DNA of 64,000 bases from Chiridota heheva. Lineage: Eukaryota; Echinodermata; Holothuroidea; Apodida; Chiridotidae. The stretch is taken from NCBI GenBank assembly GCA_020152595.1, contig JAIGNY010002056.1, positions 686,501 through 750,500 on the forward strand. Reading direction: 5' to 3'. The notes under the pieces were generated by a model. That model was not told the DNA's origin and searched no databases. It saw nothing but the letters and a program-made list of their open reading frames with translations. Within the stretch, counting starts at the first letter, position 1; every line of letters starts with the position of its first letter. Both the position numbers and the translations under genes were made by a program. Positions 1 to 64,000 of this stretch are shown one piece after another.

Positions 1-1480
1 CGGTTTCAAGGTTGTTACTATACGTAGTACGTTAACACTTTCTCCAGTCAACTTCTTAGACAAGCTTCGCTGTTGATAGGCGTGGCCTGGAGCTACGCGG
101 TCCCGCAACTGCTACAGTTTTCGGACCTCGCTTGGGTGCCGTCGACTATGTTGTACGGCTCCGCGGTCTTACGACCCATGCCGTCTCACAGCTACATAGC
201 CTTACACGGTTGGCAGCCCTTCTTGTATACGTTTTATATTAACGGCCTGCCTTTTGTTTCGCTAGCCTTTGATTTTTGGTCAGTCGGTTTCAACAACCTT
301 TGCTCAGGGTCGGCAGCTTTTTCTGGGCTGCGGATGGTGTCGTTCAGTCCCTCCGCTTTACACGTTCAGTCGGTGGTGACCCTTTGGTGGTGGTGCGGGT
401 GCTCCCACCTGGTGTACGGAGCGAGGTTTTCACCCGTCAGATATCACCGTCGGTGCCGACGGGGGCTTCTTGATCAAGGTCGGGGCACTTTTCTTGTGAC
501 CCCTTCTGTCGGAAACTTGGACGGGTACTTGACCCTTTTTTCGTCTCGGCGCAGGACGAACTTTGGCTGCTCGAGACCTTGCAGGCTTCACGTACGAGCC
601 TCGGGTCAGGGACGATTTTTGTCTCTTTCCCGGGCTCCGGCGGACTGCATCTCAGTCCCGGAGCGCTTCGTTTGATGGTGTGGCCTCGGCCCGCCTTTCC
701 TCGACGTAGCATGGCTTTTCTGAGGGTTGTTCGCCCCCGTTGTGGAGGTGGGGCCTCTCTCCAGCTTAGTTCCGTCATGAGCTCTGGGATACCTTGCAGC
801 TATCCACCAGGGTTTTCCGGTGGGGTCTACGGTCTTTGACTCGCGACCACTGGGAGTTCTGGGAGATCTCTTCGTAGTGTGTCATGTGACATTTTCCTCC
901 GATAGATCATCCAGTGGCTTTCTGTTAAAGTAGTCTGAACTGTTCATAGAACGGCCGCGGTATGCACTCGGGTTCGGGGCATAACCTCTTTTCACGGGAT
1001 CTCTCGTGCCGGCGTTCGAGAAACCGCTTTTTGCGGTTTTTCTCTTGTTTTTGGTCTGACTCACTTTTCGACGTTCGTGTTCCCCCGCTAACTTTAGCTC
1101 TTACGCGGTTATGCGCTAACGAATTTTTCCCTTGTCCGGGATTTCTTCAATTCGTTTTCGTTGGTACACGCTTCGTTCCCAATCGTAGTTTTCCTCGCCG
1201 GTTCTGTCTCGTGGACGAATCCGGTGTGGCTTGTGGCGTTTTTTGTGGACACTTTGCTGTAATTGTGTCCAAACGCTCTTCCGGTTGGCTTGTTTTTCTG
1301 GGCTTTACGCTCAGGTTCTTTCGAGGTTTGCCTCCGTTACTGTCAACGAATGGTGCCTTGTTCGGTTTGACTGTACCTCGCCGTGGTTTCCTATGTTTTA
1401 GTTCCTCCCACTCTTGAGGTCTTTCATCCTTCCGAGGTGAAGGAATTTCGTCCTTTAAACGGGATTCGGTTCGTGTGAGT
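1..1480 (-). mobile_element. GC-rich island, possible degraded retroelement end, cut by window start
   Basis: This stretch is clearly richer in G+C than the AT-rich sequence that follows and ends close to an A-run at about 1497-1517. On the minus strand there are two Lys/Arg/Ser-rich open frames, 1064-882 (begins MSQTKNKRKTAKSGF) and 778-437 (begins MTELSWREAPPPQRG). They could be pieces of one gag-like reading frame broken by a frameshift near 880. I see no reverse-transcriptase, integrase or recombinase motif, so the family is not recognised. The plus-strand open frames of 200 and 151 residues look like shadows. A single-copy gene fragment is the main alternative. Confidence 0.3.
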
Positions 1481-1563
1481 TTTCGTACCAGCCATTAAAA
1501 AAAAAAAAAAAAAAAATGTGCGGCGATCTGAACTCCCTTCCTTCCTATCCTCGGTTGCAATCT

Positions 1564-1880
1564 GATTGCATATTATAGCATGGAAGGTAAGGTATAACTT
1601 GAAGTAAATTTACCCCGCTAAGCGTAGCGGGGATATTTACGAGAGTTATACTTACCTTCCATGCATCCTGCCCGCCTCCTCTCGTTCAGGCCTCGGTGGA
1701 ATGTTGGTGAGGTGGTACAGAGGTATTATGGAGGTCAGGGCTTGGCTGGTTACTGCGTTTTTTAGGTTCGGTTAGAAGTGCGTTAGAATCAGGTCGTGTG
1801 ACCAGATTGCATATTATAGCATGGAAGGTAAGTATAACTCTCGTAAATATCCCCGCTACGCTTAGCGGGGTAAATATATT
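1564..1880. repeat. Long palindrome with a second partial copy
   Basis: Positions 1579-1664 form a near-perfect inverted repeat: GCATGGAAGGTAA near the left end is answered by TTACCTTCCATGC at the right end. The core is the hairpin CCCCGCTAAGCGTAGCGGGG, an 8-bp stem with a 4-base loop. A second copy of the left arm starts at 1819 and runs to about 1877. Its core carries the loop in the opposite orientation (CGCT instead of AGCG). Both copies are preceded by GATTGCATATTATA. This looks like a foldback or MITE-type element. Confidence 0.6.
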
Positions 1881-1899
1881 ATCAATATCTTTTAGCTAA

Positions 1900-2760
1900 C
1901 TTATGTGTGGAAATGACACGATTTGAAGCAATTTCTGATACCAAAACACGCTAAGGTTCCGGGGCTTCGCCCCAACAATTGGGCGTGCTTACCAGGACTT
2001 CGACCCTGGATTTGTCACAATATTAAGCAATCTTCAGCTATCAGAATCGCAAAAAATGCACCGGGCTTCGTTCGCCCCTAAGATTGACACATTTTAAAAC
2101 ACTTTTCCGCTATCAAAATCATAAGAAACGTGGGGCTTCGCCCCTAAGTCCATACTAGGGCTTCGCCCATAGATTTGACACAATAATGCAAGTTTTTTGT
2201 AAGCAATTGTTTTGCTACCAAAAGTGGCACCAAAAAAGCTGGGCTTCGCCCTAAAATTTGCCACGAGTATATGCACTTTTCTGTTATCAAAGTCACGAGA
2301 AAGGTAGGACTTCCTTTCCCAGAAAACACGAAGCTTCCGGGGGCTTTACCCTCTGCAGTAGGGCGCCCCTACCAGAACTTTAAGCCTGGATTTGACACAA
2401 TTCTAAGCAATTTTTTGCTAGCAAAAGCACAGGGTTTCGCCCTGGATTTGACACGAGTTTAAGCAATTTTTTGTTAATCAAAATTACGAGAAAAGCAAGG
2501 CTTAGACCCTGGATTTGACACACTATTAAGCAATATACTGCTGTCAAATTCATGTGAAACTCAGGGATTCCGAGGGCTTCGCTCCTGGACTCTACATGGG
2601 CTTCGCTAGTAGATTTCAAACACTGATTTTACGCAATTTACTGCTACCAAAATCAATTTTTTGCATTATCAAAATAAGTAGAAACACAGGGATTCCCGGG
2701 GCCCGGGCTTCTACAGCGGCTGCATATCAGCGAATTCATGATTTCCTACCGTCAACTAAT
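1900..2760. repeat. Degenerate satellite with GGGGCTTCGCCCC hairpins
   Basis: About nine decayed units of roughly 80-110 bp. Each has an AT-rich part (variants of AAGCAATTTTTTGCTA, CAAAATCACGAGAAA and TTTGACACA) and a small hairpin centred on GGGCTTCGCCC. The hairpin is seen near 1960, 2070, 2135, 2157, 2241, 2430, 2575 and 2597 in perfect or mutated form. Related sequence reappears inverted at about 4500-4680. No coding capacity is supported. Confidence 0.6.
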
Positions 2761-3232
2761 TATTTTGATGAGTTTACTTGTCATCTGAACGGTGCACGCT
2801 AGTTTAGGTGTGCTCAACGTTTTACTCTCATGAGCATTGTTTTTGTTTTTTGTGGGGGGCACCAAGATGCCCTTCCTCCCCCCCCCCCTCCTTCTTTCTC
2901 GTGAAACATGAGTAAAACATTAAGTAAAGAGGGAGGGGCCTTTGGAGGCTCAGAGCAAGGGGCCCTTGTGCCATCTGCACAATAACCGGTCCAAGGCTGT
3001 TCAGGCATCAAATTGATCAGTAACTGCAGATAACACTATCAACTTTCATCACGTTTGTCAGGTGATGAATTGATTGATATCATCAGTAAACTTATAGAAA
3101 AGAATACTTTGATTGAAACAAACTGGTGAAAAAATTACTTTGAAATCTTATTCCGTCTAGGAAAAATTCCTAAATATGTCAGTGTGTGTAGAAATTATTG
3201 CATAGTAAGTCAACTATGGAAGTCAACTATGG
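2761..3232. other. Intergenic, nothing recognised
   Basis: No gene or recognisable element. A C-run lies at about 2877-2891. Confidence 0.5.
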
Positions 3233-3484
3233 AAATATCCCCCAAATAAAGGAAATTAAAGAACATTTCCCGAAAATGCCGAAAATTGAAGGAAATTTCC
3301 CGAAAATTACTTCCGCAAAAATTCCGTTAAATTTCCGAAAATTGAAGACATTTTCTTAAATATTGAAGAAAATATTCTCAAAATGATGGAAATTTCACGA
3401 AAATGGGAGCTAATTTTCCCGAAAAAGAAGGAAATTTTCCGAAAATGAAGGAAAATTCCCGAAAATTGAAGAAAAAAAAATTCT
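3233..3484. repeat. 250-bp GAAAATT-rich repeat, copy 1
   Basis: AT-rich simple-like sequence built from GGAAATTTCCCGAAAATTGA and variants. It is almost identical to 4052-4303, so a whole block was duplicated with an 820-bp spacing rather than each copy arising by slippage. Confidence 0.7.
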
Positions 3485-3529
3485 TCACTTTGTTAAGAAA
3501 AATGTTGACTTACTTTTAAGAATATAAAT

Positions 3530-3830
3530 GAAACTAATTTTTCAGATGGTAAATTTTAATTACCTTTACTAGATTCTTTTTTTACTTATGATAACCCGAC
3601 ATATCCCATATTTTTAATCCACAAAATCGCATGGAAAATATGATAAAATACATAGACTTTGGGGAATCTAAGGTTGTGACGTCACAACAAGTCAGATTTA
3701 AGTCGTTTCTACACAAATCATACAGAAATTTAAACTGAAATATCTCCTTAACGGGAAAAGATTTTTGAATGGTTGAATGCTGTCTTCACCATTTTGTTTC
3801 TTTTGAAGGACTCTATCTGTCTTTCGCATT
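3530..3830 (-). repeat. Copy of the dispersed foldback/MITE family (right arm)
   Basis: Contains the family landmarks: a run of CACAAAATCGCAT type, GACTTTGGGGAATCT, TGTGACGTCACAA, AGTCGTTTCTACA, AAATATCTCCTTAACG, AAGATTTTTGAATG and TTCACCATTTTGTTTC. The same order is found near 36,430-36,637, 37,000-37,285, 51,975-52,295 and 54,440-54,810. Confidence 0.65.
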
Positions 3831-3837
3831 GGACAGT

Positions 3838-4000
3838 ATGGTGTATTTGCATAACCACCTGACCACCATGGCCGTACGAGACGGGGGCACCCCCCTTGTC
3901 GGCCAGATACCGATCTTAGTCGGGCAAGCAATCATGCCCGACTCGGCTAGATATCGGGGTTATGTCCTCTCGATTCGGCATGATGACAAGTTCAATATAA
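3838..4000. repeat. GC-richer insert with perfect hairpin
   Basis: Holds the hairpin AGTCGGGCA / TGCCCGACT (9-bp stem, 8-base loop, about 3918-3943), flanked by imperfectly paired GATACCGATC and GATATCGGGG. Composition differs from the AT-rich flanks, suggesting a small inserted element of unknown family. Confidence 0.4.
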
Positions 4001-4051
4001 TTCTTCGACACCGATCTTAGTTGCCAAGAGAGAAGTAAAATTTGAATGTGA

Positions 4052-4385
4052 AAATATCCCCCAAATAAAGGAAATTAAAGAACATTTCCCGAAAATGCCG
4101 AAAATTGAAGGAAATTTCCCGAAAATTACTTCCGCAAAAAATTCCGTAAAATTTCCGAAAATTGAAGACATTTTCTTAAATATTGAAGAAAATATTCCCA
4201 AAATGATGGAAATTTAACGAAAATGGGAGCTAATTTTCCCGAAAAAGAAGGAAATTTTCCGAAAATGAAGGAAAATTCCCGAAAATTGAAGAAAAAAAAT
4301 TCCTTAAATTGAAGGACATTTTCGTAAAATGAAGGAAATTTCCCAAATATTTAAGAAAAAATTCCCAAAAATTGAAGGGGAGGCA
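4052..4385. repeat. GAAAATT-rich repeat, copy 2 with extension
   Basis: The first 250 bp match 3233-3484 closely. About 80 bp more of the same GGAAATTTCCC-type sequence follow. Confidence 0.7.
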
Positions 4386-4494
4386 AACTGGTACTTGCTT
4401 AAAAGTTGTGTTTACTCTATAGGCATGATATGGGAGCGAAGGCCGCGGAGAACCGATGGGTATCCATGGGTTTCCGGGAATCCCGGGTCTACGT

Positions 4495-4680
4495 TTTTTT
4501 TGTGGTTTTGATAGCAAAAAAGGGCTTTACAATGTATCACATCAATGGGGCGAAGCTGCAGGTAGGGGCTGGGGATAATAGAAAATTGCTTAATCCAGGG
4601 TTGGCGTTTTTTTTACCTGATTTTGTGATAGCAGAAGATTGCTTAAAATCGTGTCAATTCCGCACTAAAATTAGTTAAAA
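4495..4680. repeat. Inverted copy of the 1.9-2.7 kb satellite
   Basis: GATAGCAAAAAAGGGC, AAAATTGCTTAATCCAGGG and GTGATAGCAGAAGATTGC are the reverse-complement counterparts of the units at 1.9-2.7 kb. Confidence 0.5.
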
Positions 4681-5690
4681 GGAATATATATTTTGAAACG
4701 AATATTCAAATGTAAAATTCCATTGACTACAATATGTGTCTTTATTTTGGGTCTAGGGGTAGTTTTCCTGCTTTTGATGTAAGAATAAAGCTCTGAAAAA
4801 AAATATTTACAGCGTTGAGAATAAAAAAGTTTTTAAGAATATATTCTCAAGACAACTTTTGCGCCCCTGTGAGCATTCGGCGCCCTCTCAAAAAGCTTCT
4901 ACCAGCTGTATTCAATCAAATTGCTGCCCTTCATGGTAGAGGCAGATATTAAATATTGCTGACGAGCTATTTACATGCATCTCTATTATCCAGGCGCGAA
5001 ATCTAGGCTGAGTGCCAATGGTTGCGTTCGGGGTGAAGTCCCCGGAAATTTGGTATTTTCTGTGGAACATTTATGCGCTTTTGGACGACAAAAATGGAAT
5101 ATTACGTGCAAATAGTATATAAGAAGAAGTTATTGATCAACACATATATTTTTGCAGGGCCTAAAAAGATATATTTTCTGGACAATTTTCACGCACTCTG
5201 GAGCACTCGGCGTTTTCTCAGAAAGCTTCGCTGGGGGCAGTTTTTCCCGACCCCTACCACGAAGCCACTGCTCCCCCTCTCTCCCCTTCACTCCAAGTAA
5301 GGCATGCATGCACATAACCGTCAATGCAAGACTTAAATGTCGCGGTAAGTTGCCGCCCTGACGCCTTATAATCTCGAATAGTAACGGGACATTGAAAAAA
5401 ACTATTTTGACTACATTTATGATCTATAAGAATTAAACATCACTTGGTATAGAAATTTTAAACAAAAATCTTCAATTTTGAACCAAAAATATTAGGCATG
5501 TTTTTAAAGCCAAAAAAACAAGTTTTCTTACGAGAAATTTGTTTATTTTCGTTTGTCACAGAACATATATAAATTAACTTTGACTACTATTCTGTACAAA
5601 GACAAACTACATTAAAATGTCCTCATCCAGCCATCCCGCTCCTCAAGATGTTTATGCGACATAGCACCGACGTGCCAAGAGTGTTTGATT
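4681..5690. other. Intergenic with one local duplication
   Basis: No gene recognised. About 100 bp around 4850-4960 (GAGCATTCGGCGCCCTCTCA) is repeated in diverged form at 5175-5270 (GAGCACTCGGCGTTTTCTCA). Confidence 0.45.
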
Positions 5691-5734
5691 TGCCGTCAGA
5701 CTCTCAGAAAGTCAAGAAGCTCAAACTAAATCCA

Positions 5735-6003
5735 TCCGAACCATCAGGATCATAGAGCCAGTGCGTATTCCCGGTCTCAATTGCGCAAGCGGATGAGAGT
5801 ACATAACTCCCCCTAGACGGAACGCCAGTCCATCGCAGATTGACTCTGCAACCAGTGCTGGTACTCATTTTACAACTGAGTGGACTAAAGCAAGTAGAGT
5901 AGAGTGGACACAATGCAGAGCTCACGACGGGAATCGAACCCGGTACCTTTCAAATACGAGTATGAATCCTTAACCACCAGTCCGGTCCACCGTGTCCACG
6001 CTC
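5735..6003 (-). mobile_element. tRNA-derived SINE
   Basis: Read on the minus strand from about 6000, the element starts with a tRNA-like head: an A-box-like CCGGACTGGTGGTTAAGGA and a B-box-like GGTTCGATTCC. A body containing CTTTAGTCCACTCAGTTG follows. Related sequences lie at 37,757-37,960 and 45,525-45,665. It does not fold as an intact tRNA. Confidence 0.6.
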
Positions 6004-6805
6004 CTGAACGGGGGATCTCTTTTTGCCATTATGACCCACAATGCATCTTTCCAAATTCAAATCATCCTAAAGAAATACATAACGATCAAATAGGTTTAAG
6101 CCAAAGGTAGGGAAAATGCCTGCGAGATATTTAAATTTAACTTTCACCAGAGAATTTTAAAGTAATCTTTAAAAATTATTTTCAATATATTTTGAAGAGC
6201 GGATTTTAACATTTTGATCACCAGCAAAAGATTATTTTATACAGAAATATTAATTCCAATATCCTTTCCAAAGTATACAACTTTAGAATTACAGAATTTG
6301 ACAAGCAAAAAAATAATAATTAACGGCTGAACTTATTAGCAACAATTTGAATTATGGTCACTGCGCATGCCTCAATCTCTTAATTGGGAGATCTCCCAAT
6401 CGGGAGCATGGACCGGACTGAGCCACTGCCCCTCATAACAGCTGAAAGTCATGGAGTGCTGGTCAATTCTACATTCCTATACCCAATGCCTATAGCCAAA
6501 TCCACCAGATTAATTCTGGCTTTGCTTTCAACCGAGAAAATAAGACTTAAGAAAACAAAAGAAAAAATGAAACAACCGTTTATAGATTAACACTTTAAAA
6601 AGTATATTTCTGTTCGCATGAAAGTCTTTGTGCAAGCGACATGATATATGTTATTACATTTATTGGCAGAATGGATTGTTATAGGGGTGATGGGTAGTAA
6701 GCAGAAAATGGCAAGATACGACTGCCACTGGAGGTAGATAATTTGTAATATCATACCAGGCACTGTTTCGTTCTTTCATTTTTGGGGTCCTCTTCTTGCC
6801 ATTGC
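6004..6805. other. AT-rich intergenic sequence
   Basis: No gene or named element recognised. The left limit of the inverted duplication lies near 6810, where similarity to the sequence after 18,584 fades. Confidence 0.45.
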
Positions 6806-7681
6806 AGTGTATTTCCTGTCATCGGTTCATGCTTTTATGCATGCCTTCATTTTCTTGACCTCTTTGTTCATTGTCTATTCTTAATTAAATCATTCATCAC
6901 TTCCTTCTCTTTAATTGTCTCCTCCAACCATCTCGTCATCAGGTCACAATGTTTCTGACTATTTCGGAGCTCATCACGTGATGCATCTAGATCATCTTTC
7001 AACAAATTATACTGGTTTTTCTTCTCTGATAGTTCTTCTTGTAAAAACGTGTTCATTTCTTTCTCTTGTTTGAGTTCATGGTTACATCTATGCAAATTTG
7101 TGACGTCACATGTCTTTGGGATATCTTCACTTTCAGAGGATGACGTGTCGTTATTTTCAGTGTTCCCTGCAAGTGACGTTTTAATGACGTTTAAGCGCTG
7201 AATCATTTCATCAACGATAGCAAGCTTTTTGCCAATCATAAGCAATGTTTGCTTACTCTCAAGAGCATCTGAAAGCATTTCTTTCTCTGTAGAAATAAGA
7301 AAAATTAATATATGATATGATAATTTTCTATGGAGAATAGTCACCTTTAATTACAAATGGCAATAACGATGACAAATATGTTATGGTGTACATAATTGTG
7401 TCAATGGGGGCTGGGGACTGAGGCAATGGCTCCCCTCTTCAGGACTTCCCGCTCAGCCGTTTTTTTTCTTCTCATAATATGTGGAAGCATATATCTTTCT
7501 CAATTTTAAGAACCATGTTGAGAAGGAGAACCCCCTCAACTCCGTCCCTCATCCCGGCAATTAATTTGGCAAAATTTAGCTTTTTTGATTTTAAATCATT
7601 TGTTTATTCCTAATTTTTTTTTACATCTTCTTGAAGAAAAAAACATTTTACATAAGCGTGATCGAAAAGATGAGAAATTAA

Positions 7682-9053
7682 TACAAAAAATACAAGGTTC
7701 CCTGCCACGTATAGCGCCGCCGCCACTGTTAAGGCCCAAATAATTGACCGTTTACATTACCTTAAATACAAGCTTCCCTACCCCGTATAGCGCCGCCGCC
7801 ACTGTTAACGCCCAAAGAATTGACCGTTTACATTACCTTAAATACAAGCTTCCCTACCCCGTGTGGCGCCGCCGCCACTGTTAACGCCTAAATAATTGAC
7901 CGTTTACATTACCTTAAATACAAGCTTCCCTACCCCGTATAGCGCCGCCGCCACTGTTAACGCCCAAAGAATTGACCGTTTACATTACCTTAAATACAAG
8001 CTTCTCTACCCCGTATGGCGCCGCCGCCACTGTTAACGCCTAAATAATTTACTATTTTTATTACCTTAAATACAAGCTTCCCTGCCCCGTATGGCGCCGC
8101 CGCCACTGTTAACGCCCAAATAATTGACCGTTTACATTACCTTAAATACAAGCTTCCCTGCCCCGTATGGCGCCGCCGCCACTGTTAACGCCCAAAGAAT
8201 TTACCGTTTACATTACCTTAAATACAAGCTTCCCTGCCCCGTATGGCGCCGCCGCCACTGTTAACGCCCAAAGAATTTACCGTTTACATTACCTTAAATA
8301 CAAGCTTCCCTGCCCCGTATGGCGCCGCCGCCACTGTTAACGCCCAAATAATTGACCGTTTACATTACCTTAAATACAAGCTTCCCTACCCCGTATGGCG
8401 CCGCCGCCACTGTTAACGCCCAAATAATTGACCGTTTACATTACCTTAAATACAAGCTTCCCTGCCCCGTATGGCGCCGCCGCCACTGTTAACGCCCAAA
8501 GAATTTACCGTTTACATTACCTTAAATACAAGCTTCCCTACCCCGTATGGCGCCGCCGCCACTGTTAACGCCTAAATAATTTACTATTTACATTACCTTA
8601 AATACAAGCTTCCCTACCCCGTATGGCGCCGCCGCCACTGTTAACGCCCAAATAATTGACCGTTTACATTACCTTAAATACAAGCTTCCCTACCCCGTAT
8701 GGCGCCGCCGCCACTGTTAACGCCCAAATAATTGACCGTTTACATTACCTTAAATACAAGCTTCCCTGCCCCGTATGGCGCCGCCGCCACTGTTAACGCC
8801 CAAATAATTGACCGTTTACATTACCTTAAATACAAGCTTCCCTGCCCCGTATGGCGCCGCCGCCACTGTTAACGCCCAAAGAATTGACCGTTTACATTAC
8901 CTTAAATACAAGCTTCCCTACCCCGTATGGCGCCGCCGCCACTGTTAACGCCTAAATAATTTACCGTTTACATTACCTTAAATACAAGCTTCCCCGCCCC
9001 GTATAGCGCCGCCGCCACTGTTAACGCCCAAAGGGATTTACCGTTTATCTTAC
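7682..9053 (-). repeat. 76-bp minisatellite, 18 units, in gene A intron 4
   Basis: The marker AAGCT (AAGGT in the first unit) recurs from 7694 to 8986, a distance of 1292 bp or exactly 17 x 76, so there are 18 units with no length drift. Read in the gene's direction, a unit is AAGGTAATGTAAACGGT, then TTGGGCGTTAACAGTGG, then CGGCGGCGCCATACGGGG and GAAGCTTGTATTT. Each unit therefore begins like the exon 4 splice donor. Confidence 0.9.
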
Positions 9054-9186
9054 CTTTGCAAATGCTGTGTAATGTTCCGCACCCGTTGTTATCAAGTTCA
9101 TTTGATCTGCAATTGTTATGAATAGCTTTGCTACGTAAGTCGTCAACTCTTTCGGTGGATCTTATCTTTGAGCTTTTTTTTTCTTC
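9054..9186 (-). CDS. Gene A exon 4
   Basis: Open exon of 133 nt, encoding EEKKSSKIRSTERVDDL and onward to GCGTLHSICK. The donor is AAAG|GTAAGATAAACGG. The sequence directly after this donor is the seed of the 76-bp minisatellite. It is the least conserved exon between A and B at protein level. Confidence 0.6.
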
Positions 9187-11088
9187 CTACAAAGGGACAA
9201 ACATTATATGATAAAATCCTGTATATATGATTTGTCTTTGTGAGAACCTTTTACACAACTTTCTAAACTTCATTTATTCCTTTATTTAATCTTTAGAAAT
9301 ATGATCACTTTTTGTGCTAAGAAATTAAGGAACATTGTTTTGTAAAGTATTACTCTCAATCCTCATCCACCTACGACAAAACTCACCATTATCTTTTGCT
9401 CCTTTTTTAAAACATCACACATTTCTAGAATGTCAACTTCTTCCCTGATGTCAGCGATGAACGACAAAAGGGTGCTGCGTACCGCACCATATTCTTGCAA
9501 GTAACTGACGGCTGAAGATAACTGGATGTTTAGATTGCAAATAGTTTCATCTTTCTCTGCAAGTTCTTTCACTTTATCCTGCATAACGATGCTCAGCACG
9601 TCATATCGACTTTCCAGGTCAGTTATCAGACATTCCATTTGTATCAGAGATTGCTGTAGATTGTGTATCTAAAAACATAAAAACAGCAATTTGATCAACT
9701 TTATTGTTCGTTTCAGTTAATTTCATATCGTTAGAAATTGAGAAAATCTTTATAACCAAAAATTGCAGACGATGGATTTCATGTAATACTATTAATGTAT
9801 TTGCCGTTCATTATATACAACAAAAGTTTACGAACCTGCACTTTTAATTCAACGAAAGATCTTTGCTCTATCACGTGCTCATCAACTTCAGATGAATCTT
9901 CATCTTCAAAATGAATTTCATAATCTTCTGTTTCCTCGCACGTTTCATCAAGGTCATCTCTTTTGCTTTCTTCAAGGTACATGAGGAAAGGATCATCTTC
10001 TTGTGCATTGTTGCTTAGTGCCTCCATCGCTTCCTTTCTTATCTTAGCGAGCACCATTTCTTCTTGCCCTATCACTCTATCAAAAATCTTTTCGGCATCG
10101 ACATCATTGCTGTTGAGAGCAATTTCATTAATTGAAATAGCATTAACATGGTTGCTTTCGTCTGTACATTAGATTTTAAAATATTCAGCTGACTTTGAAA
10201 TGACCTGTTATCTAATAAAGTTTTGCTAATGATCTATGATTATCTTCTGAATGACATATATCACCAAATCTGTAAAGAATTCAGTCTTTTTCACACTTAT
10301 CGAGATTTCATAGCTATCGATATTTGCGTTATCAGATTATACATAGGTCACGTGAGCTTAGGGCGGATATAGCCCATACTGGCAGTGTCATGCACAAAGA
10401 AAATGCACATAAAAAAGCATCTGATTGTGATTTCGTCCATACTGATAGAATTAACCTCTCTGAGTTATTTGATTGACAGCTTTTTCAACCAATCACCGCA
10501 CGAATCTGCTTAGCCACAAAATCTGCGTAACAAAGTGGGAAAAGCTAGTACATCTAGCTAGCGGCGTGCGCTCATGCAATCAATGCAATATACTGCCCAA
10601 ATCACATTTCTGCACATACAGACTGAGTGAGGACAAGATAGTGAACAAATTTGTACCTATGGGCCCGTTGCGGGCTTCGTGAATCCGTTACCCAGTACGG
10701 TTAGCAAACGGAATTTTGATTATTTATTTTGCTAAAATTTTTAAAGATCCAGCAAATTGCCATAAATGAATCAAAACTTGCGGCAGGCCACATGAACATC
10801 TAAATGTCAATGCATAATTGCGGATTTTAGGTTTGTTTGCCCCACCTAGTTAATGCGTTGCTATGGTGGTCGTGGCCTATTTCGTACTCAGAGAGGATAA
10901 TTGATGCGATGAATATATATTCACGCTTTCCAATTTCCCTGCAGCCACGACAACTATACGCTACTATACAGTCATGTTGGGAAGCTGGTACCAGTCGGAT
11001 TACGAATATGAGATCAATGAAATACTAGTAAAATGTCAATTTATGAGGATGGAAAGCTACAATTTACAAACAATTCGGTCTGACTTAC

Positions 11089-11172
11089 TCTGTTGGATAT
11101 GTTTTCCAACTGGTTTGACTTGGTTTAAACCCTCTTGCGTGAGATACTGAACCACATACAACGCCTCTTTAG
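11089..11172 (-). CDS. Gene A exon 1b (intact)
   Basis: This 84-nt exon of phase 1-1 follows a good polypyrimidine tract (TTTCTTTATTTCCTCAAACAG) and ends at A|GTAAGT. It encodes AKEALYVVQYLTQEG, then LNQVKPVGKHIQQ. The counterpart in gene B has a 13-nt deletion. Because the exon is phase-symmetric, skipping it keeps the frame. Confidence 0.55.
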
Positions 11173-11739
11173 CTGTTTGAGGAAATAAAGAAATGGATGG
11201 ATATTTCAATGCAACATGAAGAACACTTGAAAATAGAAGACACCGTAATCAGCAGATTGGATGGTCTTTTAAAAATAGTCCGTCTCAACAAACTCTTAAA
11301 TACGACGATGGTATATTAAAGGAAAGGGAGGCTATTGTGTCATATATAAAGTCAGAAGTGAACGCTACCGTGCTGGTAACACGACTTCCGGTTTTCAATT
11401 GTCCTAGTTGATCACGAGAACTTGACGTGTTATTAATCATACAACCGCCGGACCGAATATAGGGGCCTATGTGTGCTACAGTATAGACAGATTGATAACA
11501 CCACAGATTTCTCGCAATCAATAGGGAAAATTGAAAGCGGAAGTGACGTTCGCAGCACGGCGGCGTTCATTTCTAAATGTATTATGGGACGATATCTTTC
11601 CGGTAACAATAGCTTAGTATTACCACTTATCATTATAAGGTAAATGTTGAAGAAAAAAACATAAGATATGGGCTTCTTAAGTAAAAAATGAAATGAAATG
11701 AAAAGCGATACCTCATTTGAAAATAATAAAATTTCTTAC

Positions 11740-11866
11740 CGATATGAAGAAGTCTTCATGTGAAGAAGTCTTCAATCATTTCTCCTGGCAGATTGAACTT
11801 ACAATTCGGAGTAACAATCGCCGAGGTATCACCACGATCAATCATATTGAAGCTAGATTTCGTCAT
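11740..11866 (-). pseudogene. Gene A exon 1 with internal stop
   Basis: Reads MTKSSFNMIDRGD, then VTPNCKFNLPGEM, in register with gene B exon 1. A duplicated GACTTCTTCA then gives TGA before the splice donor (ATCG|GTAAGA). The acceptor and start region TTCTTCCAGAATGACG is itself duplicated just upstream. The phase-1 donor is preserved. Confidence 0.65.
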
Positions 11867-11911
11867 TCTGGAAGAACGTCATTCTGGAAGAACAAAATTG
11901 ATTTCCAACTT

Positions 11912-12190
11912 TAAGATTTATCATGACAAGGAGACAAATTTGCGGAGACGAAATGACTAATATTTGAGGTACAGTCCGGAAGCATGCCTATTAATGGGAA
12001 CATTTAAAACACACGGGAATATTGAAGTTAGTTGCCATATTGTTCAGATGTTGCCATAAAAAAATAAGATTTATCATGACAAGGAGACAAATTTGCGGAG
12101 ACGAAATGACAATATCTGAACTACAGTCCGGAAGCATGCCTATTAATGGGAACATTTATAACACACGAGAATATTGAAGTCATGCAGCCA
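11912..12190. repeat. Tandem duplication, period about 153 bp
   Basis: AAGATTTATCATGACAAGG, CGGAGACGAAATGAC and CCGGAAGCATGCCTATTAAT occur twice in order, starting near 11,912 and 12,065. It lies just upstream of gene A exon 1. A related single copy lies inverted before gene B exon 1 (15,150-15,200). Confidence 0.65.
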
Positions 12191-12869
12191 TATTTTCCAG
12201 ATGTTGCGATAAAATGTTATAGTTTCTAATTTATGTACTTTAAGTATTGAAAATCATTGTGTTGAAAAACATTTGAATTTTCAAAATGGCCGTTTCGCGC
12301 CTAAAATCCTAGCTCTATTGTCTATTTTTACTATTTTTTCTATTTTTTTGCTGAACATATCAAATGGGAGTAGAAAAGTTTTAGCCATGAGAGTAATGAA
12401 GGTATTTTCAGAAGTTTTAGGTTTCCCCTAGCAAAGATATTTTCCCCAGACGTTTTTCAAATTTGAAAAATGTAACATTGCACAAAGTTTTAACGTTAGG
12501 ATAGCAAAAGATCATGGGAAATATGACGGCTTCCATGTAGCAAAATGTTCCCATTGATAGAAACATTTATGTTTAATAGACATGCTACCGGACTGAACTA
12601 TAGGCCTACATCCATGCCGTCTGGCAGTAGAGGGGGCGTCGGGAGACAAGGGAGACAATATTTTCCTAATAATTTTCATAAAAGTCTTACTCGCCCCCAT
12701 CGTAAATCTTTGTGTTTTTGCCATCACTCCCCATAACAATCCATTGTTCCATCCGGCATTTTCGTAGTTAAAATTGTCTGACTGTAAAACTTAAAAACGC
12801 GATTCCGTATTGTATATATGTGAATTGAAACTTATCTCTAAACATATTAGATAGTAATCCCGATCTAAA

Positions 12870-14390
12870 ACTTGTTATTCAAGTTCTATTTGATTTAATG
12901 CTTTAATCTCTGCGACATAGCCCTTGTAATCGTAATCAAACAATGAAAGCGAACAATGAATTCTTACCTTTCAAAAAACCTTCTTTGATAGTTTTTGAAT
13001 ATTAAAATACGTCTGTTATGGAAGTAGTTAGATATCGATATGACAAACTTCTTTTACTAGCGTTTCTACAGCAAACATTATAGCAACCAATCAGAAATGA
13101 GTATCATTATTATGCCATGCCAAACTGCCAAATGAAATGGAAAGTACTGCACTCAACCAATGAGATGTTAGTTTATTTGTTTCGCACATGACAGTTTTCA
13201 TCACGCACACGTTGCGGATCACTGCAAGAAATCATCCCAGCAGAACTCTTCAGTGTGTTGAAATCACGCAGCTTGTTACCCGTGCGCTCGTTGTTTGTGC
13301 ATGATGAGGTGGATACCTATTGGGTATTAGAAGTAAGTTTTTATGTTATACCCTCTGTACATGAATTACGCTTATTGACAATGTGAAAAGCAGACATACT
13401 TCAGTGATTGAAATAGCACAAGTAACCATTTTCTAAACGCAATATAACCTGAAATGAATGCTTGTCATTTAAGCGATGTTCAGTTTTGATAGATGCCAAC
13501 ACGTGGAGGCAAACCAAGAGCGTATTTTGCCGTGCACTCTTGGTTTGTAAACTATTTCTCGACCAGTGATTGGATGATTTCCTGCATCGTGCGCGGATGA
13601 CGTCAGTGCACATACTCTATTTCCGCACCGTGCGTAAGTTTAAGCGCGTGACAAATTACGCTCCTGTTTTGCCTTGCACATTCATTCTTTGCAATTGTTT
13701 TGCTTTAGTTGTTTGTTTGCTGCTTACCCGGTGAAGATTTGTGATAATCGTATTCGTGGACCATCGTGTACAATGGGCACCGCGACAAAAGAACGAGAAT
13801 GAAGGCATGTGCACATTCTACCTAACTGCACGCATAATATGCACACGTATTTGATGCGAATCTCAAACCAACAGGCGCGTGATTCTAACGCACTGAAGCC
13901 TTCACGGTTTTCCTGCGCTGATCTATGCCGCGCGCGTAATATTAACGAAATAAATAAACTATGATATCATTCGTTGAGAGAGAGAGAGAGTTGAACACAC
14001 AATTACAATGACGGGGTCGTCGCCTGCGTATTCGGTTATGATAGTACAAATGCTATCACGAAACGCTTAATACGACCCGGACGAGAACACAGGTACGACG
14101 TACGGACAGACATAACATCGACAACCAAGTCAATGTCCACGGCCTTTGATAACCAGATGTGGTGCACTGGCGATCATTCGATAAATGCAAAACTGTCTTT
14201 TTATTGGTTACTATGATGTTTGTTGTATAAACGCTAATAAAAGTTTGTTATATCGATATCTAACTACTTCAATAACAGACGTGTTTTAATATTCGAAAAC
14301 TATTAAAGAGAATTCTTTCAAGGTAAGAATTGATCATTTGCTTTCGTTGTTTAACTGTGATTACATGGGCTATGCTACTGGCATTGAAGA
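12870..14390. promoter_or_regulatory. Centre of the inverted duplication: putative divergent promoter and 5' UTR exons
   Basis: About 230 bp at 12,870-13,100 is the reverse complement of 14,170-14,390, including a shared ATATCGATATCTAACTACTT. Each arm contains a conserved splice donor (minus strand TTGAAAG|GTAAGAATT at 12,968; plus strand TTTCAAG|GTAAGAATT at 14,322). Each arm also has a CCAAT box pointing outward (near 13,088 and 14,200). This fits non-coding first exons for genes A and B transcribed away from each other, each joined to an acceptor directly before its ATG. No TATA box is obvious. The 1.1-kb centre also holds a (GA)n tract near 13,977 and a dispersed repeat. Confidence 0.4.
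13995..14165 (+). repeat. Dispersed 170-bp repeat, copy 1
   Basis: GAACACACAATTACAATGAC through ACGAAACGCTTAATACGACC to CAAGTCAATGTCCACGGCC. Matching copies lie at 58,425-58,580 (same strand) and about 41,165-41,330 (inverted). Confidence 0.7.
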
Positions 14391-14637
14391 GGGTTTCAAC
14401 CAAATATTAAGTAAATCAGGGGGTTCGTTTTTCGTATAAAAGGGCAACAAACTTTGAAATTCCAGGCACTAATTATTCTTTTAGATTTCAAAAGGATACT
14501 TTCACAACAAGAGGGGGTCGTTCGCTCGGACGAACCCCTCTGACTACGGGCCTGGGAATAACAGATTTTGGATCAGTTTAATTATATATCTTGCTTAACT
14601 GTCTGTTATGTTTTATTTGCTTAGAAACAACTTAATC

Positions 14638-14866
14638 ACTCACCCCACTCCAACCCCCAACCCCTCTCCCTCCCCCACTCTCCCTCCCCCATGTTCTCCT
14701 CCTCCACTCCCCCTACCCCAACCCCTTCCCCAACTCCATTCCCCCAACACCCCCCAACTCCCCAAAATCCCCCAACTCTTCCCCAAGTCCTCCCCCAACT
14801 CCTCCCCAGTCCTCCCCACCCCACTCCTCCCCCCCAACTCCTCCCCCTCCCCCCCCCCATCTCCTC
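14638..14866. repeat. C-rich low-complexity tract
   Basis: Polypyrimidine-like sequence of CCCCAACTCC and CCCTCCCCCA type. The proline-rich (plus) and glycine-rich (minus) open frames here come from composition, not from a gene. Confidence 0.8.
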
Positions 14867-15230
14867 TAGTGCGTTTGTGGTCAGCCTAATAGTGAGATGA
14901 TGTCTACGGCACTTTAGACCTACATTTCGTAAAAATCTCTAAGGGAATTACTGTTCATGTTTTCAACTAGGAAATTTGAGAAATGTGACAATGCTGTGGT
15001 GAACGAATTTAATTTGTACACTTAATTAGTTACGTTTCTGTGTGTGTGTATACGATGTGGGCAAACACTAATGACAATTGGGGACCAGGGATATTGTGAT
15101 TCCTTTCCCCTGTCTCCCATTACCCCGCCACTGTATGTCTACATTTCAGATATTAGTCATTCGTCTCCGAAAATTTGTCTCTTTATGATGAGGAATCTTA
15201 AAGTTGGAAATCAACATTTGTTCTTCCAGA

Positions 15231-18200
15231 ATGGCGAAACTGAACTTAAAAACGAGGGATGATGGTGATGCGTCGGTGATTGTTACTCCAAATTGTGGGT
15301 TCAATCTGCCAGGAGAAATGACTGAAGACTTCTTCAATAAACATATCGGTAAGAAATTTAATCATTTTTAAGTAATGTTTTAAAAGAAGAAAACAAAAAC
15401 AATATTTTGTGATGCAGGGTGAAGCACAAGTCCCGGCTTTTGACAAACAGTAGAAGTGACTTCTTAACTTTGCACGACTGAACCCCATCCGCCTCCAATT
15501 CTATATAATTGTTTTGATTTCCTTTTGTTTTTCAATCAAAAATCCTACATCTTAACTTCCTGAAGCCAGTCCGGTTTGTACCCCGGATAGAGAGAACAGT
15601 TCTGTTCTCCCAAATAGGGGACCCTTTACAGAAGTATCCCACAATGCATCTATATAAATTCAAAGTTTGTATAGGAATAACATAAAAATCAGACACATTT
15701 CGAGCGCGGGAAACTCAACCACTGTGAAGGGTTCCAATTTTTCTTTACGATTTGAAATAATGGCATATGAATTATCTTTTCACCGTGCGCTTTTAAAACT
15801 CACCGTGCGATTTTCGAAATTTTTTAAGAAAAGTGATAAATTCCTATAATGTGTTACCGTTTGGCAGTCGCGCTTTAACAAGATTTTCTGAAATTATGAG
15901 AAATAACTTGGGGATTTGTGAAAATTATTTAGCAATATTGCGTGATAGTAACGAATTTTTTTTTTTTACTTTCGCGAAATTGAACATGAACAAAGCAAAC
16001 TTTGTTCCAAACCTTCAATGAAACGACTGATAAGCGTCTATGTCTAAAACTTCACAATAAAAATGGCGGCTTCCATATCTCACTGTAAGCGCAGTGCGCA
16101 TGCTTGTGTCTCCCGATCGTGGGACTTATTGAATTCCCGGATCGGCGGTATGAACCGAACTGCAAACAGCTAAAGAGACGTTTTATTCACACAAGAAGGT
16201 TTAAACCAAGCCGAACCAGTTGGAAAGCACATCCAACAGAGTAAGTACAGAAGAAAGAACTCACCGTATGTAATATTTGAGATTATAAGTCAAAATATAA
16301 ATCATGATTCTGAATCTGAAATATAATGTTTTTGCCCATACCCCTGGGAAATCGTATTTTTTGCTAATATCTTCATGAAATCTATTATCATTCACATCGA
16401 CCGGATACAATCAGATGCTTCTTTTAGCCTGTTTTTTTTTGTGTGCATGAAACTACCATGGATTATCCGTCATTTTACACGCTATCGTGTACACTATGAT
16501 TATATGCAAATATCGATAGCTATCAAATCTCGAAAAATTTGAATAAGACTGAATTATTGACATACTTGGTGGTAAATGTCATTCAGAAGTGTATCATAGA
16601 CTATTATAAATATACTGATTATTTCGAAGTGACCTGATTATCTTAAAATCTAATTTACAGACAAGAGTAACCGTGCCAACGCAATTTCAATTAATGAAAT
16701 TGCTCTCAACGGCAATGATGGTGATGCCGAGAAGATTGTTGATAGAGTGATGGGCGAAGAGAAAAAGGTGTTCGCTGACATAAGAGAGGAAGCGATCGAG
16801 GCACCATCAAGCAATAATGCACAAGAAGAGGAGGATCCATTCCTCATGTACCTTGAAGAAAACAAAAGAGATGACCTTAATGAAACGTGCGAGGAAACAG
16901 AAGATTATGAAATTCATTTTGAAGATGAAGATTCAACTGCAGTTGATGGGCACGTGACCGTGTTACAGCAAAGATCTTTCGCTGAAATGGAGTTGCAGGT
17001 TCGTAAACTCTTGTTGTATATAATGAATAGCAAATACATATAAAGTATTATGTGAAATCCATCGTCTGCAGTTTTTTCTTAAAATATTTTTTTCTTCTCA
17101 ATTTCTAACGATATGGGATTGATTGAAACGAACAATCAAGCTGACCAAATTGCTCTCCTTATTTTTTCAGATACATTATCTACAGCAATCTCTGATACAA
17201 AAGGAATGTCTGATAACTGACCTGGAAAGTCGATATGACGTGCTGAGCATCGTTACGCAGGATAAAGTGAAAGAACTTGCAGAGAAAGATGAAGCTATTT
17301 GCAATCTAAGCATCCAGTTATCTTCAGCCTTCAGTCACTTGCAAGAATATGGTGTCGCACGCAGCGCCCTTTTGTCGTTCATCGCTGACATCAGGGCAGA
17401 AGTTGACAATCTAGAAATGTGTGATGCCTTAGAAAAGGAGCAAAAGATAATGGTGAGTTTTGTCGCAGGTGGATGAGGATTGAGAGCAATACTTTACAAA
17501 TCAATGTTCCTTAATTTCTTAGCACAAAAAGTAATCATTTTTCAAAAAATAGAATAAAGAAATAAATGAAGTTCGATTTATAAGGTCGTGTAAACTGTTT
17601 TCACAAAGACAAATCATATCTTCACAATGTTATCATGTAATGTTTCTCCCTTTGCAGGAAGAAAAGGAAAGTTCGAAGATAAGAACAAGCAAAAGATTGA
17701 ACGACTTACTTATAACAGCTATTCTTAACAACTGCAGATTTAATGATTTTTATAACCACGGCTGTGAAGCATTACTGGGTATTTCCAAAGGTAAGAAAAA
17801 CGGTAAATCCTTTGTGCGTAAACAACATGGCGGCGCCATAAGGGGCAGAGGAATGTTTTCATTTTTCTAATCATTTTCCAGTCTGTGACTCATGATTCAA
17901 AATCAAACAGCCAAAATTTTCCCAATTCATTGCCTGGAGGTGGACGTTCTCCTCCATAACATGATTCTTGAAATTAGGAAATATATCCTATATTTTCCTT
18001 ACAAATCATATAAACAATAACTCTCAACGGGAGTTCCTGAAGGGGGAGCCATAGTCCTTGCGCCCAATGGCAAAACTATGTACATCAGATCATTTTTGTC
18101 ATCGTCATTGCCATATTTACATTCATATATCAAATATGTTTCATTCCTTTGTCTTATTTCTACAGAGAAAGAAATGATTTCAGATGCTTTTGGCACTAAC

Positions 18201-18584
18201 CAAAGATGGCTTATGATTGACGAAAAGGTTGCTATCGTTGATGAAATTATTCAGCGCTTAAAAGTCATCACAACTTTACTTGCAGGGAACACTGACAAGA
18301 GTGACACGTCATACTCTGAAAATGAAGATATCCAAAAGACATGCGACGTCACAAATTTGCATAAATGCAATCAGGAATTCGAACAAGAAAAAGAAAAGAA
18401 CACGATTTTACAAGAAGAACTTTTAGAGATGAAGAATCGGTATAATTTGTTGAAAGATGAACTGGATGCATCACGTGATGAGCTCCAAAATCGTCAGAAA
18501 CATTGTGACCTGATGATGAGATGGTTAGAGGAGACAATCAAAGAGAAGGAAGTGATGATTGATTTAATTAAGAATAGACAATGA
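15231..18584 (+). CDS. Gene B: acidic coiled-coil protein, paralogue of gene A
   Basis: Exons 15231-15348, 16661-16998, 17171-17452, 17658-17790 and 18166-18584 join in phase (1, 0, 0, 1) to a 429-residue product. The acceptor before exon 1 (TTGTTCTTCCAG) lies one base before the ATG, so a 5' UTR intron is likely. The order is: start MAKLNLKTRDDGD; acidic exon 2 (EDYEIHFEDEDS); exon 3 with ITDLESRYDVLS and KVKELAEKDEAIC; a Lys-rich exon 4; then exon 5, almost wholly predicted coiled coil, with LKDELDASRDELQ and ending KEVMIDLIKNRQ. There is no signal peptide or membrane segment. The exon 2 donor (CAG|GTTCGT) is weak but identical in gene A. I do not recognise the family; a scaffold-type coiled-coil protein is all that can be inferred. 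Confidence 0.6.
16170..16240 (+). pseudogene. Gene B exon 1b, damaged
   Basis: This is the counterpart of gene A exon 11172-11089. It keeps CTAAAGAG at the start and GGAAAGCACATCCAACAGA|GTAAGT at the end, but lacks 13 nt in the middle, so the frame meets TAA. Skipping it leaves exons 1 and 2 joined in phase. Confidence 0.5.
17791..17870 (+). other. Single-copy counterpart of the 76-bp unit
   Basis: Directly after gene B exon 4 the intron reads GTAAGAAAAACGGTAAATCC, then TTTGTGCGTAAACAACATGG, then CGGCGCCATAAGGGGCAGAG. This aligns to one unit of the gene A array. Confidence 0.65.
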
Positions 18585-19945
18585 GCAAAGAGGTGAAGAG
18601 AATGAAGGCATATATGGTGACTCATGAACGGGAAACCCAACCGTTGAATCAAGGAGACACACTTACAAACGATCCAGTTTCATGCCAAACTTGCATGCAT
18701 ATTTTGCTTCAGGCAAGAATTCATTTTCCAATAACCTTTTTTTCTATAATCAAACAAATGTTTCTGAAATAATAGGTATGAATACGTGAAAATATAATTT
18801 AATGATGAAAGACATATATTTACAAAGAAATCTAATTTACCTTTAAAACAAGGTGTCTATTTCATGTATTCTCATCAAGAATTATAAACTTATTTGTTCT
18901 CATCTTAAAACATATAATACATTGAGATCTAAAACAACGATCTAGATTATTTCAAAAACTTTAACATTTTGACCAATGACAGTCTCACGCTCATAAATGA
19001 AATATTTTGTATGCATGTGTGTTATATCTTCTTCCTCAAATTTTCCTTCTGGAGAATTTAAATTGCCAATAAGTCCTCATAAAAGATTTGCTCCCTTACA
19101 TCAGCAATGTTCTGATTTTGCACATGTCGGAAAATCAAACATCTCAAGGCCACCAAAATTTGCGCATCACTGCCCCACATATAGTGCACAATTATACATA
19201 TATACTGTGCGTAAGTATGGAGTTTATTTCGGGAATGGTTTAAGCGTGACACAGCGTGTACACTATTTAAACAGATATTGAGTGAGGGTGTTGCGAGTAG
19301 CATTGTCGGAGCACAATATTGGCATGTGTTGTGCACGTACATGCTCATTTTCAAAGTGCGCGCTTTAAAGAAACCAAAGTTCACTCAGTTCTTCAAGTAT
19401 TTCTGGCAGAAAAATTCACAACCAGTGCACATGAAAGGTATTTGACGATAAGATCCAGCCTTATATGTGGGCACCTTGAGAGGCGTACTTTTTTTATTTG
19501 GGAAGGGGGGGGGAACCCTATGCCATCAATGGGCATCCTCTGGTCGATTTGATTTGAAAGTATTTCTACATTTCAAAGGGACACTTTTTCTGTTAATTAT
19601 TGTGGAAAATATTGCAGAAAAAAGGAGTATCGTTCCTGGATATATCGTGGATATACCTGGATACAGGAATCAAGCGATTAAAAGCTAAATCCAGAGGGAT
19701 TTCGTCCATGTATTTTCTAAATACTGAATTAGGGGACGTGAGGAAAAACCTTTTTGGTCGAAAATTCGCCCTTGCCCACTGCAACCACAGCGTCTGCGAA
19801 ACATGGAACATTTCCCACTCTCCCCTTGGCCTTATCGACGTAACAAGAGAGGACCGTCATGTACTAGAGAAATGGAACTAAATATTATTCGAAAGCACCT
19901 TTACAATTCATCATACATTTCCTGAACGGCATTTGAATAATTATC
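18585..19945. other. No gene recognised
   Basis: About 50 bp after the gene B stop still resemble the gene A 3' flank. Beyond that is AT-rich sequence with short open frames on both strands and no recognisable domain, repeat or RNA. Confidence 0.45.
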
Positions 19946-20024
19946 TGTAAGTTTTGTTTACAAACTACAGAACTTAGGATTTCATAGCATTAAGATTCGG
20001 AGGGAGCCGGTACAAAGTGCATCT

Positions 20025-20041
20025 GCTTCCGTGGCGCAATT

Positions 20042-20094
<53 letters not shown>

Positions 20095-20098
20095 AGCG
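20025..20098 (+). tRNA. tRNA-Asn (GTT), copy 1
   Basis: A 74-nt gene. The acceptor stem GCTTCCG pairs with CGGGAGC (one G-T pair). D arm: GCGCAATTGGTTAGCGC. Anticodon arm: TTCGG-CTGTTAA-CCGAA, with GTT reading Asn codons. T arm: GGTGG-TTCAAGC-CCACC. A box and B box (GGTTCAAGCC) are intact. TTTT for Pol III termination follows at about 20,111. CCA is not encoded, as usual in eukaryotes. Confidence 0.95.
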
Positions 20099-20514
20099 AA
20101 CTTGAAAACTCTTTTATTGTTTTGCAAAAAATAGATTTGCCGGTAAGAGGGACCCGTGGACGGCTATAGTTTATTACAGTGTATATAGTACGTGTTAGCA
20201 TGTTTGAGAAGTATTTCGATTTACAGTATAAGGATCGAAGTGGAATTTCGATTTAAAGTGTAGGGAAGGGAAATTTCGATCAAGAAGAGTTTTAATTTAC
20301 AGTATAGGAAGTGTAATTTCGATTTACAGTATAGGGAAAGGAATTTTGATTTACATTATGGGAAAGAGAATATCGATTTACAGTATACAGGTATAGGGAA
20401 GGAGAATTTCTCAAATGTGTTGGCGGATGCCGACGTATAAGTTTTGTTTACAAACTACAGAACTTAGGATTTCATAGCATTAACATTCGGAGGGAGCCGG
20501 TACAAAGTGCATCT

Positions 20515-20531
20515 GCTTCCGTGGCGCAATT

Positions 20532-20584
<53 letters not shown>

Positions 20585-20588
20585 AGCG
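20515..20588 (+). tRNA. tRNA-Asn (GTT), copy 2
   Basis: Identical to copy 1 through all 74 nt. It lies in the second 490-bp unit and is followed by TTTT about 13 bp downstream. Confidence 0.95.
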
Positions 20589-21041
20589 AACTTGAAAATA
20601 CTTTTATTGTTTTCCAAAAAATAGATTTGGCGGTAAGAGGGACCCGTGGACGGCTATAGTTTATTACAGTGTATATAGTACGTGTTAGCATGTTTGAGAA
20701 GAATTTCGATTTACAGTATAAGGATCGAAGTGGAATTTCGATTTAAAGTGTAGGGAAGGGAAATTTCGATCAAGAAGGGTTTTAATTTACAGTATAGGAA
20801 GTGTAATTTCGATTAAAAGGAATTTTGATTTACATTATGGGGAGGAGAATATCGATTTACAGTATACAGGTATAGGGAAGGCGAATTTCTAAAATGTGTT
20901 GGCGGATGCCGACGTATAGCAGCTAACTGACCGATGTAGGTCCGACAGATGACCAGCGAATAGTTTATATCTGTGTTGTGTTTACCAATTTAGGATTTCA
21001 TAGCATGGAAATTAAGGTAGCCAGCACTACGAGTTCTAAGT

Positions 21042-21058
21042 GCTTCCGTGGCGCAATT

Positions 21059-21111
<53 letters not shown>

Positions 21112-21115
21112 AGCG
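21042..21115 (+). tRNA. tRNA-Asn (GTT), copy 3
   Basis: Same 74-nt tRNA sequence, but the flanks differ from copies 1 and 2 (upstream TAGCCAGCACTACGAGTTCT). TTTT follows downstream. Its flanks are shared with the decayed copy at 22,121. Confidence 0.95.
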
Positions 21116-22120
21116 AATTTGGAACCTCTTTTCTTGTTTTACAAAAAAAAAAAAAATTACGTCCTGAGCGCCATCAAATGATAAACAAACCACTCAAAAC
21201 GGGATTGGAAAATTAAATATTCGTGGGGAATTTTCTCTTGTCCCCGAAGCTCAGCTACAGCATGAATCCGCATCACGTTCCCCCATCTTCTCCCCCTCCG
21301 CCCCTTTCCCCTCCCGTATCGCCGGTAAGAGGCACCAGGCGACGTGAAGAGTTTATTATAGTGTGTATGGTACTTGTTGGCATGTTTTAGAAGGATTTCG
21401 ATTTACAGGAGTAAAGAGAGTGGAATTTCAATTTAAAATATAGGGAAGTGAATTTCGATATAAAGTGTCGGGACGTGGAATTTCGATTTTCATTATATGG
21501 AGTAGGGGGATTTCGATTTACAGTATAGGGAATAGAACTTTCGATTTACAGTATGGGGTAGTGGAATTTGGAATAACAGTATAGGGATGGAGAATTTTAA
21601 TTTACAGTATAGGGAATGGAACATTCGATTTACAGTATGGGAAGTGGAATTTCCAATTACAGTTTAGGGAAGGGGAATTTCGATTTACAATAAGGGGATG
21701 GAGAATTTCAATTTACAGTATAGGGAATGAAACTTTCGATTTACAGTATGGGGATTTCTATTTACAGAATTAGGAAATAGAAGTAGAAGCGATATGAAGC
21801 AACCGGTCAACAAATTAAAGTAGAAAATCTAATCAAGATAGATTTCGCCCAGCGGCTTTTGATTAATACAGCAAAGGAAAAGAAATTTGAATTTCGATTT
21901 ACAGTACAGGGAAAAGAATTTCGATTTACGAATATGGAAGGGGAATTTCTCAAATGTGCATTCGACGGCCCGTTGGCGGATGCCGACGTATAGCTGTATA
22001 GCAGCTAACTGACCGATGTAGGCCCGACAGAGGACCAGCAAATTGTTTTCATCTGGGTTGTGTTTCCTAACTTCATAGCATGGAAATTCACGGAGGCAGC
22101 CGCCACTACGAGTTCTTATT

Positions 22121-22193
22121 GCTTCCGTGGCGCAATTGGCTAAAGCGTTCGGCTGTAACCGAAAAGTTGGTGGTTCAAGCCCACCCGGGAGCG
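22121..22193 (+). pseudogene. Decayed tRNA-Asn copy
   Basis: Acceptor and T arms match the three intact genes. The D arm reads GGCTAAAGCG instead of GGTTAGCGCG, and one T is lost from the anticodon loop, leaving CTGTAA (six bases) between the TTCGG and CCGAA stems. A shifted reading would place GTA in the anticodon, but the loop is one base short, so a pseudogene is the safer call. Confidence 0.75.
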
Positions 22194-23839
22194 AAACCCC
22201 AATTTTCTTGTTTTATAAGAATATCGGTTTACGTCCTAAACGCCATCAAATGATGTACTGTACAAATCCCTCAAACGGGATTGGAAAAATGCCTTATTCG
22301 TGGAGAATTTCCTCTTGTTACCGAAGCTCAGCCACAACATGCATCCGAATCACATTCCCTGGAACCCCCCTTACCCCCCCCCCCTCGGTAAGAGGAACCC
22401 TGTGAAGGGAACAGTGCGGTATATATTACTTGTTGGCATGTTTTAGAACATTTTCGATTTACAGTAAAGAGAGTGAAATTTAGATTTAAATTATAGGGAA
22501 GTGGAATTTCGATTTACAGTATGGGGAACGGACACTTTTGATTTACAGTACTGCAGTATGGGGAAGTGGAATTTTGATTTACAGTTTAGGGAAGTGGAAT
22601 TTCGATTCACAGTATAGAGAACGGGAACTTTCGATTTACAGTATGGGGAGGGGAATTTCGATTTACAGTATGGGAGGGGAATTTCGATTTACAGTACGGG
22701 GAAGGGGGAACTTTCGAAAGGTTGTTTTACAAAAATATTGGTTTACGTCCTGAAGCCATCAAATGATAAACAGATCCCTCAAAACGGGATCGAAATGCCT
22801 TATTGTTGTTCCCGAAGCTCAGCCACAACATGCATCCGCATCACAATCACATTCCCTGCCACCCTGGAACAGCCCTCCCATCCCCCATCCCCCCCCCCTC
22901 CCTTCACCCCCTCCATTTCCCTCCCGATTCCCGATTTACAGTATAGGAAAGGGTAATTTAATTTTACAGTATAGGGAAGAGGAATTTAAATTTACATTAT
23001 AAGGAAGGGGAATTTAAATTTACAGTATAAGGAAGGTTAATTTAAATTAACAGTATAGGGGAGGGTAATTTCGTTTTACAGTATAGAGAAGGGGAATTTA
23101 AATTTACAGTATAGGAAGAGAAATTTAAATTTACAGTATAGGGAAGGGGAATTTAAATTTACAGTATAGGGAAGGGTAATTTTGATTTAAAGTATAGGAA
23201 GGGAATTTGAATTTACAGTATAAGGAAGGATAATTTCGATTTACAGTATAGGGAAGGAGAATTCAAATTTACAGCATAGAAAAGGGTAATTTAAATTTAC
23301 AGTATAGGGAATGTTGATTTAAATTTACAGTATAGGAAGGGTAAGTTTGATTTAAAGTATATGGAAGGGGAATATAAATTTACAGTATAGGGAAGGGTAA
23401 TTTTGATTTACAGTATAGGGAAGGAGAATTTAAATTTACAATATAGGGAAGGAGAATTTTGATGTACAGTATAGGGAAGGGAATTTAAGTTTACAGTATA
23501 AGGAAGGGGAATTTAAATTTACAGCATAGGAAAGGGTATTTAAATTCACAGTATAGGGAAGGGTAATTTCGATTTACAGTATAGGGAAGGTAATTTAGAT
23601 TTACAATATAGGGAAGGGGAATTTAAATTTACAGTATAGGGAAGTGGAATTTCGATTTACAGCATAGGCTGGTGGAATTTCTATTTACAGTAAAGGGAAG
23701 TTTACAGTATATAAGGAAGTAGAATTTCGACTTATAGTATAGCGTGTGGAAATTTCGATTTACAGTGTAGGGACGTGGAATTTCGATTCACACGGGAATT
23801 TTGATTTGTAGTAGGTCTATAGGGAATGGGAATTTCGGG

Positions 23840-24940
23840 AGCGATTTCAAGTTTGATAAAAAATTTGATTGATGTTCTGACCCAGTGGCGTTTTGGGGAA
23901 ATAGGAAAAATCATTGTCAGACTGTGGTAGTGTAAAATACAGGATAATAAGGTGATATGGTAATGTTGTTTCAATTTAACCCCTATATTCTTCATTGGCT
24001 AAGCTATTTATAACTTTGTTTAATTTGATCTTTTTTTCTTTCTATTTTTTGCATTTAAGGGTTTACTTTGTTTTGTTTTTTAAGTTTTAGAATCAGGTGG
24101 ATTGTACCAGGAAACTAATTTTTGAAGTGCATGTGGATGCACTGACTGATGTAATGAATCAGTATTTGCCATGAGACAAGGTCAGGAGCTGGTAGCAGAG
24201 GCGTAGGAAAGGCTCCCGTCAAGGGAGGGGGTCGGGTTACAAGCGGGAAAATTGCCCTGGTGAATTAAAGGAGCACTAGACCGCAATATAAAGTCGCTGG
24301 TTTTTGCAATTTCACAGATATGTTATTCACAACAGATCGATAAACTTCATAGCTCACAGACGATGTGAGGTTAAAGGTCACTTGAATATTCATATTAGCC
24401 AGATTTTTTATTTTTATTGTGTGTGTGGGGGCAGAAGTCCTAAAAATACGCCCTGACTTTTCGGTCTAGCGCTACTTTATACGCCCTGACTTTTCGGTCT
24501 AGCGCTACTTTGGGCTTCTATAAATGTTGAAGTTGTTGATGATCGGAAATTCTCCAATTTTCGAAAAATATCCGTCAATCTAAGGAATTGAATTGACTCC
24601 ACTCCCACACACATTTTAAAGCTATATTCTGGGTAAATACTTGCTCAGTTGATAATGCCTCCCACATGCCCGGGCTGCCCATTCCTGCATGCCGTTATTT
24701 TGAATTATACAAACATTGCAGTGTAGGTCTCAGCGGGACAAAGTCGTCACACTATGAATAACCTCTCAAAATTGGAGGTCTCGTCACCTGACTAGACGCT
24801 GGTAAACAAATCATTTCAAGATAAAGCGGCACCGAACAGATAAGCTAAACACAGAACAAATTCAGCAGCCCATCGAAATAGATATCTGATATTAAATTAT
24901 ACGCTATAGAAATCGGACTTCACAGCCCGAAACGCCTAAG
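23840..24940. other. Upstream region of the copper-protein-like gene
   Basis: No gene recognised. A 33-bp direct repeat (ACGCCCTGACTTTTCGGTCT) lies at 24,448-24,511. The 100 bp before the exon 1A ATG are AT-rich (ATTAAATTATACGC) and could hold a promoter, but no element is certain. Confidence 0.4.
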
Positions 24941-25052
24941 ATGAAATCCGTCATCGCTATTTTCGTTTCACTTTTTGTGGCGTACTCCGCCGCCCATTTG
25001 TGCATGCTCAGCCCTCCACAGAGAGGCTCTATGATGGGAATAAACAAGAAAG
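24941..25052 (+). CDS. First exon 1A (signal peptide and N-terminal His)
   Basis: Encodes MKSVIAIFVSLFVAYSAA, then HLCMLSPPQRGSMMGINKK, and ends in phase 1 at AAAG|GTAAGA. It is strikingly similar in protein to exon 1B, but with many silent differences, which argues that both have been under selection. No partner exon 2 is seen between it and exon 1B, so it either uses the same downstream exons or is what remains of a tandem copy. Confidence 0.75.
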
Positions 25053-28000
25053 GTAAGAGGAAATCATATATTATTTTGTTTCTTCTGTAACTGACTTGCC
25101 CTCCCCTTCGGTATGGGGAAACTTTTCCCTCATACACCCCTCAAAAGGAAGCTGGGATCGAATCTCAGCCAGGGCGCTGTGCTTTGTCCTTATGCAAGAA
25201 ACTTTATCCTATTTTCCCCACTTCACTCGCAATTGTTATTGTTGAATGTTTTCTTTCTTTTTTAGTAGGAGGAAGGGGGGGCTGCAGCTCCCATGTCCCC
25301 ATCAGTACGCCGCTTCTAAAAACCCTCGAGGCTTGGTGGGATCGAACCAACTGTATTAATGACATTTTAAAACTTCAGCTTCATCTTGATCAATGAGATG
25401 CTGACATCCACAAACACTACAGACAAATAGCTGAAAAGGTGGCCTGTTCATTTGTCTCTCATCACCCAACCCTGTCCCCTCTCCATGCACTCTAGGTGCT
25501 GCGTGTTCACCACTGGAAAAATATAATAGTCTACCTAAGACCATCAATGTAAGACCATTGCAAGCAAAACCATATTTCGTGTCACATATCATGAAATTCA
25601 ACAAACTTTCCAAAATGTGATCGTGATTAAATCTATTCACTGCATGGCTAAGTGCTAAGTGGGCAGAAGAGAACTGTGGAACAGGTCCTTTCAAATCTGA
25701 GACATTACTACGCCAACCCAAAATGAGCCCCCTCCGCCCCTCCCCCCAGGCCAAAGAAAAGGCTTATAAATATATTTCCGAGAGGTCCTATTTTATGAGA
25801 CAGAAAGCTGAGAAGTTGAAAATTTCAGGAAGTGAAAAATGGGTAGATCGTGACTATGAATATCCAAACTGGACGAGATCTGTTTCAGAAAAAGTATGAT
25901 GGGGAACTATTTTACCATGGACCAATACCAAAATTTGAGTCATTTGGTTAGGATGTACAACAACTTTTCACTTCGGCCTAAAAAAAAATGCCCAAAACCT
26001 CCAATGACCCCTTATTGAGACCCCTCATTCAAGAGATATAGTCCTTTTTTATTTTATTCAGTCAGGTCAGTCCTAAACTGCTACTGGTAACCATGTATCC
26101 AGTACTACCTGTGCATGGGTCGAGTGGTCGGCGACTAAACTGGCTCCCCATTCAGCTTGAGGAGTGTAGTGGATCCCCAGTAGGACCAAAAATTAAAACC
26201 TGTTAAAGGGCGGATGAATTCCGTATGAGTCAACGGCCATTCACGAATACCTGCTGCCTTGCAGAAAGATGTTGGTTCGTCAAAGGCTATAGGAGTAAAC
26301 TGTACGCAAAACGGCAGATGGAAAGTGGAAACCACTGCTGCATTTTCCCAAGTATAATCACGACGCTCCAAATACAGAATAAGAGTAACAGAACGATGCA
26401 TTTAGCTCTAAACAGAAGTCTCTGGAGGGCCATGATCGCCAATGTCTGTTCCAGATTCAGTACCTAAAAGAGAGAGTCTTTTTTTGGGAAACATCACGAA
26501 ACATTCCAACTCGTTTGCGTTCTGGTACACAAAGGACCCCTGCACTTGAATTTTTTATAATAGCTTTCATTTGGGAAAATTATTAGTTTCGTACTACCCA
26601 GCATATGAGTGCTTTAATCCTGTTTTCTTTATTAGCTTTTTCTATGGGGCTTCTCATTTTGAGCTGACGCAGTAAAACCTACTTAGTACTGTGCTACTTG
26701 CTACTTAAGGAGCGTGTGAGTAAGTCACCGTGTGACTAAGTCACCTGACCTGTGCACAAACAAAACAAAATCATTTATAAACAACATGTGATACTATTAC
26801 TAATCTGAGCTTTATAGTTAGTAATAGGCCTAGTACTGTTACTAATTTTAGTAGTGTCACTGCATTTTCGATTTTAGAACGAACTTGAACGATTGAAAAT
26901 GAAGTCTCTTATTGCTCTTTTGGTATCTTTGCTGATGGCATATTCTGCCGCTCATTTGTGCATGTTAAGCCCTCCACAAAGAGGTTCAATGACAGGAATA
27001 AATGTTCCAGGTAAGAAATTATGTAAACCCACAGCGGCAACGCAATAGGTTGTCATTGACTGACTTGAGTCACTGAGTCATGGCATGCCTAAACCGTACG
27101 TACTACCTGTGAAGCCTACACCGGAAGTAAATAATCAACAGTGTATTCCTGGAGATTCCTCAAGCCAAGTTATGGTGTTGGCAAATATAAAAGAAGAAAA
27201 AAACCTTCATAGCCTAGGCCTACATGATAAATCACAAGAGGCGTAGGCGGGATTTGAGAGGGGGCACTTAGGTCTAGTTTATATTAGTCACTTGCCTTAG
27301 TACTGTACATGCGTATTTACTATGGGACTTTTGTGATGTGTGTACACTGGGTTGTTAAACTTAAAAGTTAGCGATGCTAGCTACGGAAAAAATTATCATA
27401 CTTTCTTATATCATATGGACATGAGAAATGTTCAAAATCTTAGTTCTTATGCACTTGACAGTTGTATGGCCCTATTACCACAGTTGTTCTTAGCATTATG
27501 GCAACCTATATACTTATTACATATATATATATATATATAATAATGTAGGTCACCTTCTTCCGCGATTTTCGAATCGTATATAAAAAAAAAAAATTGATTG
27601 CTCGCGAATTAGCAAATTGGTCGGCTTTTACACTTTCATGACAATAATGTCGCTAGAAAATCCATCGTTTGTACATCTCATCAGAAAAAAATAACAAATA
27701 TTGTGGCTTAAAAACGAAAAAGGTAGTCTCCAGCAACTGAGTTGAGTCAAAAAAAATATATAATTAAGATTTGCGAGTGGTCAAAAAAAGACATTTTTAT
27801 ATACAATTTGAAAATTGTGGTAGAAGGTGACCTACCTTGTTATGTAATAAGTATATTTGTTGCCATACCACTAGGAACACCTGTACGTATTACTACCCTG
27901 GCAATGTCAGTCAAAGGTAAGTCATTGACATAAGAAGTAGTGACTTACATGTGCGCCATTGTACCAAATTGTCAGTCATCAGAGTGACTCTGGGGTGCAC

Positions 28001-31000
28001 CCCATGGGGTCGGGATGGAGTGTGGCTCTTGTTTTACACAAATGATCATATGTGTAAAGAGCATTGCCTACACTCAATGGTGAGGTGTAGTGTGCATATT
28101 AAGTAGGTTATTTGCATAACAATAGACTTGCATACAAAATATTTAATCTGAGATAATAACTTGCTATTTGGTTCAGTGGTAGAAGGCATTGGTACTGTTC
28201 AGTTGAGCATGATTGGGGGATTGTGTAGGCATAATAATTAGCATATTCACATGTACATAGCAATGAGATTATTTGTATATGTGGTATTTCTTGAATTAAA
28301 GTGGGTATGATGATTTTGCTCAAACAAATGATCATATAGTATATGTGAAGAGCATTGTTCATACTTAATGGTCAGGTATAGTGTGCATATGCTGCAATAT
28401 GTTTGACCGGAGATCAAAAGTATATGGCTTATGACTTACTAACTTCACATTTCTAGTTTTGTCATGATATTGACATTCCTGACATGAATAGCAATCAAAA
28501 TGTTTGTCTTGCCATGAATAAAGAAGCAAATAAAAGTGTTTTCCTTCTAAAGAATGTTAAATTAGGGGTTTGAGAAATATAAACAATAAACAGAATGTGG
28601 GGTAGAAGATGACATGATGATAATGTAGCTGAAGGAATTAGGATGAGGTCATGGGAGACAGGGTGGAATTGTATGTAGGGCACGGTGCGATGGGATCTGA
28701 ATCTAAATCTGAATTGGTTAAGTCGGCAAAAATCCTTCAAGAGGACATGAACGCCAACGGAGCATAAAAAGTATGAGTAAAAAAAAACTAGTTAGCAATA
28801 CAAGTGTTTGTAAGTTTAGCTTTAAACAATTGAGACTTGGTGCATGTACAATGTCTGGCGGTAAAGCATTCCAATCCTTTAGTGTGTGAGGGAAGAAAGA
28901 GTGTTTTTATACAATCTTTTTAGCATAGGGAACCTGGAAATTAAGGTCATGATTATTTCTTGTATTAGTTCTGAAGGTGGGGATAAGTTCATCTTTATTG
29001 ATGGCGACAAGATTGTCATTGATTTTATATAGCATATGTAGCCGGGTGTTGTATCTTCTTGTTTTTAGCAGGGGCCAATCTAATTTATGAAGCATGTTTT
29101 TTACACTAGATTTATAAGAGTAGTCTGCCATACAGAACCTGGCTGCTCTCCTTTAAATAGATTCAAGTTTATCCACATTGCACTGGTGATGGGGGTCCCA
29201 GACTGTTGACGCGTACTCAAGTACTGTCCTGACTAGAGCTTTATAAGCAGTGGATTTAACATCGGTGGGACAGTTTGAGAGGTTACGTTTTAATAGGCCA
29301 AGTATAGAGTTAGCTTTGTTGGTTATGTAATGTATATGTTTATCCCATCTAAGTTTATTATCAATTTCAACACCTAGGTATGAATGGGAGTTGACATGGT
29401 TTAGTGGCTGGTTGCATAAGGTATAAACAGGTGATTTAAAGCATTTCTCAGAGGAAATTGACAAGATGTAACATTTAGAGGGTTTGAAATTCATTTGCCA
29501 TTTGTTTTGCCATTGTTCAAGTTTGTTAAGATCATCTTGGGGGATTTGTTGGTCAGAGGGGTTATCAATTGTTCTGTACACAAGGCAGTCATCAGCAAAC
29601 AGTCTAACTGTGCTGTTTATATTATCAGGGATGTCATTTACATATAAAAGGAAAAGTATGGACCCAAAACAGTACCTTGTGGTACACCGGATAAAACCTG
29701 TTTAGAATCAGAGATTTCACCATCACAGACAACACGCTGGATGCGGTTGTTGAGGAATGATGCAAACCAGGCCAGGAGATTTCCATCAATACCATAGGCG
29801 GAAAGTTTGGATAACAGGCGCTGGTGGGGGACTTTATCAAAGGCTTTTAAGAAGTCAAGAATAGCCATAGAGACGTTACTGTTTTGGTCAATTTGTTTAG
29901 AGATATCATTTATTGTTAAGAGGAGTTGTATTTCAGTCAATCTTTTTGCACGGAAGCCATGTTGTAAATCAGTTAAGATATTATGCTCATCAAGGAATTT
30001 CATCACATGTGAGTGGATTATATGCTCAAGGATTTTACTACAAATGCAGGTGAGTGAGATAGGTCTGTAATTAGCTGGGTTTTGTGTATCAATTTTTTTT
30101 TAAACGCTACATATGTTTGCTTCTTTCCACTTGTTAGGGATAGTACCATTATTGACAGAGGTCTTTTGAGGTTTGGGATGTTGGTCAGGATGTGTTGGCA
30201 TGTTAGACAGGGTGGATTGTCATGTAGAACAGGGTGGGTTGGCATGTGGATCAGGGTGGGATGGCATGTGGAACAGGGTGGGTTGGCATGATGTGGAACA
30301 GGATAGGTTGGCATGTGGAACAGTGTGTCGACATGTAGGACAGGGCAGCATGGCATGTGATGGGATGTCATCTGGATTTCAGTTGTGATGGCATTTGGGT
30401 CATGCAAGAGGTGGAATGACATACAGTACAGTATCTGGTTTCCAGGTGTGATTGCATGGAATATAGACATGGGATAACATTTGGGACAGGTTGGGATGGA
30501 ATGTTGGACAGTCTGGAATATGCATTATTAGTGATGAGGGGATTTCTATCATTTCCAATGTCTAGTTTGTCATATGTTAAGCAATATTGTTTCGCATAAT
30601 TTTGCTTTAATGTTATTGTACATTTTTCATGCTTCTTGACTTTGCTTGACTCATATTTTCTTAAATTGGAAGTTGTATCAAAATCCAGGATGTAATTCTG
30701 GGAATGTGTAGGGGCTGGGGGAGGGTACAGGTTGGAAAGGGGCTTAAATGGCATTCTTTCATTGATGTTGGAAAGTCAGGGCTTCTCCTTTCTTTGTTAT
30801 TCAATTGATAGAACTAAAAAAGGTGTTGTACTGTAGTTATAAAGACTGCTAGGTTTTACATGTTTTCTGACTTACTGGGTGAAGTAAACTTAAGCTTTTT
30901 TTTTGTATTAAAATATCAGGAAAAACTTAAAGATATTTTGAAGCTTGTAGTGCAAATGAAAGTGTAAGTGCATCTTTCAAAGCTCAAGTAATTTGAAATC

Positions 31001-34000
31001 CTCTGCCCCTGCTACCTGTTTCTGTATATACTTCCCTCTATCAGCCTATTCTCCATACTAGCTTTGAATAGTTGAGCATACTGTCCTTCCAATAGTTCTA
31101 GATCATAATTAAGATATAAGTTACAAAAACAGATTCGAAAACATCATTGTAAGTTTTATTTTACATTATTCGTAATAGTTTTTGAAGAAAAAAAGGTTCC
31201 CAATCATTTAGAAAAAATAAAAATAATTTTTAAAGAAATACATCAAGAATAGTACCTAAGTGCTGTATGATATCATAAGGATGACATCATAAGGATGACT
31301 TAGACATTAGACTTATCATGGAGCTTTAAGCCAATAGCTACATGCTTAGACTCAGACCAACAATCTCTTTTGACGCAGACAAAAAAAATCTTTAAAATCC
31401 AATAACTTCTTGTAGGAATGAGATATAAACTTCCTTTTTTTTCTTAACCAATCTGTTTCTTTTATTGTCCTCTTATCAAATGTATTAAAATGAAATGGAA
31501 ATATTTCATCAATGGATATACTGTTTAAGGTTTACACTGAAATTTAAAAGAAAAACATTTTAAAAAAGGTTACTTGCTCATTAACATGTGAGGATCCATC
31601 AAAAGATTCTTAATTCTTATTTGTTTGTCTTTTGATTTCATAAATTCTGCTTTGTAAATATTTTACAGGCTTTATAGGCCTATGTCACTGATAAGGGATA
31701 TGTTTAGCATTTATCTTTACCATTTATGTTTACTGAGTTGGTCAAATCTGGGAGTCAGGTGCTCAGTGTAATAGTATAAAGCGATCTGATTGGTGGACAG
31801 GAAAACATGGCTGGTAATTATACACAGATAAAATTATGATATGTGAATGATTTTCCCAGATTGAAGATAGATGGTGTTATGTGTTTAATTTTCCAGGGTC
31901 CTTTGTTTTGTATATTATTCAACCATGACAGATCACTAGTGACTAATGATTGCACTGGTCAACCCATAGCATATTACTGTTATCTCTCTTCTCTCCTGAC
32001 TGGAGATTGAAGCTTGGTGAAGTAGCTTCTTCCATTTCGTTCTGTCTCTGGCAAATTCTGTCGCCTCCCTCCAACTATTCCACTCAAGATCCTTCCTCTC
32101 TTTCTCAACTGTCTTTCTCCAAGCTGTTTTTGGACTTCCTTTTTTCTTACTTCCCTCTGGGACCCACGGCAGTGCGATTTTGACATAATAACAATTCTCT
32201 CTCCTTATCACATGCCCATCAGTTGGCAGAGCACACGGCTGAGATGCTGGAGGTCCCGGGTTTAAACCTCGGTCAGATCTAACTTGATTTTTCCACAGCT
32301 ATGCAGACAGATATGCCGAACATCAAAGCGGAAACATTTTTCTGCAGCTCCTACTGTTGAGAAAAGTAACAATGGTTGAATGGCGCACATCGTGCTTCAG
32401 AGAGGACGTTAAGCTGTTGGTTCTGACGGCAGGAGAGTCACCCCTTCCTGGTTCTCTGAACGCTAATCGAGAAGAGAAGCGTGAATACGCGGTGTTCATT
32501 CACTTCCCTTTTTAAGTACTAAGTTCATGTGCGCCCATAGGCAGCAGGAGAACTAGTCTGTTAGTTGTAGAGCGCATTTGAATAGTTCTTTAAACTATAA
32601 AATGTGCCATATAAATTCCATGTATTATTATTAGTTCCATAACAATTGAAAAAGTAAAGAACTACATGGAGGTTAGTGGTCATGAAACTTTAGGGGTCTA
32701 TTGACCTTTAGAGCACCTGCTTGCCAACGGATGGTCGTAGGATCAATCCTGATCGAGTCATACCAAAGACTTACAAAAAAGGAAACTGCTGCCCTCTCGC
32801 TTGGTACTCAGCATAAGGGATTGGAGCAGGGTAATGATACAAGCGTGTGCATTGTTTGTGGCTGCATGCATTGTGCGTGGTAAGGCGCTATATACTGTAA
32901 GAACTGTGTATTATTATTTAGAAAATGTTGGATATGCCCTGAAATATGACATTTGCACATTAATTTACATGTTTTACGATTCAGTCTAAAATTCACCACA
33001 CTTTGTTTCTTATTTTCAGGAGCAAGTGATTGTGCCCTCACAATGACTCCATGTGGAGCAAGAAAGGCTGGTGCCCCTGTTTTGATGCTTGAGTGAGTAT
33101 ACAGGATAGTTTCCCCTATCACCACCCCCTCCCTCCCCTACCCCCTCCCCATTCTGGAAGAAATGTTAAAATTTGTGCAGATTTGATAAATGCATTCATG
33201 TAAATAGGGGAGTGAGAAGGCCGCACCTTGCTTGAAAAGTTCAAAAAGGGAGAAGTTTATCATCATTATTTGTTGGTAGGTTTGCAATTTAACTGAATAA
33301 AATTGTGCTAATGTGGGAATTCTTATTTAAATAAAACACTTTTGGGGAAGGGGCTGGGGGCATTTAAACCCAATTTTCCCCCAATAGCTATATCAATGTC
33401 CTTTATCAAGGACCTTCAATACTTTGAATATTGGCATCAAAAGTTATGGATGGATCTCTACCCCCACCCCCACCCCTATGCCCCAACCCACCCACCTTTT
33501 GGATGCTGCTATGTTTAATTTTCTAAGATAAACCCATTTCTAATATTCATGTGAGAGTTCAAACATGACTAAAAGAATTTTAAAGGTACTCTATTCCAAG
33601 AAATTTATCACCTTAATGTAGATAAACCTCAAGTTCTGTCAAATGTAACATTCATTCCAGGCCCCAAGTTTTGCTTTTTCAGATAGGTACCCCACCCTTT
33701 CCCTCATTTCCTCCACCCTGCCCCTTTTCACTAAGCCCTACATCATTTTGTTCACATAAACATACTTTTGAGAACTGCATGTATTTTGCCTGCTTTTTAT
33801 GTAATTATAGGTCCCAGATATGAAAAGGGACTACTTGTTTGTATTGATTACTCCCTTATTTACAATTCAAGTGGCCTCGAAGTACCTCAAAATAAATGCC
33901 TATTTGGTCAGTGACCCCCTGCCCTGTATGGATCAAGCTAGGGGTTTCATTTCCTCCGTGGTGACAGCAACAATTAAAGAAAAGGTATTGTCCCATAAAT

Positions 34001-37000
34001 AAATTCAGAAATGAATGCTGCCATGCTGACATCATCACTTCCGCTTTTCAATTGTCCATATTTGTTTGTTTGTTTGTTTGTACATGATCCTCCCTTACGG
34101 GAACTCAGCAAGACTCCTATATGGAGCATAGACGCCAAGCTATAGCCTGCATAGCAGATGCCAGTCTCGTGCGACCAGGACGGAAGTGGATGAACACCGG
34201 GTTTTCACCGTACTGTTTTTGAGAAGTGTTCAGAGAACCAGGTAGGGTGTGACTGTCCTACCATCAGGACCGACAGCTTAACGTCCTCTCCGGAGGACAG
34301 CGAGCACCATCCAACCATTGCCACTTTTCTCAACAGCTGAATGAGGAGCCGGAGCTGCAAACGACGTACTTCCGCTTTGATGATCAGCGTATCTGTCTGC
34401 ATAGCTGTGGAAAAACTGGTTAGACCTGTCCGAGGCTTGAACCGGGTACCTCCAGCATCTCAGTCGTGTGCTCTACCAACTGTGCTACCTGACTCCATAT
34501 TGATTGCGAGAAATCTCTGATGCTATGAATAACACATGAAGCCCCCTATGTTCGATCCGACGGATGTGAGATTGATGACATAGCAGATTTCTCATGATCA
34601 ATAGACAGATAGAGGAAAATGAAAACCGAAAATGACAGTTCCAGCACGGCGGCGTTAACTTCTGAATGTATTTATGGAGCAATACCATAAAGCAATATCT
34701 TTCCTTAGGAGAAATGGTCCGTCAATCATTCACAGTTAATCCACACATCACCTGAGGCATAAGATACATGGATATTTTTATCACCATTTTGCAAACAAAT
34801 TTCTCCCACTAAGACACCTAACATGGATGAGTGATTTCAATCACAAAAGTGCCCTGATTACTCAGCACTGGCTTGCAGTAATCTTATACACACAAAAAAC
34901 TGTGGGGAACTTGGCTGTGGTGTGCATGGGAATGGCAGGTAAACAATCATTGTTTGGAGAGGTAACAATACACTGAGCAGGAAGTCAGGTTGGTAATTGT
35001 TATACCTGAGGTTTCAGGATTAACTCAGGTGTCGGGTGCGGATAGGCTTAAAGAAAAACTTTTCCGCATGACCTTTCCTTTAATGTGAAACAATTAATAT
35101 TAAAAAGGTTGAATATCAAACTTTTTGTAAGAAGCTCTTGGAATTTTTAATTAACATCTTGAGAATATAAATGATCTTTTTTCTTTCTTTTTTCAGGGCT
35201 AACAAAAACTTCACTGTAACTCTCCAGAAAAATCTTGACCACTTCGTGAAAGCAACCCCTGGGCATTTCATGCTTTCGATTGGAGCAGAAAATCTAAAGA
35301 ATGCAACAATGCTAAGAGAGATTCCAGATGACATGTCTCCATCACTGACTCTCTACTCAGTGAATGTTACATTACCAAAAAAGTAAGTTTTTCTTCATAA
35401 AAATGTAGTCATTTTTTTATCTGACATGAATGATCAAATTATGTTTTATGCAGTGAGTAAGAACAACATGACACCAGCAGAATCCAGTGTAACATTAATC
35501 ACAAGAGGGGGCATATGCCATCCATTTCCATTTATGTTTCTTTCTAAGATGCAACCCTTCCAGATAGTGACCAGGGGGAAGACAGACAATGCTTGTGCCC
35601 CCTGTCCCATTCAAATGATAATTTTGGCCACTTTCTTTCCTTATGAAAATATACATCACCAAGGCACAGTATGGATTTGTTTTTAAATGTGGAAAATGTC
35701 TTCAAATAGAAATAGAAATAAGGTATACATTTTTGTCTACAATGGCTACATTTTTGTCCCATGGATCTAGCTTTGTCACGGCTTCAATCCAGCCGTACAA
35801 AGACTTTCACTTAAAGGATTAGCTCAGCAGTCAGCCAAGCTTTTCTTATATAAAAGAAGACTTTAATAGAATCAAAATGGTGAAAAAAACTACTTCAATA
35901 TCTTGTTCCGTTATGGAGATATTCAAGTTTGAAGCTATGTCTTAGTTCTGTAGAAGTGACTGGTGTAGTAAGTTTACTATGGAAGGTTGGGGCTCTCATA
36001 CTCACAATCTTAACAATGTTAATGTATTTTTATTTAATTTACAACAACAACAAAATATTTAAAGGATTAGTTCAGTGGTCAAGCATGTTTATCTTATATA
36101 AAAGAGGACTTCAAAAGAAACTAAATGGTGAAGAAAACATTCAAAAATCTTATTCCGTTAAGGAGATTACTCAAGTTTAAAGTTTGGTATCATTTGTGTA
36201 GAAACGACTGAAATCAGACTAGTTGTGATGTCATAGCCTCAGATGCCTCAAAATGTTTATGTATTTTATCATAGTTTCTCCTCCGATTTTGTGGCTTAAA
36301 AACCATGGGATATGTCAAAAAAAGTAGTAAAACTGAATTTAGGAAGGGTATTTATAATATACCACCTGAAGAAAGTTTGAGGAAAAATAATTTAAATAGT
36401 GAAAAAATTAACTAAATTTTCTTTAAAATACGTACAGACTTTGAGGACTTCGAGGCTGTGACATCACAAATAGTCTGATTTGAGTCGTTTCTACAGAAAT
36501 GATACCAAACTTTAAACTTGAATATCTCCTTAACAAAATAAGATTTTTGAATGCTTTCTTCACCATTTTGTTTCTTTTGAAGTCCTCTTTCATATAAGAT
36601 GGACATGCTTGACCGCTGAGCTAATCCTTTGCGTAATAGGGGAAAGAAATGTAAAATTAAAGGAGTTTGAATTTTGAATAGAACCATTATATAGCACACA
36701 ACTAGTGTAATATTATGAAGATGAGATTGCAGTTTACTCTCTGGACCTTAAAAGGTAAGAAGTTTAGGATTTAGAAGTCTGGGAAATTGCTGGTGAAATT
36801 TACATGTACGTACTCTTGACTACCAGCAAAAACATTGCATTGAGTCAATAGGAAAACAAACTAGGATCAATTTATTGTGTGTGTGATGTTATTTGATGCT
36901 TTTGGGTTTTAAATGTAGAGAAAGAAAAAAAAACTAATCCTTTAACTTTTTTACAATTTGAATTATTCTTCCTAAAACTTTCTTCAGGTTGTAAATTTTA

Positions 37001-40000
37001 ATTACACTTACTAGATTTTGTTTTACTTCTTTCCTGACATATCCAATGGTCTTTAAGCCACAAAATCACTGAACAAAATATAACAGAATACACAGAGATT
37101 TTGGGGAATCTGACATTGCAGCTAGTCTGATTTCAGTCGTTTCTACATAGATGGTTCAGAACTATAAACTTAGATATCTCCTTAATGGAATAAGATTTTT
37201 GAAAGCTTTCTTCACCATTTTGTCTCTTTATAAGTTCTCTTTTATATAAGATGAATTTGTTTGACCTTTGAACTAATCCTTTAAAGGGATCTCAGATAAA
37301 AAGTTTCTTTTATGCAATTTCATAGGAATTTTGAAAGAACCAGTCTCATTTTTCATAATTATCTCATGGAAAAATGAATTAATCATTCATTAAAAATGTT
37401 TGAGGTTGATTTGAATATTCATATAATAGGTTATGAATACCAAGGAAAAGTGTATTTGAATATTGTACGGACCCGAGAATAATGGGCCCCAACATTTTGA
37501 TCAAGTGTCTATTTAATGTCTATTTAATGTCTTTTTTTTCATTTCCTTCCAGGCCACTTCACAAGCACTTGGTCTTGCAGGCAAGTATAATTTAACACTT
37601 GAAACACTCACAAAATTGGTTAATTCGTTGCTATGATCATTGATATTTATTGTTATGATCATGAATATTCATTTCTGTAGTCTTCAGTATGCTTTGTGAG
37701 ATTGAATATTGTAAGTTCCTTCTTGAATATTCATTACCCCTCGGACATGAATATTCATTTCCCCTTGGTGCAGTGGTTAAAGAGCCATGCTCGTATCGAA
37801 AGGCATGCACTGCAGTGTGTCCTTAAGCAAGACAATTAACTCTACTTGCTTCAGTCCACTTAGCTGTAATATTAGTACCAGTACTGCTGGGGAGTTAATC
37901 TGCAATGGACTGTTAGGGCATGATGATCTAGCTGCCGCATGGAAAAGTTGTCAAAAATGGGGGTATACCCGTCTAATGATGCATGCAACATCTCACCTCC
38001 ACTAATTGGAAAAACTCACAAAAGTAACATTGACTTTCAAGCATAGCAGGATAATTTTCAGACACAATTGCATGCCTAACAATCATTCAAGTTGAGTTTA
38101 ATCACTTATGCGTGAATTGTGTTGCAGAGCTTGGAAATTGTATCCTATGATTTAATGCGTGAGTAAGCAAGCAATGCAAATCGGAAGCGGTGTATGTAAC
38201 TTGATTACCTGACCAGTTTTCTTGTTATTATCAGGTGTTTAGCCCTTACTCTACCAGCATTTTTTGGAAAATGCGATTGGGAGGCGGAATCAAAGATGGG
38301 GCACCTAAAACGGTGATAATATCGCCGCGTGGTAGAGTAAGGTTAAGCACAGGCTGATTATTGAAGAGTCCTCTGTCTTCCAAACAGCATAGTCGGGCTT
38401 GTTCCGCTTTAGTGACTTGGTGGGCTCCCCACCGGGATCATGCTGTACTGCATATATTTTTGAGTTGGCACACTTGTCGCGGATTGATTAACCCTTAATC
38501 TACCAGCATTTTTTTGTAAATACGCTTGGGAGGCGGAGTCAAAGATGGGGCACCCAAAGCGGTTAGCACACTATTTTGATGCAGTGTCTTGATCGTAATG
38601 GGGGAGTCATTGAAAAATAGAATTGAAAATTCTAAGTTAATTAACATTTTGAATAATTATGATGGTATCAAGGTACAGGGTGTTGTACTGTTTAGTTCAA
38701 TTGAAGAAATGAGCTTTGGAAGACTTCTAATCTCATTTGAAGGCTACCTTTGTATTTCATTTGATAAAATTACCTTTTTAAAGAACAACTTACTGCAACT
38801 GATAATTTCTCACCCTATTGACATACTTTTGACCTTCGAAGATTAATTTGTTTAATTATTAATAAAAACAAGAGCAAGGTTTCCTTATCAGGCCGGATAG
38901 ACCCTAGCTGGTTCGCTGATAGGTTAAAGGTCAAATATTTCCCCAGGTCTCTATCCACTTTCAGACTTGTGATATTCAATCACCTGATGTATGCAAAGAG
39001 TGATTAAAAGTTTGTATATATTCCAGTGTGAATGGGTTAAGGCTTCAAACAAACATCTATTCAAGGTTGGAAAACTTTGCGAACAGCGCGAACCTTGTAG
39101 TCCAGCGGATTTGGGCCATAATTTCATGAATTTGTTTACTTTTTGATAAAAGCGTGAAATTGTTGGTCATGTCCTAAGAATAAATTTTAGATGTGAAGCC
39201 ATCAAAAATTCAACTTTTGGTTGCCATGGCAACCAGTTTTCATAATTTTGATGTATTTTTTCATACATAAGCAGTGGCGGATCTAGGTTTTTTCACAGGA
39301 GGGGTACCATTTGACCTCTTACACTTGACCAAACCTTTTGCATTCATCTGAAGAACAAAAATTTTGACAAAACAATTTTTTACATGTGTATTGCATCAAA
39401 CTGAAAATTTTACACAAATATTATAGGCCAATTTATCAGTTTCTAGATCTATGATTATAACATCAAAAATTTAAGTTGTCATGACAACCACGCACAGACA
39501 ATATGGTGAAATTTAGCGAACATTTTAAAAATGCAATACTTGCTGTGATTTTTTTGGGGGGTGAAAATTATAATGATATTCATATCAAACCCTGATTCAT
39601 GAAAAGGTTTGTTTGATTTCTGAAATCTTATTGGCGTCTCCAAAATACTATTGAGACCAGGAAGATGCATTTAGGAAGAATGATGGTGATGAACACTTTT
39701 TAGATGTGGTCCTAAACATATTTTATGCAGATTATTTGTCCAATTGTTGCTATAGAATAACACTTCCGCTAGAATCGTTCATCTGTCTGCAGTATCAGGA
39801 GCGTAAAGCAACCACCATAGAATTGACTTTGTGACAAAAGTTAAAGCAACTTTTATGAGTATTAGGAGAATATGAAAAGTGATCAACTAATCATTGCCTT
39901 TTTCCCATTTTATTTAACTCCACAAAATTCAATATTTAGGAAATGAGGATAAAAATAATGGTGGTCAATCTTATATTCCATCGCCTTGGTCCACTAAAAT

Positions 40001-43000
40001 TGTATGCTAACGTTATGCTTGATCTCAAATGACATTTGAGAACAGCCACCTTTGTATTTATCCCCTAAATTATTATGCAAATTATAGTATTTTAGTATAG
40101 ATTGTCATGACAACCATGCAGTAAGTTAATTAAGAGAGACAATGAAACTGGATATTTGACCTACGTCAACATATATTTATGGAATAAAGTCTCTGTATCA
40201 GGTTCACACATAGGTAAAATTTCATGATTGACCAATCAAAATGCAGAATAACATAAAAGTATGTTTGAATGAAACATCAATTCTTTGACAAAAATTCTGT
40301 CCTATAGAAATACTCACTTGCATATCATCAAGGTAGAATTAATGGTTGGTGCGGCAATTATTGTGGTAAAATGTTATTTTAGATAACACAAATCCTCTAT
40401 ATAATGCACTTGTCAATTGTGTGACTCACCTCTACACCCAAGGTAAGTCATTGCACCAAAGTGGGTGGGCAAAACATATACAGTCACTTGTGTGACTGAC
40501 ATTTTTTGTAAAATGACTTACCCCAAATTAATCACCTGTACAAAGTAAATTGGTCTTAAGTAAATTGACTCACCCCAGATTCACTCTGGTGACTGACAAT
40601 TTGGTACAATGATGCACATGTGAGTCAGTATTTCATCATTTGTCAATGACTCACCTTTGACTATCATTGCCGGGGGTAGTAGGGGTAAGTCATACAACTG
40701 ACAAGTACATGTGTCTCACATTCACCACAAACAGTTACTTAATGCAGTACACTACATCATTGTTTGACATGCATCTGGCATGGCATCCTTGGTGGTAACC
40801 ACATGCATCTAAGTTAGGCAGTTGGGAGTTCACGATAAGAATGACTTGCATCTGGCAGGATTGACCACATTGGGCTCCAGCCATTTTAACATTGGTCTTT
40901 CTATTCCCGTTCTTCGGATGAAGGAAGTTCTGGTGCTTATAGAAGAACTTGACCCCAACAATGACCTGCTTGATATGCAGTTCTCATGATGCGCTGATTG
41001 ATAGCTGCTTTGGTTGGAGGAAGAAGTCCCATAGACCTGCCCTTCTATGTGAAAAGCTTTATCTTCACTACTTGTTCGACTTGTTCAGTTATCATGAGTT
41101 GTTATGCCCTTAAAGTTTCAAGCAGTCAGACCTGACCTGATATATAAGCAGGTCGGGTCAGAAAGGCCGTGGACATTGACTTGGCTGTCGGCCGTCCATA
41201 CGTCGTACCTGTGTTCTCGTCCAGGTTGTATTAAGCATTTCATGATGGCATTGTTGCTATCATAACTGAATATGCAGGTGACGCCCTCATCATTGTAATT
41301 GTGTGTTCATTCGTTGTCGACTTTTCCTCTTTATTTTCTTTATTCTGAAAACCACAAGCAATTAGGATAAAAAAAATCCCTTATCAATGGCTCCATTGTA
41401 CTAGTTCTCCATTTGGTTCTGGGTTATTGTGGAAATTGGTGTTGAGTATCATATTAGCAATGGATAAAGTCCTTATTGTGTGGTTATTTTAATTAAGATA
41501 AGTGGTCTCATTATTTGCTACATTAAGTTTGTGGCTATGATTTGCTGGAACAAATTTTAAGGGGAAGGACAAGTAATGATAACAACCTAACAAAGATTCA
41601 AAAGAACCAAAGGCACATTATAAGTAACATGCATGGTTTAGGATCCTTACTGAAAACACACACATAGAGCTCATCATGTCAGCGCCACCAACTCCTTTGT
41701 TATTAAGAAGGTATACCAAGAAGTGGATTTGGATACTTAATTAGCCCATTTCCAGCAACTAATGCAAGTGATAGATATCAACAGTCATCACACGAACCAC
41801 CAACAAGACCAAATGAAAGATCAGCGACATGGCGTAGTAGAACCATGCATCTGCGCCTTTCCATCGGCATATTACCCCTGCTATAAATTGCAACGTGATG
41901 GATTAAAATAAAGCACAGACCCAAATATATGCAGGCATTTTCAACTTCACACTTACGACCATGCCAACCCAGCGAACCTAAAACAAGCAACACCGGCCAC
42001 TGAATTTATTAAACCATCAACTGGTATTGCAGTCAGCACCGAACCACCAGCGCACCGACCGTACCACCACAAGTCAACCACCAGCGCACCGACCGTACCA
42101 CCACAAGTCAACCACCAGTGCACCAACCGTACCACCACAAGTCAACTGACATTGCGATCAACACCGCCAACGCAAATGATACAGGCAGACGGGTCCCATG
42201 CTGGTTTTCCTTGATGATTGATAATCATGTTTTTTACAATTTTTGTCATGCCTTCTGATGTGACCTTTATGATCAAAGCGCAGATCTCCTCTTCACGCAT
42301 TGTCATTACAACCATTAATCATCTTTCAGTTCAAAACCATCACCACCCACACAATAGAACTCTATCAAGTATGACAATAAGTTCAGTTGCCAACCGACCA
42401 ACCTCCAAGTGAGCACTGTCAACCAATTGCCATTAACAAGAGCATTCAGTTCAGTCAAAAGTTTAAAGACATAATATCACCTCTTCCACAACACCCCCCC
42501 CCCCACCCCCCTCCCTCCCATTTCCCTTATCACCATGTTTTTAACACAGCTCATTGACTTGTCGCCAATTCTGATTGTCTCTAATATCATGTTATTTATT
42601 ATTTTAGGAGGACTAAGCCACCTCAGGTAGCTTGCTTGTTACCTCTGGTGCCTTAACCCCCTCACTCTCTCCTCCCCGCCATCTCCCCGCTCCCCGCCAT
42701 CTCCACCCCCTCCCCACCCCCTCTCTTCCTCTGGTGCTGCCCTCCTCTAGTATCATTCAGACACCATGAATTGTTTATTTCTGGATCATTCATATAAAGA
42801 ACTGTATTTACAGTTTAGGCATGTATTGATAAAAAGCTAGAATTAGCTCAAAGTTGACAAATTGTGAGTGGGCAAGGGGCCTCATTCCATATCCCACCAT
42901 CCCTCTCCCTGCTGGGGCCATCCCTGTTTAGCATCATATAAGTAAAATGAATTTATAATTCTGTGTCATTTATTTGGAAAACTGAATTTCAGGGCTTTTA

Positions 43001-45084
43001 ATCCATCAAAAATATTCGGGATTTAGCTTAAAATTGAAAAATTGTGGGATGGTGTGGGAGGGGGGTGGGAGTCGAGATGTTCCTCCACCCGTAGCCCCAC
43101 TGGTGCCATCCATGTGTAGCATAGTATCATTTAAGAAACATGAATGTATAACTGGGTCATTTATAAGGTAACCGGTTTTGGCATTTATCAGTAATGTGCT
43201 AGAATTAGTACCTCAAATTTTCAAATAATGGTATTCAGCACATAAAACATTGATTCAGACAACGGTCTATTTGATTCAATTGATGATTTTTTGTCTTAAG
43301 ATGAATGCAAAACTGTTGGTCAAGTGTAAGAGGTCAAATAGTGTCTCCCCCATGAAAAAAAATGGATCTACTACTGGTTATATATGGCAAAATTGACCAA
43401 AATGGTTGCCATGGCAACCAAAATTTGAATTATTGGTGGCTCCACATCTAAAATTTATTCTTAGGACATGACCAACAACTGTGACAAATTTCACGTTTTT
43501 ATCAAAAAGTGATTATTTTCTACCAAATCTGCTGGATTATTGTCCTTGGAAAGCCTTTTATCTCAGTTAGAACAAATCAATCATAAAATATGAAAATTAT
43601 TTCCACAACATGGAGCATTTTGAAGATTAAACAGCATGCAGAACCTTAAAGCCCAAGTTCTACCCCTTTAGTGGGCCCCTGGACCCCATGCCATTATGGC
43701 TCATGCATACACAAACATGCTAATAGGAACAGCAGCCATTATTTCTTAATGTTTGTGGCCCCGGGGAGGGGGAAACTTCCGTATGTAAAGTATATGTATA
43801 TGTGTACCACCCGATTAGGTGCCTTTTTTGCACCATTTTCGTAGTGCAGGTGTCTTTTTCTTTATTTATAAATAAATAAATTTACTAAAACAAATTTAAT
43901 TTTTAGTATTTTTTTTTTCTCATCATTTTTTTAGTGCAGGTCCCCCAAAATGAGGTTTTACTGTGTTAATTTTGTACTACTGGTCCATTTTCACAATATT
44001 TTTTGTTGAATACTTCTACTGCAGGTATCAAAATTGACTTCTTTTATACTGCGGGTATCAAAATTGTATAATTTCACACTGCATTTACCAAAAAATCTGT
44101 CATACTGCAGGTATGTTTTTCGGTTGGTGGGCTGCATACCCCTACCACTTTTAGTATAAATCCCCCCCTACCTTCCCTGGGGTTTGTGGGAGCAGTTGCA
44201 ATGCATGAAACATACATTTATTTTTTCAAAACATGAAAAATCAGTGTTGTCTTAGAACAGTGCTACCATAATATTTCCCAAATGAAGATAACTCCCTAGT
44301 AGCTGCCCCAATTCTTGATGAATCAGAATACAACATATTACAGGATTAGTTCAGGGGTCAAGCAAGTCCATCTATAAAAACTAATCCTTTTAAGCAAAAG
44401 TTTAAATTAGTTTTCCATCATGAAAGGATTAGCTCTTTTTTCACTCAATTATTTTTCTTCAAAGTTTCTTCATAATGTGTAGTCACTGTTACTCTACTAG
44501 ACTTAATTTTAATTACTCTTCTTTTGATTTTAATTTACACCTCAAAACACTAAAACTCTATCAAATCCACCAAGACATATCACCATATCTTTTTAACACA
44601 CTCTGTATTTCCTGATAGGAAAATGATGCGGAAGTGATTAATTTTCACATTTGTGTTCATATGTATCCCCTGACCACTAAAGTAAACCTTTAAGATTTAA
44701 TATAAGAGTATGGTATGGGGGAACAGGTGGGGAATGGGGGGGTGTTGAAAATATTAGGAAGGTTTTTATAAACAAAATTAAAAAAGGCGGTGGAAAGGGT
44801 CAATAAAGAGGAAAAAGCAATTGGTAAGAAAGTTTACAAACTTAATATTTTGCGCATACTTGGCAAATTTCATACCAAGTTTAAAGAAACTAGTCCATCC
44901 CCCAAGGCCCTTACCCCCTTTACAAATGTTTGGCCCATGTGCCAGTGATGTTGCTTGTGATTGTCACTTCTTTTCATGTTTGTTTCTACAGGCTGTTTAT
45001 GTCACTATGAATAAGGATGCCCCACCAGCGTTCTACCAATGTGCGGATGTGATTCTTTATGCATCAAAGGACGATGAGGAATAA
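24941..45084 (+). CDS. Secreted BIM1/X325-like (LPMO-like) copper-binding protein gene
   Basis: Exon 1A (24941-25052) or 1B (26899-27010) joins 33020-33092, 35197-35382, 37553-37580 and 44992-45084, giving 163 residues with either first exon. A signal peptide (ending AYSAA) would leave His19 as the new N-terminus, as in histidine-brace copper proteins. Family-like features are the start HLCMLSPPQRGS, the middle NLDHF and PGHF, and the C-terminal FYQCADV. Fungal BIM1/X325 proteins end in a similar Y-x-C-A-D motif and bind copper through the N-terminal His, a second His and an Asp. Here His77 (or His85) and Asp152 are the candidates. Four cysteines (21, 42, 49, 150) could form two disulfides. 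There are three N-glycosylation sites (NFT, NAT, NVT) and no GPI tail. Copper binding or transport is inferred; the family call rests on motif resemblance. Confidence 0.75.
26100..26470. other. Unidentified segment between exons 1A and 1B
   Basis: Open on both strands for 80-88 codons and less AT-rich than its flanks, but I recognise no domain on either strand and no convincing splice sites around it. It may be an old element fragment. Confidence 0.25.
26899..27010 (+). CDS. First exon 1B (signal peptide and N-terminal His)
   Basis: Encodes MKSLIALLVSLLMAYSAA, then HLCMLSPPQRGSMTGINVP. The donor is CCAG|GTAAGA, in the same phase as 1A. An AG acceptor-like site (CGATTTTAG, about 26,877) just upstream allows a 5' UTR intron; otherwise it has its own promoter. 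Confidence 0.8.
27487..27885. mobile_element. MITE-like element with terminal inverted repeats, long form
   Basis: The left end TTCTTAGCATTATGGCAACC is followed by TATATACTTATTACATATA. The right end TATGTAATAAGTATATTTGT is followed by TGCCATACCACTAGGAACA, the inverted counterpart. The inside is AT-rich without a transposase. A short hairpin form lies at 52,964-53,080. It sits in intron 1. Confidence 0.6.
28740..30160 (-). pseudogene. Broken LINE reverse transcriptase (C-terminal two thirds)
   Basis: Read on the minus strand: GTIPNKWKEAN, NYRPISLTCICSKILE, LTDLQHGFRAKR, LDFLKAFDKVPHQRLL, LSGVPQGTVLG, the catalytic LFADDCLVY, YLGVEIDNKLRWDKHI, LEYASTVWDPH and DWNALPPDIVHAPSL. These are the ordered RT blocks and C-terminal tail of a non-LTR retrotransposon. 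It is dead: frame changes occur in an A-run near 30,100, one base is missing just after VLGP (near 29,650), and there is a stop near 29,150. No ORF1 or endonuclease is seen. It lies antisense in intron 1 of the copper-protein gene. Confidence 0.9.
30173..30400 (+). repeat. Irregular minisatellite
   Basis: Variants of GGCATGTGGAACAGGGTGGG repeat with a spacing of 17-25 bp about nine times, next to the end of the LINE fragment. Confidence 0.7.
31990..32205 (-). pseudogene. LINE C-terminal fragment (RTE-like tail)
   Basis: The minus-strand frame contains ALPWVPEGSKKKGSPKTAW, RKTVEKERKDLEWNSWREA and FARDRTKWKKLLHQA. This matches the usual last segment of RTE-type LINE proteins (a GKRKRGRPKTTWRRTVE-like stretch followed by DRxxWR). 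No RT core is attached. Confidence 0.75.
32212..32635 (+). mobile_element. tRNA-derived SINE, copy 1
   Basis: tRNA-like head with A-box region CAGTTGGCAGAGCACACGGC and B box GGTTTAAACCTC, a body with GAGGACGTTAAGCTGTTGGT, and a TATTATTATTA tail. An inverted copy lies at about 34,140-34,497. Confidence 0.75.
32690..32915 (+). mobile_element. Second SINE-like element
   Basis: Begins TTTAGAGCACCTGCTTGCC, with a B-box-like GGATCAATCC, the middle GCTTGGTACTCAGCATAAGG, and ends GGCGCTATATACTGTAAG and TATTATTATTTA. It lies 100 bp before exon 2 of the copper-protein gene. Confidence 0.55.
33020..33092 (+). CDS. Copper-protein gene exon 2
   Basis: TATTTTCAG|GAGCAAGT to GCTTGA|GTGAGT. Encodes ASDCALTMTPCGARKAGAPV and three more residues, supplying two cysteines. 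The phases (1 in, 2 out) fit the neighbouring exons. Confidence 0.8.
34140..34497 (-). mobile_element. tRNA-derived SINE, copy 2 (inverted)
   Basis: On the minus strand the head reads GTAGCACAGTTGGTAGAGCA and GGTTCAAGCCTCGG, and the body matches 32,212-32,635, including the segment equivalent to GACGTTAAGCTGTCGGT. It lies in intron 2. Confidence 0.75.
35197..35382 (+). CDS. Copper-protein gene exon 3
   Basis: The core exon: ANKNFTVTLQKNLDHF, KATPGHFMLSIGAENL, and later SLTLYSVNVTLPK. The borders are TTTTTTCAG|GGCTAAC and AAAAAA|GTAAGT. It contains both candidate second copper histidines and all three glycosylation sites. Confidence 0.85.
35805..35935 (+). repeat. Partial left arm of the foldback/MITE family
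   Basis: AAAGGATTAGCTCAGCAGTC then CTTATATAAAAGAAGACTT and AAAATGGTGAAAAAA, as in the element starting at 36,061. Confidence 0.6.
36061..36637. mobile_element. Foldback/MITE element with about 190-bp terminal inverted repeats
   Basis: The left arm begins AAAGGATTAGTTCAGTGGTC and runs through CTTATATAAAAGAGGACTTC to GTGATGTCATAGCCTC (about 36,240). The right arm, from about 36,440, is its reverse complement and ends TGAGCTAATCCTTT. The loop holds GATTTTGTGGCTTAAAAACC. No open frame is present, so it would be non-autonomous. Confidence 0.75.
36638..36955 (+). repeat. Segment shared with LACTB2 intron 2
   Basis: From GCGTAATAGGGGAAAGAAAT to TGTAGAGAAAGAAAAA this flank is repeated at about 54,802-55,103 with only a few differences. 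It ends in ACTAATCCTTT, so it may belong to a larger version of the foldback element. Confidence 0.65.
36970..37285 (-). repeat. Right-arm copy of the foldback/MITE family
   Basis: GTAAATTTTAATTACACTTA, AGTCGTTTCTACATAG, AGATATCTCCTTAATGG, CTTCACCATTTTGTCTC and GAACTAATCCTTTAAAGG, in the family order. Confidence 0.65.
37553..37580 (+). CDS. Copper-protein gene exon 4, 28-nt micro-exon with GC donor
   Basis: TTCCTTCCAG|GCCACTTC to CTTGCAG|GCAAGT. Encodes (K)PLHKHLVLQ. The donor is GC rather than GT, in the consensus CAG|GCAAGT typical of GC-AG introns. Frame and phase (2 in, 0 out) fit only with this border. Confidence 0.75.
37757..37960 (+). mobile_element. tRNA-derived SINE fragment
   Basis: TTGGTGCAGTGGTTAAAGAGC is followed by TGTGTCCTTAAGCAAGACAA and CTTGCTTCAGTCCACTTAGC. 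This is the same family, in reverse, as 5735-6003, with the B box degraded. Confidence 0.55.
38236..38344. mobile_element. Small MITE with CCCTTACTCTACCA ends
   Basis: About 107 bp, with ends CCCTTACTCTACCA and TGGTAGAGTAAGG as inverted repeats. The inside contains GGGAGGCGGAATCAAAGATG. Sister copies at 38,490 and 55,822-55,916 are bordered by TTAA, the target of piggyBac-type transposons, whose ends also begin CCC. Confidence 0.55.
38490..38575 (+). mobile_element. Partial copy of the same MITE
   Basis: TTAACCCTTAATCTACCAGC then GGGAGGCGGAGTCAAAGATG. The right inverted repeat is missing. Confidence 0.55.
38576..39080. other. Intron 4 sequence, nothing recognised
   Basis: AT-rich. An 85-codon open frame at 38,589-38,846 shows no recognisable domain or splice context. 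Confidence 0.4.
39080..39375 (+). repeat. Left member of a 4.5-kb-spaced inverted repeat in intron 4
   Basis: CATGTCCTAAGAATAAATTT, TGGTTGCCATGGCAACCA, CAGTGGCGGATCTAGG and GACCTCTTACACTTGACCAA. The reverse complement of this order is found at 43,270-43,570. Confidence 0.65.
40380..40705. repeat. Dispersed repeat rich in GTGACTCACC/GGTAAGTCA
   Basis: Several direct and inverted occurrences of AAGTCATTG and TGACTCACC. The segment CTCTGGTGACTGACAATTTG is the inverted match of CAAATTGTCAGTCATCAGAG near 27,967. Confidence 0.5.
41165..41330 (-). repeat. Dispersed 170-bp repeat, copy 2 (inverted)
   Basis: GGCCGTGGACATTGACTTGG, then CGTCGTACCTGTGTTCTCGT, then ATCATTGTAATTGTGTGTTC: the reverse complement of the copy at 13,995-14,165. 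Confidence 0.7.
41331..41995. other. Intron 4 sequence, nothing recognised
   Basis: No gene, RNA or named element seen. Confidence 0.4.
42015..42145 (+). repeat. Three tandem 42-bp units
   Basis: ACCACCAGCGCACCGACCGT and ACCACCACAAGTCA repeat about three times. The Trp/Gly-rich minus-strand frame across it is a by-product. Confidence 0.75.
42600..43230 (+). repeat. Three decayed units of about 200 bp
   Basis: Each unit has a TATCATTCAGACA/ATAAGTAAAATGAAT-like start, a CATTTAT..AACTG part, AATTAGCTCAAAGTTGA or similar, and a C-rich part ending GGTGCCATCC. Confidence 0.45.
43270..43570 (-). repeat. Right member of the 4.5-kb-spaced inverted repeat
   Basis: GGTCAAGTGTAAGAGGTCAA, GGTTGCCATGGCAACCAAAA and AAATTTATTCTTAGGACATG, the reverse complement of 39,080-39,375. 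Confidence 0.65.
44992..45084 (+). CDS. Copper-protein gene exon 5 (C-terminus)
   Basis: TTTCTACAG|GCTGTTTA. Encodes AVYVTMNKDAPPAFYQC, then ADVILYASKDDEE and TAA. It carries the family's Y-x-C-A-D motif. The stop codon overlaps the first AATAAA of the 26-bp repeat that follows. The intron before it is 7.4 kb. Confidence 0.85.
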   Translation, partial: AVYVTMNKDAPPAFYQCADVILYASKDDEE

Positions 45085-45435
45085 ATCAGTAGCGGTCAGA
45101 TGAATAAATCAGTAGCGGTCATTAGACGAATAAATCAGTAGCGGTCAGACAAATAAATCAGTAGTGGTCATCAGACGAATAAATCAGTAGCGGTCATCAG
45201 ACGAATAAATCAGTAGCGGTCATCAGATGAATAAATCAGTAGCGGTCTTCAGACGAATAAATCAGTAGTGGTCATCAGACGAATAAATCAGTAGCGGTCA
45301 TCAGACGAATAAATCAGTAGCGGTCATCAGATGAATAAATCAGTAGCCGTCATCAGACGAATAAATCAGTAGCGGTCATTAGAGGAATAAATCAGTAGCG
45401 GTTATCAGACATATAAATTAGTGGTCATCAGAAAT
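45080..45435 (+). repeat. 26-bp 3' UTR minisatellite carrying 13 AATAAA signals
   Basis: The unit AATAAATCAGTAGCGGTCAT plus CAGACG repeats 13 times, with a fourteenth decayed unit. Every good unit has a canonical AATAAA polyadenylation hexamer. The array starts inside the stop codon of the copper-protein gene (GAG GAA TAA A). Confidence 0.9.
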
Positions 45436-45524
45436 TTATCAGTGTTTTCTTCAATTTAACAGTACTTTCTTTTAAAGGGTATTTTTAAGGGTATTTCTTT
45501 AAATATAAAACTTGGCTTTTAGAT

Positions 45525-45665
45525 TAAGAGGTGCAGTGGTTAAGGAGTCATGCTTGTATGTGAAAGGTACCGGGTTGGATTCCCATTGCGAGTGCTGCTT
45601 TGTGTCCTTGAGCGAGTGCTTTTCTCAACTTACTTCAGTCCACTCAATTTTGCCATAAGATCATA
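45525..45665 (+). mobile_element. tRNA-derived SINE fragment
   Basis: GAGGTGCAGTGGTTAAGGAG, B box GGTTGGATTCC, and TTACTTCAGTCCACTCAAT: the same family as 5735-6003. Confidence 0.6.
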
Positions 45666-45831
45666 AAATTTCATCATATTTAACTAGGCAGTTACGTTTT
45701 ATTGATTGATTAGTAAAAAGTAAAGAGTTTTGATTAAATAATTATGTTTTTGTTTACGAATGATCTTGAATGGGTAATACCATACAAATGGAATGGGGAC
45801 AAATTAAAATGTAAGTTTCACAGACAGCGGT

Positions 45832-46262
45832 GTAGCTAGACATTTTTACAGGGGTGTGGGGAAAATATTGAAGAAAAATTAAAGAAAAAACTGGATAATT
45901 TGAGCAAAACCTTCAAAAATATTGAAAAAGTTAGATATTTTGGGGAAAAATTCAGAAATTTTGAGGATACCTTTCAGAAATATTGGAAAATCCTTCAAAA
46001 ATATTAAGAAAGTCACATATTTTGAGGAAACACTTCAAAAAATTTTCCAAAAATGTCAGATAGTTTTAGGAAAAGGTTGGATATTTTAGGAAAAGTGTGA
46101 TATTTTGAGGGAATTTGCTAGCGCTAAATAGATGACTGGAAGACTGATCGCTTTCATCAGGGTTACCAAAACAATCTCAATATAATGAGCTGCGTTTGTG
46201 CAAAATTTCTGTAAATTTCTGGCCAGGGGGGAAATTTCTGCCATTTAGCTACGCTACTGCTC
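45832..46262. mobile_element. MITE with CAGCGGTGTAGCTA / TAGCTACGCTACTG ends
   Basis: About 430 bp. The left end ACAGCGGTGTAGCTAGACAT and right end GCCATTTAGCTACGCTACTG are inverted repeats of the CAGTGGCGTAGCTA type common on animal DNA transposons. The inside is AT-rich, with repeated TATTTTGAGG and TTCAAAAATATT. No transposase is present. Confidence 0.55.
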
Positions 46263-47145
46263 ACAGACTACTTAACTGTTCAAAATGGCTTGTGTGAAAA
46301 AAAGTTTTTGAAAATCACAATCAGCAACCAGATACTGGGTCAAATTTGATCACCACCTAAGCCAACCCATCCCGCTAAACCCAACATTTTCCAATTTAAT
46401 CTCTGCACTCCCAATTTTTTCAGCAAAAACTTTTGTTGATGAGACCAGCTTTACAAGGGAAAAGTGGTTACCATAAGCAGTGCTTAGATCAATCAAAAGG
46501 TTGGCATTTCTAATTCTCTTTATCGCAAACTTGAGCATGAGGTCCTAGGTTGATATCCTGCTGCAGATCAATTTTGTTTTCTGGGTTGTAATTTCTCATC
46601 TCAATTTTTTGTCATAGATATAAATCTTTGTACACACGGCAATACTCCATAACGGATGCATGTCAAGTTTTCAAAAAGGAGGATCGTTTAAAAATTTAAA
46701 AAAACTTGTACTCCAACTGAATGCTGTCAAGTTTTATTCTAGGATCAAATATTTTATTTGTTCAATAAAAGTATTAACTTTTGTAGCTGGAAATGCGCAC
46801 AAATTAGCCTCGTAGCCAATTTTTTTTATTTTAATGTTTTTAATACTTTTTGAAATACAAATTTGCCTGTCTTTTATGAAAATATGCCTTCAAAGTTTAA
46901 TCAAATACATCTATTCAAATTGAACAAAAGATATTTTATTACAGCTATTATATAGAGAATAAAGAATTGTTTTATTTTGTTTTATAAGATAACTAATGTT
47001 TTATATAAGAACTTTTATTCATCACAAAAGGTGTAAGAAATAAATCTCATTCACAAGTTGAAAGTTTTGTTTACACTTTCCTTTTTTATTAATTGTATAC
47101 TTGCTATTAATCATATGAGAGTAACATTCATACAGACATATGTAA
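46263..47145. other. Intergenic, nothing recognised
   Basis: AT-rich sequence between the end of the copper-protein gene and the pyrimidine-rich array. No gene seen. Confidence 0.45.
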
Positions 47146-47148
47146 TAA

Positions 47149-51080
<3,932 letters not shown>

Positions 51081-51970
51081 CATTGATTTGAAATGCTTGG
51101 ATTTAAGATGTATACGTTTTGTTTAAAATGCTTTAAGTAACGAATGAATACATGTGTGCCATTATATAGTTTTATTACATTAAGTTCTTTCCCTTATTCA
51201 CCTTCTTTCCTCCTTTCCTCTATCCCTCCTCCCTTTCCTCTCTGTCCTAACTCAAGCACCTTAGATTTTAGCACCCTCTTGGCACATTTGACTCTGACTG
51301 TCGTGGTGCCGTTAATAATCAACAAACCAAACCAAACCATTATATAGTTAAATGAGTAGATATAACTCATATGATAGTTTCTAGTTACAGTTTTGAATAA
51401 AGAATGATATACTACCTGAACAAGTGACGTGACTCGTGAGCACCGGTCATGTGACCATGATTATCATACTGTAATGAAATAACAGATTATGCTACATGAA
51501 ACCATATCCTTTTTAACATACTAACTTGGGGGTAAGGGGGAGGGGGGATTGCCCACCCTTCCCTTGCATTTGTCCCCGCTCGACCTTTTCTTGCCTTTTC
51601 ATTTCAATGAAATATCGCTAGATGTCAGTGCCAGAGCCAAAAGCGATACATTTTCTGATTCATGAAATACTTTTTGATATTTTTTGCATACTTTTCAGCG
51701 TAGAGAAGTACCAAGAAGGAACATCAAATGTCCGAAAACTGAATATCATAATTAATTGATAGTGAGCAAAGGGAATACACTTCCCCTCCCCCATCCCCCT
51801 GTTTTTTTTTTTATCTTCAAAATAAGGATATGTACCACACAAATACATTCTAGAATTCAAACTACTTGTCATAGTCCTGTTCAAGTTCTAACTTCAGCAT
51901 TCTAAGTTCGTTACCTGCATCTTCATATTTTTAGCAATTGTTAATGTATTGTATTTCTTTTTACTATAGG
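51081..51970. other. Intergenic, nothing recognised
   Basis: AT-rich sequence with short C-rich tracts. No gene, RNA or named element seen. Confidence 0.4.
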
Positions 51971-51974
51971 CCCT

Positions 51975-52295
51975 ATTTGAATTAATTTTCCTCAAACTTT
52001 CTCGGGTGGTAAATTATAAGTACCCTTACAAGATTCTGTTTGACTACTTTCCTGACAATTCCAATTTTTTTTAAGCCACAAAATCGCATAAAAAATATGT
52101 TAGGATACATAAAGACTTTGGGACATAATGAGGTTATGACATCACAACTAGTTTGATTGCAGTCATTTCTACACAAATTATACCAAAGGTAAATATCTCC
52201 TTAACGGAACAAGATTTTTTAATGCTTCCTTCACCATTGTGTCTTTTGAGTTTCTCTTTCGTATAAGATGGACTTACGTGACCATATGTAGTCCT
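51975..52295 (-). repeat. Right-arm copy of the foldback/MITE family
   Basis: GGTAAATTATAAGTACCCTT, AAGCCACAAAATCGCATA, GTTATGACATCACAACTAGT, AATATCTCCTTAACGG and TATAAGATGGACTTACGTGA, in family order. Confidence 0.65.
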
Positions 52296-52761
52296 ATAAC
52301 ATCATACATTTTACAACTGCTTATTTAACCAAATGATTCTCATTATCATCGCATTGTGCTTTTAACTTTGTTTTGTTTATGTTAATTATAAATGAGGGTT
52401 AGGGATGCAACACATCTGCAAGATATCAATATAACCAGTGGCGTATCTAAACGTTTTTTTGCATTTTTCCATACAAAAATTCGAATCACCCCACTTCCAC
52501 CGTTTTTCTGATATTTCAAAAAGAATTAATCCAGTTTTTGATCACATTTTACAATTGAATTTCTGTTACATTGCACATATATGAGAAAGAAAAAATTACG
52601 CGAAAGTTGGGATATAAATTTCTATTTCATGACCCGGATTCATGATCACTGCATGCACTAGATTAACCTACGTACGTATGCTTTCAAAATTATTGCGTAA
52701 TGTTTGTTTTAGGCGAATGGTGATGTTGTCAGTTCGATAAGTACAGGTGTTCAACTTCAAG

Positions 52762-52883
52762 ATGACTGCAGTTCTTTCCGAAATTGACGTTCTCTCGAGT
52801 AGAATTGTTCGCATTCTAGGATGTAATCCTGGTAACTTCACACTACAAGGAACCAATATTTATCTTGTTGGAAATGGGAAAAG
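52762..52883 (+). CDS. LACTB2: LACTB2 exon 1
   Basis: Residues 1-40 plus part of Arg41: [16 protein letters not shown], then [16 protein letters not shown]. Donor AAAAG|GTAATA, phase 2. Confidence 0.93.
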
Positions 52884-55800
52884 GTAATATCAAGTGTCAG
52901 TCTCCATCTAATTGTAGTATGAAGCTCATTCCGGTTCCACTAATATTATATGGGCCACACCACAGGATGTTCCTAGCGTTATGGCAACCTATATACTTAA
53001 TACATAGACCTATATGTATTAAGTATATGGGTTTCCATAACGCTAGGAATACCTGTGGGCCATAACGCTAGGAACACCTGTAGGCCACACTTGGAATGCA
53101 TTTGGCAATGAATAGGCTGCATAGGGAAAATCTAAAATTGTATTGATTTTTTATTTTTTTATTTAAAAACTCACATCCCTAGTCATAAAACTCTTAAAAT
53201 TTGCAAGATAAATTCCTTTACAGTAAAACCTGCAAAAACCAAAAAACCTTCCTTAGGTGCAAAATCAGTGAAAATTTTAGACACTTTTTGAGGCCTTAAA
53301 AATGAAAGTTCAATCGTTTTGTATTACCAAAATCAATTGAAATTACCCTTCCAAAAATATCAATATGTACTGTTATGTAGTCATTTATTAATTAGTCATC
53401 ACAATGAATTTGATCTGGGCTACTAACATAGCTTTCAGAATAGATTCACACTTTCCCCAATTTACACCTAAGAAGAAAAGTTTTTAAACATTTTTTGCAG
53501 GGAATAGATTGTTAAGGAATTTTTGTTATAAAATAGAGATTTACTTACTTTAACTTTTGCTGATTCCTTTTGGTTGATCCTAATATGATGGACCTCCAGT
53601 CGTCTCTATTCCACATAGCTGTCATCATTTGATTAACTTCACAAGCCCTCTGTCTTCCTTTTACATCAATGAAGTCTTTAGTTCATCTTTCTCTTCCTCT
53701 GTGCTCTGTGTCCAGAGTAATAGCTGGGAACAAGCTCATTGTCTCTTCTGAAGTAGTGTCCAGCTAGCTTTAGCCTCCTATTTCTTATTTTTTTGATACT
53801 GCAAGAAAAAGAAAGCCTATGAATTTCTATTTTTAAGTTATAGGCCTATTGTTTCTATTTTTCGTTAACATTCTCTGAATAGCAATTTAATACTAGTCTG
53901 GAAAGTATGTATGTTACGCTGAAGATTTTCAGCGTGGAGCTTAGCCAGTTTGACCAAATTTGGCATACTTTTCTCTCTGATTTATAAAGAAATACATAAA
54001 ATTACAGTGGTATTTATCAAAACTGGCATAAATACATGTAGGTTTTCAAAGATTCTGGTGGAAATCTTCAGCGTGGAGAAAACAAATTTTTCCATTGGGT
54101 TTAATATGACCCCCTCCCCAAATACATACTGTACACCATGTGCAACCAACTAATTTATATTTGCTGAAAATTTCTTGTTGGTTCATCTCTAACTCTTTTC
54201 TTCGTTTTTGTAGACGGATTCTGATAGATACAGGAGAGAAGAACAGACCAGAATTTATATGCAACTTAAAGAATGCCCTGCTGCAAAATAGCTGCTCTAT
54301 ACAAGAAATTGTCGTGACACACTGGCATCGAGATCACACTGGGGGCATAGACGCTATTTTGGATGGATTAGATTTAGGTATTGTATGTGCTTGCAGTGGC
54401 TGATCTAGAGGGGTCTGGGGGTTGGGTTCATTTTATATTTTATCATATTTTGTCTTGCGATTTTGTGGCTTAAAAACCATGAGATATGTCAAAAAAGTAG
54501 TAAAACTGAATCTAGGAAGGGTATTTATAATATACCACCTGAAGAAAGTTTGAGGAAAAATAGTTTCAATAGTGTAAAAATTAAATAAATTTTCTTTAAA
54601 ATACATCAAGACTTTGAGGACTTCGAGGCTGTGACATCACAAATAGTCTGATTTGAGTTGTTTCTACAGAAGTGATACCAAACTTTAAACTTGAATATCT
54701 CCTTAACGAAATAAGATTTTTGAATGCTTTCTTCAACATTTTGTTTTTTTTGAAGTCCTCTTTCATATAAGATGGACATGCAAGACCTCTGAACTAATCC
54801 TTTGCGTAATAGGGGAAAGAAATGTAAAATTAAAGGAGTTTGAATTTTGAATAGAACCATTATATAGCACACAACTGGTGTAATATTATGAAGATGAGAT
54901 GGCAGTTTACTCTCTGGACCTTAAAAGGTAAGAAGTTTAGGATTTAGAAGTTTGGGATATTGCTGGTGAAATTTACATGTACATACGCTTTCACTACCAG
55001 CAAAAACATTGCATTGAGTCAATAGGAAAACAAACTAGGATAAATTTATTGTGTGTGTGATGTTATTTGATGCTTTTGGGTTTTGAATGTAGAGAAAGAA
55101 AAATTTGTTAAACATTTATTTCAGATAAGAACATCAAAGTTTCAAAATTACCGAGAAATCCCCATCAAGATGAGGAGACAGCGAATGGTCTCAAATATCA
55201 CTATCTCAAGGATGGAGATGTAATCCAAACACAGGGAGCAACTCTAAGGTTGGTGTAGACAGTGATGTATTGTAAAATAGTAAGAGGGTGGGGGAGCTTT
55301 TTCTTAGATACGGTAGCAACACTACATTGACAAACGTTGACATTACATGTATGTTGGGTTTGCATCAGTGGTGAAACTTCATTTTAATGAAAAATATGTT
55401 TCTTTAGGTCTCCCTCCATGAAAATTCTGGGTATCTAATATTTATATATCCGATCCAGTATACTGCATGACAGCAAAGACATAACCAGGGGGTGCACATG
55501 TCCCCCCCCCCCCTCTCCAAGCACACATAAAATCAAAACTAAAAAATTGTCAAAAAACAAGGTAAATTGAAGCAGGAAAGTGATACATCAGATGATATTC
55601 ATTTTGGAAAATTTTTCAATTTTGAAAATTTTTTATTTTCGAACATTTTTTCAATTTTTTGGACATTTTCTTCAATTTTCGGGAAGTTTCCTTCAATTTT
55701 GGGGAAATTTCCTTTATTTTGGGGAAATTTGCTTCAATTTTCATGCAATTTCCTTCATTTTTGGAAATTTCTTCAAATTTTGACCAAATTTTCCAATAAT

Positions 55801-56224
55801 TTTACTCACACCTGCTTTGAACCCTCACTCTGCGATATTATTGCCGTTTTGGGTGCCCCATCTTTGACTCTGCCTCCCAAACTTGTTTTCAAAAAAGTGC
55901 TGGTAGAGTAAGGGTTAAATGTATGAAAATGCAACATTCAAATAATGCACAGACTTGATCAATTGTGTGAAGAAAATATATCCCTTCTGCATGTTTGCCT
56001 TCTTCCCCCTCTCCCCCTTCTCTCACTCTACTCCGGATTTCTTTTAAAAAAGGATATGAAATGTAATCTTTAAAAATATAATTTCTACATTTGCAATTAT
56101 TTTTAACCTTATCTTTGGCAGGGTCATGTACACACCTGGACATACAGATGACCACATGTGTCTTGTACTAAAGGAAGAGGATGCAGTCTTCACTGGGGAC
56201 TGTATACTTGGAGAAGGCACAACT
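52762..56224 (+). CDS. LACTB2: LACTB2, metallo-beta-lactamase-fold endoribonuclease, 5' part
   Basis: Exons 52762-52883, 54214-54377, 55125-55248 and 56122-56224 join in phase to the first 171 residues; the human protein has 288. LACTB2 is a mitochondrial single-strand RNA endoribonuclease with a di-zinc site. Visible motifs are [15 protein letters not shown] near the start, LIDTGE at 44-49, the zinc motif [10 protein letters not shown] at 76-85 (His77, His79, Asp81, His82), YTPGHTDDH with His144, and [12 protein letters not shown] with Asp163. These positions agree with the human zinc ligands within one residue. The later zinc histidine and the C-terminal winged-helix part are not found before the window end, so the next intron is longer than 7.7 kb. 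No lesion is seen. The start codon is in good register with the vertebrate start. Confidence 0.95.
52964..53080. mobile_element. Short palindromic form of the 27.5-kb MITE
   Basis: TGTTCCTAGCGTTATGGCAA, CCTATATACTTAATACATA, then after a few bases the reverse complement TATGTATTAAGTATATGGG and CCATAACGCTAGGAATAC. It has almost no loop, as if the inside of the long form had been lost. A third half-end (CCATAACGCTAGGAACACC) follows. Confidence 0.65.
53081..53570. other. LACTB2 intron 1 sequence, nothing recognised
   Basis: AT-rich, with no element identified. Confidence 0.4.
53575..53795 (-). pseudogene. LINE C-terminal fragment
   Basis: On the minus strand: [19 protein letters not shown], then a GKRKxGRP-like part in another frame, then a DRxxWR-like part. 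This is the tail usual in many animal LINE proteins, with several frame changes and stops. Confidence 0.5.
54214..54377 (+). CDS. LACTB2: LACTB2 exon 2 (zinc motif HxHxDH)
   Basis: TTTTTGTAG|ACGGATTC to TTAG|GTATTG. Carries [14 protein letters not shown] and [15 protein letters not shown], the main zinc-binding loop. Confidence 0.95.
54440..55103 (+). repeat. Copy of 36,270-36,940 in LACTB2 intron 2
   Basis: Nearly identical through the loop, right arm and flank of the 36-kb foldback element (AAACTGAATCTAGGAAGGG, GACTTCGAGGCTGTGACATC, GCGTAATAGGGGAAAGAAAT, GTAGAGAAAGAAAAA). It ends about 20 bp before exon 3. Confidence 0.75.
55125..55248 (+). CDS. LACTB2: LACTB2 exon 3
   Basis: TTATTTCAG|ATAAGAAC to CTAAG|GTTGGT. 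Encodes [10 protein letters not shown] and [17 protein letters not shown], typical of LACTB2 proteins. Confidence 0.93.
55600..55800 (-). repeat. TTCAATTTTCGGGAA-type simple repeat
   Basis: The inverted counterpart of the GGAAATTTCCCGAAAATTGA sequence at 3233 and 4052. Confidence 0.6.
55822..55918 (-). mobile_element. Copy of the CCCTTACTCTACCA MITE
   Basis: GCCGTTTTGGGTGCCCCATC, TTTGACTCTGCCTCCCAA and GTGCTGGTAGAGTAAGGGTT, followed by TTAA at the border. Confidence 0.6.
56122..56224 (+). CDS. LACTB2: LACTB2 exon 4
   Basis: TTTGGCAG|GGTCATG to ACAACT|GTGAGT. Encodes [16 protein letters not shown] and [13 protein letters not shown], supplying zinc ligands His144 and Asp163. This is the last LACTB2 exon in the window. 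Confidence 0.95.
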
Positions 56225-56334
56225 GTGAGTGGAATTAAGATTTTGTCTGAACTACAAGCAAAAAATTCTGCTTGCTTTTGTTGAAAAATATTTTAGCATT
56301 TTGGACAGTAATATACAATAAAAGTCAACGTTTC

Positions 56335-58040
56335 TGATTGGTCAGACACAAATACTGACTACCAATCAATAACTGCACTGATTGGTCATACACAAATACT
56401 GACAACCAATCAGTAGCTGCACTGATTGGTCAGACACAAATACTGACAACCAATCAATAACTGCACTGATTGGTCATACACAAATACTGACAACCAATCA
56501 ATACCTGCACTGATTGGTCAGACACAAATACTGACAACCAATCAATACCTGCACTGATTGGTCATACACAAGTACTGACAACCAATCAGTAGCTGCACTG
56601 ATTGGTCATACACAAATACTGACAACCAATCAATAACTGCACTGATTGGTCATACACAAATACTGACAACCAATCAATACCTGCACTGATTGGTCAGACA
56701 CAAATACTGACAACCAATCAATACCTGCACTGATTGGTCATACACAAATACTGACAACCAATCAATACCTGCACTGATTGGTCAGACACAAATACTGACA
56801 ACCAATCAATACCTGCACTGATTGGTCATACACAAATACTGACAACCAATCAATACCTGCACTGATTGGTCATACAAGTACTGACAACCAATCAGTAGCT
56901 GCACTGATTGGTCATACACAAATACTGACAACCAATCAATAACTGCACTGATTGGTCATACACAAATACTGACAACCAATCAATACCTGCACTGATTGGT
57001 CAGACACAAATACTGACAACCAATCAATACCTGCACTGATTGGTCATACACAAATAATGACAACCAATCAATACCTGCACTGATTGGTCATACACAAGTA
57101 CTGACAACCAATCAGTAGCTGCACTGATTGGTCATACACAAATACTGACAACCAATCAATAACTGCACTGATTGGTCATACAAATACTGACAACCAATCA
57201 ATACCTGCACTGATTGGTCAGACACAAATACTGACAACCAATCAATACCTGCACTGATTGGTCATACACAAATACTGACAACCAATCAATACCTGCACTG
57301 ATTGGTCAGACACAAATACTGACAACCAATCAATACCTGCACTGATTGGTCATACACAAATACTGACAACCAATCAATACCTGCACTGATTGGTCATACA
57401 AGTACTGACAACCAATCAGTAGCTGCACTGATTGGTCATACACAAATACTGACAACCAATCAATAACTGCACTGATTGGTCATACACAAATACTGACAAC
57501 CAATCAATACCTGCACTGATTGGTCAGACACAAATACTGACAACCAATCAATACCTGCACTGATTGGTCATACACAAATAATGACAACCAATCAATACCT
57601 GCACTGATTGGTCAGACACAAATACTGACAACCAATCAATACCTGCACTGATTGGTCATACACAAATACTGACAACCAATCAATACCTGCACTGATTGGT
57701 CATACACAAATACTGACAACCAATCAATACCTGCACTGATTGGTCATACACAAATACTGACATCCAATCAATACCTGCACTGATTGGTCATACACAAATA
57801 CTGACAACCAATTAATACCTGCACTGATTGGTCATGCACAAATACTGACAACCAATCAATACCTGCACTGATTGGTCATACACAAATACTGACAACCAAT
57901 CAATACCTGCACTGATTGGTCATACACAAATACTGACAACCAATCAATAACTGCACTGATTGGTCATACACAAATACCGACAACCAATCAATAAGTGCAC
58001 TGATTGGTCATACACAAATACTGACAACCAATCAATAACT
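56335..58040. repeat. 44-bp minisatellite of paired CCAAT boxes, about 39 units
   Basis: The unit is TGATTGGTCATACACAAATA, then CTGACAACCAATCAATACCT, then GCAC. TGATTGGT and ACCAATCA are inverted repeats, so each unit can form a hairpin and carries an ATTGG and a CCAAT. Variants (CAGAC/CATAC, AATACC/AATAAC/AGTAGC) alternate in a regular order, suggesting higher-order duplication. It lies in the LACTB2 intron after exon 4. Confidence 0.9.
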
Positions 58041-58152
58041 GTCGCCGAAGTGACTAGCACACTGTACATATACACACAATGCTTATATAGTACGTACTTA
58101 ATTAAAAACTACCTCATACAAAAAGTTATTTGTACCATTTACCAAACGTAAC

Positions 58153-58284
58153 ACTTTTGCTGGTCGTTCTATCAGAGTAATGGAACCGACATGGTGGAAT
58201 GACCTACCAGATTATATTAAACTTGCTCTGTCGGTAAATGTTTTTATATGTCATTTGAAAACTTACCTTTTCAATCAATTTTAG
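58153..58284 (+). pseudogene. LINE RT C-terminal fragment
   Basis: The plus-strand frame TFAGRSIRVMEPTWWNDL, PDYIKLALSVNVF and HLKTYLFNQF ends at TAG. It matches the W-N-x-L-P tail and final FKxxLKTxLF helix of many LINE proteins. It is opposite in strand to the RT at 61-64 kb, so from a different insertion. Confidence 0.65.
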
Positions 58285-58424
58285 TGGTATCTCTTATTTT
58301 ATTTGTTTTGTTTATATCGGTCCCATTGCACTGGGAGAGCGGCTGTCATTCTTGTTTTGTCATTGTATTGATGTTTTATTTGTTAAGCGAGCACCACTGC
58401 AGATTGCCAGATCGACGACGAGTG

Positions 58425-58580
58425 AACACACAATTACAATGACAGGGTCGTCGCCTGTTATGATAGTAACAATGCTATCACGAAACGCTTAATACGACCT
58501 GAACGAGAACATAGGTACGACGTATGGACAGACAACATCGACAACCAAGTCAATGTCCACGGCCTTTGATAACCAGTTGT
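58425..58580 (+). repeat. Dispersed 170-bp repeat, copy 3
   Basis: GTGAACACACAATTACAATG through ACGAAACGCTTAATACGACC to CAAGTCAATGTCCACGGCC, as at 13,995. Confidence 0.7.
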
Positions 58581-58589
58581 AGTGCACTG

Positions 58590-58664
58590 GTGTGTCTACC
58601 CAACCCAGGCTTGAACCCAGGGCCTCGTGGTCTGTAGACATGTATGATAACCCCTGCACCACAG
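58590..58664 (-). mobile_element. tRNA-like SINE head
   Basis: On the minus strand: TGTGGTGCAGGGGTTATC (A-box region) and CCTGGGTTCAAGCCTGGG (B box GGTTCAAGCC). It abuts the first unit of the 95-bp array. Confidence 0.5.
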
Positions 58665-61655
58665 AACACTGCCTTAAGGAATGCCACTAGTAACAGGGAT
58701 TTGGTTGGATTTATGTCAGGTAAGTCACTAATGTAAATAACAAATAGTATTGGACCTAGAACACTGCCTTGAGGAATGGCGCCAGTAACAGGGATTTGGT
58801 TAGATTTATGTCAGGTAAGTCACTAATGTAAATAACAAATAGTATCGGACCTAGAACACTGCCTTGAGGAATGCCACTAGTAATAGGGATTTGGTTAGAT
58901 TTATGTCAGGTAAGTCATTAATGTAAATAACAAATAGTATCGGACCTAGAACACTGCCTTGAGGAATGCCACTAGTAATAGGGATTTGGTTAGATTTATG
59001 TCAGGTAAGTCATTAATGTAAATAACAAATAGTATTGGACCTAGCACACTACCTTAAGGAATGCCACTAGTAACAGGGATTTGGTTGGATTTATGTCAGG
59101 TAAGTCACTAATGTAAATAACAAATAGTATTGGACCTAGAACACTGCCTTGAGGAATGCCACTAGTAATAGGGATTTGGTTAGATTTATGTCAGGTAAGT
59201 CATTAATGTAAATAACAAATAGTATTGGACCTAGAACACTGCCTTAAGGAATGCCACTAGTAACAGGGATTTGGTTAGATTTATGTCAAGTAAGTCATTA
59301 ATGTAAATAACAAATAGTATCTGACCTAGAACACTGCCTTGAGGAATGCCACTAGTAACAGGGATTTGGTTGGATTTATGTTAGGTAAGTCATTAATGTG
59401 AATAACAAATAGTATCTGACCTAGAACACTGCCTTGAGGAATGCCACTAGTAACAGGGATTTGGTTGGATTTATGTTAGGTAAGTCATTAATGTGAATAA
59501 CAAATAGTATCTGACCTAGAACACTGCCTTGAGGAATGCTACTAGTAACAGGGATTTGGTTGGATTTATGTTAGGTAAGTCATTAATGTAAATAACAAAT
59601 AGTATTGGACCTAAAACACTGCCTTGAGGAATGCCACTAGTGACAGGGATTTGGTTGGATTTATGTCAGGTAAGTCATAAATGTAAATAACAAATAGTAT
59701 CGGACCTAGAACACTGCCTTGAGGAATGCCACTAGTAATAGGGATTTGGTTAGATTTATGTCAGGTAAGTCATAAATGTAAATAACAAATAGTATCGGAC
59801 CTAGAACACTGCCTTGAGGAATGCCACTAGTAACAGGGATTTGGTTGGATTTATGTCAGGTAAGTCATAAATGTAAATAACAAATAGTATCGGACCTAGA
59901 ACACTGCCTTGAGGAATGCCACTAGTAATAGGGATTTGGTTAGATTTATGTCAGGTAAGTCATTAATGTAAATAACAAATAGTATTGGACCTAGAACACT
60001 GCCTTAAGGAATGCCACTAGTAACAGGGATTTGGTTGGATTTATGTCAGGTAAGTCATTAATGTAAATAACAAATAGTATTGGACCTAGAACACTGCCTT
60101 GAGGAATGCCACTAGTAATAGGAATTTGGTTAGATTTATGTCAGGTAAGTCATTAATGTAAATAACAAATAGTATTGGACCTAGAACACTGCCTTAAGGA
60201 ATGCCACTAGTAACAGGGATTTGGTTAGATTTATGTCAGGTAAGTCATTAATGTAAATAACAAATAGTATTGGACCTAGAACACTGCCTTGAGGAATGCC
60301 ACTAGTAACAGGGATTTGGTTAGATTTATGTCAGGTAAGTCATTAATGTAAATAACAAATAGTATTGGACCTAGAACACTGCCTTGAGGAATGCCACTAG
60401 TAATAGGAATTTGGTTAGATTTATGTCAGGTAAGTCATTAATGTAAATAACAAATAGTATTGGACCTAGAACACTGCCTTAAGGAATGCCACTAGTAACA
60501 GGGATTTGGTTGGATTTATGTCAAGTAAGTCATTAATGTAAATAACAAATAGTATTGGACCTAGAACACTGCCTTGAGGAATGCCACTAGTAACAGGGAT
60601 TTGGTTAGATTTATGTCAGGTAAGTCACTAATGTAAATAACAAATAGTATCTGACCTAGAACACTGCCTTGAGGAATGCCACTAGTAACAGGGATTTGGT
60701 TAGATTTATGTCAGGTAAGTCATTAATGTAAATAACAAATAGTATTGGACCTAGAACACTGCCTTGAGGAATGCCACTAGTAACAGGGATTTGGTTAGAT
60801 TTATGTCAGGTAAGTCACTAATGTAAATAACAAATAGTATCTGACCTAGAACACTGCCTTGAGGAATGCCACTAGTAACAGGGATTTGGTTAGATTTATG
60901 TCAGGTAAGTCACTAATGTAAATAACAAATAGTATTGGACCTAAAACACTGCCTTGAGGAATGGCGCCAGTAACAGGGATTTGGTTAGATTTATGTCAGG
61001 TAAGTCACTAATGTAAATAACAAATAGTATTGCACCTAGAGCACTGCCTTGAGGAATGCCACTAGTAACAGGGATTTGGTTGGATTTATGTCAGGTAAGT
61101 CATTAATGTAAATAACAAATAGTATTGGACCTAGAACACTGCCTTGAGGAATGGCGCCAGTAACAGGGATTTGGTTAGATTTATGTCAGGTAAGTCATTA
61201 ATGTAAATAACAAATAGTATTGGACCTAGAACACTGCCTTGAGGAATGCCACTAGTAACAGGGATTTGGTTAGATTTATGTCAGGTAAGTCATTAATGTA
61301 AATAACAAATAGTATCGGACCTAGAACACTGCCTTGAGGAATGCCACTAGTAACAGGGATTTGGTTGGATTTATGTCAGGTAAGTCATTAATGTAAATAA
61401 CAAATAGTATTGGACCTAGAACACTGCCTTGAGGAATGCCACTAGTAACAGGAATTTGGTTGGATTTATGTCAGGTAAGTCATTAATGTAAATAACAAAT
61501 AGTATTGGACCTAGAACACTGCCTTGAGGAATGCCACTAGTAACAGGGATTTGGTTGGATTTATGTCAGGTAAGTCATTAATGTAAATAACAAATAGTAT
61601 TGGACCTAGAACACTGCCTTGAGGAATGCCACTAGTAACAGGAGTTTGGTTGGAT
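58664..61655 (-). repeat. 95-bp minisatellite made from LINE reverse transcriptase, 32 units
   Basis: The marker ACACTGCCTT recurs from 58,666 to 61,611: 2945 bp, exactly 31 x 95, so there are 32 copies with no net length change. Read on the minus strand a unit encodes [20 protein letters not shown] then LPDINP, which is RT motif B and the stretch before the catalytic box. Because 95 is not a multiple of 3, the array is not one long reading frame. The catalytic FADD block that should follow is absent at the low-coordinate end. Confidence 0.95.
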
Positions 61656-61910
61656 TTATTTCCATTCACCATTACTTGTTGAAATCTCTGAGATAGAAAT
61701 GATCTTATCCACCCATACAGAGGATTAATTATTCCATAAGATTTAAGCTTGTGTAGAAGTTGCTCATGAGGCACTGTATTAAAGGCCTTCATAAAATAAA
61801 ATCAAGATAGATGACATTGACTACTTCATTATTCTCCCAAGTGTAGGTACTGTAAGATCATTCAACACTTTAAGTAATTGCAAAGTAGTGGATCTCCTTC
61901 ACATAAATCC
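61640..61910 (-). pseudogene. LINE reverse-transcriptase fragment between the two arrays
   Basis: The minus strand reads HFGFM, stop, RRSTTLQLLKVLND, then with frame changes [41 protein letters not shown] and VTSGIPQGS. It links the 56-bp array (upstream RT part) to the 95-bp array (downstream RT part). Confidence 0.85.
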
Positions 61911-63594
61911 AAAATGTCTATAGCTTATAAGGTCATTATTAATAAGGTGCGCCATGAGATCATCAGGAATAATTGATAGCTTATAAGGTCATTATTAATA
62001 AGATGCGCTGTGAGATCATCACGAATAATTGATAGCTTATAAGGTCATTATTAATAAGGTGCGCCATGAGATCATCACAAATAATTGATGGCTTATAAGG
62101 TCATTATTAGTAAGGTGCGCCATGAGATCATCACGAATAATTGATGGCTTATAAGGTCATTATTAATAAGATGCGCTGTGAGATCATCACGAATAATTGA
62201 TGGCTTATAAGGTCATTATTAATAAGATGCGCTGTGAGATCATCACGAATAATTGATGGCTTATAAGGTCATTATTAATAAGGTGCGCCATGAGATCATC
62301 ACAAATAATTGATGGCTTATAAGGTCATTATTAGTAAGGTGCGCCATGAGATCATCACGAATAATTGATGGCTTATAAGGTCATTATTAGTAAGGTGCGC
62401 CATGAGATCATCAGGAATAATTGATAGCTTATAAGGTCATTATTAATAAGATGCGCTGTGAGATCATCACGAATAATTGATGGCTTATAAGGTCATTATT
62501 AATAAGGTGCGCCATAAGATCATGGATAATTGATGGCTTATAAGGTCATTATTAATAACATGCGCCATGAGATCATCACGAATAATTGATGGCTTATAAG
62601 TTCATTATATATAAGGTGCGCCATGAGATCATCACGAATAATTGAAGGCTTATAAGGTCATTATTAATAAGGTGCGCAATGAGATCATCACGAATAATTG
62701 AAGGCTTATAAGGTCATTATTAATAAGATGCGCCATGAGATCATCACTAATAATTAAAGGCTTATAAGGTCATTATTAATAAGGTGCGCAATGAGATCAT
62801 CACGAATAATTGATGGCTTATAAGGTCATTATTAGTAAGGTGCGCCATGAGATCATCACGAATAATTGATGGCTTATAAGGTCATTATTAATAAGGTGCG
62901 CCGTAAGATCATCAATAATTGATGGCTTATAAGGTCATTATTAATAAGATGCGCCATAAGATCATCACGAATAATTGATGGCTTATAAGGTCATTATTAA
63001 TAAGGTGCGCCATGAGATCATCACAAATAATTGATGGCGTATAAGGTCATTATTAATAAGGTGCGCCATGAGATCATCACGAATAATTAATAGCTTATAA
63101 GGTCAATATTAATAAGATGCGCTATGAGATCATCACGAATAATTGATAGCTTATAAGGTCATCATTATTAAGATGCGCCGTGAGATCATCACGAATAATT
63201 GATGGCTTATATGGTCATTATTAATAAGATGCGCTATGAGATCATCACGAATAATTGATGGCTTATAAGGTCATTATTAATAAGATGCGCTATGAGATCA
63301 TCACGAATAATTGATGGCTTATAAGGTCATTACTAATAAGATGCGCCATGAGATCATCACGAATAATTAATAGCTTATAAGGTCATTATTAATAAGATGC
63401 CCCATGAGATCATCACGAGTAATTGATGGCCTATATGGTCATTATTAATAAGGTGCGCCATGAGATCATCACGAATAATTAATAGCTTATAAGGTCATTA
63501 TTAATAAGACGCCCCATGAGATCATCACGAGTAATTGATGGCCTATATGGTCATTATTAATAAGGTGCGCCATGAGATCATCACGAATAATTGA
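61911..63594 (-). repeat. 56-bp minisatellite made from the same reverse transcriptase, about 30 units
   Basis: The unit GGCTTATAAGGTCATTATTA, ATAAGGTGCGCCATGAGATC, ATCACGAATAATTGAT repeats about 30 times with a 56-bp period. On the minus strand it encodes IIRDDLMAHLINNDLIS, the block between the RT motifs LTS..CKILE and HGF. A few units have small deletions or insertions. Confidence 0.93.
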
Positions 63595-63900
63595 CTCGAG
63601 TATTTTACAGATAATACTTGTCAGGCTCACGGTACGGTAGTTTGAGACTGTAGATTTGTCACTGTAGATTTGTCACTGTAGATTTGTCACTAGATTTGTC
63701 ACCCTGTTTGAAAATAGCGGAGACGTTTGCAAGCTTCCAGTTGGCTGGGACAATCTTGTTCTGTAAAGAGCTCAAGAACAGCTTTGTAAATGGAGGTGCG
63801 AGGATTTCAGAACACTCATGAAAAACCTGTGGATGAGTGCCATCTGGTCCTGATGATTTGCTGACATTTAAACTATTCAACTTCTTAGCACTATGTCCTC
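63595..63900 (-). pseudogene. LINE reverse transcriptase, N-terminal part
   Basis: The minus strand carries KSSGPDGTHPQVFHECSE, VPANWKLANVSAIFKQGDKS, then, past a short GTAGATTTGTCACT triplication, VSLTSIICKILESIIR running into the 56-bp array. These are the first RT blocks of a CR1/Rex-like LINE. The 63,640-63,695 triplication disturbs the frame. The element continues beyond the window. Confidence 0.85.
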
Positions 63901-64000
63901 AGTAATGATTACTGTGCCAATTTCAGAGTTATGATGGAAAAAAGGACTGTTAGTCACATCTTTAGTAGTGAATACGCTCTGGAAAAAAGGACTGTTAGTC

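Follow-up and report, generated by a model that had tools for sequence, protein, structure and literature searches.

Two reverse-transcriptase segments of one dead intronic LINE in Chiridota heheva expanded in place into minisatellites, probably through seed duplication and later array growth

In the window, by which we mean the whole 64,000-nucleotide stretch of Chiridota heheva DNA that was analysed, a dead CR1-like LINE fragment occupies, in antisense orientation, an intron of a LACTB2-like gene, and two pieces of its reverse transcriptase (RT) coding sequence have become large tandem arrays with units of 56 and 95 bp. We put at roughly 80% the probability that a seed tandem duplication was followed by growth through slippage or unequal exchange within the dead element, and that the process is a general one.

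On the minus strand the RT blocks follow one another in order, with shifted frames, as SGPDGTHPQVFHECSEIL, then LESIIRDDLMAHLINNDLIS (the 56-bp array), then the block of the 95-bp array. Translation confirmed the block order given by the first-pass annotation and, together with Tandem Repeats Finder, its claim that two internal RT pieces were amplified in place; the unit lengths are not divisible by 3, as it had also stated. The two expansions look like separate events, in keeping with their differing mean unit divergence (0.083 in the 56-bp and 0.044 in the 95-bp array). The 31 full 95-bp units fall into 24 types, 18 of them seen once, and the 30 units of 56 bp likewise into 24, of which 19 are seen once. 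Two further arrays in the same LINE, with units of 14 and 45 bp, are additional to the two described before. Positions 61601–61801 match the Pfam domain RVT_1 (E 6.3e-9), and thus carry a LINE-type RT domain, as do two relatives, L021 at E 3e-20 and L032 at 1.6e-27. The label CR1 is putative and follows a motif resemblance. Upstream of the RT, L012 and L021 show matches to Exo_endo_phos_2 that fall under the curated cut-off (E 7.1e-4 and 7e-5), a candidate apurinic-type endonuclease domain; the window copy is truncated before this region. The 3′ part of the LINE is absent from the window copy as well, where the 95-bp array borders a SINE-like repeat, and the remainder of the RT is missing on the low-coordinate side because this repeat cuts the array there. 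Since the units of both arrays are RT pieces in place, they qualify as minisatellites derived from a transposable element, the 95-mer being flanked by LINE sequence on one side only.

Table 1. Features of the array-bearing intron and its LINE fragment in the window
Feature	Position	Strand	Description
LACTB2-like exon (presumed), stop-to-stop stretch	56060..56281	+	Stretch that holds the exon, upstream of the array-bearing intron
Third large array, same intron	56334..58041	.	Tandem Repeats Finder: 44 bp x 39.0
Dispersed repeat of ~305 bp	58107..58415	+	Abundant: 3800 first-look candidates, 40 scored
SINE-like dispersed repeat	58423..58662	-	Its end bounds the 95-bp array on the low-coordinate side
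CR1-like LINE fragment	58,663 to about 64,485	-	Dead element; homology continues past the window end
95-bp array	58,663-61,659	-	Tandem Repeats Finder: period 95, 31.5 copies, 96% matches
Unexpanded RT between both arrays	61660..61922	-	Frameshifts; contains the 5-bp insertion
56-bp array	61,923-63,594	-	Tandem Repeats Finder: period 56, 30.0 copies, 91% matches; RT block LESIIRDDLMAHLINNDLIS
LINE fragment, 5′ part	63595..64000	-	Extends past the window to about 64,485 (L009:985)
14-bp array	63,647-63,702	-	4.1 copies, KGDKSTVSNY region
45-bp perfect tandem duplication	63,935-64,033 (crosses window end)	-	x 2.2, same LINE

The exon upstream of the intron, recognised by a motif, is presumably that of a LACTB2-like gene; the next exon (L009:1813-2037) matches structure 4ad9 (BETA-LACTAMASE-LIKE PROTEIN 2) with an E value of 4.7e-17. 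With approximate borders the intron measures ~9.1 kb, about 76% of which is filled by arrays. A 44-bp and a 23-bp array lie beside the LINE. The SINE-like repeat resembles tRNA A and B boxes by eye, and ARAGORN found no tRNA in it; its copy in L010 has matching 12-base stretches on both flanks, like target-site duplications. By eye, the peptide read from the ~305-bp repeat looks similar to the C-terminus of a LINE ORF.

A genome search, in which the best candidates alone were scored and very common words were skipped, recovered at least four LINE copies covering the 56-bp segment (from three queries). The 56-bp array as query gave 14 scored matches, with eight in the window array, four in C2396, another copy of the same LINE, and two as single units in LINE copies, while the 95-bp array gave 34, namely ten in the window array and 24 stretches of 61–81 bases at 76–89% identity. 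The first-pass annotation had proposed looking for the same arrays in other copies of the LINE, and this succeeded for one of them: C2396 holds a 56-bp array of 9.8 units (L012:4815-5356) whose boundaries equal those of the window array within about one base, whereas the 95-bp array was found only in the window copy. Unexpanded counterparts of both units exist. L013 has both segments single, although an insertion of about 1.4 kb later interrupted the 95-bp one; the 56-mer is single in L014, and the 95-mer region is single, with small deletions, in L012. As L013 retains both segments unexpanded, the arrays arose inside the LINE. The 14-bp unit likewise varies among copies (L012 has it 2.9 times, L013 once, and L014 holds about 30 units of 12–14 bp), and an 18-bp unit has grown unequally, with two copies each in L017 and L033, 18 in L019 and one in seven more of the 22 loci scanned. 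Unit boundaries are thus shared across LINE copies for the 56-mer (window and L012) and the 18-mer (L017, L033 and L019).

The comparison of copies shows that short RT segments, single elsewhere, were duplicated in tandem. Junction microhomology, with L013 taken as the ancestral state for the 95-mer, measures about 1 bp for the 56-mer, ~3 bp (GAC) for the 95-mer and about 9 bp at the ends of the 45-bp duplication. Replication slippage, template switching or microhomology-mediated repair would leave such junctions. A defective progenitor that was copied to several sites, this one included, probably already carried both the 56-bp and the 14-bp seed, although substitutions dispute this step. As the 56-bp duplication breaks the reading frame, such a progenitor could have moved only in trans or by DNA duplication; we infer that transposition spread the seed units (56-mer and 18-mer). 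After insertion, to judge from unit divergence and unequal copy numbers, each array probably grew and turned over independently, by slippage or unequal exchange, and the 56-mer reached 30 units in the window and 9.8 in C2396. Given their matching boundaries and the 5-bp insertion shared nearby, the two 56-bp arrays probably represent one inherited duplication with unequal growth. The 95-bp array was found in no copy but that of the window, and its units differ less from one another, so it is probably the younger of the two. The divergence among 56-mer units of L012 (0.132) is close to that between LINE copies upstream of the array (0.11–0.16), so the L012 array should date from about the time when the copies dispersed. 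We propose no function for the arrays.

The relationship of the copies bears on the inherited seed in opposite ways. A 5-bp insertion near the 56-bp array is present in the window copy and L012 only; L013 lacks it, and so do all of the more distant copies that reach the site, 16 out of 18 (L016 and L023 fall short, and L014 ends there). Substitutions group the window copy otherwise, with 13 rooted sites for window and L013, six for window and L012 and ten for the third grouping, and with 7 versus 4 versus 1 unrooted sites, the 7 again joining the window copy to L013. Ultrafast bootstrap supports the pair of window copy and L013 at 89 and that of L012 and L014 at 79. The substitutions thus weigh against a 56-mer seed that only the window copy and L012 inherited in a simple way. 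For the four copies, the inner branches are short, and the tree and site patterns disagree with the indels that copies share. A two-base variant is common to one unit of each 56-bp array (W_13 and L012_10), weak evidence given the number of changes.

If copies that substitutions do not place as sisters carry the array at identical positions, the 56-bp segment could be a recurrent duplication hot spot, or arrays could pass between homologous LINE copies; this pair of possibilities is unlikely. The first of them taken by itself, in which the same segment was duplicated independently in two copies with matching boundaries, is a little less likely still. It would fit the grouping of the window copy with L013 away from L012, and the slight difference between the unit consensus sequences of the two 56-bp arrays. 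Against it, a chance match of both boundaries to about a base is, by our estimate, improbable, microhomology at the 56-mer junction amounts to only about 1 bp, and the 5-bp insertion near the array is common to both copies. Predicted single-strand folding of the 56-mer is ordinary, a fraction of 0.42 of same-size L013 stretches folding at least as well. A hairpin-driven hot spot was rejected on that result and on the weaker folding of the 95-mer, which stays below the mean of same-size L013 stretches.

The first-pass annotation had suggested an amplification mechanism acting on the locus. Such a mechanism, in which the intron or the element itself drives repeated tandem amplification, is improbable in our estimation, and the 56-bp array of L012, the share of copies with arrays and an array density inside LINEs close to that of random stretches argue otherwise. 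The window copy is admittedly rich, with four arrays in 1.2 kb of LINE, the 44-bp and 23-bp arrays beside it and an intron mostly made of arrays; from the random density, the Poisson probability for one copy of this length is 0.0016 for four or more arrays, 0.085 for two or more of any size and 0.013 for two or more large ones, with about 0.27 cases of the last kind expected among 21 copies. Yet internal arrays occur in eight of the 21 LINE copies examined, that is, in seven of the other 20, which lie at other loci; a second locus has a 56-bp array with matching boundaries; and random 5-kb stretches show a similar density. Array density differs little between the genome samples, and the process is not confined to the window locus. 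Arrays number 14 in 38.1 kb of LINE copies (3.67 per 10 kb, or 4.54 when only the LINE bases outside arrays are counted), 43 in 127.7 kb of flanks (3.37 per 10 kb), 37 in 67.7 kb of the rest of the window and its continuation (5.47 per 10 kb) and 20 in 50 kb of random sample (4.00 per 10 kb; 26% of bases), a small sample of ten 5-kb stretches of which one is wholly a 28-bp array. The window arrays look more like one case of a habit of this genome than like the work of a special machine at the locus.

That array length is partly an assembly artefact, with copies expanded or collapsed and the copy number wrong, we consider very unlikely; many units are distinct in both arrays, and a simple repeated mis-join is therefore improbable, though the copy number may still be off. 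Rolling-circle amplification, or extrachromosomal circles reinserted at homologous LINE copies, could have carried the 56-bp array between loci and would account for equal boundaries in copies set apart by their substitutions, but this seems remote, as there is no direct sign of it, unit variants are mostly array-specific and the 5-bp insertion, which lies outside the array, is also shared. Capture of pre-existing satellites by the LINE, for which no evidence in favour was found, has a negligible chance and was rejected: the units belong to the RT coding sequence and keep their place and order in it, single-copy counterparts exist in L013, and a search for arrays elsewhere without the LINE, an outcome that the first-pass annotation had allowed for, returned none of either unit among the scored matches, in which the units do not behave as a dispersed satellite.

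On its own the window LINE is a modest case; the setting is possibly more useful, since this animal genome measures 1.1 Gb and tandem arrays make up about a quarter of the small random sample drawn from it. LINE copies that share a unit at unequal lengths (2 versus 18; 9.8 versus 30) may serve as natural replicates, and such sets could measure the rates of minisatellite birth and growth with the parent sequence known.

Minisatellites derived from LINE coding sequence that grow after a seed duplication are already known in print. In human, at least 23% of minisatellites and satellites are said to derive from transposable elements (Ahmed and Liang 2012, PMC3389668), and like the window arrays these are described there as expanding over time by local duplication, the repeats of LTR12 having probably been propagated by transposition. 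As presented in that account, the human cases without a known mechanism have mostly two units, compared with about 30 units and two large arrays in one LINE RT here, and our genome samples are far richer in arrays. Satellites with LINE ORF2 sequence comprise, among those named in PMC9659126, HinfI of chicken (involving CR1), PROsat of Phodopus and Pvc20 of Phoca (LINE-1). They share with the window arrays a tandem repeat containing LINE ORF2 coding sequence; they are named satellites, whereas the window arrays are local minisatellites found only inside LINE copies. A two-stage birth of satellites from transposons, with few tandem units first and expansion by unequal exchange later (PMC12628747), agrees with our proposal, and microhomology is suggested there for some cases. 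The worked cases considered from that source are mainly MITEs, Helitrons and tandem insertions, and for LINEs it names untranslated regions, while the window arrays derive from RT coding sequence.

Tandem Repeats Finder confirmed both arrays claimed by the first-pass annotation, with units of 95 and 56 bp, and a 14-bp array and a perfect 45-bp duplication within the same LINE piece are additions to its list. Three-frame reading of the minus strand recovered LINE reverse-transcriptase (RT) blocks in order with shifted frames, flanking the 56-bp array on both sides and reaching the start of the 95-bp array, in agreement with the order of blocks described there; the stretch adjoining the 95-bp array has an RVT_1 match (E 6.3e-9). 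The genome holding the window (C2044:686501-750500) comprises 1.10 Gb in 3744 contigs. The next exon rightward, on the continuation of the window (L009), matches structure 4ad9 (BETA-LACTAMASE-LIKE PROTEIN 2, E 4.7e-17; no Pfam match at 0.01), and stop-to-stop stretches left of the arrays carry what we take to be LACTB2-like motifs; the arrays therefore share a single ~9.1-kb intron, ~76% of it taken up by tandem arrays (exon borders approximate). The end of a SINE-like repeat, present also in genome stretches L010 and L020 and flanked in L010 by matching 12-base stretches, forms the border of the 95-bp array on its low-coordinate side.

Features of the window and of other fetched genome stretches (L handles)
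Feature	Location	Description
95-bp array	58,663-61,659	31.5 copies, 96% matches
56-bp array	61,923-63,594	30.0 copies, 91% matches
14-bp array	63,647-63,702	4.1 copies, within window LINE piece
45-bp duplication	63,935-64,033	2.2 copies, perfect, within window LINE piece
SINE-like repeat	58,423-58,662	
~305-bp repeat	58107-58415	part of a very abundant repeat; 3800 first-look candidates, 87-92% identity in 39 other scored matches
44-bp array	56334-58041	large, 39 copies
C-rich stretch	47159-51046	long, ~492-bp higher-order repeat
76-bp array	7688-9056	large, 18 copies
Stop-to-stop stretches	54,110-54,400; 56,060-56,281	
Exon	L009:1813-2037	
61-bp array	L031:2685-3393	11.7 copies
56-bp array	L021:8912-9890	17.5 copies
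~28-bp array	L040 (C3393:2247653-2252652)	entire 5-kb stretch, randomly drawn

The queries for other copies of the LINE were the two large arrays (95 and 56 bp) and two stretches of unexpanded LINE; only the best candidates were scored, so that the census is a lower bound. At least four subfamily copies cover the 56-bp segment, namely the window copy, L012 (C2396), L013 (C3560), and L014 (C637), with pairwise identities of 84-89% upstream of it. Fragments on C2343, C330, and C3680 (the last being L016) span 56-80 bases at 83-86% without this segment. The search for copies with the same arrays, proposed in the earlier annotation, yielded a 56-bp array of 9.8 units in L012, where the 95-bp region is single. 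Both segments are single in L013, the 95-bp one interrupted by a ~1.4-kb insertion; in L014 the 56-bp segment is single and the 14-bp unit region has grown to ~30 units.

A single 56-bp duplication inherited by the window copy and L012 is favoured by unit boundaries that coincide within about one base (read from alignments), by junction microhomology of only ~1 bp (read by eye), by a common 5-bp insertion near the array, and by the distribution of the 14-bp unit, which three of the four copies (window, L012, L014) have in tandem and L013 does not. The insertion is absent from L013 and, of 18 more distant aligned copies, from all 16 that extend to the site, where L014 ends. Against one inherited duplication, substitutions (19 rows, 732 columns) pair the window copy and L013, with 13 rooted sites for this grouping, 6 for the window copy and L012, and 10 for L012 and L013 (unrooted: 7 window and L013, 4 window and L012, 1 window and L014), with an ultrafast bootstrap of 89 on a very short branch. 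We still rank the shared seed, tentatively, above two identical duplications. Mean unit divergence is 0.132 in the L012 array, 0.083 in the window 56-bp array, and 0.044 in the 95-bp array. Since divergence among LINE copies is 0.11-0.16 in the part upstream of the 56-bp array and 0.13-0.21 in the part separating the two arrays (L014 compared over 83-85 sites only there), the L012 array is of roughly the same age as the dispersal of the copies. The 95-bp array appears younger, but turnover, which increases the similarity of units, calls for caution here.

Junction microhomology, also read by eye, is ~3 bp for the 95-bp and ~9 bp for the 45-bp unit, and predicted folding of the 56- and 95-bp units revealed nothing unusual. 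We infer a mechanism that fits both, in which slippage, template switching, or microhomology repair would yield a tandem duplication that slippage or unequal exchange could then enlarge.

The window copy is array-rich, yet not alone. Counting arrays of period ≥12 and score ≥60, 21 LINE copies (several limits placed by hand; L016 and L023 excluded as mixed or fragmentary) hold 14 arrays in 38.1 kb, or 3.67 per 10 kb (4.54 if array bases are left out of the LINE length). Sequence flanking the LINE loci has 43 over 127.7 kb (3.37 per 10 kb, 10% of bases), and the window remainder with its continuation has 37 over 67.7 kb (5.47 per 10 kb, 18%). The mechanism acting on this locus that was originally proposed is not needed, as 8 of the 21 copies contain at least one internal array and density is similar in ten random 5-kb stretches (20 arrays over 50 kb, or 4.00 per 10 kb, covering 26% of bases; L040 is entirely a 28-bp array, and two stretches lack arrays). 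LINE loci came from the 95-bp-array search (11 of 23 other contigs), the 56-bp-array search (C637), and the later unexpanded-stretch search (ten further places, one also in the 95-bp-array search), and random stretches from long contigs that had already come up in the analysis; neither qualifies as a clean random sample. At the array density of the random stretches, at least two arrays in the window LINE length have P 0.085 and at least four P 0.0016; at least two large arrays have P 0.013, which predicts 0.27 such copies in the set of 21, at a rate given by 7 large arrays hand-picked in the random sample.

Arrays of 52, 61, and 66 bp occur in other LINE copies. A second unit common to several LINE copies, of 18 bp, occurs twice in L017, twice in L033, and 18 times in L019, and is single in seven more of the 22 loci scanned. 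By eye, the 61-bp array in L031 reads as the post-RT region of the window LINE's group (EQLAKLNLPTLTYRRARGE), and the 56-bp unit in L021 resembles part of a gypsy-type RT (IIKPSTSEWSSPVVMV); the latter array is perhaps another transposon coding piece turned minisatellite.

The window arrays belong to an already known kind, transposable element (TE)-derived tandem repeats, for which precedents are at hand. Ahmed and Liang (PMC3389668) attribute at least 23% of human minisatellites and satellites to TEs, with expansion by local duplication and, for some, probable spread by transposition; PMC9659126 names satellites with LINE ORF2 sequence, chicken CR1 among them, and the review PMC12628747 covers a two-stage model.
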